DNA from: Streptomyces sp. NBC_01353
Lineage (GTDB): Bacteria > Actinomycetota > Actinomycetes > Streptomycetales > Streptomycetaceae
DNA: 64,000 bases
NCBI RefSeq assembly: GCF_036237275.1
Contig: NZ_CP108352.1
Coordinates: 2,790,001-2,854,000 of the forward strand
Direction: 5' to 3'
The position numbers and the translations under genes were made by a program. Within the stretch, counting starts at the first letter, position 1; each line of letters opens with the position of its first letter. The notes under the pieces are model-generated. The model was not told where the DNA came from, searched no databases, and saw nothing but the letters and a program-made list of their open reading frames with translations. This document shows, piece after piece, positions 1 to 64,000 of this stretch.

Positions 1-540
1 GAGCCGGGCGAGCCGGGAGCAGGTGTCGAGGGCGGCGACGAGTCCGGGGAACACCATCCGGACGGCTTCCTGGAGATGGGCCTCCATGGGGTGGCCGGTG
101 TACATCCGCCGGCGGGGGCCGGACGGGTTCCAGGTCGTGTAGTGGTGCACGGTGTCGCGGGGCACCATGTCGGTGCGGCGGCCCAGGAGTTCGAGGACCG
201 GGAGGACTTCGGGGACGGCGGCCACGGGCTGGAGGCCGTGACGTTTGAGCGAGCCGAGCAGGATGCCGAGGTCGCGCATCGCGGCGAGCGCGTCGATCAC
301 GCTCCACTCGGCGGCCAGGTCGGGGTCGGGGACGAGGGTGCGCAGGGCGACCGTGAGCGCGGGCGCGTCGGCGTCGGCGTTCATCGCGGGCAACGCGGCG
401 AGGACGGCGTCGGCGCCGAGCGGGTCGGCGGCGCATATGTCGGCTAAGCAGTAGCGAGGGTCGCCGCGTTCCTCGAGTCGGGGCGCGACAAGGTCGTACA
501 GGGCCAACGGAATGCCCCTTCCGGTCGGGGGCTCGCTCAC
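1..540 (-). CDS. PrnB-like (monodechloroaminopyrrolnitrin synthase family) protein, partial
   Basis: The gene runs off the left edge of the window, so only the N-terminal ~180 residues are visible. The translation contains AAMRDLGILLGSLKRHG, nearly identical to a signature segment I recall from Pseudomonas PrnB, followed by conserved blocks such as TTWNPSG and YTGHPMEAHLQEAVRM. PrnB is a heme protein of the IDO/TDO superfamily that rearranges 7-chlorotryptophan in pyrrolnitrin biosynthesis. The heme-ligating C-terminal half is off the window, so catalytic competence cannot be judged. I chose GTG at 540; GTG at 567 and TTG at 507 (preceded by GGAAGGGG) are alternatives. It is the last visible gene of a minus-strand series behind the MFS and HpaB-like genes. 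Family is fairly sure, substrate unknown. Confidence 0.75.
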   Translation of the reverse strand, partial: MSEPPTGRGIPLALYDLVAPRLEERGDPRYCLADICAADPLGADAVLAALPAMNADADAPALTVALRTLVPDPDLAAEWSVIDALAAMRDLGILLGSLKRHGLQPVAAVPEVLPVLELLGRRTDMVPRDTVHHYTTWNPSGPRRRMYTGHPMEAHLQEAVRMVFPGLVAALDTCSRLARL

Positions 541-599
541 CTCCGGGGCGCGCGTCGACGGGCGCACTCCCCTTCGGCTCGCTCGCCGGGGTTACGTGG

Positions 600-2018
600 T
601 CACCGTGGTTCGGCCACTCGCCCGCGGCGTGGCGGCGCCGGGGTGGGCATGGGCAGGCGCAAGCGTACGGAGATCAACGTGGCGACGGCGGCGAAAGCCC
701 CTCCGACGAGCAGAGCGGCCTGGAAGCCGTCGGTCTGGGCGGCCGCGGTGGCTGATTCGGTACGGGTGGTGGCGACGGCCACGAGGACGGCGAGGCCGAG
801 GACGGAGCCGAACTGCTGGCTCGTGTTGACCAACCCGGAGGCGAGTCCGGCCTCTTCGGGGGCGGCCTCGGCCGTGGCGGCCACGTTCGTGGTGACCATG
901 ACGAGCGGCAGGGCGGCGCCCAGGAGGAGGCTCGGGGCGAGGACGGTGGTGAGGAAGCCGCCGTCGGGGGTGAGCGCGAGGGCCAGCCAGATCGTGCCGG
1001 CGCACAGCAGCGCGAAGCCGAGGGTCATGGTCCGGGTCAGTCCGAGCCGGAAGATGAGCCGGCCGGTCTGCGGGGCGACGGCGACGACCACGAGGGAGAG
1101 GGGCAGCAGGCCAAGACCGCCGCCGAGGGGTGTGTACCCGAGGACGCTCTGCAGATGGACGCTGACCAGGAAGAACATCGGGAACAGCGTCATCTGGGCG
1201 AGGGCGCTGAGGACGTTGGCGCGCCGGAGGGCGGGCCTTCGGAGGACGGCCGGCGGGACGAGCGGCTCCGGCGTGCGCGTCTCGACGACGGCGAAGGCGG
1301 CGAGGAGGGCGAGCCCGCCGGCTCCGGCGGTCAAGGTCGTCGGGGACAGCCACCCGGTCTCGGCGGCGCCGACGAGCGCGTAGGCGACGAGCCCCAGGCC
1401 GCCGGTGCCGGTGAGTGCCCCGGCGAGGTCGAAGCGGCTGCCGCCCTTGGTGTCGCGGGCCCCTTCGAGCACCCGGAGGGCCTGGGCGCCCAGGAGCACG
1501 GCGGCGAGGACGTTGAGCCACAGCGTGGACCGCCATCCGAGGAGATCGGTGAGGACTCCGCCGAGTACGGTCCCGAGGACCCCGCCGAGGCCCCCCATCG
1601 CGGCGAACGCCCCGAGCGCCTTGTGTCGGGCGGGCCCGTCGGGGAAGAGGACGAGCAGCAGCGCGAATGCGGCGGCCGCGGCGAGCGCGGCACCGACGCC
1701 CTGGGCGGCGCGGGCCGCGACCAGTACACCCGGTCCGGGCGCGAGGGCCCCGACGGCGGAGGCGACCGCGAGCAGCCCGAGCCCGGCGAGGAACACCCGC
1801 CGATGCCCGAGCAGGTCGGCGACCCGCCCTCCGAGCAGCAACAGCCCCCCGAAGGTGATCAGATACGCGTTCGCCACCCAGGACAGCCCGGCGGCTCCGG
1901 CGCCGAGGTCGGCGCCGATGGAGGGCAGGGCGACGTTGACGACGGCGGTGTCGAGAATGAGCAGCAGCTGCGTGGCGGCGAGCAGCGTGAGAGCGCCACG
2001 CGAAGGCCGGGACTTCAT
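600..2018 (-). CDS. MFS transporter, DHA2 (EmrB/QacA-like) drug-efflux type
   Basis: An integral membrane protein of 472 residues with about 14 hydrophobic segments. The motif LDTAVVNVALPSIGADLG near residue 20 and the GGRVADLLGHRR loop are hallmarks of the proton-driven DHA2 efflux family. It probably exports a small molecule from the cytoplasm; the substrate cannot be read from sequence. The ATG at 2018 shares its A with the TGA of the upstream monooxygenase gene (TGATG), so translational coupling is likely and the two are co-transcribed. A start 36 nt further upstream is possible but would overlap the neighbour more. With the monooxygenase and the PrnB-like gene it could form the export step of a small biosynthetic cassette, which is inference from context only. 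Confidence 0.88.
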   Translation of the reverse strand: MKSRPSRGALTLLAATQLLLILDTAVVNVALPSIGADLGAGAAGLSWVANAYLITFGGLLLLGGRVADLLGHRRVFLAGLGLLAVASAVGALAPGPGVLVAARAAQGVGAALAAAAAFALLLVLFPDGPARHKALGAFAAMGGLGGVLGTVLGGVLTDLLGWRSTLWLNVLAAVLLGAQALRVLEGARDTKGGSRFDLAGALTGTGGLGLVAYALVGAAETGWLSPTTLTAGAGGLALLAAFAVVETRTPEPLVPPAVLRRPALRRANVLSALAQMTLFPMFFLVSVHLQSVLGYTPLGGGLGLLPLSLVVVAVAPQTGRLIFRLGLTRTMTLGFALLCAGTIWLALALTPDGGFLTTVLAPSLLLGAALPLVMVTTNVAATAEAAPEEAGLASGLVNTSQQFGSVLGLAVLVAVATTRTESATAAAQTDGFQAALLVGGAFAAVATLISVRLRLPMPTPAPPRRGRVAEPR

Positions 2019-3430
2019 CACCGCGTCGTCCCCAGGTCGTACCCGTCCAGACATGCCTGGGCCAGGCCCTCGCAGTGGTCGGCGGCGCCGGCCCAGGTCT
2101 GCATGGTCAGATAGACGTGCGGGGCGCCGTGGTAGAAGCGCTCGTACTGCTCATGCCGACCGGCGAACTCCGAACCGAGGGCGTCCCAGGCGAGCTTGAG
2201 AAGCTTGATGCGGTCCTCGGCGGGATGCCCGGGCGTACGGAAGTACTGCTGTACGAGTCCCCCCAGCTCGGGGTGGAGCAGGTCGCGGCCGCTCGCCGGG
2301 GTCTGGACGAGCGCGCCCCCCGCGAGCAGCTTGATGTCCTGGACGGCCCGGGGGTACAGCTCGCCGGCCATGATGCGCTGGGCGAAGGAGATGTCCCGCC
2401 CGGGCCGCACGCCACCCCGCCCGCCGTCCACTTCCTCGTACGACGCCTCGGCGGCGAGCACGAAGGCCTTGGCCTGCGCGACCATCCCGAGGAGCCGCCC
2501 GATCGCCTGCGTGACGGCCGGCAGCGTGTCCGTGCCGTTCGACCGGGCGATCAGAATGGCAAGTCCGGTGAGGAACTCCAGCTTGGTCCAGAAACGGGTG
2601 GCGGACTGGTGCACGAGGTTCAGATAGGCGGGGGTGTCCCACCACATCGCGGCGGTCGCGGCGGGATCGCGGTAGGTCAGCACCCGCTCCCACGGCACGA
2701 AGACGTCGTCGCAGACGAGCAGCGCGTCGTTCTCGTCGTAGCGGGAGGAGAGCGGCTGATCGAAGACGGACCGGGCCTGCCCTTCGTACGAGACCCGCGA
2801 GATGAGCTTGAGCCCGGGCGTGTCCACGCGTAAGGAGAAGGTCAGCGCCCGGTCGAAGTCCCCGGCGGCGAGCGGCTCGATCGTCCCCACAAGGATCTCG
2901 TCGGCGAAGACGGCGCCGGTGCCGATGGTCTTGGCGCCGCGCACGACGATCCCGTCGGCCCGGTCCTCGACGACCCGCACGCTCTCGCCGGCCGGGTTCG
3001 TGAGCGTGAACGCGCAGTGCAGTCCGCCTTCGGCGAGCCGCCGGTGGTACGCGAGCGCGTTCTCGGCCCCGCCGAAACACTCGGTGTCGAACACCTCGGG
3101 CACGGCGGCGAACCCGGCGACGCCGGAGGCCATGTAGTCGGGCGTCCGCCCCAGGAACCCGTAACTCGCCTCGGCCCACACCTTGTACGCGCCCCGCCGC
3201 GCGACCAGATCCTCGTACGACCGGGGCACGGCGTAAGCGCGATGCACCCCGCCCTGAACGAGGGTGGGGGCGTGCGGCGAGTCATGGGCGAGGTCGAAGA
3301 GCCGGGCGAAGGAGGCGGCGGTGGCCCGGAAGGCGGGGTGCGTGGTGATGTCCTTGATCCGCTCCCCGTCGAGCCAGACCTCCCGCCCGTCGCGCAGCGC
3401 CTCCAGATACTCGTGCCCGGACCTCGTCAC
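2018..3430 (-). CDS. HpaB-type FADH2-dependent monooxygenase (4-hydroxyphenylacetate 3-monooxygenase family)
   Basis: A protein of about 470 residues with the acyl-CoA-dehydrogenase-like fold typical of HpaB oxygenases: an N-terminal region with GRTPDYM, a central beta domain (residues ~140-270) and a helical C-terminal domain. Members hydroxylate phenols or other aromatics using reduced flavin from a separate reductase; no reductase gene is visible nearby. The start is GTG at 3430, preceded by GGAGAGG at suitable spacing; an ATG 7 nt upstream is out of frame and stops at once. It heads a minus-strand unit with the MFS gene (TGATG junction) and the PrnB-like gene. The upstream AraC gene and the direct repeats at 3526-3555 suggest AraC-type control. 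The exact substrate is unknown. Confidence 0.82.
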   Translation of the reverse strand: MTRSGHEYLEALRDGREVWLDGERIKDITTHPAFRATAASFARLFDLAHDSPHAPTLVQGGVHRAYAVPRSYEDLVARRGAYKVWAEASYGFLGRTPDYMASGVAGFAAVPEVFDTECFGGAENALAYHRRLAEGGLHCAFTLTNPAGESVRVVEDRADGIVVRGAKTIGTGAVFADEILVGTIEPLAAGDFDRALTFSLRVDTPGLKLISRVSYEGQARSVFDQPLSSRYDENDALLVCDDVFVPWERVLTYRDPAATAAMWWDTPAYLNLVHQSATRFWTKLEFLTGLAILIARSNGTDTLPAVTQAIGRLLGMVAQAKAFVLAAEASYEEVDGGRGGVRPGRDISFAQRIMAGELYPRAVQDIKLLAGGALVQTPASGRDLLHPELGGLVQQYFRTPGHPAEDRIKLLKLAWDALGSEFAGRHEQYERFYHGAPHVYLTMQTWAGAADHCEGLAQACLDGYDLGTTR

Positions 3431-3525
3431 GTCAGCATCGCCTCTCCTCGCGAACCACGACAGCACCCGTAGGGCGGGCACCGCCCCGAGCCTTCATCGC
3501 GGGGACGGGGGGAGGCAATGAACGT

Positions 3526-3555
3526 CCGTCCAGCGCTCCTTAAGAACCGTCCAGC
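3526..3555. promoter_or_regulatory. Tandem CCGTCCAGC direct repeats, candidate AraC-regulator site
   Basis: CCGTCCAGC occurs at 3526-3534 and again at 3547-3555. The copies start 21 bp apart, two helical turns, in the 190-bp gap between the AraC-type gene and the HpaB-like gene. AraC/XylS regulators usually bind such same-face direct repeats upstream of -35. That they bind here is inference. Confidence 0.4.
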
Positions 3556-3620
3556 CAACTCCCGTTCACGAGGGATTCGCGCACATCAGCGCCTCGGGCG
3601 CTGCCGGCTGAGTATCGGGC

Positions 3621-4598
3621 TCAGGCGGCGCTGCTCACGCCCGTCCGGTACTCCCCCGGCGTCACCCCGAACCATTTCCGGAACGCCAGATGAAACCCGA
3701 CCGCGCTCTGGTAGCCCACCCTCGCCGGGACCGCCGACTGGGGGACCGAGGTTTCTGTGAGGAGGCGGGCCGCTTCCTGCATGCGGCGGCTGGTGAGGTG
3801 GCGGGCCGGGGACTCGCCGACCAGGGCTCGGAAGGCGGCCGTGAAGGCGGAGCGGGACATGCCGACCTCCCGCGCGAGGGAGTCGATCGTCCACGGTTCG
3901 GCGAAGCGCGTGGCGATCACGACCAGGGCGCGGCTGATGCCCGGGTGACGGAGCATCGGGAGCGATGTCGGGTTGTCCGCCAGTTCCCGCAGGAGCGGGC
4001 GCAGGGCGAGGACCAAGGCCATCTCGAAGGCGCGCAGGGTGATCAGACGGTCCCCGGGGCCCACGGGGCGGTCGGGTGAGGCCAGGAGGCGGAGGGTGTC
4101 GCGGAGCAGCGGTTCGCGGTCGACCTGGGCGCCGTCGAGGACGAGTGCCCAGGGCAGCGAGGTGTAGAGGCCGGTGGCTGCGCTGAGGTCGTAGTGGAGT
4201 CCGGCGCACAGCAGCCGGCTCTCCGGGCCGGTGCCCTCGATGACGATCTCGCCGGACGTGCCGGGCCGGCGCTCGGGCAGCACGGCCTTGAGCGGTATGC
4301 CCTGGCGGTCCGGCCGGTCGGCGAGCCGGTGGGCGGTGCCGGTCGGGAAGACGATCAGGTCGCCGGCGCGCAGCTCCAACGGTGTCCGGTCGTCGCCCGT
4401 GATCCAACACCCGCCCTCGACGATGTAGTGCAGCACGGCGCAGCTCTGTTCGGCGTCCCCCTCGATGGCCCAGGGCGCGCGGACGTGCCAGCGGCTGTCG
4501 AAGACGCCGGTGAGGCGGAGCGGTTGCAGCAGCTCGCTCAGGAGGTCGTCGTGCTCGCCCCCGTGCCGGTCGTCACGGTCGGTTCCCACCATGTCCAT
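3621..4598 (-). CDS. AraC family transcriptional regulator with N-terminal cupin
   Basis: A 325-residue cytoplasmic DNA-binding protein. Residues ~15-200 form a cupin-type sensing domain (LRAGDLIVFPTGTAHRL), and the C-terminal ~100 residues carry the two AraC helix-turn-helix units, ending in the signature VGYQSAVGFHLAFRKWFGVTPGEYR. The ATG at 4598 has GAAGGA six bases upstream. The first HTH contains SLAREVGMSRSAFTAAFRAL. It is encoded just upstream of the HpaB-like monooxygenase in the same direction and is divergent from the NmrA-like reductase, so it may control either or both. AraC proteins of this cupin_6 type often respond to small aromatic or redox-active molecules; the ligand here is unknown. 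Confidence 0.9.
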   Translation of the reverse strand: MDMVGTDRDDRHGGEHDDLLSELLQPLRLTGVFDSRWHVRAPWAIEGDAEQSCAVLHYIVEGGCWITGDDRTPLELRAGDLIVFPTGTAHRLADRPDRQGIPLKAVLPERRPGTSGEIVIEGTGPESRLLCAGLHYDLSAATGLYTSLPWALVLDGAQVDREPLLRDTLRLLASPDRPVGPGDRLITLRAFEMALVLALRPLLRELADNPTSLPMLRHPGISRALVVIATRFAEPWTIDSLAREVGMSRSAFTAAFRALVGESPARHLTSRRMQEAARLLTETSVPQSAVPARVGYQSAVGFHLAFRKWFGVTPGEYRTGVSSAA

Positions 4599-4714
4599 GG
4601 ACGATCCTTCAACTTCCGCCCCGGTTTGTTAATTGAACGGACGAAGCCACCGCCGCCAGCCTGAGAGGGCCGTCACGGCGACAGCGACAGCCTATCGAAG
4701 GGCCTCAACCACAC

Positions 4715-5656
4715 ATGTCCAGTGAGATACCGATGCGGGTGGCGGTCGTAGGAGCGACCGGTTTCCAGGGCGGCGCGGTGGCGCGTCTGCTCGGCGAGCG
4801 GCACCACCGGGTACGCACGCTCACCCGCCGCCGCGCGGGCGACCGCCCGCCGCTGCCCGGCGCCTCCTTCGTGGCCGGCGACCTGGCGAGCCCGAAGGAC
4901 GTCCGGAGGCTCTTCGAGGGGACGACCCATGCCGTGGTGACGATGCCGCTGGTGTACGAGCCGGAGCGGGTACGGCTGTACGCCCGCAACATCGCCCTCG
5001 CGGCCCTGGACGCCGGTGTCGAGCGCCTGGTCCACAACGCCAACACCCGTGTCCCGCAGGGCCCGACCACGCTGCCCGCCTTCGAGACCCGGCGGATCGT
5101 CGAGGAGGTGCTGCGCGACAGCGGCGTCCCGCTGGTCGTCGTACGGCCTCCGGTCTATCTGGACAACCTCTTCTCCCCGTGGAACGGCCCGGCGCTCGTC
5201 GACGAGGGCGTGCTCGCCTTTCCGCTGCCCGAGTCCACGCCGACGGCGTGGCTGTCGCACCGGGACCTGGCGGAGGCCGTGTACGCGGCGCTGACCGTGG
5301 ACGGCCTCGACGGCCGCACCTTCGACATCGGGGGGACGCACTCGCTGACCGGCGCGGATCTGGCGGCCGCGTTCGGCCGCGGGCTCGGCCGGACGGTGCG
5401 GTACGTACAGCTTCCGCCCGCGGTCTTCCAGCGCGGTCTGGCCCAACTGCTCGGGCCGGAGACGGCGGCCGGTGTCGCGGGGATCTACCACTACATGGCG
5501 ACGGGCGACGACCCGCTCCTCCTGGCGGCCGACGACGGTGTTTCGGCCGAAGTCCTCGGGGTGCGCGCGGCGCCGGTGGACGAGTGGGTGAGCCGTCAGC
5601 CGTGGCAGGTGTGGGCCGGCGACGCGGAGGAGCAGTCGCCGTCCGCGCAGGGTTGA
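4715..5656 (+). CDS. NmrA-like NAD(P)-binding (atypical SDR) protein
   Basis: A 313-residue protein with an N-terminal Rossmann motif VVGATGFQGGAVARLL, which binds NAD(P), and a C-terminal substrate domain typical of NmrA/HSCARG-like atypical short-chain dehydrogenases. Such proteins act as redox sensors or as reductases of quinones and related compounds. The canonical YxxxK pair is not evident, so a purely regulatory role is possible. ATG 4715 is used; an internal ATG at 4733 would also retain the full Rossmann fold. The gene is divergent from the AraC regulator across ~116 bp, which probably holds both promoters, and it is followed by a strong hairpin at 5761. Function beyond nucleotide binding is not established. 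Confidence 0.8.
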   Translation: MSSEIPMRVAVVGATGFQGGAVARLLGERHHRVRTLTRRRAGDRPPLPGASFVAGDLASPKDVRRLFEGTTHAVVTMPLVYEPERVRLYARNIALAALDAGVERLVHNANTRVPQGPTTLPAFETRRIVEEVLRDSGVPLVVVRPPVYLDNLFSPWNGPALVDEGVLAFPLPESTPTAWLSHRDLAEAVYAALTVDGLDGRTFDIGGTHSLTGADLAAAFGRGLGRTVRYVQLPPAVFQRGLAQLLGPETAAGVAGIYHYMATGDDPLLLAADDGVSAEVLGVRAAPVDEWVSRQPWQVWAGDAEEQSPSAQG

Positions 5657-5760
5657 TCGCGACAGCCGAGCAACCCGATCGCGACGCCCCGACGGCGCTC
5701 GTACCGCCCCCCGATCAACACAGCGGCTCGACACCCCCCACCCGTACGCCCGTTCGTGAA

Positions 5761-5789
5761 CCGGCCCCGTCCCACAAGGACGGGGCCGG
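5761..5789 (+). terminator. Rho-independent-type hairpin downstream of the NmrA-like gene
   Basis: Perfect 12-bp GC-rich stem (5761-5772 with 5778-5789) and a CACAA loop, followed by ATCTTGT. It separates the NmrA-like gene from the glgE promoter region (about 5790-5934). Confidence 0.75.
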
Positions 5790-5934
5790 AATCTTGTGGG
5801 TGCCGTGTGCTTGTCCGTACGCCTACGTCCTAGTAGTTAACAAAGCGCCGGATTGGCCACCGGAAGTCGGTGGAAGGCTCCCCCGGTACACCCCCGTAGA
5901 CCCGCCATCCGAGTGAACGCGGACAGGAGCGGCC

Positions 5935-8013
5935 ATGCCCGCAACCCGCCAGCCGTCGACGGAGCTACAAAGAGCGCACCACCACCCGCACCCCCGTAAA
6001 CCCTCAGGTGATGCTGTGAATCCGCTCATGGGACGTATTCCCGTACTGGACGTCCGCCCGCTGGTCGACTGCGGCCGCCGCCCCGCGAAGGCGGTGGCCG
6101 GTGAGACCTTCGAGGTGACGGCCACCGTCTTCCGCGAGGGCCACGACGCCGTCGCCGCCAACGTCGTGCTGCGTCGCCCGTCAGGACGCCCCGGCCCTTG
6201 GACCCCGATGCGTGAACTGGCCCCCGGTACCGACCGGTGGGGCGCTGAGGTCACGCCGGACGTCGAGGGCCTTTGGACGTACACGGTCGAGGCGTGGAGC
6301 GACCCCCTCGCCACCTGGCGGCACACCGCCAAAATCAAGATCCCGGCGGGGATCGACTCCGAACTCGTCCTCGCCGAGGGCGCCGAGCTCCACGAGCGGG
6401 CCGCGAAGGGCGTCCCGAAGAAGGGCGGCGGCCGCGAGGCCGTGCTGGCCGCCGCGGACGCGCTGCGCGACGAGACCCGCTCGGCCGCCGCGCGGCTCGC
6501 GGCGGCGCTCGCCCCGCAGGTGACCGAGGCCCTCGACCGGCATCCGCTGCGCGAACTGGTCAGCACCTCCCCCGCGTTGCACCTCCAGGTGGAGCGCGAG
6601 CGGGCGCTGTTCGGCTCCTGGTACGAGTTCTTCCCGCGCTCGGAGGGCGTGAAGAAGGTCCGCGGCAGGACCGTCCCCGGGACCTTCCGTACCGCTGCCG
6701 AACGGCTCCCGGCGATCGCCGCGATGGGCTTCGACGTGGTCTATCTGCCGCCCATCCACCCCATCGGCACCACCCACCGCAAGGGTCCCAACAACGCGCT
6801 CTCGGCCAGCCCGAACGACGTCGGGGTCCCCTGGGCGATCGGCTCGCCCGAGGGCGGTCACGACGCCGTCCACCCGGACCTGGGCACGATCGAGGACTTC
6901 GACGCCTTCGTGGCACGAGCCCGCGAGCTACGCCTCGAGATCGCGCTGGACTTCGCGCTCCAGTGCTCCCCGGACCACCCGTGGGTGGAGAAGCACCCGG
7001 AGTGGTTCCACCACCGCCCGGACGGCTCGATCGCCTACGCCGAGAACCCGCCGAAGAAGTACCAGGACATCTATCCCGTGGCGTTCGACAAGGACATGGA
7101 CGGCATCGTCGCCGAGACCGTGCGAGTCCTGCGTCACTGGATGGACCACGGCGTACGGATCTTCCGCGTCGACAACCCGCACACCAAGCCGGTGGTGTTC
7201 TGGGAGCGGGTGATCGGCGAGATCAACCGGGCCGACCCGGACGTGATCTTCCTGGCGGAGGCGTTCACCCGGCCCGCGATGATGCGCACCCTGGGCGCGA
7301 TCGGCTTCCAGCAGTCGTACACGTACTTCACCTGGCGCAACACCAAGGAGGAGCTGACGGAGTACCTCACGGAGCTGTCCGGAGACGTGGCGGCGCAGAT
7401 GCGGCCGAACTTCTTCGTGAACACCCCCGACATCCTGCACGCCTACCTCCAGCAGGGCGGCCGGCCGGCCTTCGAGGTGCGGGCGGTGCTCGCCGCCACT
7501 CTCTCACCCACCTGGGGTGTGTACGCCGGCTACGAACTCTGCGAGGGGACCCCGCTACGGGACGGCAGTGAGGAGTACCTCGATTCGGAGAAGTACCAAC
7601 TGCGGCCCCGTGACTGGGAGTCGGCGGAACGCTCGGGAGCGTCGATCGCCCCGCTCATCACCACGCTCAACCGGGTCAGGCGCCGTCACCCGGCCCTGCG
7701 CCGACTGCGGAACCTGACCTTCCACACCACGGACAACGACGCGGTGATCGCGTACAGCAAGCGTTCGGGCTCGAACACCGTTCTGGTGGTCGCCAACCTC
7801 GATCCTCACCACACCCAGGAGGCCACGGTCTCGTTGAACATGCCGGAACTCGGCCTCGACTGGCCCGAGACCGTGCCGGTGCGCGACGAGCTCACCGGCG
7901 AGACCTATCACTGGGGCAGGGCCAACTATGTGCGCCTCGAGCCGGGCATCACGCCCGCGCACATCCTCACCCTGCGACCGTCCCCGCAGACCGGAGGGTC
8001 ACCCACATCATGA
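5935..8013 (+). CDS. glgE: Alpha-1,4-glucan:maltose-1-phosphate maltosyltransferase
   Basis: GlgE, a GH13_3 enzyme, extends alpha-1,4-glucan using maltose-1-phosphate, the last chain-building step of the trehalose-to-glycogen pathway in the cytoplasm. At 692 residues it matches the usual Streptomyces length (~675). The predicted nucleophile is Asp413 in [10 protein letters not shown] and the acid/base Glu442 in [12 protein letters not shown]. Domains in order are an N-terminal beta-sandwich, the TIM-barrel catalytic domain and a C-terminal beta domain. The start ATG 5935 has AGGAG upstream, and the MPAT N terminus matches the S. coelicolor protein as I recall it. Its end overlaps treS by 4 bp, so the two are translationally coupled. 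The poorly conserved first ~30 residues are probably flexible. Confidence 0.96.
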
Positions 8014-9728
8014 CTGTCAACGAACCCGTCCCCGACACGTTCGAGGACACGCCCGCCAAGGACCGTGACCCGGACTGGTTCAAGAGGGCCGTGTTCTACG
8101 AAGTGCTCGTCAGGTCCTTCCAGGACAGCAACGGGGACGGCGTAGGCGATCTCAAGGGCATCACCTCGAAGCTGGACTATCTGCAGTGGCTGGGCGTCGA
8201 CTGCCTCTGGCTGCCGCCGTTCTTCAAGTCCCCGCTGCGGGACGGCGGCTACGACGTCGCCGACTACACCTCCGTGCTGCCGGAGTTCGGCGATCTCGCC
8301 GACTTCGTGGAGTTCGTGGACGCGGCGCACCAGCGCGGGATGCGCGTGATCATCGACTTCGTCATGAACCACACGAGCGACCAGCACCCGTGGTTCCTGG
8401 AGTCGCGCGCCAACCCCGACGGGCCGTACGGCGACTACTACGTCTGGGCCGACGACGACAAGCAGTTCCCGGACGCCCGGATCATCTTCGTCGACACGGA
8501 GACGTCGAACTGGACCTTCGACCCGGTGCGCAAGCAGTACTACTGGCACCGGTTCTTCTCGCACCAACCGGATCTCAACTACGAGAACCCGGCCGTGCAG
8601 GAGGAGATCCTCTCGGCACTGAAGTTCTGGCTGGACCTCGGCATCGACGGCTTCCGGCTGGACGCCGTGCCGTACCTGTACCAGGAGGAGGGAACCAACT
8701 GCGAGAACCTCCCCGCCACCCACGCCTTCCTCAAGCAGGTCCGCAAGGAGATCGACGACCACTACCCGGACACCGTGCTGCTCGCCGAGGCGAACCAGTG
8801 GCCCGAGGACGTGGTCGACTACTTCGGGGACTTCTCCTCGGGCGGCGACGAGTGCCACATGGCGTTCCACTTCCCGGTGATGCCACGGATCTTCATGGCG
8901 GTACGGCGGGAGTCGCGCCACCCGGTCTCCGAGATCCTGGCCAAGACCCCGGCGATCCCGGCCCACTGTCAGTGGGGCATCTTCCTGCGCAACCACGACG
9001 AGCTGACGCTCGAGATGGTCACGGACGAAGAGCGTGACTACATGTACGCGGAGTACGCCAAGGACCCCCGGATGCGGGCCAACATCGGCATCCGGCGGCG
9101 GCTGGCCCCGCTGCTCGACAACGACCGCAAGCAGATGGAGCTGTTCACCGCGCTGCTCTTCTCGCTGCCCGGTTCGCCGGTGCTGTACTACGGCGACGAG
9201 ATCGGGATGGGCGACAACATCTGGCTGGGCGACCGGGACGGGGTGCGGACCCCGATGCAGTGGACGCCGGACCGGAACGCGGGCTTCTCGTCCTGCGACC
9301 CGGGCCGGCTCACCCTGCCGGCCATCATGGACCCGGTCCACGGCTACCAGGTCACCAATGTCGAGTCGGGCATGGCCTCGCCGTCCTCGCTGCTCCACTG
9401 GACGAAGCGGATGATCGAGATCCGTAAGCAGAACCGGGCCTTCGGACTCGGCTCGTACACGGAACTGCCCTCGTCCAATCCTGCGGTGCTCGCCTTCCTC
9501 CGGGAGGACGGCGACGATCTGGTCCTCTGCGTGAACAACTTCTCGCGGTTCGCGCAGCCGACGGAGCTGGACCTGCGGCAGTTCGACGGGATGAGCCCGG
9601 TCGAGCTGATCGGCCAGGTGCGGTTCCCGGCGATCGGACAGTGGCCCTATCTGCTCACCCTGGCAGGTCACGGCTTCTACTGGTTCCGCCTGAAGGCCCG
9701 GTCGGCCACGAGCCGACCGCAGCCCTGA
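8010..9728 (+). CDS. treS: Trehalose synthase (maltose alpha-D-glucosyltransferase)
   Basis: TreS interconverts trehalose and maltose and so feeds maltose to the kinase encoded next. The 572-residue protein is a GH13 enzyme with the four conserved regions: [18 protein letters not shown] (nucleophile Asp218), [12 protein letters not shown] (acid/base Glu260) and RNHDEL. It lacks the C-terminal maltokinase domain found fused to TreS in some bacteria; here the kinase is separate. The ATG at 8010 overlaps the glgE stop by 4 bp (ATGA). A 288-bp gap with short tandem repeats follows before the kinase gene, so partial termination or a second promoter there is possible. Actinobacterial TreS forms a complex with the maltokinase, which fits the order. 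Confidence 0.95.
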
Positions 9729-9730
9729 CA

Positions 9731-9784
9731 GCGAACCGACCGACGAACCGACCGACGGCTCGACCGAAGAACTGACCGAAGAAC
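9731..9784 (+). repeat. Degenerate 12-bp tandem repeat in the treS-maltokinase gap
   Basis: Four to five imperfect copies of GAACCGACCGAC / GAACTGACCGAA directly after the treS stop. There is no coding potential. The rest of the gap (9785-10016) holds a direct repeat of GAACTCGA (about 9963-9984) and the kinase ribosome-binding site. Confidence 0.6.
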
Positions 9785-10016
9785 GGCCAACTGCCCGGGG
9801 TGGAGCGGGTTTCCCCCGCGCCACCCTGGGCACTGTGTCCCACACACGGTCGATTCAGGTCCATACGGGCCTTCTTGTCGGGCCCATACGGATCTTCCCC
9901 TCCCGACACGTCCCGCACATCCGGACAGTCGAAGCCGCCATCCGGGACACTTTGCGCATTTGAACTCGATTCACACGAACTCGAATCTGCGCCCCCCGGG
10001 GAAAGGACGCGATGCC

Positions 10017-11369
10017 ATGCCGGAGACCGCATCCACCACCCGGGCCCCGGCCGCCCTCCTCCCGTCACTCGCTCCCCTGCTCCATGAATGGCTGCCCCGG
10101 CAGCGCTGGTTCGCGGGCAAGGGCCGCCGGGTCATCGGATTCACGCTGGAAGCGGCCACCGAGCTGCTGCCGCTGGACGGCGCGGGACCCGGGCTGCTGC
10201 ACCTGCTCGTACGGGTGGAACAGCCGGGCCGCCCGGCCGGTACACCCGTCGACTGCTATCAACTGCTCCTGGGCGTACGGACCCAGCTGCCACCCCGCCT
10301 CGCCCCCGCCCTGATCGGGCGGATCCGGCAGGGGCCGCTGGCCGGCCGGGCGGTCTACGAAGGGCTGCGCGATCCGCGGCTCGCCGGGCTGCTCTACGAA
10401 CGGCTGCGCGCACCGGGCCGGATCGGCCCGCTCGGCTTCCACCGCACCATCGATCTGCCGCCCTCGCTCGCGCCCCGGATGCTGGACGCCGAGCAGTCCA
10501 ACTCCTCCCTCGTGTACGGCGATACGTACATCCTGAAGATCTTCCGCCGGGTCAGCCCCGGCGCCAACCCCGACCTGGAGCTGCCGCTCGCGCTCGCGCG
10601 CGCCGGCTGCTCGCGGGTGCCGGCGCCGGTGGCCTGGTTCGAGTCGGGCGCCAGCACGCTCGGCGTCCTCCAGCCGTATCTACGGGACTCCCGGGACGGC
10701 TGGCGGCTCGCCCTCGACGCGCTGGCGGACGGGCGGGATTTCGCGGGCGAGGCGCACGCCCTGGGCCGGGCGACGGCCGAGGTGCACCTAGCGCTGGCGA
10801 CGGCGCTGCCGACCGAGCGGCTGCACCGGACGCAGACGGAGCACCTGGCCGGGGAGATGGACCAGCGGCTGCACGCGGCGGCACAGGCGGTGCCGGCGCT
10901 CCTGCCGTACGTCCCCGGGCTGCGCGCCGTCTTCGCGGCGGCGGGCGGCGCGGTCGGCTCCGGGCTGCTCCAGCGGGTCCACGGCGATCTGCATCTCGGG
11001 CAGACGCTGCGGGCGGCGGACGACGGCGGCTGGACGGTGATCGACTTCGAGGGCGAGCCCGCGAAGCCGCTCGCCGAGCGGTGCCGTCCGCAGCCGGCGG
11101 TCCGCGATGTCGCGGGGATGCTCCGCTCCTTCGACTACGCGGCGCGCACGCACCGCCCGTGGAACGCCGAGTGGGCGGCCCGCTGCCGCGCGGCCTACTG
11201 CACCGGGTACGCGGAGGCCTCGGGCACGGACCCCCGCACGGACCCGGCGCTGCTGCGGGCCTACGAGACGGACAAGGCGGTCTACGAGGTCGTCTACGAG
11301 GCCCGCCACCGACCGGACTGGCTCCCGGTCCCCATGTCCGCGATCGAACGCCTGGCGGGAGCGGAGTGA
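10017..11369 (+). CDS. pep2: Maltokinase (Pep2/Mak)
   Basis: A 450-residue kinase of the aminoglycoside-phosphotransferase-like fold that makes maltose-1-phosphate from maltose and ATP, the substrate of GlgE. It contains the maltokinase N-terminal cap (LLHEWLPRQRWFAGKGR), the Brenner-type catalytic loop RVHGDLHLGQTLR and the metal-binding VIDFEGEP motif. I place the start at ATG 10017 with GAAAGGA upstream; an upstream in-frame TTG (9960) lacks a ribosome-binding site, and the ATG at 10012 is out of frame. It lies between treS and glgB in the order treS-pep2-glgB, consistent with a single pathway unit, although the gap before glgB is long. Confidence 0.93.
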   Translation: MPETASTTRAPAALLPSLAPLLHEWLPRQRWFAGKGRRVIGFTLEAATELLPLDGAGPGLLHLLVRVEQPGRPAGTPVDCYQLLLGVRTQLPPRLAPALIGRIRQGPLAGRAVYEGLRDPRLAGLLYERLRAPGRIGPLGFHRTIDLPPSLAPRMLDAEQSNSSLVYGDTYILKIFRRVSPGANPDLELPLALARAGCSRVPAPVAWFESGASTLGVLQPYLRDSRDGWRLALDALADGRDFAGEAHALGRATAEVHLALATALPTERLHRTQTEHLAGEMDQRLHAAAQAVPALLPYVPGLRAVFAAAGGAVGSGLLQRVHGDLHLGQTLRAADDGGWTVIDFEGEPAKPLAERCRPQPAVRDVAGMLRSFDYAARTHRPWNAEWAARCRAAYCTGYAEASGTDPRTDPALLRAYETDKAVYEVVYEARHRPDWLPVPMSAIERLAGAE

Positions 11370-11917
11370 CGGGCCGCCCTCATGCCCCATGGGCCCGCCA
11401 CCCCACACATGGGCGGGCCGCCGCCCCACGCCCCCACCCCCGCCGTGTGGGCGCTGACGCCCGCTGCCCCGCCACCCCCGCCGTGCGGACGTTCACGTCC
11501 CGGGCCCCCACCCACACGTGGGCGCTCGCACCCCGCTGCCCCACCCACCCCACCCCCGTGTGGGCAATCGTCCCGCAGGGCGGGACGGGTGGGCACACGG
11601 GACGGCGCCCTTGCGGGCGCGTCCGCTCCGACCGGCCCCCGCACCACAAGGCACGTGCACGTTCCAGGGCCCCGGGGCTCGGGGCACATGGGGCAGAGGC
11701 GCCTGCAAGGGCGCCGTCCGTTGTGCCCACCCTCCCCCAGACTCCGTCCGGGGGGACCCCCAGCCCCAGCGGAACGAATGCCCACAACGGCATGGGCGGG
11801 TGGGGCGGGGCCCATTCGGCCGAGTGTCCTGTGCGGGGCCCGCGCCGTTGCGGTTGCGTGGGAACCGGCGCATCTTCCCCACCCCATCCTTCAACCCCCC
11901 TTGCAGGAGGCATCCCC
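11370..11917. other. 548-bp repeat-rich intergenic region between pep2 and glgB
   Basis: No gene is supported here. The first part has imperfect ~27-bp direct repeats built on GTGGGCGCT...CCCGCTGCCCC (11444-11470 and 11516-11542) and an inverted pair around ATGGGC/GCCC near 11390-11420. The middle holds an element with 32-bp terminal inverted repeats (listed separately). A CCCCCAG/GGGGGGACCCCCAG motif common between Streptomyces genes lies at 11733-11763. The last ~130 bp are unstructured and end with CAGGAGG, the glgB ribosome-binding site. Confidence 0.6.
11589..11730. repeat. Element with 32-bp terminal inverted repeats (MITE/REP-like)
   Basis: The left arm (11589-11620, beginning GTGGGCACACGGGACGGCGC) and right arm (11699-11730) are near-perfect inverted copies, about 29 of 32 positions paired, around a 78-bp GC-rich centre that itself contains a GGGCCCCGGGG palindrome. 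It is not coding. It could be a mobile miniature element or a large RNA hairpin. Confidence 0.65.
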
Positions 11918-14183
<2,266 letters not shown>

Positions 14184-14197
<14 letters not shown>

Positions 14198-16415
14198 TGA
14201 CCCCCAGCCGCTGAGTGGCCCGGGTCAGCGCCACGTACAGGTCGTTGATGCCGTGCGTGGCGCCGGCCCGGATGCCGTCCGGGTCGACGACGAGGACCGT
14301 GTCGAACTCCAGGCCCTTGGCCTGGCGCGGGTCGAGGAGGACCACCGGCCGGGTCAGGTCGGGCGTCGGTCCGTACGAGGCGTCCGGCAGCGCGGCCGTG
14401 AGGGCCGGATGCAGCTCCGGCGGGGCGATCACGGCGAGCCGGCCCTCGGTCCGGAGCTCGGCGGCGACCGCGTCGGCCGTCTCCTTCACCGGGTCCTCGA
14501 CGATCCGCTGCCACGGCTCCACGCCGGTGGAGCGGACCGAGCGGGGCGGCTCGAAGCCCGGGTCGGCCTCGCGCCGGACGTCGGCGGCGACCGCCATGAT
14601 CTCGGCGGGGGTGCGGTAGTTGACCCCGAGACGTACGAGCTCCCAGCGGTCCTCCACGTACGGCGTGAGGATGTCCTCCCACGAGCCGACGCCCGCCGCG
14701 TCACCGGTCTGGGCCGGGTCGCCGACCAGGGTCATCGAGCGGGTCGGGCTGCGGCGCATCAGGAGGCGCCAGGCCATCGCGGAGAGCTCCTGCGCCTCGT
14801 CGACGATGATGTGACCGAAGGCCCAGGTGCGGTCGGCGGCGGCCCGTTCGGCGGCGCTGCGGTGGTCGGCCTCCTCGTGCCGCTCGGCGAACCGCTCGGC
14901 GTCGATGATGTCGTGCGCGGCGAGGACCTCGGCGGCGTCCTTGTCCTGCTCCTCCTTGTCCTCGAACTCGTAGGTGCGCGAGGCGTACGAGACGTCGAGG
15001 ACACCCTGTGCGTACTGGATCTGCTTCTCCCGCTCGGCCTCGGCCGCGGCCCGTGCGGCCGAGTCGTCCTCGCCGAGGAGTTCGGCGGCCTCGTCGAGGA
15101 GCGGGACGTCGGCGGGGGTCCAGGGGCCGTCCTCGCGCCGGATCGTGGCCGCGTCCTCCTCTGTGAGGTGGGTGGGCTCGGCGAGGTAGTGGGCGAGGAA
15201 GGACTCGGGGGTGAGCGGCGGCCAGAGGGTGTCGATGGCGGCGTGGACGTCCTGGCTGGCGGCGATGCCCTTGGCGAGCAGGGCGATGTCGTCGGGGCCG
15301 AGGAAGTTGGGCCCGCCGTAGGGGTCGGCGCCGATGCGGTCGGCGAGCTGTTCGGCGAGCGCGTCGAGGAGGTGGAAGACGAAGTAGGGCCTGGCCAGGT
15401 TGTGCGGCAGGTGGGTCTCGCGGGCCTTGTGGCGGGCTTCGAGGGCCATGTCCCAGTCGATGATCAGGTCGCCGTCGTCGTGCGGCACGATCAGGGGCTC
15501 GCCACGCTCGGGCACCTGCTGCCGGTCCCGTACCGCCTGAGCGAGGGCCTCGGCCATGGCGGCGGCGCCCTTGACGGCGGCGGCGCGGGAGGTGTCCGTA
15601 CCGGTGGCGCGGACGCCGGGGAAGAGTTCACCGGGGGTGGCGAGCAGGACGCCGGTCTCGCCGAGGGAGGGCAGGACGTTGCCGATGTAGCCGAGGAAGG
15701 CCGGGTTGGGGCCGACGATGAGGACGGCGCGCCGGGCGAGCTGCTCGCGGTGTGCGTAGAGAAGATACGCGGCCCGGTGCAGCGCCACGGCGGTCTTGCC
15801 GGTGCCGGGGCCGCCCTCGACGACGAGGACGCCGCGGTGCGGGGAGCGGATGATGCGGTCCTGCTCGGCCTGGATGGTCTGCACGATGTCGTGCATCCGC
15901 CCGGTGCGGGCGGCGTCGAGCGCGGAGAGCAGCACCTCGTCGGCGTCCCGGTTCTCGTGCCCGGTGCGGGTCCCGTCGGCGAGGTCGAGCACCTCGTCGT
16001 GGAGCGCGGTCACCTCGCGGCCGTGGGTGGTGATGTGCCGGCGGCGGCTGAGCCCCATGGGCTCGTACCCGGTGGCGAGGTAGAAGGGGCGGGCGGCCTC
16101 GGCGCGCCAGTCGACGACGAGGGGCGTGCGGTCCGGGTCGTCCTTCCGGATGCCGATGCGGCCGATGTGGTGGTCGCGCCCGTCCCGGAAGACGAGCCGC
16201 CCGAAACAGAGCCCGGTCTCCCCCGCGTTGAAGGCCGCGAGCAGCCCGGACTGCTCGGCGACCATCACATCCCGCTCCAGCCGGCCCTGGTTGCCGACCC
16301 ACGGCGCCTTGAGCGCCCGGCCGACGTCGGCCTCGGCGCGGTCCCTCAGGTCGTCGAGTCGTGCGTAGAGCTCTGTGATGAATTGCTGCTCATTCCGAAA
16401 TTCCTCGGTTGACAA
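14184..16415 (-). CDS. helD: HelD-family superfamily-1 helicase-like ATPase (RNA polymerase recycling factor)
   Basis: A 743-residue UvrD/Rep-like SF1 protein. HelD proteins bind RNA polymerase and use ATP to release stalled or hibernating enzyme. The N-terminal arm (EQQFITELYARLDDLRDRA and following) is the coiled coil that enters the RNA polymerase secondary channel. Walker A is VEGGPGTGKTAVALHR (~residue 200), Walker B is HIIVDEAQ, and later SF1 motifs include LVGDPAQTGDA, NYRTPAEIM and YVALTRATQRLG. HelD is about this length; it might instead be the rifamycin-associated HelR branch, but I see no clear HelR signature or rifamycin-associated element. A minus-strand promoter at 16492-16521 would give a ~70-nt leader overlapping the opposite transcript. 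Confidence 0.85.
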
Positions 16416-16438
16416 TTCGACTCCCGGCGCGATACAGT
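16409..16438 (+). promoter_or_regulatory. Sigma70/HrdB-type promoter for the S1-domain gene leader
   Basis: TTGACA at 16409-16414, 18-bp spacer, TACAGT at 16433-16438, in an unusually AT-rich stretch. Predicted start of transcription ~16445, giving a ~95-nt leader that contains a short peptide ORF and a terminator hairpin. The -35 box overlaps the helD start codon. Confidence 0.7.
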
Positions 16439-16488
16439 GCGTTTATTGAACTTCTCCGCGTCTTTCGTTGTGCGTAGACACGGAATCC

Positions 16489-16527
16489 ATGAATATACGC
16501 GAAAAACAACCCCGACTGCAATTCTAG
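16489..16527 (+). CDS. 12-residue leader peptide in the attenuator of the S1-domain gene
   Basis: ATG at 16489 opens a tiny ORF, MNIREKQPRLQF, ending with TAG at 16525-16527. The stop lies inside the terminator hairpin at 16510-16533, so a ribosome finishing or stalling on this peptide would alter hairpin formation. This is the usual geometry of ribosome-mediated attenuation. Its start has only a weak ACGGAA upstream. Translation is inferred, not shown. Confidence 0.5.
   Translation: MNIREKQPRLQF
16492..16521 (-). promoter_or_regulatory. Candidate divergent promoter for helD
   Basis: On the minus strand, TTGCAG (16521-16516), an 18-bp spacer and TATATT (16497-16492) form a plausible -35/-10 pair. 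Transcription would begin near 16485 and run antisense to the first ~40 nt of the opposing leader before the helD ATG at 16415. Confidence 0.5.
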
Positions 16528-16539
16528 TCGGGGTATTTT
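16510..16539 (+). terminator. Intrinsic terminator/attenuator ahead of the S1-domain gene
   Basis: Stem CCCCGACT (16510-16517) pairs perfectly with AGTCGGGG (16526-16533) across an 8-nt loop and is followed by TATTTT. It lies between the promoter and the gene, so it is an attenuator, not an end-of-gene terminator. Its 3' arm also supplies the only GGGG upstream of the ATG at 16541, so the hairpin would hide the ribosome-binding site. Confidence 0.75.
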
Positions 16540-16540
16540 C

Positions 16541-17570
16541 ATGTCTCATCGGGAGAGACGAAGCCCGCGATCTGCTGATCGCGCACGGCGCGGACACACT
16601 GAACCACCCGGGCGGCACCCTGCTGGCCCACCTGGGCAGGGTCGAGGCCCGACTGGCCGCCTGGGGCGCACGCGACGACCTCCGACTCGCCGGCCTGTGC
16701 CACGCCTTCTACGGCACGGACGGCTTCGCCGAGCACCTGCTGCCCCTGGAACGCCGCGATGAGCTGGCGGCGGCGATCGGCACGGAGGCGGAGGAGATCG
16801 TGTATCTCTACGCGAGCTGCGACCGGGAATTCTCGTACCCCGGCATCGGGCGGGAGGACGGACTCTTCCGGGACCGCTTCACCGGGGAGACCCTCACGCC
16901 GACGGCGATGCAGCGGCGGGACTTCGCGGAGCTGACGGCGGCGAACGAACTGGACGTGCTGCGGGAGAACCGGGAGCTGTGGGACCGCCACGGAGGCGCT
17001 CTGCTGAAGCTGTTCACACGGTGGCGGCCCCTGCTGAGCGAGGCGGCGTTCAAGGACGCGCGCGGGCTTCTGAGACTGGAGGGCGAGGAGCGGGCGGCGT
17101 TCCTGCGGGGGCTGGAGCGGGGCGATGTCGTCACCGGTGTCGTCGCGGTGATCGCGAGCTTCGGCGTGACCTTCGTGGAACTGGGCGGGGTGGAGGCGAT
17201 GATGAACATCCCGGAGGTGTCCTGGCGCCCCGTCGACACCCCCGCCGACGTCATCGCCGAGGGCGAGGAGCACGCCTTCGAGGTGCTCGACGTGGACATC
17301 GACCGGGAGCGGGTGTCCCTCTCGCTCAAAGCACTGGAGCCCGACCCGATGGCCGCGTTCGCCCGCGCCGGGTTCGACGGGGTCCGCACCGCGACGGTCA
17401 CCCACGTCGTGACCTTCGGGGTCCTCGTCGAGGTGGCCCCGGGCGTCCACGGCGTACTGCACAAGGACGACCTCGGGGACCGTGCCCCGGGCGAGGGTGA
17501 CGAGCTCGCCGTCGAGGTCACTGCCGTCAACCTCGTCACGCGCCGCCTCGGGCTCAGGCTCCACGGATAA
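16541..17570 (+). CDS. S1 RNA-binding domain protein with N-terminal DUF6817-like domain; apparent +1 frameshift near start
   Basis: The protein has an N-terminal ~130-residue domain with conserved His residues (HPGGTLLAHL, LCHAFYGTDGF) resembling DUF6817, as I recall it, and two C-terminal S1 domains (about GDVVTGVVAVIASFG and VTHVVTFGVLVEVAPGVHG), suggesting RNA or ribosome binding. The start is problematic. The main frame has no ATG or GTG start downstream of the attenuator. ATG 16541 (GGGG seven bases upstream) gives MSHRE in another frame, and skipping one base near the rare AGA codon at 16556 would join MSHRE to DEARDLLIAHGAD in the main frame. The coordinates therefore span a frameshift; the alternative is GTG 16470 without a ribosome-binding site. 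Expression is probably attenuated. Confidence 0.7.
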
Positions 17571-17610
17571 TCCCGTGCGGCCCGACCGCAGCACCGCTAC
17601 CGTCGACCGC

Positions 17611-17664
17611 ATGAAGCGCGCCGCGATCATCACGACGACGCCGGAGAGTGTCCCGGCGCGCTGA
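17611..17664 (+). CDS. Threonine-rich leader peptide (attenuator) of the ThrRS-like gene
   Basis: A 17-residue ORF, MKRAAIITTTPESVPAR, contains two Ile and three consecutive ACG Thr codons and ends 15 nt before a strong terminator hairpin, 86 nt upstream of a threonyl-tRNA synthetase paralogue. Segment GCGCGCCG (17616-17623) can pair with CGGCGCGC (17654-17661), giving the 1:2 stem expected of an attenuator. Ribosome stalling at the Thr codons when charged tRNA-Thr is scarce would disrupt it and favour antitermination. The role is inferred from layout and codon content. Confidence 0.75.
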   Translation: MKRAAIITTTPESVPAR

Positions 17665-17678
17665 CTGCTGACCAGTGA

Positions 17679-17710
17679 CGAAGCCCCGGGGCGAGTGCCC
17701 CGGGGCTTCG
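17679..17710 (+). terminator. Attenuator terminator hairpin before the ThrRS-like gene
   Basis: Perfect 14-bp stem, CGAAGCCCCGGGGC (17679-17692) with 17697-17710, and a GAGT tetraloop. It has no U-tract, as is usual for strong Streptomyces hairpins. It sits between the Thr leader peptide and the gene start. Confidence 0.75.
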
Positions 17711-17749
17711 CGCTGTGGTCACTCGCCCGCTGTCCGCGAGGAGACCACC

Positions 17750-18970
17750 GTGCACGACCACCGCAAGCTCGGCCGCGAGCTGGGCCTGTTCGACACCGAC
17801 CCGCTGATCGGCGCGGGGCTGCCGTACTGGCTGCCCGACGGGGCCGTCGTACGGCACACCCTGGAGGAGTACGTCCGGGAGGTGGAGCGCCGGGCCGGGT
17901 ACCGGCACGTGTACTCGCCGGTCCTCGGGAAACGGGAGCTGTACGAGATCTCCGGGCACTGGGCGCACTACAGCGACGACATGTTCCCGCCGATGGAGCT
18001 CGGCGGCGAACAGGTCGTCCTGCGGCCGAGCCTCTGCCCGCACCACGCGGTGATCTACCGCTCCCGCGCCCACAGCTACCGCGAGCTGCCGTTGCGGATG
18101 GCCGAGCTCGGCGGCATGTACCGCTCCGAACTCTCCGGCGTCCTCGGCGGGTTGACCCGGGTCCGGGCCATCCAGCTGAACGACGCGCACATCTTCTGCA
18201 CCCTGGACCAGGTCGCCGAGGAGGCCGCGGCCGCCCTGGAGCTGATCGGGCGGGCGTACGAGGCGATGGGCATCGCGCCGGCCCGGTACCGGCTCTCGCT
18301 CCCCGGGCCCGGTGGCAAGTACGCCGCCGCGCCCGAGCTGTGGGAGCGGTCAACCGCGCTCCTGCGCGAAGTGCTCGACGCCTCCGGGCTCGCATACGAG
18401 GCCGCCGAGGGCGAGGCCGCGTTCTACGGACCCAAGATCGACGTGCAGGTCGCGGACGGAGCGGGGCGGGAGTCGACCCTGTCGACCGTGCAGATCGACT
18501 TCCACCAGCCCGAGCGCTTCGGTCTGCACTACATCGGGGCGGACGGCGCCAAGCACCGGCCCGTGATGATCCACCGCAGCGTCGTCGGCAGCGTGGAGCG
18601 GGCCGTCGCCCACCTCCTCGAACAGCACGGCGGCGCCTTCCCGGCCTGGCTGGCCCCCGTCCAGCTGGCTGTCCTCCCGGTCTCGGAGTCCGAGCTGCCC
18701 GCCGCCGACGCACTGGCCGCCCGGTGCGCCGAACGCGGCCTGCGGGCCGAGGTCGTGGGCCCGGAGCGGGGCACCCTGGGCGCCCGTGTCCGGGAAGCCC
18801 GCCTCGTCCCGTACCAGGCGGTCGTCGGCGCGAGGGAGGCAGCCGACGACCTGGTGGCGCTGCGGCTGCGGGACGGCCGGCGACTCGACGCGCTGCCCTC
18901 CGGCGGGGTCCTCGACCGGGTCGAGGCGCTCGTCGGGGCGCACAGCACCGAGCTGTGGGACACCCCTTAG
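17750..18970 (+). CDS. Threonyl-tRNA synthetase paralogue lacking TGS and editing domains
   Basis: A 406-residue class II synthetase core plus anticodon-binding domain. A full bacterial ThrRS is ~640-660 residues; the N-terminal TGS and editing (N2) domains are absent. Motif 2 is recognisable around RMAELGGMYRSE...TRVRAIQ, and motif 3 around VGSVERAVAHLLE. The catalytic zinc ligands are conserved: Cys in SLCPHH, His in NDAHIF and His in MIHRSVVG. It should charge tRNA-Thr or act on a related substrate without editing. GTG 17750 has GAGGAG six bases upstream. The Thr-rich leader and hairpin directly upstream point to attenuation by threonine starvation. Such paralogues can give self-resistance to ThrRS inhibitors, but no inhibitor cluster is evident here. 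Its stop overlaps the convergent trx stop by 4 bp. Confidence 0.88.
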   Translation: MHDHRKLGRELGLFDTDPLIGAGLPYWLPDGAVVRHTLEEYVREVERRAGYRHVYSPVLGKRELYEISGHWAHYSDDMFPPMELGGEQVVLRPSLCPHHAVIYRSRAHSYRELPLRMAELGGMYRSELSGVLGGLTRVRAIQLNDAHIFCTLDQVAEEAAAALELIGRAYEAMGIAPARYRLSLPGPGGKYAAAPELWERSTALLREVLDASGLAYEAAEGEAAFYGPKIDVQVADGAGRESTLSTVQIDFHQPERFGLHYIGADGAKHRPVMIHRSVVGSVERAVAHLLEQHGGAFPAWLAPVQLAVLPVSESELPAADALAARCAERGLRAEVVGPERGTLGARVREARLVPYQAVVGAREAADDLVALRLRDGRRLDALPSGGVLDRVEALVGAHSTELWDTP

Positions 18971-19302
18971 ACGATTACGTCCTCGAGCTCCATGAGGAGG
19001 CGGCGCTTCGGGCGGGCACCCACCATCGACTTCACCGGCTCGCCCGCCCGGAACACCATCAGCGTCGGCGTCGCCAGGACCCCGTACCGCACCGTGATCT
19101 CCGGGTTCCTGTCCACGTCCAGCTGGACGATCCTCAGCCGGTCCGCCTCCTCCGCGGCGACCGCGCCGAGCACCGGCCCGAGCTGGCGGCACGGACCGCA
19201 CCAGTCCGCGGTGAACTTCACCAGGACGGGCAGCTCCGCGCCCAGGACCTCGGCGTCGAAGTCCGCGTCCGTCACCTCGGTGACACCGTCTATCCGAATC
19301 AT
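18967..19302 (-). CDS. trxA: Thioredoxin
   Basis: A 111-residue single-domain thioredoxin with the active site ADWCGPCRQ (Cys35/Cys38) and the cis-Pro in LATPTLMVF. It reduces protein disulfides in the cytoplasm. The ATG at 19302 has GGAGG upstream at good spacing; longer frames upstream belong to the MerR gene. It starts 4 bp after the MerR-type regulator gene, so the two form one transcription unit driven from the MerR operator at 19713-19734. The 3' end overlaps the convergent ThrRS-like gene by 4 bp. The regulator-thioredoxin pairing suggests redox- or thiol-responsive expression. Confidence 0.93.
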   Translation of the reverse strand: MIRIDGVTEVTDADFDAEVLGAELPVLVKFTADWCGPCRQLGPVLGAVAAEEADRLRIVQLDVDRNPEITVRYGVLATPTLMVFRAGEPVKSMVGARPKRRLLMELEDVIV

Positions 19303-19306
19303 TCCG

Positions 19307-19699
19307 TCATCCTCCGAGTTCACACGTGGGTTCCGGGCCGCCGGGCAGCTCCGCCTCGGCCCGCAGCAGTTGCGCGGCGACCTGGGCGCGTACCGCCTGA
19401 AGCTGCTCGACGAGTCCGTCCAGCTCCGCGAGCTTGCGCCGGTACACGTCGAGCGAGGCCGGGCAGGCGTCCCCCGCCGGGTGCCCCGCCCGCAGGCAGT
19501 CGACGAACGGCCGGGTCTCCTCCAGCTCGAACCCGAAGTCCTGCAGGGTCCGGATCTGCTGGAGGAGCCGCAGGTCGTCCTCGTCGTACGTGCGGTAGCC
19601 GTTCTCCGTCCGCCGGGCGGCCAGAAGGCCACGGGACTCGTAGTAACGCAGAGTCCGCGTGGTCGTTCCCGCCCGCTCGGCCAGCTCGCCGATTCGCAT
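19307..19699 (-). CDS. MerR family transcriptional regulator (thioredoxin-linked)
   Basis: A 130-residue protein with the N-terminal MerR winged helix-turn-helix (MRIGELAERAGTTTRTLRYYES), a dimerisation coiled coil around residues 75-115, and three cysteines in the C-terminal part (in VDCLRAG, DACPAS and the tail PTCELGG). MerR proteins twist promoters with overlong spacers to activate them. The cysteines suggest, but do not prove, redox or metal sensing. ATG 19699 starts just downstream of a 22-bp palindrome (19713-19734), and the gene is followed after 4 bp by trxA, so it probably regulates its own operon. Confidence 0.92.
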   Translation of the reverse strand: MRIGELAERAGTTTRTLRYYESRGLLAARRTENGYRTYDEDDLRLLQQIRTLQDFGFELEETRPFVDCLRAGHPAGDACPASLDVYRRKLAELDGLVEQLQAVRAQVAAQLLRAEAELPGGPEPTCELGG

Positions 19700-19712
19700 G
19701 GGTCGAACGTAA

Positions 19713-19734
19713 GCCTTGACGCCGACGTCAAGGC
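19713..19734. promoter_or_regulatory. MerR-type operator palindrome
   Basis: GCCTTGACG - CCGA - CGTCAAGGC is a perfect 9-bp inverted repeat located 14 bp upstream of the MerR start codon. CCTTGAC...GTCAAGG is the common operator style of actinobacterial MerR regulators, with the TTGAC half doubling as a -35 element. Confidence 0.75.
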
Positions 19735-19781
19735 AAGCGGACGGGGAAGCGGGTCGTGGTGGTCCGTGCTAGGGAGGGCCC

Positions 19782-20198
19782 ATGAAGCACGACGAACTGC
19801 TGAGGTTCCTCCGCGGGCACAGGCTCGCCGTCGAGGCGTCCGTGACCTCGGACGGGGCGCCGCAGGCTGCCGTCGTCGGATACGCGGTCACGGACGACCT
19901 GGAGATCGTCTTCGACACTGTGGAGACGACCCGTAAGTACGGAAACCTGGTCGCCGACCCGCGAATCGCGCTGGTCATCGGCTGGGACGAGATCACCGCC
20001 CAGATCGAGGGCGTCGCTGACATCCCTCAGGGCCCGGAACTGGAACGGCTCCGGGATTGCTACTTCACGGCGTACCCGGACGGCCGCGACCGCCTCGCAT
20101 GGCCCGGGATCACCCATGTGCGGGTACGCCCGCGCTGGGTGCGGTACAGCGACTTCACGACGGAACCGCCGAGGGTGGAGGAGCTGAGGCTGGGATAG
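19782..20198 (+). CDS. Pyridoxamine 5'-phosphate oxidase-fold (PPOX) flavin-binding protein
   Basis: A 138-residue split-barrel protein. Residues 12-75 (LAVEASVTSDGAPQAAVVGY..TRKYGNLVADPRIALVIGW) form the FMN or F420-binding half of the PPOX fold. Such small proteins act as flavin- or F420-dependent reductases or as heme or flavin chaperones. The substrate is not predictable. It starts at ATG 19782 with AGGGAGG upstream and is divergent from the MerR gene across 82 bp that include the MerR palindrome, so it may share that control. It is followed by a repeat-rich accessory region. A second, unrelated PPOX protein is encoded at 44731. Confidence 0.85.
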   Translation: MKHDELLRFLRGHRLAVEASVTSDGAPQAAVVGYAVTDDLEIVFDTVETTRKYGNLVADPRIALVIGWDEITAQIEGVADIPQGPELERLRDCYFTAYPDGRDRLAWPGITHVRVRPRWVRYSDFTTEPPRVEELRLG

Positions 20199-20219
20199 GG
20201 GGCGGGCGGGAGGGGCCGG

Positions 20220-20279
20220 CGCACGGCGACGGGGTCGGGCGTACGGCGACGGGGCCGGGCGCACGGCGACGGGGTCGGG
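20220..20279 (+). repeat. Three tandem 20-bp repeats
   Basis: GCGCACGGCGACGGGGTCGG occurs three times back to back (20220-20239, 20240-20259, 20260-20279) with two substitutions in the middle copy. It lies just after the PPOX gene stop and is not coding. Confidence 0.8.
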
Positions 20280-20318
20280 GCCCGGGCGGTAGGCCCCCGA
20301 GGGGAACGTCCCGGCGAG

Positions 20319-20636
20319 CTTCTGGTTCGGCCGCCCTCTCTCCGAGTGTGGCGGGTTCCGGCGACGCCTCAAGGGCGCTCCTACGTCGCGTCGGCTCCGC
20401 CGATTCCGCTGCGCTCCACCCTTGACCCGCCACCTCCACCCGCCTTTTCACACTCGGAGGGCGGCCCGGGGGCGTGGCCACGCGACAACTCCCTGGTTCG
20501 GGGGCGAGGATCGGCGCCTGCCGGTGTGTGGGTGGGTTTGCGCAGCAGTTGAATGGGGCGGCCCGGCACCGGCTCAGCGTGTGACCGCCGTCGGTCGGCC
20601 GGGACTCATGCCCCGCTGATGACTCCCGGCGGGTGG
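20319..20636 (+). repeat. 318-bp dispersed repeat, copy A (inverted relative to copy B at 21427-21743)
   Basis: Copy A begins CTTCTGGTTCGGCCGCCCTC and ends CTCCCGGCGGGTGG. Most of its length matches the reverse complement of 21427-21743, including TTTTCACACTCGGAGGGCGG and GACCGCCGTCGGTCGGCCGG. Its first ~140 bp are themselves palindromic (CCGAGTGTG near the start and CACACTCGG ~100 bp later). I see no ORF conserved between the copies. The gap 20199-21014 otherwise holds only tandem repeats and the lectin fragment described separately. Confidence 0.8.
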
Positions 20637-20861
20637 AGACATTCCCCCCACCCCTCCCCGAAACCCCGCCGGGGGCTTGGAGGCGGTGCCGGTCGACGGG
20701 TGCGGCAGGGACCGCCGGGCTTCCGGGTCGAGGCCCGGCAGACGCCCCGCTGGCCGGCACTTCCCGGATCGGATACTCAGAGCTCGGAGTAAGTGCCGGC
20801 CCACTCAGGCCGGGGCGACCGCCGGCGATCCGTCGCCGTCGGCAGTGCGCTCCAGCACTCC

Positions 20862-20895
20862 GGACGGGCGCCGGGCGAGTGCCCGGCGCCCGTCC
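20862..20895 (-). terminator. Terminator hairpin of the decayed lectin gene
   Basis: Perfect 15-bp stem GGACGGGCGCCGGGC (20862-20876) with 20881-20895 and a GAGT loop, just past the TGA (20903-20901) of the minus-strand lectin remnant. It probably survives from the original gene. Confidence 0.7.
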
Positions 20896-20900
20896 AGGGG

Positions 20901-21015
20901 TCACACGATGCGGAAGTTGAAGGTCTGGTTGGCGCCGTAGTGGCAGCCCTACAGGCGCGCACGGGCGCCCGCGTTCTGGCTCCAGTCGGCTATCTCCAGG
21001 CACTTGGTGCACCGA
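20901..21015 (-). pseudogene. Remnant of a ricin-B-type (RICIN/CBM13) lectin domain
   Basis: Read on the minus strand, the fragment encodes CTKCLEIADWSQNAGARARL, then an in-frame TAG, then GCHYGANQTFNFRIV and TGA. KCLEIADWS...GA..L(W)GC..GANQ is the repeating pattern of ricin-B lectin domains, and TAG sits where the family has Trp (TGG), so a single G-to-A change explains the stop. Upstream codons no longer look lectin-like, so only the C-terminal ~38 residues survive. It was presumably the end of a secreted carbohydrate-binding enzyme. It lies between two inverted repeats and is overwritten at its 5' end by the small plus-strand ORF at 21015. Confidence 0.6.
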
Positions 21016-21266
21016 TGACCGACGAGGAAGAGCGGCGCTTCCGGGCCGTGTTGTTCAGTGAACTCGGCAACGAGATCGCCGACCAAGGCTGGGCCCGCTT
21101 CCCGGCGTACACGCCGGAAGACCGCCGTCGACTGGTCGACGTCGCGCAACGCCTCACGGCCCACTGGGGTCAGCAGGTATTCGTAGAGGCTGAAGACCAG
21201 TGCCGCCTGAGGCTCTGCCTCGCCGGATACGAAGTCCATCCGAAGTCACTGCCGGAACGCTCCTGA
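21015..21266 (+). CDS. Small hypothetical protein (83 aa)
   Basis: I do not recognise this protein. From ATG 21015 it reads MTDEEERRFRAVLFSELGNE..., is rich in charged residues, has no signal peptide or membrane segment, and looks mostly helical. Amino-acid composition is more protein-like than the surrounding shadow frames, and the frame extends upstream only through lectin-remnant sequence of improbable composition. There is no convincing ribosome-binding site. It lies in the 790-bp segment bounded by the two inverted 318-bp repeats, which suggests accessory DNA. It could be a free-standing small gene or the tail of a larger lost one. Confidence 0.4.
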   Translation: MTDEEERRFRAVLFSELGNEIADQGWARFPAYTPEDRRRLVDVAQRLTAHWGQQVFVEAEDQCRLRLCLAGYEVHPKSLPERS

Positions 21267-21316
21267 GTCGTTCGACCGGGCCGGCGGGAGCGCAGGCCTC
21301 TGGGCAGACGGCTGAT

Positions 21317-21402
21317 GTCCCTAACTCTCCACTACTCGCGGTAACTTCGCCGGATGGGGCCCTTTGGGGCCCGACGGAGGCGAGTTGGGGAGACTTAGGG
21401 AC
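21317..21402. repeat. Palindromic element with ~23-bp inverted ends
   Basis: The ends, GTCCCTAACTCTCC... (21317 on) and ...GGAGACTTAGGGAC (ending 21402), are inverted copies with about 20 of 23 positions paired. The centre has GGGGCCCtttGGGGCCC. It lies directly after the 83-aa ORF and is non-coding; it could be a hairpin terminator or a miniature mobile element. Confidence 0.55.
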
Positions 21403-21426
21403 GCTCACGCCCACCAACTCACCTCA

Positions 21427-21743
21427 CCACCCACCGGGAGTGACCAGCGGGGCATGAGTCCCGGCCGACCGACGGCGGTCACACGCTGAGCGCCGCCGGG
21501 CCGCCCCATTCAACTGCCGCGCAAACCCACCCACGCACCCGCAGGCGCCGATCCCGGCCGAGGCGCAAACCCGCCTGCCCGCGTGGCCACGCCCCCCGGC
21601 CGCCCTCCGAGTGTGAAAAGGCGACCGGAGGCGGTGGGTCAAGGGTGAAGCGAAGCGGAATCGCGCAGCGACGCGACGCAGGAGCGCCCTTGACGCACCG
21701 CCTCCGGTCGCCACACTCGGAACGAGGGCGGCCGCACCAGAAG
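21427..21743 (-). repeat. 317-bp dispersed repeat, copy B (inverted relative to copy A)
   Basis: The reverse complement of this segment aligns end to end with copy A at 20319-20636. Its palindromic part has strong paired arms: GCCGCCCTC (21599) with GAGGGCGGC (21724), CCGAGTGTG with CACACTCGG, and a perfect 17-bp stem GGCGACCGGAGGCGGTG (21620-21636) with 21696-21712. The stem sequence differs from copy A, although pairing within B is retained. The following 21744-21975 holds nothing I can assign. The whole gap from 21267 to 21975 is therefore repeat-derived or empty. Confidence 0.8.
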
Positions 21744-21975
21744 CCCACAAGAGCCGCCGCATCAAGCCCCTCAGAAGCCCGAAGCCCCCGAAGCGCGCGG
21801 AGCCGCCCGCCGAGCCGGCCGACGTTGGTGCGGAATTCATCGATGATCTGCGTATTGAAGGAGTGGAGAGGCAAAGCCGTCCCTACAGTCCTCCTACCTC
21901 CATGCCTCCGCTTTCCAGAGCGGACCCGGCACGCGACGCGAGTTCCTTCAACTCAACGAAACGACAAGCGCGTTG

Positions 21976-22515
21976 TCAAGAGCCGATTCCGCCGACGGCG
22001 CCCGGAGGAAGGAGCGGTTTGCGCTCCACCGGGGACGACAGGACGATCGAGGTCGTCGTCCGGCCGAGCGCCGAGGTCTGCTCCAGGATCTCTTCGAGAT
22101 GGATGGTGTCGGTGACGGCGACCTTGAGGATCCAGCAGTCCTCGCCCACCACGTGGTGGACCTCGCGGATCTCGGGCCGGGCGGTGAGTTCCAGGGTCCG
22201 CGGGTGCTTGAGCGTGTAGCCGCCGTGCGGATTGACGCGGATGAAGGCCTGGATGCCGTAGCCGAGCCGGGACGGCGAGACGTGGGCTCCGTATCCGGTG
22301 ATCGCCCCGCAGGCCTCCAGACGGCGCACCCGCTCGGTGACGGCCGCGGGGCTCAGTCGGACGCGCCGGCCGAGCTCGCTGAGTTTGATGCGGCCGTCGG
22401 TCTGGACGAGGTCCAGGATCTGCCGGTCGATGGGGTCGAAGGCGCCTCCCGAGGTTTCGTCGGCGGCGGGGCGCAGATGCCGTGGTTCCTTCGGTGCGGC
22501 GGCCGGTACTCCCAT
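21976..22515 (-). CDS. Lrp/AsnC family transcriptional regulator
   Basis: A 179-residue feast/famine regulator. The N-terminal HTH (FDPIDRQILDLVQTDGRIKLSELGRRVRLSPAAVTERVRRLE) is followed by the RAM ligand-binding domain (residues ~90-165) that senses amino acids. Start ATG 22515 is chosen because AAGGGGG lies five bases upstream; a frame from 22542 has no site. The gene is divergent from an epimerase gene only 44 bp away, so the regulator probably controls that promoter. A ~30-residue Ala/Pro-rich N-terminal extension before the HTH is unusual for the family. Ligand unknown. Confidence 0.92.
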   Translation of the reverse strand: MGVPAAAPKEPRHLRPAADETSGGAFDPIDRQILDLVQTDGRIKLSELGRRVRLSPAAVTERVRRLEACGAITGYGAHVSPSRLGYGIQAFIRVNPHGGYTLKHPRTLELTARPEIREVHHVVGEDCWILKVAVTDTIHLEEILEQTSALGRTTTSIVLSSPVERKPLLPPGAVGGIGS

Positions 22516-22559
22516 GTTTCCCCCTTCAGACAGCGAGCGCACAACGTAACACTTGTCGC

Positions 22560-23513
22560 ATGAACATTCTGATCATCGGCGGAAATCGCTATTTCGGAAA
22601 GCGATTGACGGCCCGTCTCCTGGAATCCGGACACGCCGTGACGATTCTCAACAGGGGCTCTTCCCGTGTTCTTGACGGCCTTCCGGACGGCCTTCCGGAC
22701 GGCGCTCCGGACGGCGCTCCGAACAGCGTTCCGGACAGGGCTGACCATCTGCTCGCCGATCGTAACGACGAGGCGGCCCTGGAAACGGCGCTCGGCGACC
22801 GGACTTTCGATGTCGTCGTCGACCAGGTCTGCTACACCCCGCGCCAGGCCGCCATTGCCCGGCGGGTGTTCGGGCCGCGCACGGGGCGCTATCTGATGAC
22901 GTCGACGGTGGAGGTGTACGAGTACGAGGACTCGGCCGCGCCCGTACGGGAGGAGGCGGTCGATCCGCGCACGGTCGCCGTCGATCTCGACCTTCCCTGG
23001 GACGAAGGGGAGTTCCTCGACGCGCACTACGGTGAGGGAAAGCGGCAGGCGGAGGCCGTGTTCGCGGCCGAGCCGCCGTTCCCGTACACGGCGGTGCGGG
23101 TCGCCCATGTGCTGGGCGGCGGGGACGACTTCACCGGGCGGGTCGAGCACTACGCGCGGCGCATCCGGGCGGGCGAGCCGATCTCCGTTCCTGCGGTGAA
23201 CCACCCGGCCACCTATGTGTACGTCGAGGAGATCGCGGAATTCCTGGCCTGGGCGGTGGAGACCGAATTCACCGGACCGGTCAACGCCCATTCCCATGGC
23301 CCGCTCACCACCGCCGACATATGCGCCGAGATCGAGAGGCAGGTGGGCGGAAAGACAGTTCTCCTGGAGGTGGAGGTCGGCGAGGTTTCACCGTTCTCCT
23401 TCGCCCGCTCGTACGGAATGGACAACTCCCGCGCTACGGCTCTTGGTTTCTCCTTCTCGAATTCCGCGCAGTGGCTGCCGCAGGCCCTCTCCGAGACGCT
23501 GGGGGCGCGCTGA
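22560..23513 (+). CDS. NAD-dependent epimerase/dehydratase (extended SDR), with DGLP tandem repeat
   Basis: A 317-residue Rossmann-fold protein: NILIIGGNRYFGKRLTARLL (GxxGxxG-like) at the N terminus, the VDQVCYTPRQ region and a C-terminal substrate domain. It resembles the group that includes isoflavone-reductase-like and RNA-binding SDR proteins. The ATG at 22560 has no ribosome-binding site and lies close to the likely promoter, so translation may be leaderless. Residues ~40-60 (DGLPDGLPDGAPDGAPNSVPD) are an in-frame 12-bp tandem repeat not expected in this family. The stop overlaps the next gene (TGATG), so they are coupled. Control by the divergent Lrp regulator is likely. Substrate unknown. 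Confidence 0.83.
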   Translation: MNILIIGGNRYFGKRLTARLLESGHAVTILNRGSSRVLDGLPDGLPDGAPDGAPNSVPDRADHLLADRNDEAALETALGDRTFDVVVDQVCYTPRQAAIARRVFGPRTGRYLMTSTVEVYEYEDSAAPVREEAVDPRTVAVDLDLPWDEGEFLDAHYGEGKRQAEAVFAAEPPFPYTAVRVAHVLGGGDDFTGRVEHYARRIRAGEPISVPAVNHPATYVYVEEIAEFLAWAVETEFTGPVNAHSHGPLTTADICAEIERQVGGKTVLLEVEVGEVSPFSFARSYGMDNSRATALGFSFSNSAQWLPQALSETLGAR

Positions 23514-24412
23514 TGCGGTACCGGATGCTCGGGGACGTACGGGTCGGCGCGATCGGTCTCGGTGCCATGCCGCTGTCGATCGAGGGCCGTCCGGACGAGG
23601 CCCGCGCCCTCGCCACCATCCACGCGGCGCTCGACGCGGGTGTGACGCTGCTCGACACGGCGGATTCGTACCACCCACCGGGCGGCGAGCCGGGCGAGGG
23701 CGAGCTGCTGGTGGCGCGGGCTCTGGCCACGTACGGGGGTCGTGGCCAGGGCGGGGGCGGTGCGGACGATGTGCTCGTCGCCACGAAGGGCGGGCGCGGG
23801 CGGACGTCCGACGGCGGCTGGACGGTCGACGGCAGGCCCGCCCATCTGCGGCGGGCGGCCGAGGCGTCCGCGCGCCGGCTCGGGGTCGAGGCGATCGGGC
23901 TGTACCAGCTGCACAAGCCGGACCCGGCCGTGCCGTACGCCGAATCGCTGGGCGCGGTACGGGAGTTGCTGGACGCGGGCACAATCCGGCTGGCCGGGAT
24001 CTCCAATGTGGACGTGGCGCAGATCCGGCTCGCGCGGGAGATCCTGGGCGTCCGGCTGGTCTCCGTACAGAACCGGTACTCCCCCGCCGTGCGGACCGAC
24101 GAGGCGGAGCTGCGGCTCTGCGCGGAGCTCGGTCTGGCCTTCATGCCGTGGAGTCCGCTGGGCGGGATCTCGCGGAGCTCGCTGGACGGGGCGTCGGCAT
24201 TGGAGGCGGACCCCCAGTTCGGGGGGTTCCACCGGGTGGCGCGGGCGCGTGGGGTGAGTCCGCAGCGGGTGGCCCTCGCCTGGCTGCTCGCGCGGTCGGA
24301 GACGGTGCTCCCGATCCCGGGGGCGAGCCGTCCGGAGACGGTACGGGACTCGGCGGCCGCTGCCGAACTCATGCTGGATGAACCAGAGTTGGCCGAGCTG
24401 GACGTTCAGTAA
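23513..24412 (+). CDS. Aldo/keto reductase
   Basis: A 299-residue NADPH-dependent oxidoreductase with the (beta/alpha)8 barrel of the aldo/keto reductase family. Visible are the Asp and Tyr of the catalytic tetrad in LLDTADSY (~residue 50), the Lys in VATKGG and the His in LYQLHKPDP, plus the C-terminal cofactor segment PIPGASRPE. The substrate is a carbonyl compound not identifiable from sequence. It starts at ATG 23513 within the TGATG junction with the epimerase gene, so the two form an operon, terminated at 24418-24447. Together they could reduce and epimerise a sugar or related metabolite, which is inference from adjacency. Confidence 0.92.
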   Translation: MRYRMLGDVRVGAIGLGAMPLSIEGRPDEARALATIHAALDAGVTLLDTADSYHPPGGEPGEGELLVARALATYGGRGQGGGGADDVLVATKGGRGRTSDGGWTVDGRPAHLRRAAEASARRLGVEAIGLYQLHKPDPAVPYAESLGAVRELLDAGTIRLAGISNVDVAQIRLAREILGVRLVSVQNRYSPAVRTDEAELRLCAELGLAFMPWSPLGGISRSSLDGASALEADPQFGGFHRVARARGVSPQRVALAWLLARSETVLPIPGASRPETVRDSAAAAELMLDEPELAELDVQ

Positions 24413-24417
24413 CCGAA

Positions 24418-24447
24418 GACACCGGACCCATTGACGGGGCCGGTGTC
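24418..24447 (+). terminator. Terminator of the epimerase-AKR operon
   Basis: GACACCGGACCC (24418-24429) pairs with GGGGCCGGTGTC (24436-24447) with one mismatch; the loop is ATTGAC. Ends before the glucanase operator. Confidence 0.75.
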
Positions 24448-24466
24448 TCCAACTACAAAAGCCTCC

Positions 24467-24480
24467 TGAGAGCGCTCTCA
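24467..24480. promoter_or_regulatory. LacI/CebR-like operator upstream of the beta-glucanase
   Basis: TGAGAGCGCTCTCA is a perfect 14-bp palindrome (16 bp with flanking C/G) 31 bp before the glucanase start. It differs from the CebR operator TGGGAGCGCTCCCA, as I recall it, by one symmetric base pair. LacI-family repressors of this type sense oligosaccharides, which suits glucanase induction. Confidence 0.7.
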
Positions 24481-24510
24481 GGCGCTCATCCCCCACCGGA
24501 GGTGTTCTCC

Positions 24511-25968
24511 TTGAGCCGCGTCCGACGCACCCCCCTGCTCGCCTCGCTCCTCGCCGGCGCCCTCGCCGCGGGCGCCCTGCTCGGCCTGGGCGGGGCCGGC
24601 ACCGCCAGCGGCGCCGTACCGCCGCCGGCGCCCGGCTGGTCGCTCCAGTGGAGCGACGACTTCAACGGCCCCGACCGCGCCCTGCCCAACTCCGCCGACT
24701 GGCAGATCGACACCGGTCACGGCTACCCCGGCGGCCCCGCCAACTGGGGCACCGGAGAGATCCAGAACTACACCTCGAGCCCCGACAACCTGCGACTCGA
24801 CGGCACCGGCAACCTGCGGATCACCCCGCTCAAGGACGGCGCGGGCAACTGGACCTCGGCCCGTATCGAGACCAAGCGCGCCGACTTCAAGGCCCCCGCG
24901 GGCGGGACCCTGCGCATCGAGGGCCGGGTCCAGATGCCGAACGTGACCGGTGACGCGGCCCTCGGCTACTGGCCCGCCTTCTGGGCGCTCGGCGCGCCCT
25001 ACCGGGGCAACTACTGGAACTGGCCGGCCATCGGCGAGTTCGACATCATGGAGAACGTCAACGGCCTCAACTCGGTCTGGGGCGTGCTGCACTGCGGGGT
25101 GAACCCGGGCGGCCCCTGCGGGGAGACCACCGGCATCGGCGCCAGCCGCACCTGCCCCGGGGCGAGCTGCCAGTCGGCCTTCCACACGTACCGCTTCGAG
25201 TGGGACCGCTCGGTCTCCCCCAACGAGCTGCGCTGGTACGTGGACGACCAGCTCTTCCACAGCGTGAACGAGACCCGGGTCGGCGCCCAGGCGTGGGCCG
25301 ACATGACCAGCCACGCGGGCTACTTCATCCTGCTCAACGTGGCGATGGGCGGGGCCTTCCCGGACGCGCTGGCCGGGAAGACGCCGACGGCGGCGACGGT
25401 GTCCGGGCGGCCGATGCTCGTCGACTACGTGGCGGTGTGGACGAAGGGCGGCGGCACGACCCCGCCGACCACTCCGCCGACGACTCCCCCGCCCTCGGGC
25501 TCCTCACAGCTGTACCTGCGGACGGGCTCCGGCGCGGGCGACGCCCAGTCGGCCGCCTCCGCCGTCACCCTGGCTTCGGCGGGCGGCGCCAACCATGACG
25601 GCAGTCCGACCAACGCGCAGGTGTTCACCTCGGGCCCGATCACCCGGACGTACAACGGCGGCTCGACGCAGTTCGACCTGTCCGTGGACGCCGGTTCGGT
25701 CGTCGCCAACGGACAGCAGGTACGGGTGAGTTACGACCAGACGGGCGACGGGAGCTGGGAGCGCGTGGAGACGTACCAGTACTTCGCGACCGATCCCGCA
25801 CCGGGCTACGAGCACTACACGCAGGCGAGGGGGCTGCGGTCGGCGACCGGCAGCCACGGGAACCTGGTGAACGGACGGGTCCGGATCGAGGTGTGGAACG
25901 CGATCGGGAACGGGCCGAGCACGGTCGGCGTCGGGAACCAGTCGGTGGTCAAGATCCCGTTCTCGTGA
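24511..25968 (+). CDS. Secreted GH16 endo-beta-1,3-glucanase with C-terminal carbohydrate-binding domain
   Basis: A secreted glycoside hydrolase of 485 residues. Residues 1-~36 form a signal peptide (basic n-region, LLASLLAGALAAGALLGLG core, cleavage after a SGA-like site). The GH16 domain (~45-310) carries the catalytic motif GEFDIMEN (Glu176, Asp178, Glu181). A Thr/Pro linker (TTPPTTPPTTPP) leads to a ~150-residue C-terminal domain resembling CBM56-type beta-1,3-glucan-binding modules. It should hydrolyse laminarin-like or fungal-wall beta-1,3-glucan outside the cell. The start is TTG 24511, eight bases after GGAGG; GTG 24502 overlaps that site. The upstream palindrome at 24467 indicates control by a LacI-family repressor encoded elsewhere. 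Confidence 0.92.
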   Translation: MSRVRRTPLLASLLAGALAAGALLGLGGAGTASGAVPPPAPGWSLQWSDDFNGPDRALPNSADWQIDTGHGYPGGPANWGTGEIQNYTSSPDNLRLDGTGNLRITPLKDGAGNWTSARIETKRADFKAPAGGTLRIEGRVQMPNVTGDAALGYWPAFWALGAPYRGNYWNWPAIGEFDIMENVNGLNSVWGVLHCGVNPGGPCGETTGIGASRTCPGASCQSAFHTYRFEWDRSVSPNELRWYVDDQLFHSVNETRVGAQAWADMTSHAGYFILLNVAMGGAFPDALAGKTPTAATVSGRPMLVDYVAVWTKGGGTTPPTTPPTTPPPSGSSQLYLRTGSGAGDAQSAASAVTLASAGGANHDGSPTNAQVFTSGPITRTYNGGSTQFDLSVDAGSVVANGQQVRVSYDQTGDGSWERVETYQYFATDPAPGYEHYTQARGLRSATGSHGNLVNGRVRIEVWNAIGNGPSTVGVGNQSVVKIPFS

Positions 25969-26026
25969 CCCCTGCGGTCTAGGACGCGATCGAGCACGAC
26001 GACCCCGCCCGTGACGCACGAGCACG

Positions 26027-26058
26027 ACGACCCCGGCCGCGCGTGCGGCCGGGGTCGT
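26027..26058 (+). terminator. Terminator between the glucanase and dctA genes
   Basis: Perfect 14-bp stem ACGACCCCGGCCGC (26027-26040) with 26045-26058 and a GCGT loop. It lies between convergent genes and may serve both. A partial copy of the left arm (GAGCACGACGACCCCG) occurs 28 bp earlier. Confidence 0.75.
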
Positions 26059-26108
26059 CCCTTTCCCCGAGGCCCGGATCCGGCTCAAGGCCCGGGACTC
26101 GGGAAGTT

Positions 26109-27473
26109 TCAGACGCCCGCGCGGGCCTTCTCCACGCCCTCCTCGGGGCCGTCGGCCCGCTGGTCGGGCACGGAGGTCGCCGGGGCGTGGTCGTCGACCA
26201 GGGTCTTCTCGTCGAACGGGACCCGGCCGGCCAGGACCTCGGCGACCCGGGCCTTGTCGATCTCCTTGGTCCAGGTGCCGACGAGGACGGTCGCGACCGC
26301 GTTGCCGGCGAAGTTCGTCAGGGCGCGGGCCTCGCTCATGAAGCGGTCGATGCCGACGATCAGACCGACGCCGTCGACCAGCTCGGGCCGGTGCGACTGG
26401 AGGCCGCCGGCGAGGGTCGCGAGCCCGGCGCCGGTGACGCCCGCCGCACCCTTCGACGCGATGATCATGAAGACCAGCAGGCTGACCTGCTCGGCGAGCG
26501 AGAGCGGGTTGCCCATCGCCTCGGCGACGAAGAGCGAGGCCATCGTCAGGTAGATCGCAGTGCCGTCCAGGTTGAAGGAGTAGCCGGTCGGCACGGTGAT
26601 GCCGACGACGGGCTTGCTGACGCCCAGGTGCTCCATCTTGGCGATGAGCCGCGGCAGCGCCGACTCGGAGGACGAGGTGGAGAGGATCAGCAGGAACTCG
26701 CGGCCCAGGTACTTCAGCAGCGCGAGGATGTTGACCCCGGCGACCACCCGCAGCAGCGCGCCGAGCACCACGAAGACGAAGAGCGCGCAGGTCACGTAGA
26801 AGCCGATCATGATGACCGCGAGCGACTTCAGCGCGTCGACGCCGGTCGCGCCGACGACCGCCGCGATGGCGCCGAAGGCGCCGATCGGGGCCGCCCACAT
26901 GATCATGGCGAGGATGCGGAAGACCAGCCGCTGGATGTGCCCGATGCCGCGCAGGACCGGCTCACCGGTCCTGCCCATCGCCTGGAGCGCGAAGCCCGCG
27001 AGGAGGGCGACGAGGAGGGTCTGGAGGACCTCGCCCTCGGTGAAGGCGGAGACCAGGGTCTTGGGGATGATCCCGAGGAGGAACTCCGCGGTGGACTCGC
27101 TCGCCCCGTCGGCCTGCTTGGCGCCGGCCTCGGCGACCTCCTTGGTGAGGTGGAGGCTGGAGCCGGGGTCCAGGATGTTGCCCACGAGAAGGCCGATGGC
27201 GAGGGCCACGGTGGACATCACGAGGAAGTACCCGAGCGCGAGCCCGCCGACGGCACCGACCTTCGCGGCCTTCCGGACCGAGCCGACGCCGAGGACGATC
27301 GTGCAGAAGATGATCGGCGAGATCATCATCTTGATCAGGTTCACGAAGCCGGTGCCCAGCGGCTTGAGCTCAACGGCGACGCCCGGCGCCACGAACCCGA
27401 CCGTGATGCCGAGTACGACGGCGGCGATGACTGCGAGATACAGGTAGTGGGTACGGTCCCGTTGTGCGGCCAC
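26109..27473 (-). CDS. dctA: C4-dicarboxylate:cation symporter DctA
   Basis: A 454-residue membrane protein of the DAACS (glutamate/dicarboxylate symporter) family that imports succinate, fumarate and malate with protons or sodium. Eight transmembrane helices and two re-entrant loops are expected; visible signatures are MMISPIIFCTIVLGV, the serine-rich re-entrant STSSSESALPRL, and the substrate site PTGYSFNLDGTAIY. I place the start at GTG 27473, with GAGGAGG five bases upstream, over a GTG 30 nt earlier that lacks such a site. It is divergent from a CitA/DcuS-type kinase gene across ~195 bp with paired direct repeats, so dicarboxylate-induced expression is likely. The C-terminal ~40 residues are charged. 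Confidence 0.93.
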   Translation of the reverse strand: MAAQRDRTHYLYLAVIAAVVLGITVGFVAPGVAVELKPLGTGFVNLIKMMISPIIFCTIVLGVGSVRKAAKVGAVGGLALGYFLVMSTVALAIGLLVGNILDPGSSLHLTKEVAEAGAKQADGASESTAEFLLGIIPKTLVSAFTEGEVLQTLLVALLAGFALQAMGRTGEPVLRGIGHIQRLVFRILAMIMWAAPIGAFGAIAAVVGATGVDALKSLAVIMIGFYVTCALFVFVVLGALLRVVAGVNILALLKYLGREFLLILSTSSSESALPRLIAKMEHLGVSKPVVGITVPTGYSFNLDGTAIYLTMASLFVAEAMGNPLSLAEQVSLLVFMIIASKGAAGVTGAGLATLAGGLQSHRPELVDGVGLIVGIDRFMSEARALTNFAGNAVATVLVGTWTKEIDKARVAEVLAGRVPFDEKTLVDDHAPATSVPDQRADGPEEGVEKARAGV

Positions 27474-27537
27474 GGGGTCCTCCTCGTGCTGATGGGTGTC
27501 CACGTCCCGGTGGATCCCAGCGAATATCCATCAGCCT

Positions 27538-27602
27538 GTGACCCGGGTCACCCTTACGTTCGTTTCGTTCACGACCGAACCATGTGCCTTCATGACCGAA
27601 CC
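27538..27602. promoter_or_regulatory. dctA/kinase divergent control region: palindrome and paired direct repeats
   Basis: GTGACCCGGGTCAC (27538-27551) is a perfect palindrome. TTCACGACCGAACC (27568-27581) and TTCATGACCGAACC (27589-27602) are direct repeats 21 bp apart, two helical turns. The repeats are good candidates for the CitB-type regulator encoded at 29615; the palindrome may bind another factor. Confidence 0.5.
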
Positions 27603-27668
27603 GTCCGGCGGAGAACGATTCGGGAACGGGATTCCCCGCCGCAAATCCGGCCAGGCACACTTACCGAC

Positions 27669-29618
27669 ATGCGCATACCGTTCCCCCGACCCCGCAGCCT
27701 CGCCGGCCAGCTCTTCGCGATGCAGGTCGTGCTTGTGGCCGCGATCGTGGTCGGATGCGCCGTCTTCGCGTACATCACGGACCGCGCCCAGGCCGAGGAG
27801 ACCGCGACCCGCCAGGTCACCGCGCTCGCGACGGCCGTCGCCGAGTCCCCCTCGGTGGTGGAGGCCGCCGGCTCCACGGACCCGAGCGCGCGGCTCCAGC
27901 CGTACGCCGAGTCGCTGCGGCAGCACTCCGGGGTCGCCTTCGTGGTGATCATGGCCCCGGACGGCACGCGCTGGACACATCCGGAGCCGGACCAGATCGG
28001 CCGTACGTACCTCGGCCACATCGAGCCTGCCCTCAAGGGGACGACCTTCTCCGAGACGCACATGGGCACGCTCGGCCGCTCGGTCCGCGCGGTCGCACCG
28101 GTCCTCGACGACGGTCGGGTCGTCGGCCTGGTCAGCGCGGGCATCACGATCGAGAAGATCAGCGAGCAGGTACGGGAGCAGGTGACGGCCCTGCTCGGAA
28201 TGGCGGGGGCGGCGCTGGCGCTCGGCGGTATCGGTACGTACGTCATCAACGCCCGGCTGCGGCGGCACACGCACGGCATGAACGCGGCCGAGCTGAGCCG
28301 GATGCACGACTACCACGAGGCCGCGCTGCACGCGGTGTCCGAGGGGCTCGTGATGCTGGACGGGCAGCGACGGATCGCGCTCATCAACGACGGGGCGCGG
28401 GAGCTGCTCGGTCTCGACGCCGATGTGGTGGGCAGGTCGGCGGCGGATCTGGGGCTGCCGGTCTCGCTCACGAGTGCGTTGCTCGCCTCGGAGCCGCGGG
28501 TGGACGAGCTGCATCTGACGGCCGAGCGGGTGCTCGTGGTCAACACCCGTCCGGTGGTGGGCGGGGAGCGTCGGGGTACGGTCGTCACGCTTCGGGACCG
28601 TACGGAACTCCAGGCACTGTCGGGCGAGTTGACCTCCGAGCGGGGGTTCACACAGGCGCTCCGCTCGCAGGCTCACGAGGCGGCGAACCGCCTGCACACG
28701 GTCGTCTCGCTGATCGAACTGGGCCGGGTGGACGAGGCCGTCGGCTTCGCGACGGCCGAACTGGAGCTGGCGCAGGCGCTCACCGACCGGGTGGTCGACG
28801 CGGTCGGCGAGCCTGTCCTGGCGGCGCTGCTGCTCGGCAAGGCGGCGCAGGCGAACGAGTCGGGGGTGGAGCTGGTCCTGACCGAGGACAGCCGCATCGA
28901 CGACGGGCTGCTGCCACCGGCTCTTCCGTCCCGGGACCTGGTCACGATCCTCGGCAACCTGATCGACAACGCGGTCGAGGCGGCGAGCGGTACGCCGCAG
29001 GGGCGCGTCACGGTCACGGCCCGCACCTACGACGGGGAACTCCTCCTCCGGGTCTCCGACACCGGACCGGGGATCGGGGCGGGCGCCCCGGACGCGGTCT
29101 TCGACCGCGGCTGGTCCACCCGCGGCCCCGGCCGAGGCCTCGGCCTCGCCCTGGTCCGCCAGGCGACGACGCGAGCCGCGGGCACGGTGGTCCTGACCCG
29201 GGCCCCGGAGGGCGGCGCGGAATTCACCGTACGGCTGCCACTGACGGACGAGGCGGGGGCGGGACAGGCGACGGAGTCGCGCCCGGGGGTGGCGCCTCCG
29301 GTCCCCGCGTCCGACCCGAACCCGGCCGTGGAGCCGGCCCCGAGGCCGGTGCCTCCAGTCCCCTCGCCCGACGCGGCCCCACCGGTCCCCGTGTCCGACC
29401 CGAACCCGGCCGTGGAGCCGGTCCCGAGGCCGGTGCCTCCAGTCCCCTCGCCCGACGCGGCCCCACCAGTCCCCGCGTTCGACCCGAACCCGACCCCGGG
29501 GCCGGTTCCGCCGACGCCCGCAGTCGACGCGAGCCCCGCCGCCCGGCCCGGCACGCCCGTCCCCCTGCCGTCGCCGGAGGCCGCGCCCGGCTCCCCCAGT
29601 GCGGAGGTGCCCGCATGA
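27669..29618 (+). CDS. CitA/DcuS-type sensor histidine kinase with proline-rich C-terminal repeats
   Basis: A 649-residue membrane kinase. TM1 lies at ~13-35, followed by an extracytoplasmic PAS-like (PDC/sCache) sensor at ~36-165 and TM2 at ~172-192. A cytoplasmic PAS domain follows (~215-320), then the SPOB-type phosphoacceptor helix RSQAHEAANRLHTVVSLI and the HATPase domain (NLIDNAVEAA, DTGPGI, GRGLGLALV). It should sense extracellular C4-dicarboxylates or citrate and phosphorylate the response regulator, whose gene overlaps it (ATGA). The ATG at 27669 closely follows the control region. Odd: about 120 C-terminal residues form a Pro-rich tail with 28-residue tandem repeats (29292-29459), absent from usual family members. 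Confidence 0.9.
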   Translation: MRIPFPRPRSLAGQLFAMQVVLVAAIVVGCAVFAYITDRAQAEETATRQVTALATAVAESPSVVEAAGSTDPSARLQPYAESLRQHSGVAFVVIMAPDGTRWTHPEPDQIGRTYLGHIEPALKGTTFSETHMGTLGRSVRAVAPVLDDGRVVGLVSAGITIEKISEQVREQVTALLGMAGAALALGGIGTYVINARLRRHTHGMNAAELSRMHDYHEAALHAVSEGLVMLDGQRRIALINDGARELLGLDADVVGRSAADLGLPVSLTSALLASEPRVDELHLTAERVLVVNTRPVVGGERRGTVVTLRDRTELQALSGELTSERGFTQALRSQAHEAANRLHTVVSLIELGRVDEAVGFATAELELAQALTDRVVDAVGEPVLAALLLGKAAQANESGVELVLTEDSRIDDGLLPPALPSRDLVTILGNLIDNAVEAASGTPQGRVTVTARTYDGELLLRVSDTGPGIGAGAPDAVFDRGWSTRGPGRGLGLALVRQATTRAAGTVVLTRAPEGGAEFTVRLPLTDEAGAGQATESRPGVAPPVPASDPNPAVEPAPRPVPPVPSPDAAPPVPVSDPNPAVEPVPRPVPPVPSPDAAPPVPAFDPNPTPGPVPPTPAVDASPAARPGTPVPLPSPEAAPGSPSAEVPA

Positions 29619-30301
29619 GCCAGGACATCCGCGTGCTGGTCGTCGAGGACGACCCTGTCGCCGCCGACGCGCACGCGCTCTACGCCGGGCGCGTGCGCGG
29701 ATTCACCGTCGTCGGCGTCGCGCACTCGCGGGCCGCCGCCGTGCGCGTCCTCGACCGCCTGCCGGTCGATCTGATCCTGCTCGACCTGTACCTGCCCGAC
29801 GGCCACGGGCTGCAGCTGCTGCGGTCGCTGCGCGCCGGCGGGCACTCCGCCGACGTCATCGCCGTCACCTCCGCCCGCGATCTCGCGATCGTGCGCGAAG
29901 GGGTGTCGCTCGGCGTCGTCCAGTACGTCTTGAAGCCGTTCACCTTCGCGACCCTGCGGGACCGGCTCACCCGGTACGCCGAGTTCCGCGCCACCGCCGG
30001 GGAGGCGTCCGGGCAGGACGAGGTGGACCGGGCCCTGGCGACCCTGCGCACCCCGCAGCCCGCCTCGCTGCCCAAGGGGCTGAGCGCCCCCACCCTGGAG
30101 GCCGTCACCCGTACCCTCCGGGACACGCCGGCCGGTCTGACCGCCGCCGAGGCCGGGGCCGCCGTCGGGATCTCCCGGATCACCGCGCGCCGCTATCTGG
30201 AGCATCTGGTCACGGACGGGCGGGCCGCGCGGGCCCCGCAGTACGGGCAGATCGGCCGTCCGGAGCTCCAGTACCGGTGGATCACGACGATCGGCCGCTG
30301 A
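29615..30301 (+). CDS. CitB/DcuR-type response regulator
   Basis: A 228-residue response regulator. The receiver domain (1-~120) shows the acidic pair in VVEDDP, the phosphoacceptor Asp in LILLDLYLPDG, the conserved Thr in AVTSARD and the Lys in YVLKPF. The C-terminal DNA-binding part (~150-228, LTAAEAGAAVGISRITARRYLEHL) is the HTH typical of CitB-type regulators of dicarboxylate uptake. It overlaps the kinase gene by 4 bp, so it is co-translated. The most likely target is the dctA promoter, with direct repeats at 27568-27602. A 262-bp non-coding gap follows it (30302-30563). Confidence 0.92.
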   Translation: MSQDIRVLVVEDDPVAADAHALYAGRVRGFTVVGVAHSRAAAVRVLDRLPVDLILLDLYLPDGHGLQLLRSLRAGGHSADVIAVTSARDLAIVREGVSLGVVQYVLKPFTFATLRDRLTRYAEFRATAGEASGQDEVDRALATLRTPQPASLPKGLSAPTLEAVTRTLRDTPAGLTAAEAGAAVGISRITARRYLEHLVTDGRAARAPQYGQIGRPELQYRWITTIGR

Positions 30302-30563
30302 GTCGGGCCTCCTCGATCGCCCTCACCTCAGTCCGGGCACGTTCCCCGCGGCAGCCACGTGGGAGGCCCCTGGCGTTCGCCCTCGGAGACGTCCCGGCCC
30401 AGGACCTCGTCGCGCGCCCGGTCATCGGACACCGCCCACCGGTCACCGAACGCGACGGAGATCAATACGGATTGTTACCGACCGGTTCCGACGTTTCTAC
30501 GACTTCTGGCCTTGGGTGAACGCACCGTAGCCAATTGTCACGTTACGCATCTACCGTGTCAGG

Positions 30564-31241
30564 GTGCAACCCTCCCCTCCCTCACCTCCCTTCAACGCCC
30601 TCGCCGCGCGCCGATTGCGCGAAGGCCTCGGCATGGCTCCGGGACATGTCGCCTACGGTCTTCGCGCGCAGTACGGCCTCGCGATCACCCCCGACACCGT
30701 CATCGCCTGGGAACGCGGCCGGCTCGCCCCGACCGCCCAGGAGCTCACCGCTCTCGCGGGCGTCCTCTGGTGCGCCCCCGGCGAGCTGATCGCGGCCGCC
30801 ACCACCCTGCGTGAGCACCGGATGGCCCGTGGCTTCGCCCCGGACGACCTGGCGCGCCGGTTGGGCCTCGACGTCCCCGGCTATCTGAAGATGGAGGAGT
30901 CGGGCCGCTGGCGCGGCAACGAACGCCAGACCGCCGCCCTCGCCGACACCCTCGGTCTCGGACCGCGCGCCCTGCTCACGGTGACCGGCAGGAACGAGGA
31001 CCTGGCCCAGCTGCTGCGGGACGCGGCCACGACGCGCTGGCAGGCGTACGTGCGCCCGGTCGTGAAACTGCTGCCGATACAGAAGCGGACGCTGGAGTTC
31101 GCGCTCCAGCGGCTGCACACCGACTACCACGCGAAGATGGCGGCGACGAGCAGCTGGGGCGCCTCGGGCGACAGCGGGGACTCGGGCCGCGCGTACCTCG
31201 ACGGAATCGTCGACCGCTTCTGGGAGTTGGTCGGGTCGTAG
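30564..31241 (+). CDS. XRE-type helix-turn-helix protein
   Basis: A 225-residue cytoplasmic protein with two Cro/CI-like HTH modules: residues ~12-75 (NALAARRLREGLGMAPGHVAYGL... ending TPDTVIAWERGRLAPTAQEL) and ~85-140 (MARGFAPDDLARRLGLDVPGYLKMEESG). The C-terminal ~85 residues are helical and basic with no known domain. Double-HTH proteins of this type are common in Streptomyces and usually repress nearby genes; targets are unknown. GTG 30564 follows AGG directly and has no good ribosome-binding site, suggesting a short leader. The phosphatase gene starts 9 bp after its stop and is probably co-transcribed. Confidence 0.82.
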   Translation: MQPSPPSPPFNALAARRLREGLGMAPGHVAYGLRAQYGLAITPDTVIAWERGRLAPTAQELTALAGVLWCAPGELIAAATTLREHRMARGFAPDDLARRLGLDVPGYLKMEESGRWRGNERQTAALADTLGLGPRALLTVTGRNEDLAQLLRDAATTRWQAYVRPVVKLLPIQKRTLEFALQRLHTDYHAKMAATSSWGASGDSGDSGRAYLDGIVDRFWELVGS

Positions 31242-31250
31242 GGTGTCGTC

Positions 31251-31988
31251 GTGAGACGACATATAGCCTTCGAGAACCTCCACAACTTCCGTGACCTGGG
31301 CGGCTATCGGACCGCCGACGGCGGAACCGTCCGCTGGGACGTCCTCTACCGATCCGACTCCCTCGCCAAGTTGCGCGGCCCCGACCTGGACCGCTTCCAG
31401 GAGCTCGGCGTGGCCGCCGTGATCGATCTGCGCTACCCGTGGGAGATCGCCGCCAAGGGCCGTATGCCGGAGACCGACGGCATCACCTGGCACAACCTCA
31501 GCGTCGAGCACCGCCCCTACGACCAGGCGGAGATCGATCCGGACCTCGACCCGTGGCGCTACCTCGCCGACCGGTTCGCCGAGGTCGCGGCCGACGGCGC
31601 GGTGGAGCTGCGCGAGGCCCTGAAGGTGATCGCGTCCACGGAGGGGCCGCTCGTCTTCCACTGCGCCTCGGGGAAGGACCGCACGGGCCTGCTCGCCGCT
31701 GTGGTCCTCTCCCTCCTCGACGTCTCCGACGAGCAGATCCTCGACGACTTCGCGCTGACCGAACTTGCCACCGAACGGCTGATCGCCGACTGGCACGCCG
31801 CCCATCCGGGGCGGGAACTGCGCTGGCCGGGATACGGCAGGGCACCCGCGGAGATCATGCGGCTCTTCCTCGCGGACCTGCGCGCGGAGTACGGATCGGT
31901 GTACGCGTACGTCACCGGGCACGTGGGCCTGGATCCGGCCGTGGTGGAGACCCTCCGCAAGCGCCTGGTGGAGCCGGCGGGCGCCTAG
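31251..31988 (+). CDS. Tyrosine (phospho-lipid/protein) phosphatase, MptpB-like
   Basis: A 245-residue dual-specificity phosphatase. The active-site P-loop HCASGKDRTG (Cys nucleophile, Arg) is the HCxxGKDRT variant of MptpB-like enzymes that act on phosphotyrosine and phosphoinositides. The N-terminal signature FENLHNFRDLGGYRT and the VIDLRYPWEI segment are also family hallmarks. No signal peptide is evident. GTG 31251 is the start, 9 bp after the XRE gene. It probably dephosphorylates proteins in the cytoplasm; the substrate is unknown. The 3' flank contains 24-bp repeats that belong to the convergent gene's end. Confidence 0.9.
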   Translation: MRRHIAFENLHNFRDLGGYRTADGGTVRWDVLYRSDSLAKLRGPDLDRFQELGVAAVIDLRYPWEIAAKGRMPETDGITWHNLSVEHRPYDQAEIDPDLDPWRYLADRFAEVAADGAVELREALKVIASTEGPLVFHCASGKDRTGLLAAVVLSLLDVSDEQILDDFALTELATERLIADWHAAHPGRELRWPGYGRAPAEIMRLFLADLRAEYGSVYAYVTGHVGLDPAVVETLRKRLVEPAGA

Positions 31989-32024
31989 GCCGTACGGAGA
32001 TCAGGTCGGCCCCCGATCCGCGGA

Positions 32025-32120
32025 AGCCTCCTGGGGCCGCCGGTCGAAGCCCGCCTGGGTCCGCAGGCGGAAGCCCGCCCAGGTCCGGCGGTCGAAGCTC
32101 TCCTAGGTCCGGCGGTCGAA
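32025..32120 (-). repeat. Four 24-bp tandem repeats spanning the stop of the HTH-membrane gene
   Basis: On the minus strand four in-frame 24-bp units encode FDRRT*ES, FDRRTWAG, FRLRTQAG and FDRRPQEA (32120 down to 32025). The first contains the annotated TAG stop; the frame then continues to a TGA at 32003-32001. The stop probably arose by mutation of a TGG or CAG codon in an expanding repeat. Confidence 0.75.
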
Positions 32121-33089
32121 GCTGAAGAGCTGGCCCTGGGCGTCCGGGCGGCAGGCCGCCTGGGCGAGCTTCGCCCACTCCGCCGTACGGTCGCCCGTCA
32201 CGGTCACGCAGGAGTCGGCCGTCGCCGAGTCCACGGGGACGATGCGGTATCCCGTGACGGGGCTGCCGAAGGGCTCCAGGCGAAACCTTTCGACACGGGT
32301 CGGATCGCCGCACTCCGAGTCCTCGAACGCGGCGTCGGCGATGCGGCCGCCGGTGGGGATGCCGGAGCAGCCGGGGCCGTAGTCCGGGTGGTCGGAGACG
32401 ATCCGCCAGGTGCCGGCCCCGAGATCCATGAGGGAGTAGCGGGGGACGTCGGCGCCCGCGCACCTCCGCTGGTGGATCTGGCCGCTGCGGCCGCCCCGCC
32501 GCTCGTTCAGGCAGAGGTCCGAGCCGATCACCCGTATCTGTACGTCCCCGGCGGTGGGCGCGATCGGGGTGCCCGTCACCGTCCCGCCGCCGTCGCCGTC
32601 CTGGACGAGGGCGACGACCACACTGACCCCGGCGAGGACGAGTCCGGTGACGGCGACGACCGTGACGAGTGTCCGGGACATGCGTGACCGGGGGCCGGGG
32701 CTCGGGCTCTCGGGGGCGGGCGCGGTGGGCCACCGGGCGGTGGAGGTCTCGTCGCCCTCCGGGACGTCGGTCCCGGAGGGCTCGTACATGCCCCGTGCCG
32801 CCAGCTCCTTGCGGACCGCCTGCCAGCTCTCCAGCGCTCCCGGGTCCACTCCGCACGCGCGGACGAAGGAGGTCAGGAGCTCCTCGCGGGGGACGGTCGA
32901 GCGCGCGAGCATGTTGGCCACGGTCGAGCGGGGCAGGACGTCGCCGAGTGCGGAGGCGCGGGCCGAGAGCTCGCGGTAGGTCAGTCCTGACCAGTCCTTG
33001 AGTGCCTGGAGCTGCGCGATGAACGAGGCGGCGTCGGTGGCCTCTCGCGGGTCGGGCGCGCTGCGCCCGCCGGCGTAACCCTCGGTCAT
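32103..33089 (-). CDS. Membrane-anchored HTH protein with extracytoplasmic C-terminal domain
   Basis: A 328-residue protein. Residues ~20-105 form an XRE-like domain (SFIAQLQALKDWSGLTYREL, PRSTVANMLARSTVPREELL), then a Pro-rich linker, one transmembrane helix at ~142-165 (TLVTVVAVTGLVLAGVSVVV) and an extracytoplasmic domain with six cysteines likely to form disulfides. Streptomyces encodes many such HTH-TM-exported-domain proteins, and the outer domain probably senses something at the cell surface. ATG 33089 has GGGGAG upstream. The stop lies inside an in-frame tandem repeat, so a 34-residue longer version may have existed or could arise by readthrough. Function not established. Confidence 0.8.
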   Translation of the reverse strand: MTEGYAGGRSAPDPREATDAASFIAQLQALKDWSGLTYRELSARASALGDVLPRSTVANMLARSTVPREELLTSFVRACGVDPGALESWQAVRKELAARGMYEPSGTDVPEGDETSTARWPTAPAPESPSPGPRSRMSRTLVTVVAVTGLVLAGVSVVVALVQDGDGGGTVTGTPIAPTAGDVQIRVIGSDLCLNERRGGRSGQIHQRRCAGADVPRYSLMDLGAGTWRIVSDHPDYGPGCSGIPTGGRIADAAFEDSECGDPTRVERFRLEPFGSPVTGYRIVPVDSATADSCVTVTGDRTAEWAKLAQAACRPDAQGQLFSFDRRT

Positions 33090-33444
33090 ACGTGCTCCCC
33101 GCCCCTCTCCCGGTCCAGGTTGGGACATGTCCGGGACAGGCCCAAGCCTTGTTGATCGAGCCGTTCGACTCAAGAGTGGAAATCGGCAATTCCGGTCCGG
33201 CCGGAATCGTCACGGGGGGAATCACGGGGGACAACGGGGGAATCACGGGGAACGCGAAGGGACCCGATCGTCCACGGGGGGCGATCGGGGCCCTTCCGAC
33301 GTCCGGAGGGTGTCGGTACGGCGCCCGGATGTCGGGACGGCGCCCGGACATCGGGACGGCGTCGGGATGTCGGGACATCCGGACGTCGGACGTCGGACGT
33401 CGGACATCGGGACAGTCTCTGGACCGAGGTCCCGGTCGGTCGGG
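33090..33444. other. 355-bp intergenic region with G-runs and direct repeats
   Basis: No gene is seen. It holds four G-runs at 33214-33250 (GGGGGG, GGGGG, GGGGG and GGGG separated by 5-6 nt), a potential plus-strand quadruplex. Three 19-bp direct repeats (GGCGCCCGGATGTCGGGAC and variants) lie at 33320-33376, followed by four GGACGTC-like heptamers at 33381-33408. The promoter of the HTH-membrane gene must lie in its left part. Confidence 0.6.
33320..33408 (+). repeat. 19-bp x3 and 7-bp x4 direct repeats
   Basis: Three units of GGCGCCCGGATGTCGGGAC (33320, 33339, 33358, with a few substitutions), then GGACGTC three times and GGACATC once. Non-coding, directly downstream of pfkA. Confidence 0.75.
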
Positions 33445-34470
33445 TCAGAAGACCGACTCGGCCTCGGACATCCGGTTCGCCGGGACGGTCTTCAGCTGGG
33501 TCACAGCCTCGGCCAGCGGCACCATCTCGACATTCGTGCCGCGCAGCGCCGTCATCTTCCCGAACTCGCCGCGGTGCGCGGCCTCCACCGCGTGCCAGCC
33601 GAAGCGGGTCGCGAGCACCCGGTCGTACGCGGTCGGCGTGCCGCCGCGCTGGACGTGCCCGAGAATGACCGGCCGCGCCTCCTTGCCGAGGCGCCGCTCC
33701 AGCTCGACCGCGAGCCGGTTGCCGATGCCCTGGAAGCGCTCGTGGCCGTACTGGTCGATCGCGCCCTTCTTGTACTCCATGGAGCCCTCGGCGGGGTGGG
33801 CGCCCTCGGCGACGCAGATGACGGCGAACTTCTTGCCGCGGGCGAAGCGCTCCTCGACCATCTTGACGAGGTCGTCCACCTGGAAGGGGCGTTCGGGCAG
33901 GCAGATGCCGTGCGCGCCGCCGGCCATGCCGGACTCCAGCGCGATCCAGCCGGCGTGCCGGCCCATCACCTCGACGACCATCACGCGCTGGTGGGACTCG
34001 GCGGTGGTCTTGAGACGGTCTATGGCCTCCGTGGCGACGCCCACGGCGGTGTCGAAGCCGAAGGTGCGGTCGGTGGAGGAGATGTCGTTGTCGATCGTCT
34101 TCGGGACGCCCACCACGGGCATCCCGGCGTCGGCGAGCATCCGGGCGGCGGTCAGCGTGCCCTCGCCGCCGATCGGGATGAGCACGTCGATGCCGTGCAG
34201 CTTCGCCAACTCCTGGGCGGACTCGGCGGCTTCGGCCAGCCGGTTGCGCTCCAGGCGGGCGGAGCCGAGGATGGTGCCGCCGCGGGCGAGGATGCCACTC
34301 ACCGCGTTGAGGTCGAGGGCCCGGTAGTGCCCGTCGAGGAGACCCTTGAACCCGTCCTCGAAGCCGATGACTTCGTCGCCGTAGCCGGTCAGAGCCCGGT
34401 GCACGACCGACCGGATCACTGCGTTGAGGCCGGGACAGTCGCCGCCTGCGGTGAGAACTCCGATGCGCAT
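33445..34470 (-). CDS. pfkA: ATP-dependent 6-phosphofructokinase
   Basis: PfkA phosphorylates fructose-6-phosphate in glycolysis. The 341-residue protein has the family motifs GGDCPGLNAVIR, IGGEGTLTAA, the catalytic PKTIDNDI, MGRHAGWIALESG and HVQRGGTPTAYDR. A Gly follows the acidic residue in GGEG, the feature used to separate ATP-dependent from PPi-dependent enzymes, so ATP is the likely donor. ATG 34470 has AGGAG about ten bases upstream. From memory it matches the S. coelicolor paralogue next to pta-ackA (PfkA2). It is divergent from pta across 259 bp, which probably holds both promoters. Confidence 0.93.
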   Translation of the reverse strand: MRIGVLTAGGDCPGLNAVIRSVVHRALTGYGDEVIGFEDGFKGLLDGHYRALDLNAVSGILARGGTILGSARLERNRLAEAAESAQELAKLHGIDVLIPIGGEGTLTAARMLADAGMPVVGVPKTIDNDISSTDRTFGFDTAVGVATEAIDRLKTTAESHQRVMVVEVMGRHAGWIALESGMAGGAHGICLPERPFQVDDLVKMVEERFARGKKFAVICVAEGAHPAEGSMEYKKGAIDQYGHERFQGIGNRLAVELERRLGKEARPVILGHVQRGGTPTAYDRVLATRFGWHAVEAAHRGEFGKMTALRGTNVEMVPLAEAVTQLKTVPANRMSEAESVF

Positions 34471-34729
34471 CGTGCTGTGTCTCCTGCTCGGTGAGTGGTA
34501 CATGTGAGCTCTGTCGATTCTCCCACGCCCGGCAGTACCCCCGCGCTCCCTGCTACTCCGCGGCCCGGCCCCAGGGGCCTTTCGTCCCGCTGTTCCAGGC
34601 CCTTCGCCCGGCGGGCGCCCTACCCACCCCCAGAGGTATTGTCAAGAGGGCATTGCCACCCTTGCGGGGTTCTTTGAACACACTCGGTTGACGAGACCGG
34701 GCGGACAGGACTGGACAGGAGACCACGGC

Positions 34730-36817
34730 GTGACGCGCAGCGTGTACGTGACCGGGATCGACCGCGGGGACGGCCGGCAGGTCGTCGAGCTGGGAGTCAT
34801 GGAACTCCTGACCCGCCAGGTGGACCGGGTGGGGGTGTTCCGGCCCCTGGTGCACGACGGCCCCGACCGTCTCTTCGATCTTCTGCGGGCCCGGTACCGG
34901 CTCTCCCAGGACGCGTCGACCGTCTACGGCATGGACTACCACGAGGCCTCCGCGCTCCAGGCCGAGCAGGGCACCGACGAGCTGGTCTCCCGGCTCGTCG
35001 ACCGCTTCCACACGGTGTCCCGCGACTACGAGGTCGTACTCGTCCTGGGTACGGACTACTCGGCCACCCAGCTCCCCGACGAGCTGGCGCTCAACGCGCG
35101 CCTCGCCAACGAGTTCGGCGCCTCGGTGATACCCGTCGTCGGCGGCAAGGGCCAGCCCGCCGAGTCCGTACGGGCGGAGGCGCGCAACGCCTTCCGGGCG
35201 TACGACGGGCTCGGCTGCGACGTCCTCGCGATGGTCGTCAACCGGGTGGCGGGCGAGGACCGCGAGGCCATCGCCGAGCGGCTCAAGGCCCGGCTGCCCG
35301 TGCCCTGTTACGTACTGCCCGACGACGCCTCCCTCGCCGCCCCCACCGTCGCCCAGATCGCGCACACGCTCGGCGCTTCGGTCGTGCTCGGCGATGACTC
35401 GGGTCTGGCCCGCAACGCCCTGGACTTCGTCTTCGGCGGCGCGATGCTGCCGAACTTCCTCAACGCGCTGACCCCCGGCTGCATGGTGGTCACCCCCGGG
35501 GACCGCGCCGACCTGGTGGTGGGCGCGCTCGCGGCCCACTCCGCCGGTACCCCGCCCATCGCCGGTCTGCTGCTCACCCTGAACGAGCGGCCCAGTAACG
35601 AGATCCTGACCCTGGCCCACCGCCTCGCGCCCGGCACCCCGGTGATATCGGTACCCGGCAACAGCTTCACCACGGCGACCGAACTGTTCTCCCTCGAAGG
35701 GAAGTTGAACGCCGCCACGCCCCGCAAGGCCGAGACGGCCCTCGGTCTCTTCGAGCGGCACGTGGACACCGCCGATCTGCTGAAGCGGATCTCGGTGGCG
35801 CGCACCGGCCGGGTCACCCCGATGATGTTCGAGCACGACCTCCTGGAGCAGGCCCGCGCCGACCGCCGTCGCGTGGTCCTGCCCGAGGGCACCGAGGAGC
35901 GGGTGCTGCGCGCCGCCGATGTCCTGCTGCGCCGCGACGTCTGCGACCTGACGCTGCTCGGGGACGTAGAGATCATCCGGAAGAAGGCCGCCGACCTCGG
36001 CATCGACCTGTCCTCTCCGTCGACCCAGCTGATCGACCCGCAGACCTCGGAGCTGCGCGACTCGTTCGCGGAGAAGTACGCGGAGCTGCGGGCCCACAAG
36101 GGCGTGACGGTGGAGCTGGCGTACGACGTCGTCTCGGACGTGAACTACTTCGGGACGCTGATGGTGCAGGAGGGCCTGGCCGACGGCATGGTCTCCGGTT
36201 CGGTGCACTCCACGGCCGCGACGATCCGCCCGGCCTTCGAGATCATCAAGACCAAACCGGACGCGTCGATCGTCTCGTCGGTCTTCTTCATGTGCCTGGC
36301 CGACAAGGTGCTGGTGTACGGCGACTGCGCGGTCAACCCTGACCCGAACGCCGAGCAGCTCGCGGACATCGCCGTCCAGTCGGCGGCCACCGCGGCCCGC
36401 TTCGGTGTCGAGCCACGGATCGCGATGCTGTCGTACTCCACCGGCACCTCGGGCTCGGGCGCGGACGTCGACAAGGTCCGTGAGGCGACGAAGCTGGTAC
36501 GGGAGTCCCATCCGGAGCTGCGGATCGAGGGGCCCATCCAGTACGACGCGGCGGTCGAGCCGTCGGTCGCCGCGACGAAGCTGCCGGGTTCGGAGGTGGC
36601 CGGTCAGGCGACCGTGCTGATCTTCCCGGACCTCAACACCGGCAACAACACCTACAAGGCCGTGCAGCGTTCGGCCGGCGCCGTGGCCGTGGGCCCGGTG
36701 CTGCAGGGCCTGCGCAAGCCGGTGAACGACCTCTCGCGTGGCGCGCTCGTCAGCGACATCGTCAACACGGTCGCCATCACGGCGATCCAGTCCCAGGCTC
36801 AGGAGCTCCCCGCATGA
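34730..36817 (+). CDS. pta: Phosphate acetyltransferase
   Basis: Pta converts acetyl-CoA and phosphate to acetyl phosphate, the first step of the acetate overflow pathway. The 695-residue form is the long type: an N-terminal BioD-like P-loop-derived domain (~1-200), a DRTGG domain (~210-320) and the C-terminal transacetylase domain (~370-695), with the signatures VLPEGTEERVLRAA and FPDLNTGNNTYKAVQRSA. GTG 34730 has AGGAGA upstream; a frame from 34688 gives an implausible N terminus. It overlaps ackA by 4 bp, so both enzymes are made together. The N-terminal domains are regulatory in enterobacterial Pta; their role here is unknown. Confidence 0.95.
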   Translation: MTRSVYVTGIDRGDGRQVVELGVMELLTRQVDRVGVFRPLVHDGPDRLFDLLRARYRLSQDASTVYGMDYHEASALQAEQGTDELVSRLVDRFHTVSRDYEVVLVLGTDYSATQLPDELALNARLANEFGASVIPVVGGKGQPAESVRAEARNAFRAYDGLGCDVLAMVVNRVAGEDREAIAERLKARLPVPCYVLPDDASLAAPTVAQIAHTLGASVVLGDDSGLARNALDFVFGGAMLPNFLNALTPGCMVVTPGDRADLVVGALAAHSAGTPPIAGLLLTLNERPSNEILTLAHRLAPGTPVISVPGNSFTTATELFSLEGKLNAATPRKAETALGLFERHVDTADLLKRISVARTGRVTPMMFEHDLLEQARADRRRVVLPEGTEERVLRAADVLLRRDVCDLTLLGDVEIIRKKAADLGIDLSSPSTQLIDPQTSELRDSFAEKYAELRAHKGVTVELAYDVVSDVNYFGTLMVQEGLADGMVSGSVHSTAATIRPAFEIIKTKPDASIVSSVFFMCLADKVLVYGDCAVNPDPNAEQLADIAVQSAATAARFGVEPRIAMLSYSTGTSGSGADVDKVREATKLVRESHPELRIEGPIQYDAAVEPSVAATKLPGSEVAGQATVLIFPDLNTGNNTYKAVQRSAGAVAVGPVLQGLRKPVNDLSRGALVSDIVNTVAITAIQSQAQELPA

Positions 36818-38058
36818 CCGGCACCGACACCGCGACGCGCGTTCTCGTCCTCAACTCCGGCTCCTCGTCGGTGAAGTACCAGCTCCTCGACATGAAGGAG
36901 CACTCCCGGCTCGCGGTCGGTCTGGTGGAGCGGATCGGCGAGGAGACCTCGCGCCTCGTCCACACCCCGCTGCAGGGCGGCAGTGGGGCCAAGCGCGAGA
37001 AGAACGGTCCGATCGCCGACCATGCCGCCGCGCTGAAGGCGGTGTCCGAGGAGCTGGCGGCGGACGGGCTCGGCCTGGACTCCCCCGAACTGGCCGCGAT
37101 CGGGCACCGGGTGGTGCACGGCGGGCTGAAATTCACCGCCCCGACCGTGATCGACGACGAGGTGCTCGCGGAGATCGAGCGGCTTGTCCCGGTCGCGCCG
37201 CTGCACAACCCGGCGAACCTCACCGGCATCCGTACGGCGATGGCACTGCGTCCCGACCTTCCGCAAGTCGCGGTCTTCGACACTGCCTTCCACACGACGA
37301 TGCCGGAGTCGGCGGCCCGGTACGCGATCGACGTGGAGACCGCGGACGCGCACCGGATCCGGCGGTACGGCTTCCACGGCACCTCGCACGCCTATGTGTC
37401 GCGCGAGACGGCGAAGCTGCTCGGCAAGGCGCCGGAGGAGGTGAACGTGATCGTGCTGCACCTGGGCAACGGGGCCTCCGCCTCGGCCGTCCGGGGCGGG
37501 CGGTGCGTGGACACCTCGATGGGGCTCACGCCGCTGGAGGGTCTGGTCATGGGGACCCGCTCGGGCGACATCGACCCGGCGGTGACGTTCCATCTCAAGC
37601 GGGTCGCGGGGATGGACGAGAACGAGATCGACGTCCTGCTCAACAAGAAGTCGGGCCTGGTCGGGCTCTGCGGCGACAACGACATGCGGGAGATCCGTCG
37701 CCGGATCGACGAGGGCGACGAGCGGGCCGCCCTCGCCTTCGACATCTACATCCACCGGCTGAAGAAGTACATCGGGGCGTACTACGCGGTACTCGGGAGG
37801 GTGGACGCGGTGGCGTTCACGGCGGGTGTCGGTGAGAACGCGGCTCCGGTGCGGGAAGCTGCGATCGCCGGTCTGGAGGAGCTGGGCCTGATGGTGGACG
37901 CCGATCTGAACGCCGTACGGTCCGACGAGGCACGGATCGTCTCGCCGGAGTACGCACGGGTGGCGGTGGCGGTGGTGCCGACGGACGAGGAGCTGGAGAT
38001 CGCCCGTCAAGCCTTCGCTCTGGTGCGCGGAGAAACGCTCGGAGGAGTGAACGCCTGA
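36814..38058 (+). CDS. ackA: Acetate kinase
   Basis: AckA transfers phosphate from acetyl phosphate to ADP, giving acetate and ATP. The 414-residue ASKHA-fold enzyme has the two family signatures VLVLNSGSSSVKYQLL and GFHGTSHAYV, and catalytic regions GHRVVHGG, HLGNGASAS and MGTRSGDIDP. It overlaps pta by ATGA and is followed by pyk after 74 bp. The pta-ackA-pyk order groups overflow and lower glycolysis. A ~20-residue segment at 50-70 (LQGGSGAKREKNGPIADHAA) appears typical of actinobacterial versions. Confidence 0.96.
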   Translation: MTGTDTATRVLVLNSGSSSVKYQLLDMKEHSRLAVGLVERIGEETSRLVHTPLQGGSGAKREKNGPIADHAAALKAVSEELAADGLGLDSPELAAIGHRVVHGGLKFTAPTVIDDEVLAEIERLVPVAPLHNPANLTGIRTAMALRPDLPQVAVFDTAFHTTMPESAARYAIDVETADAHRIRRYGFHGTSHAYVSRETAKLLGKAPEEVNVIVLHLGNGASASAVRGGRCVDTSMGLTPLEGLVMGTRSGDIDPAVTFHLKRVAGMDENEIDVLLNKKSGLVGLCGDNDMREIRRRIDEGDERAALAFDIYIHRLKKYIGAYYAVLGRVDAVAFTAGVGENAAPVREAAIAGLEELGLMVDADLNAVRSDEARIVSPEYARVAVAVVPTDEELEIARQAFALVRGETLGGVNA

Positions 38059-38132
38059 GCACCCCCGCGCCCATTTGTACTTTCCACCAGACGGAATATT
38101 CCGCAGTGAAACAAACCGATAGGATCCGCCTC

Positions 38133-39563
38133 ATGCGCCGTTCCAAAATCGTCTGCACGCTGGGCCCCGCCGTCGACTCGTATGAGCAGCTGAAGGCTCT
38201 CATCGAGGCCGGTATGAACGTGGCCCGATTCAACATGAGCCACGGGACCCAGGCAGAGCACCAGGAGCGGTACGACCGTCTCCGCAGGGCGGTGGCGGAC
38301 ACCGGCCGCGCCGTCGGCGTGCTCGCCGACCTCCAGGGCCCCAAGATCCGTCTGGAGACCTTCGCGGAGGGTCCCGTCGAGCTGGTGCGCGGTGACGAGT
38401 TCACCATCACCACCGAGGACGTCCCCGGTGACAAGTCCATCTGCGGCACCACGTACAAGGGCCTGCCGGGTGACGTCTCCAAGGGCGACCAGGTCCTGAT
38501 CAACGACGGCAACGTCGAGCTGCGCGTGGTCGAGGTCGAGGGCTCGCGGGTCAAGACCGTGGTCATCGAGGGCGGTGTCATCTCCGACCACAAGGGCATC
38601 AACCTGCCCGGTGCGGCGGTCAACGTCCCGGCCCTGTCCGAGAAGGACGTCGAGGACCTCCGCTTCGCGCTCCGCATGGGCTGCGACATGGTCGCCCTCT
38701 CCTTCGTCCGCAACGCCGACGACGTCAAGGACGTCCACAAGGTGATGGACGAGGAGGGCCGCCGGGTCCCGGTCATCGCCAAGGTGGAGAAGCCGCAGGC
38801 GGTGGAGAACATGGCGGACGTGGTCGCCGCCTTCGACGCCGTCATGGTGGCCCGTGGCGACCTCGCCGTGGAGTACCCGCTGGAGAAGGTCCCGATGGTG
38901 CAGAAGCGCCTCGTGGAGATGTGCCGCCGCAACGCCAAGCCGGTCATCGTCGCCACCCAGATGATGGAGTCGATGATCACCAACTCCCGCCCCACGCGCG
39001 CCGAGGCCTCCGACGTGGCCAACGCGATCCTGGACGGCGCGGACGCGGTCATGCTCTCGGCGGAGTCCTCCGTGGGCGCCTACCCGATCGAGACCGTGAA
39101 GACGATGTCGAAGATCGTCGCCGCGGCCGAGGAGGAGCTGCTCGCCAAGGGCCTGCAGCCGCTCGTACCGGGCAAGAAGCCGCGTACGCAGGGCGGTTCG
39201 GTCGCCCGTGCGGCCTGCGAGATCGCGGACTTCCTGGGCGGCAAGGCGCTGATCGCCTTCACCCAGTCCGGGGACACCGCGCGCCGGCTCTCGCGCTACC
39301 GCACGATCCAGCCGATCCTGGCCTTCACCACGGACGAGTCCACCCGCAACCAGCTCACGCTGAGCTGGGGCGTGGAGTCCTTCCTCGTCCCGTTCGTGGA
39401 GACCACGGACGCGATGGTCGACATCGTCGACGCGGAGCTGCTGAAGCTCCAGCGCTACAGCGAGGGCGACACCATGGTCATCACGGCCGGCTCGCCCCCC
39501 GGCGTCCCGGGCACCACGAACATGGTCCGGGTGCACCACCTGGGCGGCGGAGAGCACGCGTGA
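38133..39563 (+). CDS. pyk: Pyruvate kinase
   Basis: Pyruvate kinase makes ATP and pyruvate from phosphoenolpyruvate. The 476-residue protein shows RRSKIVCTLGP, RFNMSHG, the active-site lysine region VIAKVEKPQA, MVARGDLAVE, and VATQMMESMI followed by RPTRAEASDVANA. The C-terminal allosteric domain is present. I start at ATG 38133 because MRRSKIVCTLGP is the standard Streptomyces N terminus and AGGA precedes it; the GTG 27 nt upstream would add a non-conserved tail. The 74-bp gap from ackA has an AT-rich stretch (around 38070-38115) and could hold a separate promoter. A strong terminator follows at 39585. Confidence 0.96.
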   Translation: MRRSKIVCTLGPAVDSYEQLKALIEAGMNVARFNMSHGTQAEHQERYDRLRRAVADTGRAVGVLADLQGPKIRLETFAEGPVELVRGDEFTITTEDVPGDKSICGTTYKGLPGDVSKGDQVLINDGNVELRVVEVEGSRVKTVVIEGGVISDHKGINLPGAAVNVPALSEKDVEDLRFALRMGCDMVALSFVRNADDVKDVHKVMDEEGRRVPVIAKVEKPQAVENMADVVAAFDAVMVARGDLAVEYPLEKVPMVQKRLVEMCRRNAKPVIVATQMMESMITNSRPTRAEASDVANAILDGADAVMLSAESSVGAYPIETVKTMSKIVAAAEEELLAKGLQPLVPGKKPRTQGGSVARAACEIADFLGGKALIAFTQSGDTARRLSRYRTIQPILAFTTDESTRNQLTLSWGVESFLVPFVETTDAMVDIVDAELLKLQRYSEGDTMVITAGSPPGVPGTTNMVRVHHLGGGEHA

Positions 39564-39584
39564 CACGCACCGCCGGCCTCCTGG

Positions 39585-39629
39585 CATGACGAGGGCCCCC
39601 GTCCGATCCGGACGGGGGCCCTCGTCATG
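39585..39629 (+). terminator. Terminator of pyk
   Basis: A 21-bp perfect stem (39585-39605 with 39609-39629), among the longest in the window, closes around ATC; in practice two inner pairs will open. It lies between convergent genes and may stop transcription from both sides. Confidence 0.85.
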
Positions 39630-39658
39630 TGCGGCTCCCTGACGGGCCTTCTACGCGA

Positions 39659-40951
39659 TCAGTTGGGCTCGACCGTGTTGCGCAGGCCGGGGACGGTGAG
39701 CGTGCCGCCGAACTGACCGGCCTGGGTGACCTCGACGTCCGTGAAGATCGCGAACGGTACGTCGAGCGGCGGCGGGGTCTCCGGGCTGAAGGTGACCGGG
39801 ATGATGCCGAAGAGGTTGCCCTTCAGCTTCTCCGTGTACATGGTCACCGTGCCGTTGCTCATGGTCGACGTCGAGCCCTTGTCGGACCGAACGTGCCCGG
39901 TGTAGCCGTCCGAGTGGACGGTGCGCTGGTGCAGGTCCTTGATGTCCACGCCGTCCTTCGCGGTGAACTTCAGGACCTTCTTGATCTTCCCGCTGCCCGT
40001 CTTCACCTCGACGATGCCGTGGTACTTGAGGCCCTTCAGCGTGAGCTTCGTGCTGTTCAGGATCCACGGCTCGTCCGGGAGCAGCGGGATGCCGGGCTCC
40101 AGGTCCGCCGCCGCGAGCGCCTCGGGGTCGGGCTCGGGGCACGGGAAGCGCGGCTTGGCGCCCTCGGGTATGTCCTCGTCCTTCTTGGCGTCGAGGCCCT
40201 TGGCGTCCTCCGGCAGCTCCTCGACCTTGGCGCCGACCTTGCCGGCGGCCTCCTCGATGGCGGCCTTGGTCTTGTCGACGGGGGTCTCGGCCTGGGTGTC
40301 GGCCTTCTCCGCCGTGTCGGCCTTGTCCGCCGTGTCCGTCGTCGGGGCCGTCGTCGCCGGCTTCTCGCTCACCGGGGCGGACGGCGCCGGCGTGGTCGAC
40401 GGTGTGGTCGTCGGCTCCGCGTCGGGCCCGTCGAACAGGTCCTTGATCTTGTCGCCGAGACCCAGCGGGTCGAGCGGGTTGACGCTCTCCGTCGCGGTGG
40501 GCGCGGGCGCCGGGGCCTGCTGCTCGTCGGCCTGCTGCTGCGTGGCAGCGCCCTGCTCCGTACCGGTCGTCGCCGAGGGGCTGGCCGTCGGCTTGGGCGA
40601 CTCCTGCTCCTTGGTCGCCTCCGGCTTCGGCGAGGTCGACGCGCTCGCGGTGGGCTTCGGGCTCTCGGTCGCGGCGGGCTTCGTCGACTCCTCTGCCACC
40701 GGCTCGTCCGAGCGGGTCACGCACGGACCGGGTGCGAAGGGGATGTCCTTCTCGTCGGCGAGGGCGAGCTTGGGCGCCATGCCCATGCCCATGAGGACCG
40801 CGGTCGGCATGGCCGCCAGGGCCATCGCCTTGCCCGCGGGACCCTGGATCTTGTTCAGCAGGGACTTGCGGGGAGCCGCGTGCCGCGGACCCCGTCCTGC
40901 CAGAGTGGCGCCGTCCGCAGCCGTCGCCGACTGTGTTTCGTCACCCCGCAC
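39659..40951 (-). CDS. Secreted/anchored Thr-Pro-rich protein of the DUF6230-DUF6114 operon
   Basis: A ~430-residue exported protein. A basic N terminus and hydrophobic stretch (AMALAAMPTAVLMGMGMA) form a signal peptide or anchor at ~45-65. A long Thr/Ser/Pro/Glu-rich low-complexity region (~75-230) follows, then a globular C-terminal domain (~270-430) with one Cys before it. I do not know its biochemical function; homologues are widespread in Streptomyces and have carried unrelated automatic names. GTG 40951 has GGAGG four bases upstream and overlaps the preceding DUF6114 gene by 11 bp, so the two are coupled. It probably acts at the envelope with its operon partners. Confidence 0.75.
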   Translation of the reverse strand: MRGDETQSATAADGATLAGRGPRHAAPRKSLLNKIQGPAGKAMALAAMPTAVLMGMGMAPKLALADEKDIPFAPGPCVTRSDEPVAEESTKPAATESPKPTASASTSPKPEATKEQESPKPTASPSATTGTEQGAATQQQADEQQAPAPAPTATESVNPLDPLGLGDKIKDLFDGPDAEPTTTPSTTPAPSAPVSEKPATTAPTTDTADKADTAEKADTQAETPVDKTKAAIEEAAGKVGAKVEELPEDAKGLDAKKDEDIPEGAKPRFPCPEPDPEALAAADLEPGIPLLPDEPWILNSTKLTLKGLKYHGIVEVKTGSGKIKKVLKFTAKDGVDIKDLHQRTVHSDGYTGHVRSDKGSTSTMSNGTVTMYTEKLKGNLFGIIPVTFSPETPPPLDVPFAIFTDVEVTQAGQFGGTLTVPGLRNTVEPN

Positions 40952-41528
40952 TGTTCCTCCCGCCGTTGGCGTCGATCGTCGTTTCGGTCGCCTGCGCGTC
41001 CTCCGCGGCACGCTGCTCCGGGACCGGGGCCTTCTCGAAGGCGACCGCCTGGGTCTCCTCCTGGGCCTCGGCTCCGTGCGGCTGACCGTCGTTCTCGTAC
41101 TCGCCCTGCAGGGCCTCCGCCTCGGCCGTCGCCTCCACCGGGACGCCGGGCGCCCAGGCGATCGACATCCCGCCGCCGATCAGGGAGAGCAGGAATCCGA
41201 TGACGAGGCCGCCGAAGTTCGACACCGGGATGGAGACAAGCCCCAGCACGATCGCCGCGACGCCGGCAAACACCCGCACGATGGGCTGGAACCACATCGT
41301 GAGACCGAGCGTGATGAGCAGGACGCCGATGATCAGCGCACCTGCTCCGGCCGTGGTGGCGATGGCGATCGTCATGTTGCCGAGTCGCATGTCGCCGTAC
41401 GGGAGATACGCGATCGGTACGCCGCCGAGGATCGTGAGCAAGCCCGCCCAGAAGGGCCGCTGGCCCCGCCAGTTACGGAAACGGTTCTCGCTCGGGACTC
41501 CGCGGGAAGCAGTGGACTCGGCGCTCAT
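40941..41528 (-). CDS. DUF6114 family membrane protein
   Basis: A 195-residue membrane protein with four hydrophobic helices between ~25 and 125 (FWAGLLTILGGVPIAYL, MTIAIATTAGAGALIIG, FAGVAAIVLGLVSIPVS, GLVIGFLLSLIGGGMSIAW) and an acidic cytoplasmic or exposed tail rich in Glu/Ala. It matches the DUF6114 family as I recall it. No function is known. ATG 41528 has GGAG upstream. It is the middle gene of a three-gene unit, 106 bp after the DUF6230 gene and overlapping the secreted-protein gene by 11 bp. Confidence 0.82.
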   Translation of the reverse strand: MSAESTASRGVPSENRFRNWRGQRPFWAGLLTILGGVPIAYLPYGDMRLGNMTIAIATTAGAGALIIGVLLITLGLTMWFQPIVRVFAGVAAIVLGLVSIPVSNFGGLVIGFLLSLIGGGMSIAWAPGVPVEATAEAEALQGEYENDGQPHGAEAQEETQAVAFEKAPVPEQRAAEDAQATETTIDANGGRNSAG

Positions 41529-41634
41529 GGAAAACAGCTCCCTGGAAGCGGTGTTGCGTAAGAAAGGTGGTGAACGGCGGTACGGACCGGAGCGGGCAGG
41601 GCCGTACGGAACGACCCCACCCGCCGGGTGCGTA

Positions 41635-42288
41635 CTACTCGGTGAAGCACTCCTTGGGAGCGCCCGTGTGCAGCTTCAGCTTGAGGTCGGGAAGCTTGAA
41701 GGTGGCGGCGGTCGTCGCCCACGCCTTCTGCTTCACGTCCGTCAGCTTGGCCGTCTCGGCGCGCTGCGAGAAGCCGTACGGGTTGGCCTTGGTGCCGGGC
41801 TGGATGCCGGGCTTGCCGTCGGCCTTCGGGAGCGCGCCCGCGGCCACACCGATGTCGATGTTGCCGAACTCGGCGTCCGCGTCGAGGGACGAGACATCGA
41901 GGTAGATGTCCTTCGCGTACACCGGGTTCTTGCTGTCCGTACCGGCCCGCAGCTCCAGCGAGACGTTGCCGAGGAACGGCACGTTCGGCGTCACGACGGA
42001 CTGGCACATGTTGGTGATCCAGGCCTCGGAGAAGCCCGACACACCGACCGGCTGGGCGAACGGCTTGCCCTCGAGGTCCTTGCCCGAGACGACGTTGCCG
42101 TACTGGACGAAGTCCTTACCGACAAGGCTGTCGGCCCTGACCTTGAACTCCTGGCCGGAGATGCTGAAGGACGCGGCAAGCGCACCCTGAGCCAGGCCGA
42201 CACCGATCGCGGCCGTCGCGGCCACACTCGGCACCATGACAACGGCGAACCGCTTCCATCTGGTCCCGCCACGAACCTGGGACTTCAT
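41635..42288 (-). CDS. DUF6230 family secreted protein
   Basis: A 217-residue exported protein. A signal peptide lies at residues ~10-38 (FAVVMVPSVAATAAIGVGLAQGALA, AxA-type site), followed by a beta-rich mature domain with two cysteines (NMCQS, KECFTE) likely forming a disulfide. Orthologues belong to DUF6230 (an older annotation was cholesterol esterase, for which I see no catalytic Ser motif). ATG 42288 has AAGGAGG six bases upstream, a strong site, suggesting high expression. It is the first gene of the DUF6230-DUF6114-secreted protein operon, and two TTAC...GTAA palindromes lie upstream. The function of the conserved trio is not known. Confidence 0.83.
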   Translation of the reverse strand: MKSQVRGGTRWKRFAVVMVPSVAATAAIGVGLAQGALAASFSISGQEFKVRADSLVGKDFVQYGNVVSGKDLEGKPFAQPVGVSGFSEAWITNMCQSVVTPNVPFLGNVSLELRAGTDSKNPVYAKDIYLDVSSLDADAEFGNIDIGVAAGALPKADGKPGIQPGTKANPYGFSQRAETAKLTDVKQKAWATTAATFKLPDLKLKLHTGAPKECFTE

Positions 42289-42872
42289 GAGAATCCTCCT
42301 TCTCGGACGTACATCTCCGGATGGGCTCAGGGCCCGTCCTGGGATGGGAGAAGCGCTACGTCCTCGGGAAGGAGCGCCGAACATCGGGCGCGACCCGCGT
42401 CCGATTCACCGGCGATCACCCCCGAGCGACAACCACTGGCCACGCCTTGCGCGCAACCTCCTTGGACAGGCCCCGCCGGTGAAGGCAGGAACCCCCCTGT
42501 CCACAGCCGGCGCCACTGTCGCCGACCCACTCGGTGGGGACCCTCGCCGCGAACCCGGTTGGTTGCCGGGCTGGTGCGGTATCGGACCGAGCGTCGCCGA
42601 TCGTGGTCCATTCCGGGCCGGGGCACAAGGGGGTTCGTTACCGGCTAGTAACGGGTGGATAACCACGCCACGACAGGGCGATGTCGCCCGGCCACACAGG
42701 GTGCAGTTCACCGGGGCCGTACATCAGGATGTTGAGGATGAAAGCCGGACAGAATGCCGGGTTCGATTTACTGCAAGTAACAGCGGCCGCGTTTACCAAG
42801 TTTTGGTAAAGCGCGGCCGCGAAATGTCACTGTGTCGCCAAATCAGCGCGATTCGGCGCGCCTGGAACGTGC
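42289..42872. promoter_or_regulatory. 584-bp upstream region of the DUF6230 operon
   Basis: No convincing gene. Two related palindromes stand out: CGTTAC-N6-GTAACG (42636-42653) and TTACT-N3-AGTAA (42768-42780), candidate operators. A bulged hairpin at 42783-42820 is probably the terminator of the adjacent thioredoxin/TPR gene. The remaining ~300 bp next to the operon (42301-42620) is plain high-GC sequence; an open plus-strand frame there has no coding character. Confidence 0.5.
42783..42820 (-). terminator. Hairpin downstream of the thioredoxin/TPR gene
   Basis: GCGGCCGCG-TTTACCAA pairs with TTGGTAAA-(G)-CGCGGCCGC around a GTT loop: 17 bp with one bulged G. The inner TTTACCAA/TTGGTAAA half could also be read as an operator. 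Confidence 0.65.
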
Positions 42873-43847
42873 CTAGAACAGCACCCGAGCGAGGGCCTGA
42901 CGGGCCGCCGTGACCCGCGGGTCCTCGGGGCCGATGACCTCGAACAGCTCGAGCAGCCGCAGCCGCGCCGCGTCCCGGTCGTCACCTGCCGTACGCCGCA
43001 CGGCGTCCACGAGCCGGCCGAAGGCGTCCTCGACGTGACCGCCCACCAGATCGAGATCCGCGGCGGCGATCTGCGCGGTGACGTCGGCCGGATTGTCGGC
43101 CGCGTTCTTCCGCACCGCCTGCGGGTCCATGTCCTGCACGCGGGCGAGCAGCTCGGCCTGGGCCAGGCCCAGCTTGGCCTCCGGGTGACCGGGGTCGTCG
43201 GCGAGCACGTTCTTGTACGCCTGGACGGCGCCGGCCAGGTCACCGGCGTCGAGCGCCGACATCGCCGCCTCCAGCAGCGCGTCGTACGGGCCGGCGGGCA
43301 CCGGGGCCTGCGTGGGCTCGCCGGAGGCGTCGGCATCCGGGTCGACGACGATGCCCGTGAGGCCGAAGCGCTCCTCGCCGACCTGGATCAGCTGGTCCAG
43401 GGTCTGCCGGATCTGGGCCTCGGGCGCCGCGCCCTGGAAGAGCGGCAGCGCCTGACCGGCGACCACCGCGAAAACGGCCGGAATTCCCTGGATGCCGAAC
43501 TGCTGCATCAGCATCTGGTTGGCGTCGACGTCGACCTTCGCGAGGAGGAAGCGTCCGTTGTACTCGACGGCCATCCGCTCCAGGAGCGGGCCGAGCTGCT
43601 TGCAGGGCTCGCACCACTCGGCCCAGAAGTCGATGACGACCGGAACCTCGGCGGAGCGCTGAAGGACATCACGCTCGAAGCCGGTCTCGTCGACATCGAT
43701 CACCAGGGCAGAGGGAGAGACCGCCGCCACGCCACCCTGCCGCGCGGCCTCGGCACGCGCCTGCTCCGCCTTCGACTTGGCCTCTCCGGCCGCCTTCACC
43801 GCGGCGAGGTCGACGACGCCGCTCATGGACATGTTTCTGGGCTGCAT
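42873..43847 (-). CDS. Thioredoxin-TPR protein (CnoX/YbbN-like co-chaperone)
   Basis: A 324-residue protein: an N-terminal Ala-rich helix (~10-45), a thioredoxin domain (~50-150) and a C-terminal tetratricopeptide-like domain (~180-324). The active site is EWCEPCKQL, with Glu in place of the Gly of WCGPC, which should lower its redox activity. The layout matches YbbN/CnoX holdases that protect proteins from chlorine or heat stress and hand them to GroEL or DnaK. The start is ATG 43847 with GGGGGAGG eight bases upstream; upstream Met codons lack sites. Terminated at 42820-42783. It appears monocistronic. Confidence 0.87.
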   Translation of the reverse strand: MQPRNMSMSGVVDLAAVKAAGEAKSKAEQARAEAARQGGVAAVSPSALVIDVDETGFERDVLQRSAEVPVVIDFWAEWCEPCKQLGPLLERMAVEYNGRFLLAKVDVDANQMLMQQFGIQGIPAVFAVVAGQALPLFQGAAPEAQIRQTLDQLIQVGEERFGLTGIVVDPDADASGEPTQAPVPAGPYDALLEAAMSALDAGDLAGAVQAYKNVLADDPGHPEAKLGLAQAELLARVQDMDPQAVRKNAADNPADVTAQIAAADLDLVGGHVEDAFGRLVDAVRRTAGDDRDAARLRLLELFEVIGPEDPRVTAARQALARVLF

Positions 43848-44070
43848 GAGTACATCCTCCCCCTTCCGCGCGCGTGACTGGTACGTCATGGCTGAACCGT
43901 GCACCGAAGTGCACGGTTCGCGTTCTGTTGCACCGGGTCCCCACCTGGTGCGTGTGGTGTCGCTCGGGGCCGCTCAAAGCCTTTCGCTACGGGTCGTAGC
44001 GTAACTCTCTCGCCCGATCGATGGACAGATCTGACCGGTGAACTGGCTCACATCACGCGACTCTGGCGCA

Positions 44071-44088
44071 ATACCTACCGGCGGGTAT
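44071..44088. promoter_or_regulatory. TetR-type operator upstream of the TetR gene
   Basis: ATACC-TA-CCGG-CG-GGTAT is an 18-bp palindrome (14 symmetric positions) ending 11 bp before the TetR ATG at 44100. The position suggests autorepression. Confidence 0.6.
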
Positions 44089-44099
44089 GGTCGATCCCC

Positions 44100-44729
44100 A
44101 TGTGTAGCCGCACCAGTTCCCGCAGCCGTACCGGACGCCCCCGCAGCGTCGCGGCCGATGCCGCGATCCTCGAGGCGACCCGTGCCGCCCTGGTCGAACT
44201 GGGCTGGTCCAAGCTGACGATGGGCGATGTGGCCGGCCGGGCGGGGGTCGCCAAGACCACGCTCTACCGGCGCTGGGCGAGCAAGAACGAGCTGGTCGTG
44301 GACGCCGTCGCCGTCCTCTTCGACGAACTCGAACTCCCGGACCTCGGCTCCCTCCAGGCCGACATCGAGAACGTGGTGCTGCAGTTCGCCGCGCTGCTCC
44401 AGCGGCCGGAGACGAAGACGGCCCTGATGGCGGTGGTGGCGGAGTCCACCCGTGACGAGCCGCTGCGCGAGCGCATCCGCAGCTCCATCGTCGACCGGCA
44501 GAAGCGGCTGGTTCTGGAGGGTCGCCAGCGCGCCCAGGAGCGCGGCGAACTCCCCACCGACCGGGACCCGGTGTCGATCGACGACACCGACGACCTGATC
44601 TTCGACGTGATAGCGGGCGCGGTGGTCCACCGCGCCCTGGTGAGCGCGGAACCGGTCGACGAGGCCTGGGTCCAGCGCTTCACCGCCCTCCTGATCGGCG
44701 GCCTGGGCGCGGCGGCGGCCACACCCTAG
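44100..44729 (+). CDS. TetR family transcriptional regulator
   Basis: A 209-residue repressor with an N-terminal HTH (ATRAALVELGWSKLTMGDVAGRAGVAKTTLYRRW, ~25-58) and a helical ligand-binding domain of the TetR_C type. ATG 44100 gives MCSRTSSRSRTGRPRS, a basic N-terminal arm common in the family. An 18-bp palindrome sits directly upstream. The stop is one base before the start of the PPOX gene, so the two are co-transcribed and the regulator may control that flavoprotein and itself. The ligand is unknown. Confidence 0.92.
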   Translation: MCSRTSSRSRTGRPRSVAADAAILEATRAALVELGWSKLTMGDVAGRAGVAKTTLYRRWASKNELVVDAVAVLFDELELPDLGSLQADIENVVLQFAALLQRPETKTALMAVVAESTRDEPLRERIRSSIVDRQKRLVLEGRQRAQERGELPTDRDPVSIDDTDDLIFDVIAGAVVHRALVSAEPVDEAWVQRFTALLIGGLGAAAATP

Positions 44730-44730
44730 G

Positions 44731-45150
44731 GTGACGGTCGTGACGATCACTCTGAACAGCGCCGTACGCGCGCTTCTGGACGACATCAACCCGGCGATCC
44801 TGGGCACCGTCCACCCCGACGGCTCTCCGCAGACCTCGGTGGTCTGGGTGGCCAGGGAAGGTGACGAGCTGTTGATCTCCACCCAGGACGGCCGCCGCAA
44901 GGTGCGCAACATCCGGGCCGATCCGCGGGTCAGCCTGATCGTGTACGACCGCAAGGACCCCCAGCTGTACGCCGAGATACGGGGCACGGCCACGGTCGCC
45001 GAGGACGTGGGCCGGGCCGTCGCGGTCGCGATGGAGGAGCGCTACGAGGGTCCGGGCGCCGGCCAGGAGTACCTCGACCTGCCGCCGGAGGTCGTACGGG
45101 TGGTCGTGCGGATCACGCCGACGAAGGTCCTCGGTACGGCCGCGAAGTAG
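44731..45150 (+). CDS. PPOX-class F420/FMN-dependent oxidoreductase
   Basis: A 139-residue split beta-barrel protein (NPAILGTVHPDGSPQTSVVWV..GRRKVRNIRADPRVSLIVYD) of the type usually annotated as PPOX-class F420-dependent enzymes. It binds flavin or F420 and probably reduces a small molecule. GTG 44731 is taken; an in-frame GTG at 44740 is nearly equivalent. It follows the TetR gene with a 1-bp gap and ends before a 16-bp terminator stem. A TetR-PPOX pair suggests an inducible reductase for a toxic or signalling compound. Confidence 0.87.
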   Translation: MTVVTITLNSAVRALLDDINPAILGTVHPDGSPQTSVVWVAREGDELLISTQDGRRKVRNIRADPRVSLIVYDRKDPQLYAEIRGTATVAEDVGRAVAVAMEERYEGPGAGQEYLDLPPEVVRVVVRITPTKVLGTAAK

Positions 45151-45158
45151 TCGAAGCG

Positions 45159-45194
45159 GAAGGGGCGGTACGGGACTTCCCGTACCGCCCCTTC
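45159..45194 (+). terminator. Terminator between the PPOX gene and icmA
   Basis: Perfect 16-bp stem GAAGGGGCGGTACGGG (45159-45174) with 45179-45194, loop ACTT. Lies between convergent genes; probably bidirectional. Confidence 0.85.
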
Positions 45195-45202
45195 TCGTAC
45201 GG

Positions 45203-46903
45203 CTAGAAGCCCGGGGGCTCCGTGTAGATGCCCCACTCCTCGCGGAGCACGTCGCAGATCTCGCCGAGGGTGGCCTCCGCGCGGACCGCGTCGAGCATCG
45301 GGCCGATCATGTTGGAGCCGTTGCGGGCCGCTGCCAGCATCGAGTCCAGGGCGACTCGGACGCGGGCGTCGTCGCGGCGCTCCTTGCGCTCGCCGAGGAC
45401 GCGGACCTGCTCCCACTCGACCTCGTGGCTGACCCGCAGGATCTCCAGGTCGCCGGTGACCGAGCCGTGGTGGACGTTGACGCCGACGACGCGCTTGTCG
45501 CCCTTCTCCAGGGACTGCTGGTACTGGAAGGCGGACTCGGCGATCTCGCCGGTGAACCAGCCGTCCTCGATGCCGCGCAGGATGCCGGAGGTGATCGGAC
45601 CGATCGGGTGCTGCCCGTCCGGGTGGGCCCGGCGGCCGCGCTCCTTGATCTGGTCGAAGATCTTCTCCGCGTCGGCCTCGATCCGGTCGGTGAGCTGCTC
45701 GACGTACCAGGAGCCACCGAGCGGGTCGGCCACGTTGGCCACACCCGTCTCCTCCATCAGCACCTGCTGCGTGCGCAGCGCGATCTCGGCGGCCTGCGCG
45801 CTGGGGAGCGCGAGGGTCTCGTCGAGGGCGTTGGTGTGCAGCGAGTTGGTGCCGCCGAGGACCGCGGAGAGCGCCTCCACCGCGGTGCGTACGACGTTGT
45901 TGTACGGCTGCTGGGCCGTGAGGGAGACACCGGCGGTCTGGGTGTGGAAGCGGAGCCACTGGGCCTTGTCGGTCTTGGCTCCGTAGACCTCCTTCATCCA
46001 GCGCGCCCAGATCCGGCGGGCGGCGCGGAACTTGGCGATCTCCTCGAAGAAGTCGAGGTGCGCGTCGAAGAAGAAGGAGAGGCCGGGCGCGAAGACGTCG
46101 ACGTCCAGGCCCCGGGAGAGGCCGAGCTCCACGTAGCCGAAGCCGTCGGCGAGGGTGTACGCGAGCTCCTGCGCGGCCGTCGCCCCGGCCTCGCGGATGT
46201 GGTAGCCGGAGACGGAGAGCGGCTTGTACGCGGGGATGCCCTGCGCGCAGTGCTCCATGAGGTCGCCGATGAGGCGCAGGTGCGGCTCGGGCTGGAAGAG
46301 CCACTCCTTCTGCGCGATGTACTCCTTGAAGATGTCGGTCTGGAGCGTGCCGTTGAGCACGGCCGGGTCGACACCCTGGCGCTCGGCGGCGACCAGGTAC
46401 ATGCAGAAGACGGGCACGGCGGGCCCGGAGATGGTCATCGAGGTGGTGACGTCGCCGAGCGGGATGTCCTTGAAGAGGACCTCCATGTCGGCGGCGGAGT
46501 CGATGGCGACACCGCAGTGGCCGACCTCGCCGAGCGCCTTCGGGTCGTCGGAGTCGCGGCCCATGAGGGTGGGCATGTCGAAGGCGACCGAGAGCCCGCC
46601 GCCGCCGGCGGCCAGGATCATCTTGTACCGCTCGTTGGTCTGCTCGGCGTTGCCGAAGCCGGCGAACTGGCGGATGGTCCAGGTCCGGCCGCGGTAGCCC
46701 GTCGGGTGCAGGCCACGGGTGAAGGGGTACTCACCGGGCCAGCCGATGCGCTCGAAACCCTCGTAGGTGTCCCCGGGCCGCGGCCCGTAGACGGGCTCGA
46801 CCGGGTCACCGGAGAGCGTCGTGAAGTCGGCGTCGCGCTTGCGGGCCTTGTCGTAGCGGGCCTGCCAGCGTCGGCGGCCTTCCTCGATCGCGTCAGCGTC
46901 CAT
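45203..46903 (-). CDS. icmA: Isobutyryl-CoA mutase-like large subunit (acyl-CoA mutase)
   Basis: A 566-residue TIM-barrel subunit of an adenosylcobalamin-dependent acyl-CoA mutase, the exact length of Streptomyces IcmA as I recall. It lacks the C-terminal B12-binding domain, which must come from a separate small subunit (IcmB) not in this window. Visible: the N-terminal region [27 protein letters not shown] and the segment [17 protein letters not shown], which in IcmA replaces the Tyr-containing active-site loop of methylmalonyl-CoA mutase. It should interconvert isobutyryl- and n-butyryl-CoA, linking valine breakdown to polyketide precursors. ATG 46903 lies 8 bp from a perfect 24-bp palindrome. 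MeaB, its likely chaperone, is encoded at 53793. Confidence 0.9.
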
Positions 46904-46910
46904 GCTTCGA

Positions 46911-46934
46911 ATTTACTAGGACGTCCTAGTAAAT
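46911..46934. promoter_or_regulatory. Perfect 24-bp palindrome at the icmA promoter
   Basis: Half-sites ATTTACTAGGAC and GTCCTAGTAAAT are exact inverted copies with no spacer. AT-rich in a GC-rich background and 8 bp upstream of the icmA ATG, it would cover the promoter or transcription start. A dimeric repressor (TetR- or MarR-like) is the likely ligand; the MarR gene at 47363 is one candidate. Confidence 0.75.
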
Positions 46935-46945
46935 GTCGATGGGAA

Positions 46946-46969
46946 ACCCCCGCACATCCGTGCGGGGGT
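46946..46969 (-). terminator. Terminator of the DUF3817 gene
   Basis: ACCCCCGCAC (46946-46955) pairs perfectly with GTGCGGGGGT (46960-46969); loop ATCC. It lies just past the stop of the minus-strand gene at 46975. Confidence 0.75.
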
Positions 46970-46974
46970 GTGCC

Positions 46975-47307
46975 TCAGACCTTGACCGGGGCCGGCTGCG
47001 CGCCGCTGACCAGCGGAAGTGTCTCGCGGACGACCTTGCGCTCGACGAAGAACGCGGCGAAGGGAATCGTCCCGGACAGCAGCACCCACAGGAGCTTGCC
47101 GAACGGCCACTTCGCCTTGGAGCCCAGGTCGAACGCGAAGATCAGGTAGATGATGTAGAGGACGCCGTGGGCCTGGGAGACCGCGAAGGTCACGTCCTCG
47201 CCCATGTGGAACCCGTACTTGAAGACCATGCAGGTGCACAGCACGAGCAGCATGACGGCGGTGATGTACGCCATCACGCGGTAACGGGTCAGCACGCTGG
47301 ATTTCAT
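46975..47307 (-). CDS. DUF3817 membrane protein (copy 1)
   Basis: A 110-residue membrane protein with three hydrophobic helices (VMAYITAVMLLVLCTCMVF, AHGVLYIIYLIFAFDL, LLWVLLSGTIPFAAFF) and the DUF3817 signature SQAHGVLYIIYLIFAFDL...FFVERKV. It starts with a basic MKSSVLTRYRVM segment resembling the N terminus of a domain also found fused to transporters. No function is known. It has a paralogue at 50581. ATG 47307; a hairpin follows. It is one gene upstream of icmA on the same strand but is separated from it by the terminator and palindrome. Confidence 0.87.
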   Translation of the reverse strand: MKSSVLTRYRVMAYITAVMLLVLCTCMVFKYGFHMGEDVTFAVSQAHGVLYIIYLIFAFDLGSKAKWPFGKLLWVLLSGTIPFAAFFVERKVVRETLPLVSGAQPAPVKV

Positions 47308-47362
47308 GCCGTCGAGCGTAACGGCACGTTCCGGGCGATCTTCGGGCGGGCCCGGCTTCGCG

Positions 47363-47872
47363 TCAGCTCTCGTCGAAGTCGTGCGCGTTCACCCGCAGCG
47401 GGCGCAGCATCGCGAAGATCTCCGCGCACTCCTCGGCGTCGTAGACCCCGAGGCCGAAGTCCATCTCCATCAGATCGCGGGTGGCCGCCTCGACCACCTC
47501 GCGGCCCTTCTCGGTGATGGAGGCGAGGGTTCCGCGGCCGTCGTTGGGGTTGGGCCGCTTGTCCACGAGACCGGACTTCACGAGCCGGTCCACCGTGTTC
47601 GTCACGGACGTGGGGTGGACCATCAACCGCTCACCGATCTTGGACATCGGCAGCTCACCGGCCTTCGAGAAGGTGAGCAGCACGAGGGCCTCGTAGCGCG
47701 CGAAGGTCAGCCCGTACGGCTTGACCACGGCGTCCACCTCCGCGAGGAGGATCTGATGGGCCCGCATGATCGAGGTGATCGCGGCCATCGAGGGGACGGG
47801 CCCCCAGCGGTTCTGCCAGAGCTCGTCGGCGCGGGCGATGGGGTCGAACGGGAGACTGAGCGGCTTCGGCAC
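47363..47872 (-). CDS. MarR family transcriptional regulator
   Basis: A 169-residue winged-helix protein. The wHTH at ~60-125 (YEALVLLTFSKAGELPMSKIGERLMVHPTSVTNTVDRLVKSGLVDKRP NPNDGR) has the wing Arg of NDGRGT. The N-terminal RADELWQNRWGP and C-terminal helices form the dimer. MarR proteins usually repress transporters or catabolic genes and release DNA when bound by phenolic or acyl-CoA ligands. ATG 47872 lies 10 bp after the MFS gene stop, so both are probably co-transcribed. It could control that MFS gene or the icmA palindrome region ~430 bp away, which is speculative. Confidence 0.9.
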   Translation of the reverse strand: MPKPLSLPFDPIARADELWQNRWGPVPSMAAITSIMRAHQILLAEVDAVVKPYGLTFARYEALVLLTFSKAGELPMSKIGERLMVHPTSVTNTVDRLVKSGLVDKRPNPNDGRGTLASITEKGREVVEAATRDLMEMDFGLGVYDAEECAEIFAMLRPLRVNAHDFDES

Positions 47873-47881
47873 GCGTCGACC

Positions 47882-49174
47882 TTACCCACTGGTCACATGG
47901 TGGTCAGCCCCGTCTCGAACTTCGGTCGTACGGACCTCGGCGACGACCGCCAGGACGCAGACCGTGCCGAGCACGCCCGCGCCGACGACCACGAGGTGGA
48001 CGGGGAGGAACTCGGCGGCGAGACCGGCTCCGGTCATGCCGACGCCCTGGATCGTCATCATGCCCGCGGTCATCAGGGTCATGGCCCGGCCGCGCTGCTC
48101 CTCGGGGACGGCGGCGACGAACCAGGCGTCGAGGCCGAGGGTGTACGCGCCGGTGGCGCCGGCCAGGAGGAGGGCGACGGCGGCGAGGGCGATGCCGGGC
48201 TCGACGGCGTAGAGCAGGAACGGCAGCAGCCCCACGGCCACGAGCGGGACGACGATCCGCTCGCGCACGCGGGCGCTGAGGGCGGAGCCGGCGAAGAGCT
48301 CGCCCGCGATGGTGCCGACGGGCATCGCGCACATCAGGAGGCCCAGGGCGGCGGTGGAGGCGCCGATCTCGCGGGCGTAGGGGGCGGCCAGGGCCTCGGG
48401 GGTGACGACGAAGAGGGGCGGGATCCAGAACATGAGCATCAGCGCGCGGATCCGGCGGTCGCGCAGGACGCCCCAGGTCCCGCCGAGGCCCTGACGCCCG
48501 GCGGTCGCCGCTGCCCGTGCCGGGCGGTGGGCGGTGCCGAAGCGCAGCAGCAGCGCCGAAGCGAGGAAGGTGACGGCGGTGATCGCGATGGCGCCGCGCG
48601 GCGGCACGACGGTGAGCAGCACACCGCCGACACCGAACCCGGCGAGCAGGGCGCTCTGCGAGACGATCCGGAGGAGGGAGCGGCCGAGCACGAAGAGGTC
48701 GCCCTCGCCGAGGATGTCGGCGAGGGTCGCCATCCGGGTCCCGTTGAAGACGGGCGCGACGGCGGCGACGGCGCACCGCAGCACGAGCAGCCCGGCGACG
48801 GGGGTCACGGGGGCGACCATCAGCGCGACGCAGCCGGCACAGACGAGATCGCAGACGACGAGCACGCGCCGCGCGGGATACCGATCGGCGACACCGGCGA
48901 GCAGGGTGCCGCCGAGCAGATAGGGCAGGAACCCCAGGGCGAAGGTGAGCGAGGAGAGCAGCGGCGACCCGGTGAGGTCATAGACGAGCACGGTGAGCGC
49001 GATCTCGCTGACGACGACTCCGAGCAGCGAGAGCAGGTGCGCGACGAACACGGTCCTGAACTCCCGCACGGCGAACACGGCGCGGTAGCCGGGGCCGGCT
49101 GTCCGTTCGGGCGCGAGGACCGGGTCGGGTGTCGCACTGGGCGTAGGGGTGGTTCCGGGGTTCTCCTTCGGCAT
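47882..49174 (-). CDS. MFS transporter (enterobactin-exporter-like)
   Basis: A 430-residue membrane protein with about 12 predicted helices after a Pro-rich cytoplasmic N terminus. The segment GVADRYPARRVLVVCDLVCA is the MFS motif A region, and the overall form (FRTVFVAHLLSLLGVVVSEIALTVLVYDLTGS) resembles the DHA3/EntS group that exports macrolides, siderophores or other drugs. The substrate is unknown. ATG 49174 is divergent from the DUF5937/ArsR-type regulator gene across 72 bp that contain a perfect TTCGGCT/AGCCGAA palindrome, so regulation by that protein is likely. Confidence 0.88.
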   Translation of the reverse strand: MPKENPGTTPTPSATPDPVLAPERTAGPGYRAVFAVREFRTVFVAHLLSLLGVVVSEIALTVLVYDLTGSPLLSSLTFALGFLPYLLGGTLLAGVADRYPARRVLVVCDLVCAGCVALMVAPVTPVAGLLVLRCAVAAVAPVFNGTRMATLADILGEGDLFVLGRSLLRIVSQSALLAGFGVGGVLLTVVPPRGAIAITAVTFLASALLLRFGTAHRPARAAATAGRQGLGGTWGVLRDRRIRALMLMFWIPPLFVVTPEALAAPYAREIGASTAALGLLMCAMPVGTIAGELFAGSALSARVRERIVVPLVAVGLLPFLLYAVEPGIALAAVALLLAGATGAYTLGLDAWFVAAVPEEQRGRAMTLMTAGMMTIQGVGMTGAGLAAEFLPVHLVVVGAGVLGTVCVLAVVAEVRTTEVRDGADHHVTSG

Positions 49175-49214
49175 GGGGCGAGACTCACCCCCGTACCCGC
49201 CCCCGCCCTAGACT

Positions 49215-49230
49215 TTCGGCTCCAGCCGAA
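49215..49230. promoter_or_regulatory. Palindromic operator between the MFS and ArsR-type genes
   Basis: TTCGGCT-CC-AGCCGAA, a perfect 7-bp inverted repeat midway in the 72-bp divergent gap. A second TTTCG lies 3 bp further on. It is the natural site for the regulator encoded at 49247. Confidence 0.6.
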
Positions 49231-49246
49231 TCTTTCGTGGGGAGTC

Positions 49247-50245
49247 ATGCCCTATCACCTTCAGTTCGGCGAGGCCGACCCCCTTCGGATCCGGTTCGCG
49301 CTCTCGCCGCTCTGGGAGACACAGTCCGCCGTGCGGGTGCTCGCGCGGCCCCGGCAGCAGGGGTATCACCTGCCCTGGCTCCGGCGGATCCGTGGCGCGG
49401 CCGAGGGGATCGACCTCGGGCCGCTCCATCTGCTGATGCCCCGGCACGGGCACAGCCCGGACTTCCTCTATCCGCCACCTCTCGGGCCCGCCGCCTCCTT
49501 CGAGGAGGAGATCGCGGCCGTACGCGAGACCGATCCCGCCCTCGCGCTGGACGACTTCGCGCGCGCCCTCGCCGACACCCCCGGCGCCGCGGCGACCGAC
49601 GAGGGGCGGCGGATGCTCGCCGACCCCGGGGGCGCCGTCCAGCGGCTCGCCGATCTGCTCCAGGACGCCTGGGACGCCCTGATCGCGCCCGTGTGGCCCC
49701 GGCTGCGCGCCCTCCTCGAAGCCGATGTCGCCTACCACTCCCGCCGCCTCGCCGACGGTGGCCTGGAGCGTCTCCTCGGCGAGCTGCACCCCGGGTTCGA
49801 CTGGGCCGCCGGCAGCGCCACCCTCACCGTCGCCTACCGCGGCGAGCACGTCCGCTCCCTGGACGGGCAGGGCCTGGTCCTGATGCCGTCCGTCTTCACC
49901 TGGCCCGACGTGGTCAGCGGCTTCGACCCGCCCTGGCAGCCGACCGTCGTCTACCCGGCGCGCGGGATCGGCGGGCTGTGGACCGAGGCCCGCGACCGGA
50001 CGCCCGACGCGCTCGCCCGGCTGCTCGGCAGGGCCCGCGCGGACGTGCTGTGCGCCCTGGACGATCCGGCAGGCACGAGCGCGCTCGCGCACCGCCTCGG
50101 CCTCGCCCCCTCCTCCGTGTCGGCGCATCTGTCCGTACTGAAGGAGGCCGGCCTGCTGACCTCCCGCCGCTACGGCCACCAGGTGCTCTACGAGCGCACC
50201 CCGCTCGGCATCGCCCTGACCGCCTCCGGCGGCGCGCACGAGTGA
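49247..50245 (+). CDS. ArsR-type regulator with N-terminal DUF5937 domain
   Basis: A 332-residue protein. Residues 1-~245 match the DUF5937-type N-terminal domain seen before ArsR HTHs in actinobacteria (MPYHLQFGEADPLRIRFALSPLWET), and the last ~80 residues are an ArsR winged helix (RADVLCALDDPAGTSALAHRLGLAPSSVSAHLSVLKEAGLLTSRRYGHQVLY). No metal-binding Cys pair is present, so it is unlikely to be a classic metal sensor; the large N-terminal domain probably binds an organic ligand. ATG 49247 has GGGGAG five bases upstream. It is divergent from the MFS exporter gene, a typical repressor-exporter pair. Confidence 0.87.
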   Translation: MPYHLQFGEADPLRIRFALSPLWETQSAVRVLARPRQQGYHLPWLRRIRGAAEGIDLGPLHLLMPRHGHSPDFLYPPPLGPAASFEEEIAAVRETDPALALDDFARALADTPGAAATDEGRRMLADPGGAVQRLADLLQDAWDALIAPVWPRLRALLEADVAYHSRRLADGGLERLLGELHPGFDWAAGSATLTVAYRGEHVRSLDGQGLVLMPSVFTWPDVVSGFDPPWQPTVVYPARGIGGLWTEARDRTPDALARLLGRARADVLCALDDPAGTSALAHRLGLAPSSVSAHLSVLKEAGLLTSRRYGHQVLYERTPLGIALTASGGAHE

Positions 50246-50271
50246 GCCCCCGACCCGGAGGGGGCGGGGGC
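50242..50271 (+). terminator. Terminator between the ArsR-type and thiamine-binding genes
   Basis: GAGCCCCCG (50242-50250) pairs with CGGGGGCTC (50263-50271), with a further CCC/GGG inside. It overlaps the TGA of the ArsR-type gene and lies between convergent genes. Confidence 0.7.
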
Positions 50272-50290
50272 TCGGCTCCGCGGCGGGTGT

Positions 50291-50584
50291 TCAGCCTTCC
50301 AAGTGGCGTTCCACGGTCGCGACCTTGGAGGCGAGACCGTCCGTGACGCCCGGCCGGATGTCGGCCTTGAGGACCACGGAGACCCGAGGCGCCCGCGCCT
50401 CCACCGCGGCGACGGCGCGCTTGACCACGTCCATCACTTCGTCCCAGTCGCCTTCGATCGAGGTGAACATCGCGTCGGTACGGTTCGGCAGCCCCGACTC
50501 CCGTACGACCCGGACGGCGTCGGCGACGTACTCGCCGACCTCCTCGCCGACCCCGAGCGGCGTGACCGAGAAGGCGACGATCAC
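50291..50584 (-). CDS. MTH1187 family thiamine-binding protein
   Basis: A 97-residue ferredoxin-fold protein of the MTH1187/YkoF-like group, which binds thiamine or related pyrimidines in the cytoplasm. Visible are [24 protein letters not shown] at the N terminus and [23 protein letters not shown] 50584 overlaps the TGA of the upstream DUF3817 gene (GTGA), so the two genes are coupled. Its physiological role is not established; in other bacteria related proteins accompany thiamine transport. There is no thiamine biosynthesis gene or riboswitch nearby. Confidence 0.88.
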
Positions 50585-50925
50585 GCGTTCACCGTGCCCT
50601 CGCGGCCGGCGCGGGAGGCGATCACCGCGTCCTCGGCCTCGCGCTTGAGCTTGCGCTCGGCGAAGAAGCCGCCGAGGGGCAGCACGGAGAGCACGAAGTA
50701 GAGCGCCGCCGTCTTGACGTTCCACTTGGTGCGGTTCCAGGCGTCGAGCCAGAAGAGCACGTAGAGGATGAAGAGAACGCCGTGGATCGCTCCCATGACC
50801 GGCACCGCGTTGAACTCCGTCGTCCGCTTCAGTACGGAGCAGACCAGCAGCAGCAGGAAGGAGACGGCCTCCGGAGCGGAGACGAGTCGGAGGCGCTGGA
50901 GGGAGGAGGCGGTCTTGATGTCCAC
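50581..50925 (-). CDS. DUF3817 membrane protein (copy 2)
   Basis: A 114-residue protein with three membrane helices ([55 protein letters not shown]), a paralogue of the DUF3817 protein at 46975; both share HGVL and the FFxERK end of helix 3. GTG 50925 has AAGGTGA about five bases upstream; longer frames start in non-conserved sequence. It is the first gene of a two-gene unit with the thiamine-binding protein and is divergent from the AIM24 operon. Function unknown. Homologues occur alone or fused to transporters. Confidence 0.85.
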
Positions 50926-51043
50926 GGGGGTCACCTTCGGGTGGGAGGGGGTCGGTGATCTTGTGAATGGATGCACAAGCGTCGCCTCATTGTGGCACCC
51001 GACTTTGCTGTCCCTTTGTCCGGGGGCCCCGTAACCTCGCTCC

Positions 51044-51682
51044 GTGGCAACGTTTCGACTCCAAGGCAGCAAAGTGCTGGCCGTCGACATGACCGGTGAC
51101 GCCGTCAAGGCGAAGAACGGCTCGATGGTCGCGTACGACGGCCAGATGGCCTTCAAGAAGATGTCCGGCGGCGGTGAGGGCCTGCGCGGCATGGTCACCC
51201 GCCGGCTCACCGGCGAGCAGATGGAGGTGATGGAGGTGAAGGGCCAGGGAACCTGCTGGTTCGCCGACCGCGCCTCCGAGATCAACCTCGTCTCCCTGCA
51301 CGGCGACAAGCTCTATGTCGAGGCGAGCAATCTCCTCTGCACCGACGCGGGGCTGCGCACCGGCACGAGCTTCACCGGGCTGCGCGGCGGAGCGACCGGC
51401 AACGGTCTCTTCACGACGACGATCGAGGGCACCGGCCAGGCGGCGATCATGTCGGACGGCCCGGCGGTGGTGCTGCGCGTGACGCCGCAGTACCCGCTCT
51501 CCGTCGACCCCGGCGCGTACGTCGCCCACCAGGGCAACCTCCAGCAGAGCTTCCAGTCCGGTGTGACCTTCCGCACCTTCCTGGGCGAGGGCGGCGGCGA
51601 GGCGTTCCAGATCCGCTTCGAGGGCGACGGGCTCGTCTACGTACAGCCGAGCGAGCGCAACACGGTGGGGGGTGACGTCTGA
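51044..51682 (+). CDS. AIM24 family protein (first of three)
   Basis: A 212-residue soluble protein made almost entirely of beta strands with TRAP-like (AIM24) repeats: GQGTCWFADRASEINLVSLHGDKLYVEA and GNGLFTTTIEGTGQAAIM. No signal peptide or membrane segment. AIM24 proteins oligomerise; the yeast relative supports mitochondrial inner-membrane structure, but bacterial function is unknown. GTG 51044 starts shortly after a divergent promoter region. It overlaps the second AIM24 gene by one base (the last base of its TGA is the A of the next ATG), so the three genes are one coupled operon. Each copy has diverged strongly, suggesting hetero-oligomers. Confidence 0.87.
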   Translation: MATFRLQGSKVLAVDMTGDAVKAKNGSMVAYDGQMAFKKMSGGGEGLRGMVTRRLTGEQMEVMEVKGQGTCWFADRASEINLVSLHGDKLYVEASNLLCTDAGLRTGTSFTGLRGGATGNGLFTTTIEGTGQAAIMSDGPAVVLRVTPQYPLSVDPGAYVAHQGNLQQSFQSGVTFRTFLGEGGGEAFQIRFEGDGLVYVQPSERNTVGGDV

Positions 51683-52332
51683 TGCCGTTCCGCGAGATCA
51701 ACTCGAAGATGGTCGAGGCCCAGCTGGTGCCTGGGCAGCGCATGTTCAGCCAGCGCGGCGCGATGCTGGCGTACCGCGGCGACGTCACTTTCACGCCGAA
51801 CATCGCGGGCGGCCAGGGCGGTGTGATGTCGATGATCGGTCGCCGGGTGGCGGGCGAGGCGACCCCGCTGATGACCGTCGAGGGCAACGGCACGGTGATG
51901 TTCGGGCACGGCGGCCACCACATTCAGGTGATCCGGCTGACCGGCGACACCCTCTTCGTCGAGGCCGACCGGCTCCTCGCCTTCGACGGCACCCTGGAGC
52001 AGGGCACGATGTTCATGGGCTCCCAGGGCGGCGTCATGGGCATGGTGCGCGGCCAGGTGACCGGCCAGGGCCTGTTCACGACGACATTGAAGGGCCACGG
52101 AGCGGTCGCGGTCATGGCGCACGGCGGTGTGATCGAGCTGCCGATCACCCCGGGACGCGCGGTCCATGTGGACCCGCAGGCGTATGTCGCCCACCACGGC
52201 GACGTACGGAACAAGCTCTCCACCGCGCTCGGCTGGCGCGACATGGTGGGGCGGGGCTCGGGCGAGGCGTTCCAGCTGGAGCTGAGCGGCAGTGGTGCGG
52301 TGTACGTGCAGGCGTCGGAGGAGAAGCTGTGA
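51682..52332 (+). CDS. AIM24 family protein (second of three)
   Basis: A 216-residue beta-rich AIM24 protein with the same core as its neighbours: GNGTVMFGHGGHHIQVIRLTGDTLFVEADRLLAF and GQGLFTTTLKGHGAVAVMAHGG. It is rich in Gly and Met around residues 100-125 (GTMFMGSQGGVMGMVRGQ), a stretch that may form a surface loop. ATG 51682 overlaps the first gene by one base, and its own end overlaps the third (GTGA), so all three proteins are translated in step. Function unknown. By analogy with TerD-like or TRAP-like rings it could form a membrane-associated scaffold, which is speculation. Confidence 0.87.
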   Translation: MPFREINSKMVEAQLVPGQRMFSQRGAMLAYRGDVTFTPNIAGGQGGVMSMIGRRVAGEATPLMTVEGNGTVMFGHGGHHIQVIRLTGDTLFVEADRLLAFDGTLEQGTMFMGSQGGVMGMVRGQVTGQGLFTTTLKGHGAVAVMAHGGVIELPITPGRAVHVDPQAYVAHHGDVRNKLSTALGWRDMVGRGSGEAFQLELSGSGAVYVQASEEKL

Positions 52333-53114
52333 CCGGTCCCGTCGTCCTCGACCCGCAGTCGCTCCCGTCCGACGACAACGTCAATCCGTACACCTTCTGC
52401 GTGGAGCTCAAGGGCTCCCAGTGGTTCCTGCAGAAGGGCAAGATGATCGCCTACTACGGGCGGATCGACTTCAACGGCATCGGCCACGGGCGGCTGGACC
52501 GTCTGGTCCGTACGTCGTTCCACTCGCCGCTGCACGCGAGCGACTGGGTGGTGGCGGAGGGCAGCGGCAAGATGCTGCTCGCCGACCGGGCCTTCGACGT
52601 GAACTCGTTCGACCTGGACGAGGGCAATCTGACGATCCGTTCGGGCAATCTGCTGGCGTACCAGCCGACGCTGGCGCTGAAGCAGTCGATCGTGCCGGGG
52701 TTCGTGACGCTGATCGGCACGGGCAAGTTCGTGGCGGCGTCGAACGGGCCGGTGGTCTTCATGGAGCCGCCGATGCGGGTGGATCCGCAGGCGCTGGTGG
52801 GCTGGGCGGACTGCCCGTCCCCGTGCCACCACTACGACCACGGCTATCTGACCGGCGTGATGGGCGGCGTGCGGGCGCTGACGGGGATCGGTGGCACCTC
52901 GGGCGAGGAGCACCAGTTCGAGTTCGTGGGGGCGGGTACGGTGCTGCTCCAGTCGACGGAGCTGCTGATGGCCGAACGGGCGATCGGTGAGACGCCGGCG
53001 CAGGCGGGAGTGCCGGGCGGTCATGGACCGTTCGGTTCCGGCCATGGTCAGGGCGGATCGGTACCGCGCCTTCCCGGTCAGCTCGGGGACCTCCAGCGTC
53101 GCTTCGGGCTGTAG
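52329..53114 (+). CDS. AIM24 family protein (third of three)
   Basis: A 261-residue AIM24 protein, the longest of the trio, with a shared core (GSGKMLLADRAFDVNSFDLDEGNLTIRSGNLLAY) and an extra Gly-rich C-terminal tail (~215-261, GGHGPFGSGHGQGG). An insertion at ~160-175 contains DCPSPCHHYDHGY, two Cys and three His that might bind a metal; the other two copies lack it. GTG 52329 overlaps the second gene's stop. The operon ends here; an RNA-like structured region follows at 53127. The function is unknown, but the conserved three-gene order suggests a heteromeric complex. Confidence 0.87.
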   Translation: MTGPVVLDPQSLPSDDNVNPYTFCVELKGSQWFLQKGKMIAYYGRIDFNGIGHGRLDRLVRTSFHSPLHASDWVVAEGSGKMLLADRAFDVNSFDLDEGNLTIRSGNLLAYQPTLALKQSIVPGFVTLIGTGKFVAASNGPVVFMEPPMRVDPQALVGWADCPSPCHHYDHGYLTGVMGGVRALTGIGGTSGEEHQFEFVGAGTVLLQSTELLMAERAIGETPAQAGVPGGHGPFGSGHGQGGSVPRLPGQLGDLQRRFGL

Positions 53115-53126
53115 CCGGTAGTCTGC

Positions 53127-53213
53127 GGAGTGTGACGTCATCGAACGGCGTCGAGCGTCGTTCGAATCTCCGCACCCGCGCGTCGGGGCTCCGGGTGCCC
53201 GGCGTCACACTCC
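53127..53213. other. Three-way-junction-like structured region after the AIM24 operon
   Basis: An 11-bp outer stem (GGAGTGTGACG 53127-53137 with CGTCACACTCC 53203-53213) encloses two hairpins: TCGAACG (53141-53147)/CGTTCGA (53159-53165) and GCACCCG (53172-53178)/CGGGTGC (53192-53198). It may be a terminator, a small RNA or a structured 3' UTR. It is not a tRNA: no anticodon arm or CCA-side geometry fits. Confidence 0.5.
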
Positions 53214-53255
53214 CTCATTTCGTCCAGCATTCAACTTCTTAGGTAGAATCCATAT

Positions 53256-53732
53256 ATGGAGACCGAGACGGCCACCCCCTGGCTCAACGACGCCGAGCAG
53301 TGTGCATGGCGCACGTACCTGGACGTCAACAGGATGCTGACGTACCAGCTGGAGAAGGATCTCCAGCCCTTCGGCCTGACCATCAACGACTACGAGATTC
53401 TGGTGAATCTGTCGGAGTCGGCGGAACGGCGCCTGCGCATGAGCGACCTCGCGACGGCGACGCTGCAGTCCAAGAGCCGGCTCTCGCACCAGATCACCCG
53501 CATGGAGAACGCGGGGCTCGTGCGCCGTGAGAACTGCGAGTCGGACCGCCGCGGGCTGTACGCGGTCCTGACCGACCACGGCATGGACACGATGCGGAAG
53601 GTGGCGCCGCACCACGTCGAATCGGTGCGCAAGCACTTCATCGACCAGCTCAGCTCCGAGGCGCTCGGCGACCTCCACGAGTCGCTGAAGCCGGTGGCGG
53701 AGCAGCTGCGGGGCCGCCGAGGCAAGCCGTAG
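53256..53732 (+). CDS. MarR family transcriptional regulator
   Basis: A 158-residue winged-helix regulator. The N-terminal dimer helices (LNDAEQCAWRTYLDVNRMLTYQLEKDLQ) and the wHTH (INDYEILVNLSESAERRLRMSDLATATLQSKSRLSHQITRME, wing with SDRRGLY) match the MarR group often adjacent to acyl-CoA genes. ATG 53256 lies a few bases after an AT-rich promoter with TAGAAT (53242-53247), so the leader is short. A bidirectional terminator separates it from the convergent meaB gene. Ligand and targets are unknown. Confidence 0.92.
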   Translation: METETATPWLNDAEQCAWRTYLDVNRMLTYQLEKDLQPFGLTINDYEILVNLSESAERRLRMSDLATATLQSKSRLSHQITRMENAGLVRRENCESDRRGLYAVLTDHGMDTMRKVAPHHVESVRKHFIDQLSSEALGDLHESLKPVAEQLRGRRGKP

Positions 53733-53740
53733 CGAAACCG

Positions 53741-53780
53741 GAAGAAGGCCCGGTACGCGTCCGCGTACCGGGCCTTCTTC
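53741..53780 (+). terminator. Terminator between the MarR gene and meaB
   Basis: A 19-bp perfect stem GAAGAAGGCCCGGTACGCG (53741-53759) with 53762-53780, nearly loopless as written. Ends in TTCTTC on either strand; probably works in both directions. Confidence 0.85.
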
Positions 53781-53792
53781 GCGTTCGTCGCG

Positions 53793-54749
53793 TCAGTTGC
53801 CCGTCAGGCTCGCGATCAGCTCGTCGGAGGCCGCGTACGGGTCCAGTTCACCCGCCACGATCCGCTCCGCCAGCGCGTCCAGGCGGCGGTCGCCGTGCAG
53901 ATCGCCGATGCGCTCGCGCAGCGCCGTGACGGCGATCGTCTCGACCTCGCGCGCCGAACGCGCCCGGCGGCGCTCCGCCAGGACCCCGTGCTCCTCCATC
54001 CACGCGCGGTGCTTCTCGAGCGCCTCGACGACCTCGTCGATGCCCTCGCCGCGCGCCGCGACCGTCTTGACGATCGGCGGCCGCCAGTCGCCCGGCCCGC
54101 GCGCCTCGCCCAGGCCCAGCATGTGGTTCAGCTCGCGGGCCGTGGCGTCCGCGCCGTCCCGGTCCGCCTTGTTCACCACGTACACGTCGCCGATCTCCAG
54201 GATGCCCGCCTTCGCGGCCTGGATCCCGTCGCCCATGCCCGGAGCGAGGAGCACCACCGAGGTGTCGGCCTGGGAGGCGATCTCCACCTCCGACTGCCCG
54301 ACGCCCACCGTCTCCACGAGGATCACGTCGCAGCCCGCCGCGTCGAGGACGCGAATGGCTTGCGGGGCCGACCAGGCGAGCCCGCCCAGGTGGCCGCGGG
54401 TCGCCATCGAGCGGATGTAGACGCCCGGGTCGGAGGCGTGCTCCGACATCCGGACCCGGTCGCCGAGCAGCGCTCCCCCACTGAACGGGGACGAGGGGTC
54501 GACGGCCAGGACGCCGACCCGCTTGCCCGCCCGCCGGTACGCGGCGACCAGCGCGGACGTCGACGTGGACTTGCCGACGCCGGGCGAGCCCGTCAGGCCC
54601 ACCACGTACGCGCCACCGGTGAGCGGCGCCAGCGCCGCCATCACCTCACGCAGCTGCGGGGACGCCCCCTCCACGAGCGAGATCAACCGGGCCACGGCGC
54701 GCGGCCGGCCCTCCCGTGCCTGGGCGACCAGTTCGGGGACGTCCACCAT
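53793..54749 (-). CDS. meaB: MeaB-type G-protein chaperone of acyl-CoA mutases
   Basis: A 318-residue P-loop GTPase that loads or repairs adenosylcobalamin in methylmalonyl-CoA mutase-type enzymes. Motifs: Walker A GLTGSPGVGKSTSTSAL, switch region DPSSPFSGGALLGDRVRM, Walker B VILVETVGVGQSEVE, and base recognition VVNKADRDGA. ATG 54749 is chosen with AAGGAG nine bases upstream; a TTG six bases earlier is less likely. It lies 27 bp downstream of the thiolase gene on the same strand, so they are probably co-transcribed. Partners are likely IcmA (45203) and the methylmalonyl-CoA mutase encoded elsewhere. Confidence 0.93.
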   Translation of the reverse strand: MVDVPELVAQAREGRPRAVARLISLVEGASPQLREVMAALAPLTGGAYVVGLTGSPGVGKSTSTSALVAAYRRAGKRVGVLAVDPSSPFSGGALLGDRVRMSEHASDPGVYIRSMATRGHLGGLAWSAPQAIRVLDAAGCDVILVETVGVGQSEVEIASQADTSVVLLAPGMGDGIQAAKAGILEIGDVYVVNKADRDGADATARELNHMLGLGEARGPGDWRPPIVKTVAARGEGIDEVVEALEKHRAWMEEHGVLAERRRARSAREVETIAVTALRERIGDLHGDRRLDALAERIVAGELDPYAASDELIASLTGN

Positions 54750-54776
54750 GTTCAACCGCTCCTTGCTTCCGGGAGA

Positions 54777-55979
54777 CTACTTACCGGGTACGCGAACGAT
54801 CAGAGCGTCACCCTGACCGCCGCCGCCGCACAGCGCCGCCGCGCCGACGCCGCCGCCACGCCGCTTGAGCTCCAGGGCCAGGTGGAGCACCACACGGGCG
54901 CCGGACATGCCGATCGGGTGTCCCAGGGCGATCGCGCCACCGTTGACGTTCACCTTTTCCGGGGTCACGCCCAGGTCCTTCATTGACTGGACGGCGACGG
55001 CCGCGAACGCCTCGTTGATCTCGATGAGGTCGAGGTCCTCGACGCCCAGGCCCTCCTTCTTCAGGGCGTGCTGGATCGCGTTGGACGGCTGCGACTGGAG
55101 CGAGTTGTCCGGGCCCGCCACGTTGCCGTGGGCACCGATCTCGGCGATCCACTCCAGGCCGAGCTCCTCCGCCTTGGCCTTGCTCATCACGACCACGGCG
55201 GCGGCGCCGTCCGAGATCTGCGAGGAGGTGCCGGCGGTGATGGTGCCGTCCTTGGCGAAGGCCGGACGGAGCTTGCCGAGCGACTCGGCGGTGGTCTCGC
55301 CGCGGATGCCCTCGTCCTTGGAGAAGACGACCGGCTCGCCCTTGCGCTGCGGGATCTCGACCGGAGTGATCTCGGCCTCGAAGATGCCGTTCTTCTGCGC
55401 GGCGGCGGCGCGCTGGTGCGACAGCGCGGCGATCTCGTCCTGCTCGGGGCGGGCGATGCCGAGGCGGGTGTTGTGCTTCTCGGTGGACTCGCCCATCGCG
55501 ATGTTCTCGAAGGCGTCGGTCAGGCCGTCGTACGCCATGGCGTCGAGCATCTCGATGGCACCGTACTTGAAGCCCTCGCGGGACTTCGGCAGCAGGTGCG
55601 GGGCGTTGGTCATCGACTCCTGGCCGCCGGCGACGACCACGTCGAACTCACCCGCGCGGATGAGCTGGTCGGCGAGGGCGATGGCGTCGAGGCCGGACAG
55701 ACACACCTTGTTGATGGTGAGGGCCGGGACGTTCATCGGGATGCCGGCCTTGACGGCGGCCTGGCGGGCGGGGATCTGGCCGGCGCCCGCCTGGAGCACC
55801 TGGCCCATGATCACGTACTGCACCTGGTCGCCGCCGATGCCGGCCCGGTCGAGCGCGGCCTTGATGGCGAAGCCGCCCAGCTCCGCGCCGGAGAAGGACT
55901 TGAGGGAACCGAGCAGCCGTCCCATGGGCGTGCGGGCGCCCGAGACGATCACTGAGGTGGTACCGGTCGTTCCAGACAT
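54777..55979 (-). CDS. Acetyl-CoA acetyltransferase (thiolase)
   Basis: A 400-residue thiolase that condenses two acetyl-CoA to acetoacetyl-CoA or cleaves 3-ketoacyl-CoA. Conserved catalytic parts are Cys93 in [21 protein letters not shown], the His of [14 protein letters not shown] and the final Cys in [11 protein letters not shown]. The start is ATG 55979 with AAGGGG nine bases upstream; upstream sequence in the same frame is not thiolase-like. It is followed after 27 bp by meaB and is divergent from the methylmalonyl-CoA epimerase gene across 137 bp, so the block handles acetyl-, propionyl- and butyryl-CoA interconversion. Confidence 0.94.
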
Positions 55980-56116
55980 GAGGCACAGCCCCTTGAGATG
56001 AGGAGTGAACGAGGGTTTACCGCCAATGTACTGAGCGGTGCCGCGGCTGGTCACCGGCCAGCCGGTGTGACGGCGCGCACGTTGCGTAACCATGGCCGGA
56101 GCGCTGCACTGGAGAA

Positions 56117-56557
56117 ATGCTGACGCGAATCGACCACATCGGGATCGCCTGTTTCGACCTCGACAAGACCGTCGAGTTCTACCGTGCGACCTACGGTTTC
56201 GAGGTGTTCCACTCCGAGGTGAACGAGGAGCAGGGCGTCCGCGAAGCCATGCTCAAGATCAACGACACCTCCGACGGCGGCGCCTCGTACCTCCAGCTCC
56301 TCGAGCCCACCCGCGAGGACTCCGCGGTGGGCAAGTGGCTGGCCAAGAACGGCGAGGGAGTGCACCACATCGCCTTCGGCACCGCCGATGTCGACGGGGA
56401 CGCCGCGGACATCCGCTCCAAGGGCGTCCGGGTCCTCTACGACGAGCCGAGGATCGGCTCCATGGGCTCTCGTATCACCTTCCTCCACCCCAAGGACTGC
56501 CACGGCGTACTGACCGAACTGGTCACCTCTGCCGACCCCTCCTCAACGGAGCACTGA
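56117..56557 (+). CDS. mce: Methylmalonyl-CoA epimerase
   Basis: A 146-residue vicinal-oxygen-chelate protein that interconverts (R)- and (S)-methylmalonyl-CoA, needed to feed polyketide synthases or succinyl-CoA. Metal ligands are visible in RIDHIGIA (His7), GVHHIAF and the C-terminal Glu of GVLTELV; a helix with [15 protein letters not shown] is typical. ATG 56117 sits directly after GGAGAA, with tight spacing. It is divergent from the thiolase-meaB unit and fits the same acyl-CoA theme. The scy gene begins 174 bp after its stop. Confidence 0.93.
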
Positions 56558-56731
56558 CCTCCGGATTCCTGGCCCGGTAGAGTGGGCGGCTCCGGGCCGG
56601 GGCCGGGCGGTGCCGCATGCCATGCGGCGTCGAAGTCGGGGTATCCGATCTGCCACGATTCCCGGGGGGCCGTTCTCCGGGGAACGGTGCTCGTTGGAGT
56701 GTTGCGACCAGGGGACGGATGGGACCGCGCA

Positions 56732-59700
56732 GTGCGGGGCTACGAACACCAGGAGAGCCACCGAGCTGAAGACGACCATCTTTCGCGGTTCGAAGCCGAG
56801 ATGGACCGGCTGAAGACCGAGCGGGAGAAGGCCGTCCAGCACGCCGAGGACCTCGGTTACCAGGTCGAGGTCTTGCGCGCCAAGCTCCACGAGGCGCGCC
56901 GGACCATCGCATCCCGCCCCGCGTTCGACAGCGCGGACATCGGCTACCAGGCCGAGCAGCTCCTGCGGAACGCGCAGATCCAGGCCGACCAGCTGCGCCA
57001 GGACGCCGAGCGCGAGCTGCGCGAGGCCCGCGCCCAGACCCAGCGCATCCTGCAGGAGCACGCCGAGCACCAGGCCCGGCTCCAGGCCGAGCTGCACGCC
57101 GAGGCCGTCCAGCGCCGGCAGCGCCTGGACCAGGAGCTGTCGGAGCGCCGCCAGACCGTCGAGGCGCACGTCAACGAGAACGTCGCCTGGGCCGAGCAAC
57201 TGCGCGCCCGTACGGAGTCCCAGGCCCGGCGCCTGATGGAGGAGTCCCGCGCCGAGGCCGAGCAGTCGCTCGCCGGCGCACGCGCCGAGGCCACCCGGCT
57301 CGCCGAGGAGACCCGCCAGCGGGTGGGCGCCGACGCGGAGGCCGCCCGTGCCGAGGCCGAAGCGATTCTGCTGCGCGCCCGCAAGGACGCCGAGCGGCTC
57401 CTGAACGCCGCGTCCACACAGGCGCAGGAGGCCACCAGCCACGCCGAGCAGCTGCGGTCCTCCACCACCGTCGAGACCGAGCAGGCCCGTCAGCAGGCAA
57501 CCGAGCTGTCCCGCGCCGCCGAGCAGCGGCTGCAGGAGGCCGAGGACCGGCTGCGCGAGGCCCGGGCGGAGGCCGAGAAGGCGCTGTCCGAGGCCAAGGA
57601 GGCGGCCGCCAAGCAGCTGTCGTCCGCGGAGTCCGTCAATGAGCAGCGCACCCGTACCGCGAAGGCGGAGATCGCCCGGCTGGTCGGCGAGGCGACCAAG
57701 GAGGCCGAGACCCTCAAGGCCGAGGCCGAGGAGAAGCTCCGCGAAGCGACCGCCGAGGCGGAGAAGCTGGTCTCCGAGGCGTCCGACAAGGCGCGCACGG
57801 TCGCGGCCGAGGACTCCGCCGCCGCCCTGGCCAAGGCGGCCAGGACCGCCGAGGAGGTCCTCACCAAGGCGTCCGAGGACGCCCAGGCGACCACCCGCAA
57901 GGCCTCCGAGGAGGCGGACCGCATCCGCCGCGAGGCCGAGGCGGAGGCCGACCGGTTCCGCAACCAGGCCGAGGAGCAGGCCGACGAGCTGCTCGGCTCG
58001 GCGAAGGACGACACCAAGGAGTACCGCGCCAAGACGGTCGAGCTGCAGGAGGAGGCGCGCCGGCTGCGCGGCGAGGCCGAGCAGCTGCGGGCCGAGGCGA
58101 TCGCCGAGGGCGAGAGGATCCGCGGCGAGGCCCGGCGCGAGGCCGTCCAGCAGATCGAGGAGGCGGCCAGGACCGCCGAGGAGCTGCTGACCAAGGCCCG
58201 TACCGACGGCGAGGAGCTGCGCGCGAGCGCGGGCGCCGAGGGCGATCGGGTCCGCTCGGAGGCGATGGAGCGCGCCCAGACGCTGCGCACCCAGGCCGAG
58301 GAGACGCTGGAGCGCACCCGCGCCGAGGCCGAGCGGATGCGTGCGGAGGCCGAGGAGCAGGCCGAGTCGGTCAAGGAGGCCGCCGAGCGGGACGCGGCCA
58401 CGCTGCGCGAGGACGCCGAGCGGGCCGCCGAGGCCCGGCACGCGGAGGCCGCCGACGAGCTCACCCGGCTGCACACCGAGGCCGAGACGCGGGTCGAGAC
58501 CGCCGAGCAGGCGCTGACCGACGCCCGCGCCGAGAGCGAGCGGCTCCGGCGCGAGGCCGCGGAGGAGACCGAGCGGCTCCGCACGGAGGCCGCGGAGCGT
58601 ATCCGTACGCTCCAGGCGCAGGCCGAGCAGGAGGCGGAGCGGCTACGCACGGAGGCCGCGTCGGACGCGTCCGCGTCGCGCGCCGAGGCCGAGGCCGTGG
58701 CCGTACGGCTGCGGACGGAGGCGTCGACGGAGGCCGAGCGGCTGAAGTCGGAGGCGCAGGAGACCGCGGACCGGGTACGGGCCGAGGCCGCGGCCGCCGC
58801 CGAGCGGGTCGCCACCGAGGCCGCCGAGGCGCTGGCCGCCGCGCAGGAGGAGGCCAACCGGCGCCGCCGGGAGGCCGAGGAGACGCTGGAGTCGGCCCGT
58901 TCCGAGGCCGGCCGCGAGCGCGAGCACGCCCGCGAGCAGTCCGAGGAGCTGCTGGCCTCCGCCCGCAAGCGGGTGGAGGAGGCCCAGACCGAGGCACACC
59001 GCCTGGTCGAGGAGGCGGACCGGCGGGCCACGGAGATGGTGTCCGCGGCCTCGCGAGCCGCGCAGGAGCTCCGCGATTCGGTCGCGGGTCTGCGCGAGCA
59101 GGCCGAGGAGGAGATCACCGGTCTGCGCAGCGCCGCCGAGCACGCGGCGGAGCGCACCAGGACCGAGGCGCAGGAGGAGGCGGACCGGGTCCGCGCCGAC
59201 GCGTACGAGGAGCGGGAGCGGGCGACCGAGGACGCCAACCGCGTCCGTACGCGCGCCCAGGAGGAGTCCGAGGCCGCGAATTCGCTGGCCGAGCGGACGG
59301 TCGCGGACGCGATCGCCGAGTCGGAGAAGCTGCGCGCGGACACCGCCGAGTACGCCCAGCGGGTACGGACCGAGGCGTCGGACGCGCTGGGCGCCGCCGA
59401 GCAGGACGCGGCCCGCACCCGGGCGGAGGCCCGCGAGGACGCCAACCGCATCCGCTCCGAGGCGGCGACGGAGGCCGACCGGCTGACGGCCGAGGCCGAG
59501 GAACTGGTCACGGTCGCCCGCACGGAGGGCGAGCAGATCCTCGACGACGCCCGCAGGGCCGCCGACAAGCGGCGTACGGACGCCGCCGAGCAGGCGGACA
59601 CGCTCGTCACCGAGGCGGCGAGCGAGGCCGAGCGGCTCACGACCGAGGCGGCCGAGCTGCGCGCCGAGGCGGAGCAGCTCAAGACGGACGGCGAGGCGCA

Positions 59701-61060
59701 CGCACAGGCGCTGCGGGTCGCCGCTCTCGCCGACGGCGACCAGGTCCTCGACGAGGCCCGCAAGGCCGCCGACAAGCGGCGTACGGACGCCGCCGAGCAG
59801 GCCGACGCACTCATCGCGGAGGCCACGAACGAGGCCGAGCGGCTCACCTCCGAGGCAGCCGAACTCCTGGAGTCGACCGAGCAGGACGCGCTGCGGCTGC
59901 GGACCGAGGCCGAGCAGGTCAAGGAGGACGGCGAGGCGCAGGCCGAGGCGCTGCGGGCGGCCGCGCGTGCGGACGGCGAGCAGGTCCTCGACGAGGCCCG
60001 CAAGGCCGCCGACAAGCGGCGCGCGGACGCGGCCGAGCAGGCCGACGCACTCATCGCGGAAGCCACGAGCGAGGCCGAGCGGATCGCGGCGGAGGCCGGC
60101 GACGAGGCGGAGCGGCTGCGGGCCGAGGCCGCCGACAACGTGGGGCAGGCACAGCAGGCCGTCGAGCGGATCCGCGCCGAGGGCGAGCGGCTGCGCGCGG
60201 AGGCCGAGGCGGCGGCGGAGCAGATGCGTTCCGAGGCGCGGGCCGAGGCCGACCGTACGCTCGACGAGGCGCGCAAGGCCGGTGCCAAGCGCCGCTCGGA
60301 CGCGGCCGAGCAGGCCGACCAGCTGATGGCGAAGGCTCAGGAGGAGGCGCTGCGCGCCACCACCGAGGCCGAGTCGCAGGCGGACACGATGGTCGGCGCG
60401 GCCCGTCAGGAGGCCGAGCGGATCGTGGCCGAGGCGACCGTCGAGGGCAACTCGCTGGTGGAGAAGGCGCGTACGGACGCGGACGAGCTCCTGGTGGGCG
60501 CGCGCACCGACGCGACCGCCATAAGGGAGCGGGCCGAGGAGCTGCGCGGCCGGATCGAGGGCGAGATCGAGGAGCTGCACGAGCGGGCACGGCGCGAGAC
60601 GTCCGAGCAGATGAAGACGGCGGGGGAGCGCGTCGACAAGCTGGTGAAGGCCGCCACCGAGCAGCGGGCCGAGGCCGAGGAGAAGTCCAAGGAGATGCTC
60701 TCCGATGCGAGTTCGGAGGCGAGCAAGGTCCGGATCGCGGCGGTACGGAAGGCGGAGGCGCTGCTCAAGGAGGCCGAGCAGAAGAAGGCCTCGCTGGTCG
60801 GCGAGGCGGAGCGGATCAAGGCGGAGGCCGAGGCCGAGGCCGAGCAGATGATCTCCGAGGGCAAGCGGGAGCTGGACGTGCTCGTGCGCCGTCGCGAGGA
60901 CATCAATGCCGAGATCTCCCGTGTCCAGGACGTCCTCGAAGCGTTGGAGTCTTTCGAGGCACCGGCCAACGGAGCGAAGTCCGCCGGTGCGAAGGACGAC
61001 GTCAAGGCAGGTGCGTCGGCGGGGGCAACACGTTCGAGTGGCAAGTCCTCCGACGGCTAG
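56732..61060 (+). CDS. scy: Scy, polar-growth cytoskeletal coiled-coil protein
   Basis: A 1442-residue almost entirely coiled-coil protein. Scy assembles at hyphal tips with DivIVA and FilP (the polarisome or tip-organising centre) and controls polarity and branching. The N terminus VRGYEHQESHRAEDDHLSRF, with a short heptad region (~20-100), matches S. coelicolor Scy as I recall it. The rest is a hendecad-based 51-residue-type repeat rich in Ala, Glu and Arg. GTG 56732 is used; upstream in-frame sequence (56582 on) is not coiled-coil. At 1442 residues it is longer than the ~1326 I recall for S. coelicolor, and near-identical DNA segments at about 59529, 59739, 59979 and 60252 show recent internal duplication. 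Followed directly by filP. Confidence 0.94.
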   Translation: MRGYEHQESHRAEDDHLSRFEAEMDRLKTEREKAVQHAEDLGYQVEVLRAKLHEARRTIASRPAFDSADIGYQAEQLLRNAQIQADQLRQDAERELREARAQTQRILQEHAEHQARLQAELHAEAVQRRQRLDQELSERRQTVEAHVNENVAWAEQLRARTESQARRLMEESRAEAEQSLAGARAEATRLAEETRQRVGADAEAARAEAEAILLRARKDAERLLNAASTQAQEATSHAEQLRSSTTVETEQARQQATELSRAAEQRLQEAEDRLREARAEAEKALSEAKEAAAKQLSSAESVNEQRTRTAKAEIARLVGEATKEAETLKAEAEEKLREATAEAEKLVSEASDKARTVAAEDSAAALAKAARTAEEVLTKASEDAQATTRKASEEADRIRREAEAEADRFRNQAEEQADELLGSAKDDTKEYRAKTVELQEEARRLRGEAEQLRAEAIAEGERIRGEARREAVQQIEEAARTAEELLTKARTDGEELRASAGAEGDRVRSEAMERAQTLRTQAEETLERTRAEAERMRAEAEEQAESVKEAAERDAATLREDAERAAEARHAEAADELTRLHTEAETRVETAEQALTDARAESERLRREAAEETERLRTEAAERIRTLQAQAEQEAERLRTEAASDASASRAEAEAVAVRLRTEASTEAERLKSEAQETADRVRAEAAAAAERVATEAAEALAAAQEEANRRRREAEETLESARSEAGREREHAREQSEELLASARKRVEEAQTEAHRLVEEADRRATEMVSAASRAAQELRDSVAGLREQAEEEITGLRSAAEHAAERTRTEAQEEADRVRADAYEERERATEDANRVRTRAQEESEAANSLAERTVADAIAESEKLRADTAEYAQRVRTEASDALGAAEQDAARTRAEAREDANRIRSEAATEADRLTAEAEELVTVARTEGEQILDDARRAADKRRTDAAEQADTLVTEAASEAERLTTEAAELRAEAEQLKTDGEAHAQALRVAALADGDQVLDEARKAADKRRTDAAEQADALIAEATNEAERLTSEAAELLESTEQDALRLRTEAEQVKEDGEAQAEALRAAARADGEQVLDEARKAADKRRADAAEQADALIAEATSEAERIAAEAGDEAERLRAEAADNVGQAQQAVERIRAEGERLRAEAEAAAEQMRSEARAEADRTLDEARKAGAKRRSDAAEQADQLMAKAQEEALRATTEAESQADTMVGAARQEAERIVAEATVEGNSLVEKARTDADELLVGARTDATAIRERAEELRGRIEGEIEELHERARRETSEQMKTAGERVDKLVKAATEQRAEAEEKSKEMLSDASSEASKVRIAAVRKAEALLKEAEQKKASLVGEAERIKAEAEAEAEQMISEGKRELDVLVRRREDINAEISRVQDVLEALESFEAPANGAKSAGAKDDVKAGASAGATRSSGKSSDG

Positions 61061-61174
61061 CCACTCAAAAGGCTGGACATTCTCCATATCAAACGGGCAT
61101 CCGCTCGATGACACGCCGCTTCGGCCCCTAGGATTCCCCCTAACACCTCACCGGTCTCATTCGACAGGAACCCC

Positions 61175-62113
61175 ATGAGCGACACTTCCTCCCCCTTCGG
61201 CTTCGAGCTCGTGCGGCGTGGTTACGACCGCGGTCAGGTGGACGACCGCATTACCAAGCTCGTCGCCGACCGTGACAGTGCTCTGGCCCGAATCACCTCT
61301 CTGGAAAAGCGCATCGAGGAGCTCCACCTCGAGACGCAGAACGCCCAGGCCCAGGTCACCGACGCGGAGCCGTCGTACGCCGGCCTCGGTGCTCGCGTCG
61401 AGAAGATCCTCCGCCTCGCCGAGGAGGAGGCGAAGGACCTGCGCGAGGAGGCCCGTCGCGCCGCCGAGCAGCACCGCGAGCTGGCCGAGTCGGCAGCCCA
61501 GCAGGTGCGCAACGACGCCGAGTCGTTCGCTGCGGAGCGCAAGACGAAGGCCGAGGACGAGGGCGTTCGGATCGTCGAGAAGGCGCAGGGTGAGGCCAAC
61601 TCGCTGCGTGCCGAGGCGCAGAAGGACGCGCAGTCCAAGCGCGAGGAGGCGGACGCGCTCTTCGAGGAGACCCGCGCCAAGGCCGCCCAGGCCGCCGCGG
61701 ACTTCGAGACCAACCTGGCCAAGCGCCGCGAGCAGTCGGAGCGCGACCTGGCCTCGCGTCAGGCCAAGGCCGAGAAGCGCCTCGCCGAGATCGAGCACCG
61801 CGCCGAGCAGCTCCGCCTGGAGGCCGAGAAGCTGCGTACGGACGCGGAGCGCCGGGCCCGCCAGACGGTGGAGACCGCGCAGCGCCAGGCCGAGGACATC
61901 GTGGCCGACGCGAACGCCAAGGCCGACCGGATCCGCTCGGAATCGGAGCGCGAGCTGGCGGCGCTGACGAACCGCCGCGACTCGATCAACGCCCAGCTGA
62001 CCAACGTCCGCGAGATGCTGGCGACGCTGACCGGTGCCGCCGTGGCGGCCGCCGGCTCCCCGATCGACGACGAGCCGGCCACCCGCGGCGTCCCGGCGCA
62101 GCAGACCCGGTAA
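61175..62113 (+). CDS. filP: FilP, intermediate-filament-like coiled-coil protein
   Basis: A 312-residue coiled-coil protein that forms filaments giving stiffness to hyphae and interacts with DivIVA and Scy. The N terminus MSDTSSPFGFELVRRGYDRGQVDDRI resembles the DivIVA-like start of the family. A short heptad coil (~25-60), a break near DAEPSYAGLG (~65) and a long hendecad coil with the 51-residue repeat (~75-270) follow. The tail is short and unstructured. ATG 61175 lies 114 bp after scy, with AGGAA upstream; both may share transcripts. A strong terminator with a U-tract follows. Composition and length match S. coelicolor FilP (~310). Confidence 0.95.
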   Translation: MSDTSSPFGFELVRRGYDRGQVDDRITKLVADRDSALARITSLEKRIEELHLETQNAQAQVTDAEPSYAGLGARVEKILRLAEEEAKDLREEARRAAEQHRELAESAAQQVRNDAESFAAERKTKAEDEGVRIVEKAQGEANSLRAEAQKDAQSKREEADALFEETRAKAAQAAADFETNLAKRREQSERDLASRQAKAEKRLAEIEHRAEQLRLEAEKLRTDAERRARQTVETAQRQAEDIVADANAKADRIRSESERELAALTNRRDSINAQLTNVREMLATLTGAAVAAAGSPIDDEPATRGVPAQQTR

Positions 62114-62156
62114 GCACTGCGTGTAAGCCTCCCGGTAACCGGAACGCGAACGACCA

Positions 62157-62190
62157 CAAAACCCTCCGCCATTCCAGTGGCGGAGGGTTT
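62157..62190 (+). terminator. Terminator of filP
   Basis: A 14-bp stem AAAACCCTCCGCCA (62157-62170) with 62177-62190, loop TTCCAG, ending in TTTT. One of the few in the window with a clear U-tract. Confidence 0.92.
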
Positions 62191-62212
62191 TGCGCACCCG
62201 TAGCGTGGTCGC

Positions 62213-63184
62213 ATGATCGAGCTCGAGGCCCTGACGAAACGGTTCGGAACGAAGACGGCCGTCGACCATCTCTCCTTCCAGGTCCGGCCCGGCGTGGTCA
62301 CCGGCTTCCTCGGGCCCAACGGCGCGGGCAAGTCGACAACCATGCGCATGATGCTCGATCTGGACAACCCGACCAGCGGTAGGGTCCGGATCGACGGCAA
62401 GCACTACCGCGAGCTCCAGGAGCCGTTGAAGTACATCGGGGCGCTGCTCGACGCCAAGGCGATGCACGGCGGCCGGTCCGCGTACAACAACCTGCTCTGT
62501 CTCGCGCAGTCCAACCGCATCCCGGCGAGCCGGGTCGGCGAGGTCCTCGATCTGGTCGGTCTGACGCCGGTCGCGAGGAAGAAGTCGAAGGGCTTCTCCC
62601 TCGGCATGGGTCAGCGGCTGGGAATCGCGTCGGCACTGCTCGGTGATCCCGAGATCCTCATGTTCGACGAACCCGTCAATGGTCTGGACCCCGAGGGAAT
62701 TCACTGGATCCGCAATCTGATGAAGGCGCTTGCGGCCGAGGGCCGAACGATCTTCGTTTCCAGCCATCTGATGAGTGAAATGGCCCTGACGGCCGATCAT
62801 CTGATCGTGATCGGACAGGGAAAACTGCTGGCCGACACCTCGATGGCGGATTTCATCCACCAGAATTCGCGGAGCTATGTACGGCTGCGCTCGCCGCAGC
62901 AGGAGCGGCTGCGGGACCTCCTGCACGCCAACGGCTTCACCCCCGTCGAGGCGGGCAACGGGACGCTGGAGGTGGACGGGGCCACCACCGAGAAGCTCGG
63001 TGAACTGGCCGCCGAGAACCGGCTCGTGCTGCACGAGCTGAGCTCCCAGCGTGCCTCCCTGGAGGAGGCGTTCATGCAGATGACGGCCGGCGCGGTGGAG
63101 TACCACGCGCACGGCACGGACGTACACGGCGCGGACGCGCCCGCCGCCGGCCCCCGCTGGGGCGCGAACACCAAGGGAGCCTGA
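62213..63184 (+). CDS. ABC transporter ATP-binding protein (ABC-2 type export)
   Basis: A 323-residue ATPase: Walker A GPNGAGKSTT, a Q-loop region near GALLDAKAMHGGRSAYNNL, the signature FSLGMGQRLGIASALL, Walker B ILMFDEPVNGLD and H-loop VSSHLM. The C-terminal ~100 residues are an extra domain typical of DrrA/bacitracin-type exporters. ATG 62213 has no strong ribosome-binding site and lies just after the filP terminator, so its promoter must be in or next to the 62191-62212 stretch. It is paired with the permease 3 bp downstream of its stop. It energises export of an unknown substrate. Confidence 0.94.
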   Translation: MIELEALTKRFGTKTAVDHLSFQVRPGVVTGFLGPNGAGKSTTMRMMLDLDNPTSGRVRIDGKHYRELQEPLKYIGALLDAKAMHGGRSAYNNLLCLAQSNRIPASRVGEVLDLVGLTPVARKKSKGFSLGMGQRLGIASALLGDPEILMFDEPVNGLDPEGIHWIRNLMKALAAEGRTIFVSSHLMSEMALTADHLIVIGQGKLLADTSMADFIHQNSRSYVRLRSPQQERLRDLLHANGFTPVEAGNGTLEVDGATTEKLGELAAENRLVLHELSSQRASLEEAFMQMTAGAVEYHAHGTDVHGADAPAAGPRWGANTKGA

Positions 63185-63187
63185 ACG

Positions 63188-63967
63188 ATGGCAGCGGTAT
63201 CCGCGGTCCTCCAGTCGGAATGGACCAAGATCCGGACGGTCTCCTCGACCGTCTGGACGCTGGCGAGCGCGCTCCTGGTGACGGTGGCGATGAGCGCCGC
63301 GCTCTCGGCGCTGGTGAAGGCGACCTTCAGCGATCTGAACGAGGCCGAGCAGGCGACCTTCGACCCGACCTTCGTCAGCTTCTCCGGGATGGTCCTCGGG
63401 CAGCTGGCGATGGTGGTCTTCGGCGTGCTCGTTGTCGGCACGGAGTACAGCTCGGGCATGATCCGTACGTCCCTGGCGGCGGTCCCGCAGCGGGCGACCT
63501 TCATCTTCAGCAAGATCGCCGTGGCCGGGGCGCTCGCGCTGGTGGTGGGCCTGGCGACCAGCTTCCTTTCGTTCTCCCTGGGCCAGGCGCTGCTGGGTGA
63601 GCACCGCACCTCCCTGGGCGCGGACAACGTGCTGCGGGCGGTCGTGGGCGGCGGGCTCTACATGGGCCTGATCGCGCTCTTCTCGATGGGTGTGGCGACG
63701 ATGCTGCGCTCGTCGATTCTGTCGCTCGGCATTCTGGTGCCGTTCCTCCTCCTGATCTCGAACATCCTCTCGGCGGTCCCCAAGGCCAAGGAGGTGGCGC
63801 TCTACTTCCCCGACCAGGCCGGCTCCAAGATCATGCAGGTCGTTCCGGACGCCATGAACACGGAGGAGGCTCCGTACGGCCCCTGGGGCGGGCTCGGCAT
63901 CATGCTGATCTGGGTGGCGGTCGCGCTGCTCGGCGGCTACCTGGTCCTGAAGAAGCGGGACGCGTGA
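63188..63967 (+). CDS. ABC-2 type permease
   Basis: A 259-residue integral membrane protein with six predicted helices (e.g. VWTLASALLVTVAMSAALSA, MVLGQLAMVVFGVLVVG, ALALVVGLATSFLSFSL, GLYMGLIALFSMGVATML, LGILVPFLLLISNILSAV, LGIMLIWVAVALLGGYLVL), the partner of the ATPase encoded 3 bp upstream. The EWTKIRTVSSTVWTL N terminus is typical of ABC-2 permeases in Streptomyces. The pair forms an exporter for an unknown compound, with no adjacent regulator in the window. ATG 63188; the last 33 bp of the window after its stop hold no feature. Confidence 0.92.
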   Translation: MAAVSAVLQSEWTKIRTVSSTVWTLASALLVTVAMSAALSALVKATFSDLNEAEQATFDPTFVSFSGMVLGQLAMVVFGVLVVGTEYSSGMIRTSLAAVPQRATFIFSKIAVAGALALVVGLATSFLSFSLGQALLGEHRTSLGADNVLRAVVGGGLYMGLIALFSMGVATMLRSSILSLGILVPFLLLISNILSAVPKAKEVALYFPDQAGSKIMQVVPDAMNTEEAPYGPWGGLGIMLIWVAVALLGGYLVLKKRDA

Positions 63968-64000
63968 ACCCGTAGGCCCCTCGCCCCGGCAGCTCCGGCG

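Follow-up and report, generated by a model that had tools for sequence, protein, structure and literature searches.

The closest described counterpart of the element presented here is thrL (SLIV_19412) of Streptomyces lividans TK24, which lies upstream of thrS (SLIV_19410), a gene for a threonine-tRNA ligase. Its peptide, MKRVRPFLETTPGFVPAR*, is encoded by a leaderless ORF with one hairpin and no U-rich stretch, and termination was left unclear (PMC8079986). The sections of that account considered here contain no analysis of conservation, covariation or codon use; noticed in 2021 as thrL, the element belongs, as far as these sections go, to a known but barely described class, of which our literature searches found no further description. 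For Actinobacteria in general, the parts of PMC1262725 considered here describe only unusual ileS T-boxes, predict leader-peptide attenuators before trpS and leuS and report no conserved structure for threonine operons. Leader-peptide geometry was already known for actinobacterial synthetases (PMC1262725), and the contrast with actinobacterial T-boxes that had been drawn for the present locus is not upheld.

The locus lies in a window of 64,000 nucleotides, i.e. the whole stretch of Streptomyces DNA that was analysed, to which all coordinates refer. The leader, the synthetase gene and its ribosome-binding site (RBS) are placed as follows:

17611-17664, plus strand: leader ORF MKRAAIITTTPESVPAR*; a TTT-type leader is found in 106 of 110 homologue loci (identity at least 60%, duplicates kept in the count)
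17632-17640, plus strand: putative sensor codons ACG ACG ACG; 106 leaders have 318 such codons, 316 of them ACG (the search pattern left the third base of the Thr codons free)
17739-17744, plus strand: Shine-Dalgarno sequence AGGAGA of thrS2, assigned from the sequence
17750-18970, plus strand: thrS2, a ThrRS paralogue of 406 aa (TIGR00418, 444.8 bits, model positions 171-563 of 565; Pfam)

A first, sequence-only reading had proposed a threonine attenuator here, and its leader ORF, 1:2 stem, hairpin and ThrRS-like start are all found where it had put them. We suggest, with a probability of about two in three, that the region is best explained as the 5' control region of an editing-less backup synthetase, thrS2, with a leader that would sense the decoding of ACG and an output that would consist in opening of the RBS. 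Comparison of relatives provides the promoter spacing, the ACG codons, the conservation of the leader at the RNA level, a strong hairpin and two helices downstream of it.

The gene starts with GTG at 17750, and its product is a ThrRS by NCBIfam TIGR00418 above the cut-off, in line with the start that had been claimed. Only catalytic and anticodon-binding domains are present; since the TIGR00418 match covers only positions 171-563 and the protein has 406 aa, the N-terminal and editing domains are missing. The host genome also has a full-length ThrRS, which is 43% identical to the thrS2 product over the shared part. At the positions aligned to E. coli S488/L489 His-Gln is found in 130 of 138 ThrRS2 sequences (one has Tyr-Gln and one His-Leu, and six escaped the pattern used), and the housekeeping ThrRS of the host has Asn-Leu. 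Changes at L489 are described to confer borrelidin resistance (PMC4389257), and His-Gln would fit a drug-tolerant (borrelidin-insensitive) backup enzyme, which we take as a hint. The idea of a zinc-independent ThrRS was dropped as 136 of 138 copies have the Cys motif and 106 have one His motif; the pattern for the last His matched 0 of 138 ThrRS2, yet the window protein has MIHR. One genome has, at L369 (G014:C316:24500-32500), another two ThrRS2-like matches separated by about 4 kb, with 58% and 40% identity to that of the window, the better of which entered the codon counts. Several thrS2 matches (L103, L109 and others) are listed with one in-frame TGA or TAG.

The leader of the window reads ATG AAG CGC GCC GCG ATC ATC ACG ACG ACG CCG GAG AGT GTC CCG GCG CGC TGA and follows the form M[KQ]RA-x(n)-TTTPExVPAR*, which stands ahead of thrS2 in the 106 loci listed above with variation at single residues. 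The four loci without it comprise a Thr-Thr-Ala variant (L107), a leader in which the contig end falls, with the remainder kept (L045), and two copies of the same sequence (L060 and L093), where the leader is replaced and the hairpin kept. Both the leader and its Thr codons are conserved at the frequencies given (106 of 110 loci; ACG in 316 of 318 codons) and, as judged by sequence comparison, the leader is a real and not a chance ORF. The two Ile codons, which had been pointed out together with the Thr codons, vary freely, are not conserved across the homologue loci and are not supported as sensors, and the stretch from MKRA to TTT varies in length by whole triplets among relatives.

In the host genus 123 of 295 genomes contain a broader pattern of the element, ACNACNCCNGNNNNNGTNCCNGCNCGNTGA; class-wide it was found in 51 of 394 genomes, which represent 15 of 137 genera, or 14 if G573, whose match was judged by its spelling to be due to chance, is dropped. 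The reversed control of this pattern gave no match in the genus (295 genomes) or the class (394 genomes). A match at L145 (G170) is also a chance one, its flanks having neither such a leader nor a ThrRS, so at least two matches are accidental, inspection having covered the fetched loci. Apart from these two, and with the other wobble positions left free in the pattern, nearly all listed matches differ only at the codon before GTC and at the third base preceding that codon; further exceptions are G177 C66, which also differs, and G136 and G246, which have GGA or GGG for GAG. In one relative (L091) the interval from the Thr codons to region 2 is shorter by one base, which alters the peptide frame and keeps the RNA GTCCCGGCGCGCTGA; the tail of the leader is therefore kept as RNA rather than as peptide. 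A conserved arrest peptide PESVPAR was rejected as main cause for the same reason and also because the codon before GTC varies freely. Among 224 fetched loci with the element ten had no ThrRS motif by the pattern used: six are thrS2 genes with divergent starts (L023, L034, L058, L160, L164, L178), L123 and L157 are one decayed thrS2, L145 is the unrelated match and L225 a contig-end case. That the leader governs genes other than thrS2 was rejected, as these loci are mostly divergent or decayed thrS2, chance or contig end.

Between the promoter and the start of thrS2 the RNA (17605-17749) has a predicted folding energy of -83.9 kcal/mol; 200 shuffles average -60.6 kcal/mol, and none of them reaches this value (z -5.6). 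The following pairings have to be considered:

17615-17662, plus strand: 1:2 stem, 17615-17623 with 17654-17662, 9 bp, predicted in the minimum free energy fold
17633-17663, plus strand: hairpin in which the Thr codons and CCGG would pair with region 2 (core 17639-17644 with 17653-17658), predicted by RNAalifold from 100 sequences
17650-17692, plus strand: candidate antiterminator 2:3, 17650-17656 with 17686-17692 (GUCCCGG:CCGGGGC), from folds with blocked 5' ends
17679-17710, plus strand: 14-bp hairpin 3:4 without U-tract, with compensatory changes
17692-17725, plus strand: helix A:B, hairpin loop 17692-17697 (CGAGUG) with 17720-17725 (CACUCG), with covariation
17717-17746, plus strand: helix B:C, 17717-17720 and 17722-17726 with 17736-17740 and 17743-17746, which would close the thrS2 RBS

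Hairpin 3:4 is perfect over its 14 bp, exactly as it had been described, and has the loop GAGU. In the alignment of relatives that the sequence-only reading had suggested, the Thr codons are conserved and hairpin 3:4 covaries, with 98.5% of cells paired in the 11 inner pairs, 91.7% in the three outer ones and changes on both sides in five pairs; the same cannot be said of the 1:2 stem, since helices 1:2 and 2:3 are nearly invariant like the Thr-codon hairpin and covariation is uninformative for them. The 1:2 stem contains the 8 bp originally seen (17616-17623 with 17654-17661) plus an extra pair, 17615-17662, and its AGCGYGC arm is mostly kept though its distance from the ATG varies (a few relatives have AGCC). 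The RNAalifold set consisted of 100 leader regions chosen from 160 of suitable length among 165 distinct ones. Six core pairs of the Thr-codon hairpin are invariant and beyond the reach of covariation; this pairing would explain the frozen ACG wobble bases without tRNAs, i.e. the freeze could be due to pairing alone.

The two helices downstream of the hairpin were proposed by hand and then counted, and the counts treat the sequences without ancestry correction. In helix A:B 95.4% of cells are paired and three of six pairs are changed on both sides (one pair is GC in 94 and AU in 6 sequences, none broken); the structure of hairpin plus A:B gives covariation above all 500 shuffles and all slid versions. 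An unaligned test with 163 sequences resulted in a mean fit of the loop to the downstream region of 5.16 of about 6 versus 3.28 in shuffles. Also the summed fit of 51 unusual loops to their own downstream regions exceeds all 2000 permutations, with ten of the 51 scoring 3.5 or less, which is about the shuffle mean or below, and 17 for which the commonest loop would fit better. Compensatory loops CGGGUG with CACCCG occur in L075 and L097 from the host genus and in L208 from family f18, and their presence in different families argues against a single event. For helix B:C 92.8% of cells are paired and four of nine pairs are changed on both sides. When it is included, 0 or 1 of 500 shuffles reach each measure (1 of 500 reached two measures), the control slid by +1 has 18 cells changed on both sides versus 17 observed, and the unaligned test gives a slight excess (3.91 versus 3.48 in shuffles; 95 of 165 above). 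The RNAalifold consensus of the 100 sequences contains no pairs downstream of the hairpin.

Helices A:B and B:C share the segment CACUCGC. In the mechanism that we propose, prompt decoding of ACG would allow the ribosome to clear the leader and the hairpin to form, CACUCGC would pair with GCGAGGAG and thrS2 would be closed. If charged tRNA-Thr for ACG were short, the ribosome would stall on the ACG codons and cover the 5' arm, region 2 would be freed and could pair with the 5' side of the hairpin, and the loop strand GCGAGUG could then take up CACUCGC, by which the start site of thrS2 would open. In addition, some transcripts may end prematurely at the hairpin. The body of thrS2 is written nearly entirely in ACC and ACU, and it would be translatable while decoding of ACG fails; ACC and ACU are read by tRNA-Thr GGU under standard wobble rules. 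Both the sensing of threonyl-tRNA and the output step are what we infer from these features, and likewise a response to threonine or to a ThrRS inhibitor may be expected, on which the published activation of thrS2 by WblC and the His-Gln pair of ThrRS2 have a bearing. Alternatively, helix A:B might form as a pseudoknot once the hairpin is complete, and the last step would then work the other way round. Altogether a translational or mixed output appears at least as likely as termination.

Termination is the essence of the first alternative, namely a classical transcription attenuator with 17679-17710 as terminator, 2:3 as antiterminator and the helices near the RBS as secondary features, an explanation that we regard as possible though rather unlikely. 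It is favoured by the layout of leader stop, region 2 and hairpin, and attenuators are predicted at leuS and trpS in Streptomyces (PMC1262725). Furthermore, folding with a ribosome placed on the first Thr codon gives 2:3 as a transient pairing: with the 5' end blocked to 17647 (A site on the first Thr codon) it forms in RNA ending at 17695 or 17699, with the block extended to 17650 (second Thr codon) it is weaker, with a block to 17653 (third Thr codon) no 2:3 is found in the fold, and once the RNA reaches 17703 the full hairpin beats 2:3 by free energy. Mutual exclusion of 1:2, 2:3 and 3:4 is possible by these folds, with 2:3 present only in short RNAs and with the ribosome on the first or, weakly, the second codon. 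Because 2:3 folds only in some of the blocked states, the transcriptional version would depend on timing and ribosome position, and in these models the open state can be reached only through kinetics or with the ribosome stopped at the first Thr codon. Against this version stands the hairpin itself, which had been taken for a terminator and lacks a U-tract both in the window and in almost every relative. A search of 17400-17900 for terminator-like sites with a U-tract gave none; of 165 distinct relatives two have TTTT directly behind the hairpin, and none of the 8-nt stretches counted holds more than 5 T. The S. lividans authors, too, called termination unclear (PMC8079986), and the helices 3' of the hairpin would need another explanation. 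From the classic geometry of attenuation there remain the conserved leader with its Thr codons and pairings that may exclude each other ahead of a ThrRS paralogue; a classical Rho-independent terminator is not supported. A ribosome-mediated attenuator is, as far as the sequence can tell, still the best reading: the leader is real and conserved, the core of the attenuation reading stands, and doubt concerns its terminator step.

Of the new results the strongest is that a gene preceded by an all-ACG leader lacks ACG in a way specific to Thr. All ten Thr codons of thrS2 in the window are ACC. In the aligned stretches of 172 distinct leader-bearing thrS2 genes Thr is encoded by ACC 1747 times, by ACU 59 times, by ACG six times and by ACA three times (of 1815), and 166 of these 172 genes have no ACG at all. 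In 138 thrS2 codons ending in G (NNG) account for 20-64% of seven fourfold families and for 0.8% in the case of Thr; codon use for Ala, Gly, Pro, Val, Arg and Ser is close to that in the genome sample, and for Leu it is somewhat shifted. This sample of 234 host genes, picked by a simple ORF rule, has 59% ACC and 35% ACG for Thr, and only 2 of 228 genes with at least eight Thr have no ACG. The share of Thr among residues is 2.6% in thrS2 versus a host median of 5.9%. According to the selective-charging theory, described for E. coli leaders, the choice of sensor codons follows tRNA supply and demand (PMC1183508). Our literature searches turned up this theory and no report of the present case, and the theory has a strong natural example in the divided codon use of leader and gene, which is testable by synonymous codon swaps alone. 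The tRNA-Thr genes found in the host (part of 68 tRNA places read) are two for GGU and one each for CGU and UGU, and with these copy numbers ACG is not clearly marked as the sensitive codon.

Avoidance of ACG in thrS2 could also have nothing to do with the leader and come from codon preferences common in well-expressed genes or in synthetase genes as such. This is in our opinion doubtful, since the bias of thrS2 is confined to Thr and other candidate genes do not share it: 21 housekeeping thrS, all from genomes carrying thrS2, use ACG in 180 of 600 codons (30%), the Thr codons of leuS are 28% ACG, the host genes hom, thrC and thrB (named from a thrB match, position and N-termini) have 6/28, 10/24 and 7/14 ACG, and ProRS shows no bias at Pro (21/30 CCG). 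Points in its favour come from other synthetase genes biased at their own amino acid, such as host valS (L403) with GUG for Val in only 4 of 66 codons, far below the genome share, or alaS, which in nine genomes has 12% GCG for Ala and is biased at Gly and Arg too. Moreover, among the 21 housekeeping thrS those of the host and of G004 have no ACG, and no Thr-run leader was seen upstream of the host gene. Finally, ACG accounts for 2 of 63 Thr codons in six thrS2-like genes with no leader detected and for 0 of 22 in three with a short upstream region; since these genes also avoid ACG, avoidance and leader may be uncoupled. A thrS2 lineage without leader and with genome-like use of ACG was not found.

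A comparable separation exists at leuS. Forty genomes have leuS and 30 of them were read; all 30 have a leader MRAV[RG]LLL[ST][EG]PR, whose Leu codons sum up to 58 CUU, 30 CUG and 2 CUC. The corresponding gene bodies contain 2166 CUG, 90 CUC, 0 CUU and 9 UUG, compared with 46% CUC and 51% CUG in the host sample. CUC makes up at most 13% of CUC plus CUG in 29 of 30 genes, the exception being L399 (CUC 30, CUG 47). The most extreme of 1757 gene-by-family tests in the host sample concerns Leu in ORF L245:46-2566, which by its coordinates is most of leuS. With one CUG in the leuL leader itself, leader and gene are kept apart less strictly than in the Thr case. At L364:533-571 and 29 other loci of the host genus leuL reads CUU CUG CUU, with CUC CUG CUU in two.

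From both cases we derive an insulation rule, which in our estimation could go either way: synthetase genes controlled by tRNA sensing would be purged of codons read by the sensed isoacceptor. thrS2 would sense ACG and is written in ACC/ACU, and leuS would sense mainly CUU and is written in CUG. If true, the sensor would report one isoacceptor and the rescue gene would use another, and the rescue protein could be made when the sensed tRNA fails. If the rule is general, exclusion of a codon from a synthetase gene could even reveal the tRNA sensed by its control region. A third and weaker case is provided by the only sampled clade with ACG-free housekeeping thrS, i.e. the host and its close relatives G004 and G015 (97% identity; the other 27 loci have 3-18 ACG), which would have gained two hairpin-like repeats with a CGU loop in the 5' UTR, similar to the anticodon arm of tRNA-Thr(CGU). 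Upstream of housekeeping thrS at L002:540-729, L435 and L436 the repeats read GGCA-CCTCGTCTC-TGCC and GGCA-CTTCGTGTC-TGCC with CGT in the middle. The pattern GGCA-C[CT]TCGT-[CG]TC-TG[CT][CT] was made on the host and finds, among 30 loci, only the three with ACG-free housekeeping thrS, namely both copies in the host and one per relative, where the second copy is visible in the sequence. The fold of G004 shows hairpins at the repeats and the best fold of the host does not. They are a possible mimic of tRNA-Thr(CGU) controlling housekeeping thrS, presumably comparable with the tRNA mimicry in the E. coli thrS operator. As repeats and loss of ACG represent one event, their coincidence could be chance. 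In any case the codon rule is not universal among synthetases: valS is strongly biased, alaS partly and ProRS not.

Upstream of the leader the following elements point to control by WblC:

17566-17571, plus strand: WblC/WhiB7-type box GATAAT, 3 nt upstream of the -35 element, with one mismatch to GAAAWY
17575-17603, plus strand: promoter with -35 GTGCGG (17575-17580), a 17-nt spacer and -10 TACCGT (17598-17603)

The consensus of WblC promoters comprises GAAAWY 3 nt upstream of -35, a spacer of 16-19 nt and TANNNT (PMC7157823). The window has this layout with one mismatch in the box and a 17-nt spacer, and its -35 element differs from the consensus TKGMNN at the first base. In the 150 of 165 relatives in which the leader start was located, an exact GAAA[AT][CT] lies at -48 to -39 of the leader ATG in 57, with 0 in each of nine control windows, and AAA at the distance of the box in 107, again with none in the nine control windows. 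TANNNT starts at -13 (121) or -12 (28) relative to the leader ATG, together in 149 of these 150, and in a separate set of 106 leaders at -13 (93), -12 (9) or -16 (4). Transcription is predicted to start at 17610-17611; since a distance of 6-7 nt from the end of the -10 element to the leader start is kept by almost all relatives examined, the leader would very probably be translated as a leaderless ORF. In S. coelicolor thrS2 is listed as WblC-activated (PMC7157823), and by its name that gene is likely to be the orthologue of the window gene. Activation by WblC would engage the system under translation-inhibiting antibiotics, and the element may connect this response with how well one threonine isoacceptor is charged. 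The upstream gene (16437-17570) joins a DUF6817 domain to S1 RNA-binding domains and ends 40 nt before the leader.

In an improbable alternative the leaderless ORF would be a general stall sensor for ribosome-targeting antibiotics, like the published uORF of wblC, and the Thr codons would be of minor importance. It is favoured by the WblC-type promoter and the presence of thrS2 in the WblC regulon (PMC7157823). Nevertheless, almost all relatives have Thr codons ahead of a Thr synthetase gene, with variable codons in front of them, and leuL-leuS shows the same match of amino acids. The idea of a conserved RNA or DNA element, e.g. a protein-binding site, with an incidental ORF can claim the sequence frozen at wobble positions and is very improbable all the same, since the start codon, the frame to the Thr codons and the promoter spacing are all kept and the number of codons before the Thr codons varies by whole triplets.

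Among known systems for a second ThrRS gene, thrZ of Bacillus subtilis is induced by threonine shortage and uses T-boxes, in contrast with the thrS2 locus, where none was found: there is no T-box match at the gathering threshold in the window, nor any up to E 5 in 17500-17850. Scans by gathering threshold and by E-value revealed no Rfam family that fits the site, weak matches being below the gathering scores. The only match at the gathering threshold in the window is a che1 RNA (RF02935; 94.8 bits) at 42410-42503 on the minus strand. The pheST attenuator of gamma-proteobacteria has a U-tract terminator and a leader led by a Shine-Dalgarno sequence. Like thrS2 it represents a synthetase operon under a leader peptide for its own amino acid (PMC1262725). 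The LEU element of actinobacterial leuA also has pairing of leader codons, a proposed pseudoknot and the RBS in a stem; it belongs to a different gene and its Leu codons pair with the Shine-Dalgarno box (PMC1262725), whereas in the consensus fold of the present element the Thr codons pair with region 2 and not with the RBS. For leuA, section 9 of PMC1262725 states that mutations of the Leu codons had no influence on regulation, and section 3 that leader mutations had some effect, which was inconsistent with attenuation.

The leuL2-leuS arrangement of Streptomyces is more similar, in that its leader is likewise leaderless and places consecutive cognate codons ahead of the synthetase (PMC8079986, PMC1262725). 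It also has a similar codon split, its leader being mainly CUU (besides the one CUG mentioned) and its gene CUG, and it differs by its sequence and by the uridine stretch that follows, unlike the hairpin of the window (PMC8079986). The most closely related element is thrL, which shares MKR..TTPxxVPAR* with the window leader, lies directly upstream of a ThrRS gene as well and has two Thr codons instead of three (PMC8079986). Its exact peptide MKRVRPFLETTPGFVPAR* precedes a ThrRS2-type start in G246 and G136 (L143 and L144, with the boxes GAAATC and GAAATT), from which the S. lividans gene behind thrL is probably thrS2. In this way the annotated curiosity thrL becomes a testable element that is found across a class of bacteria.
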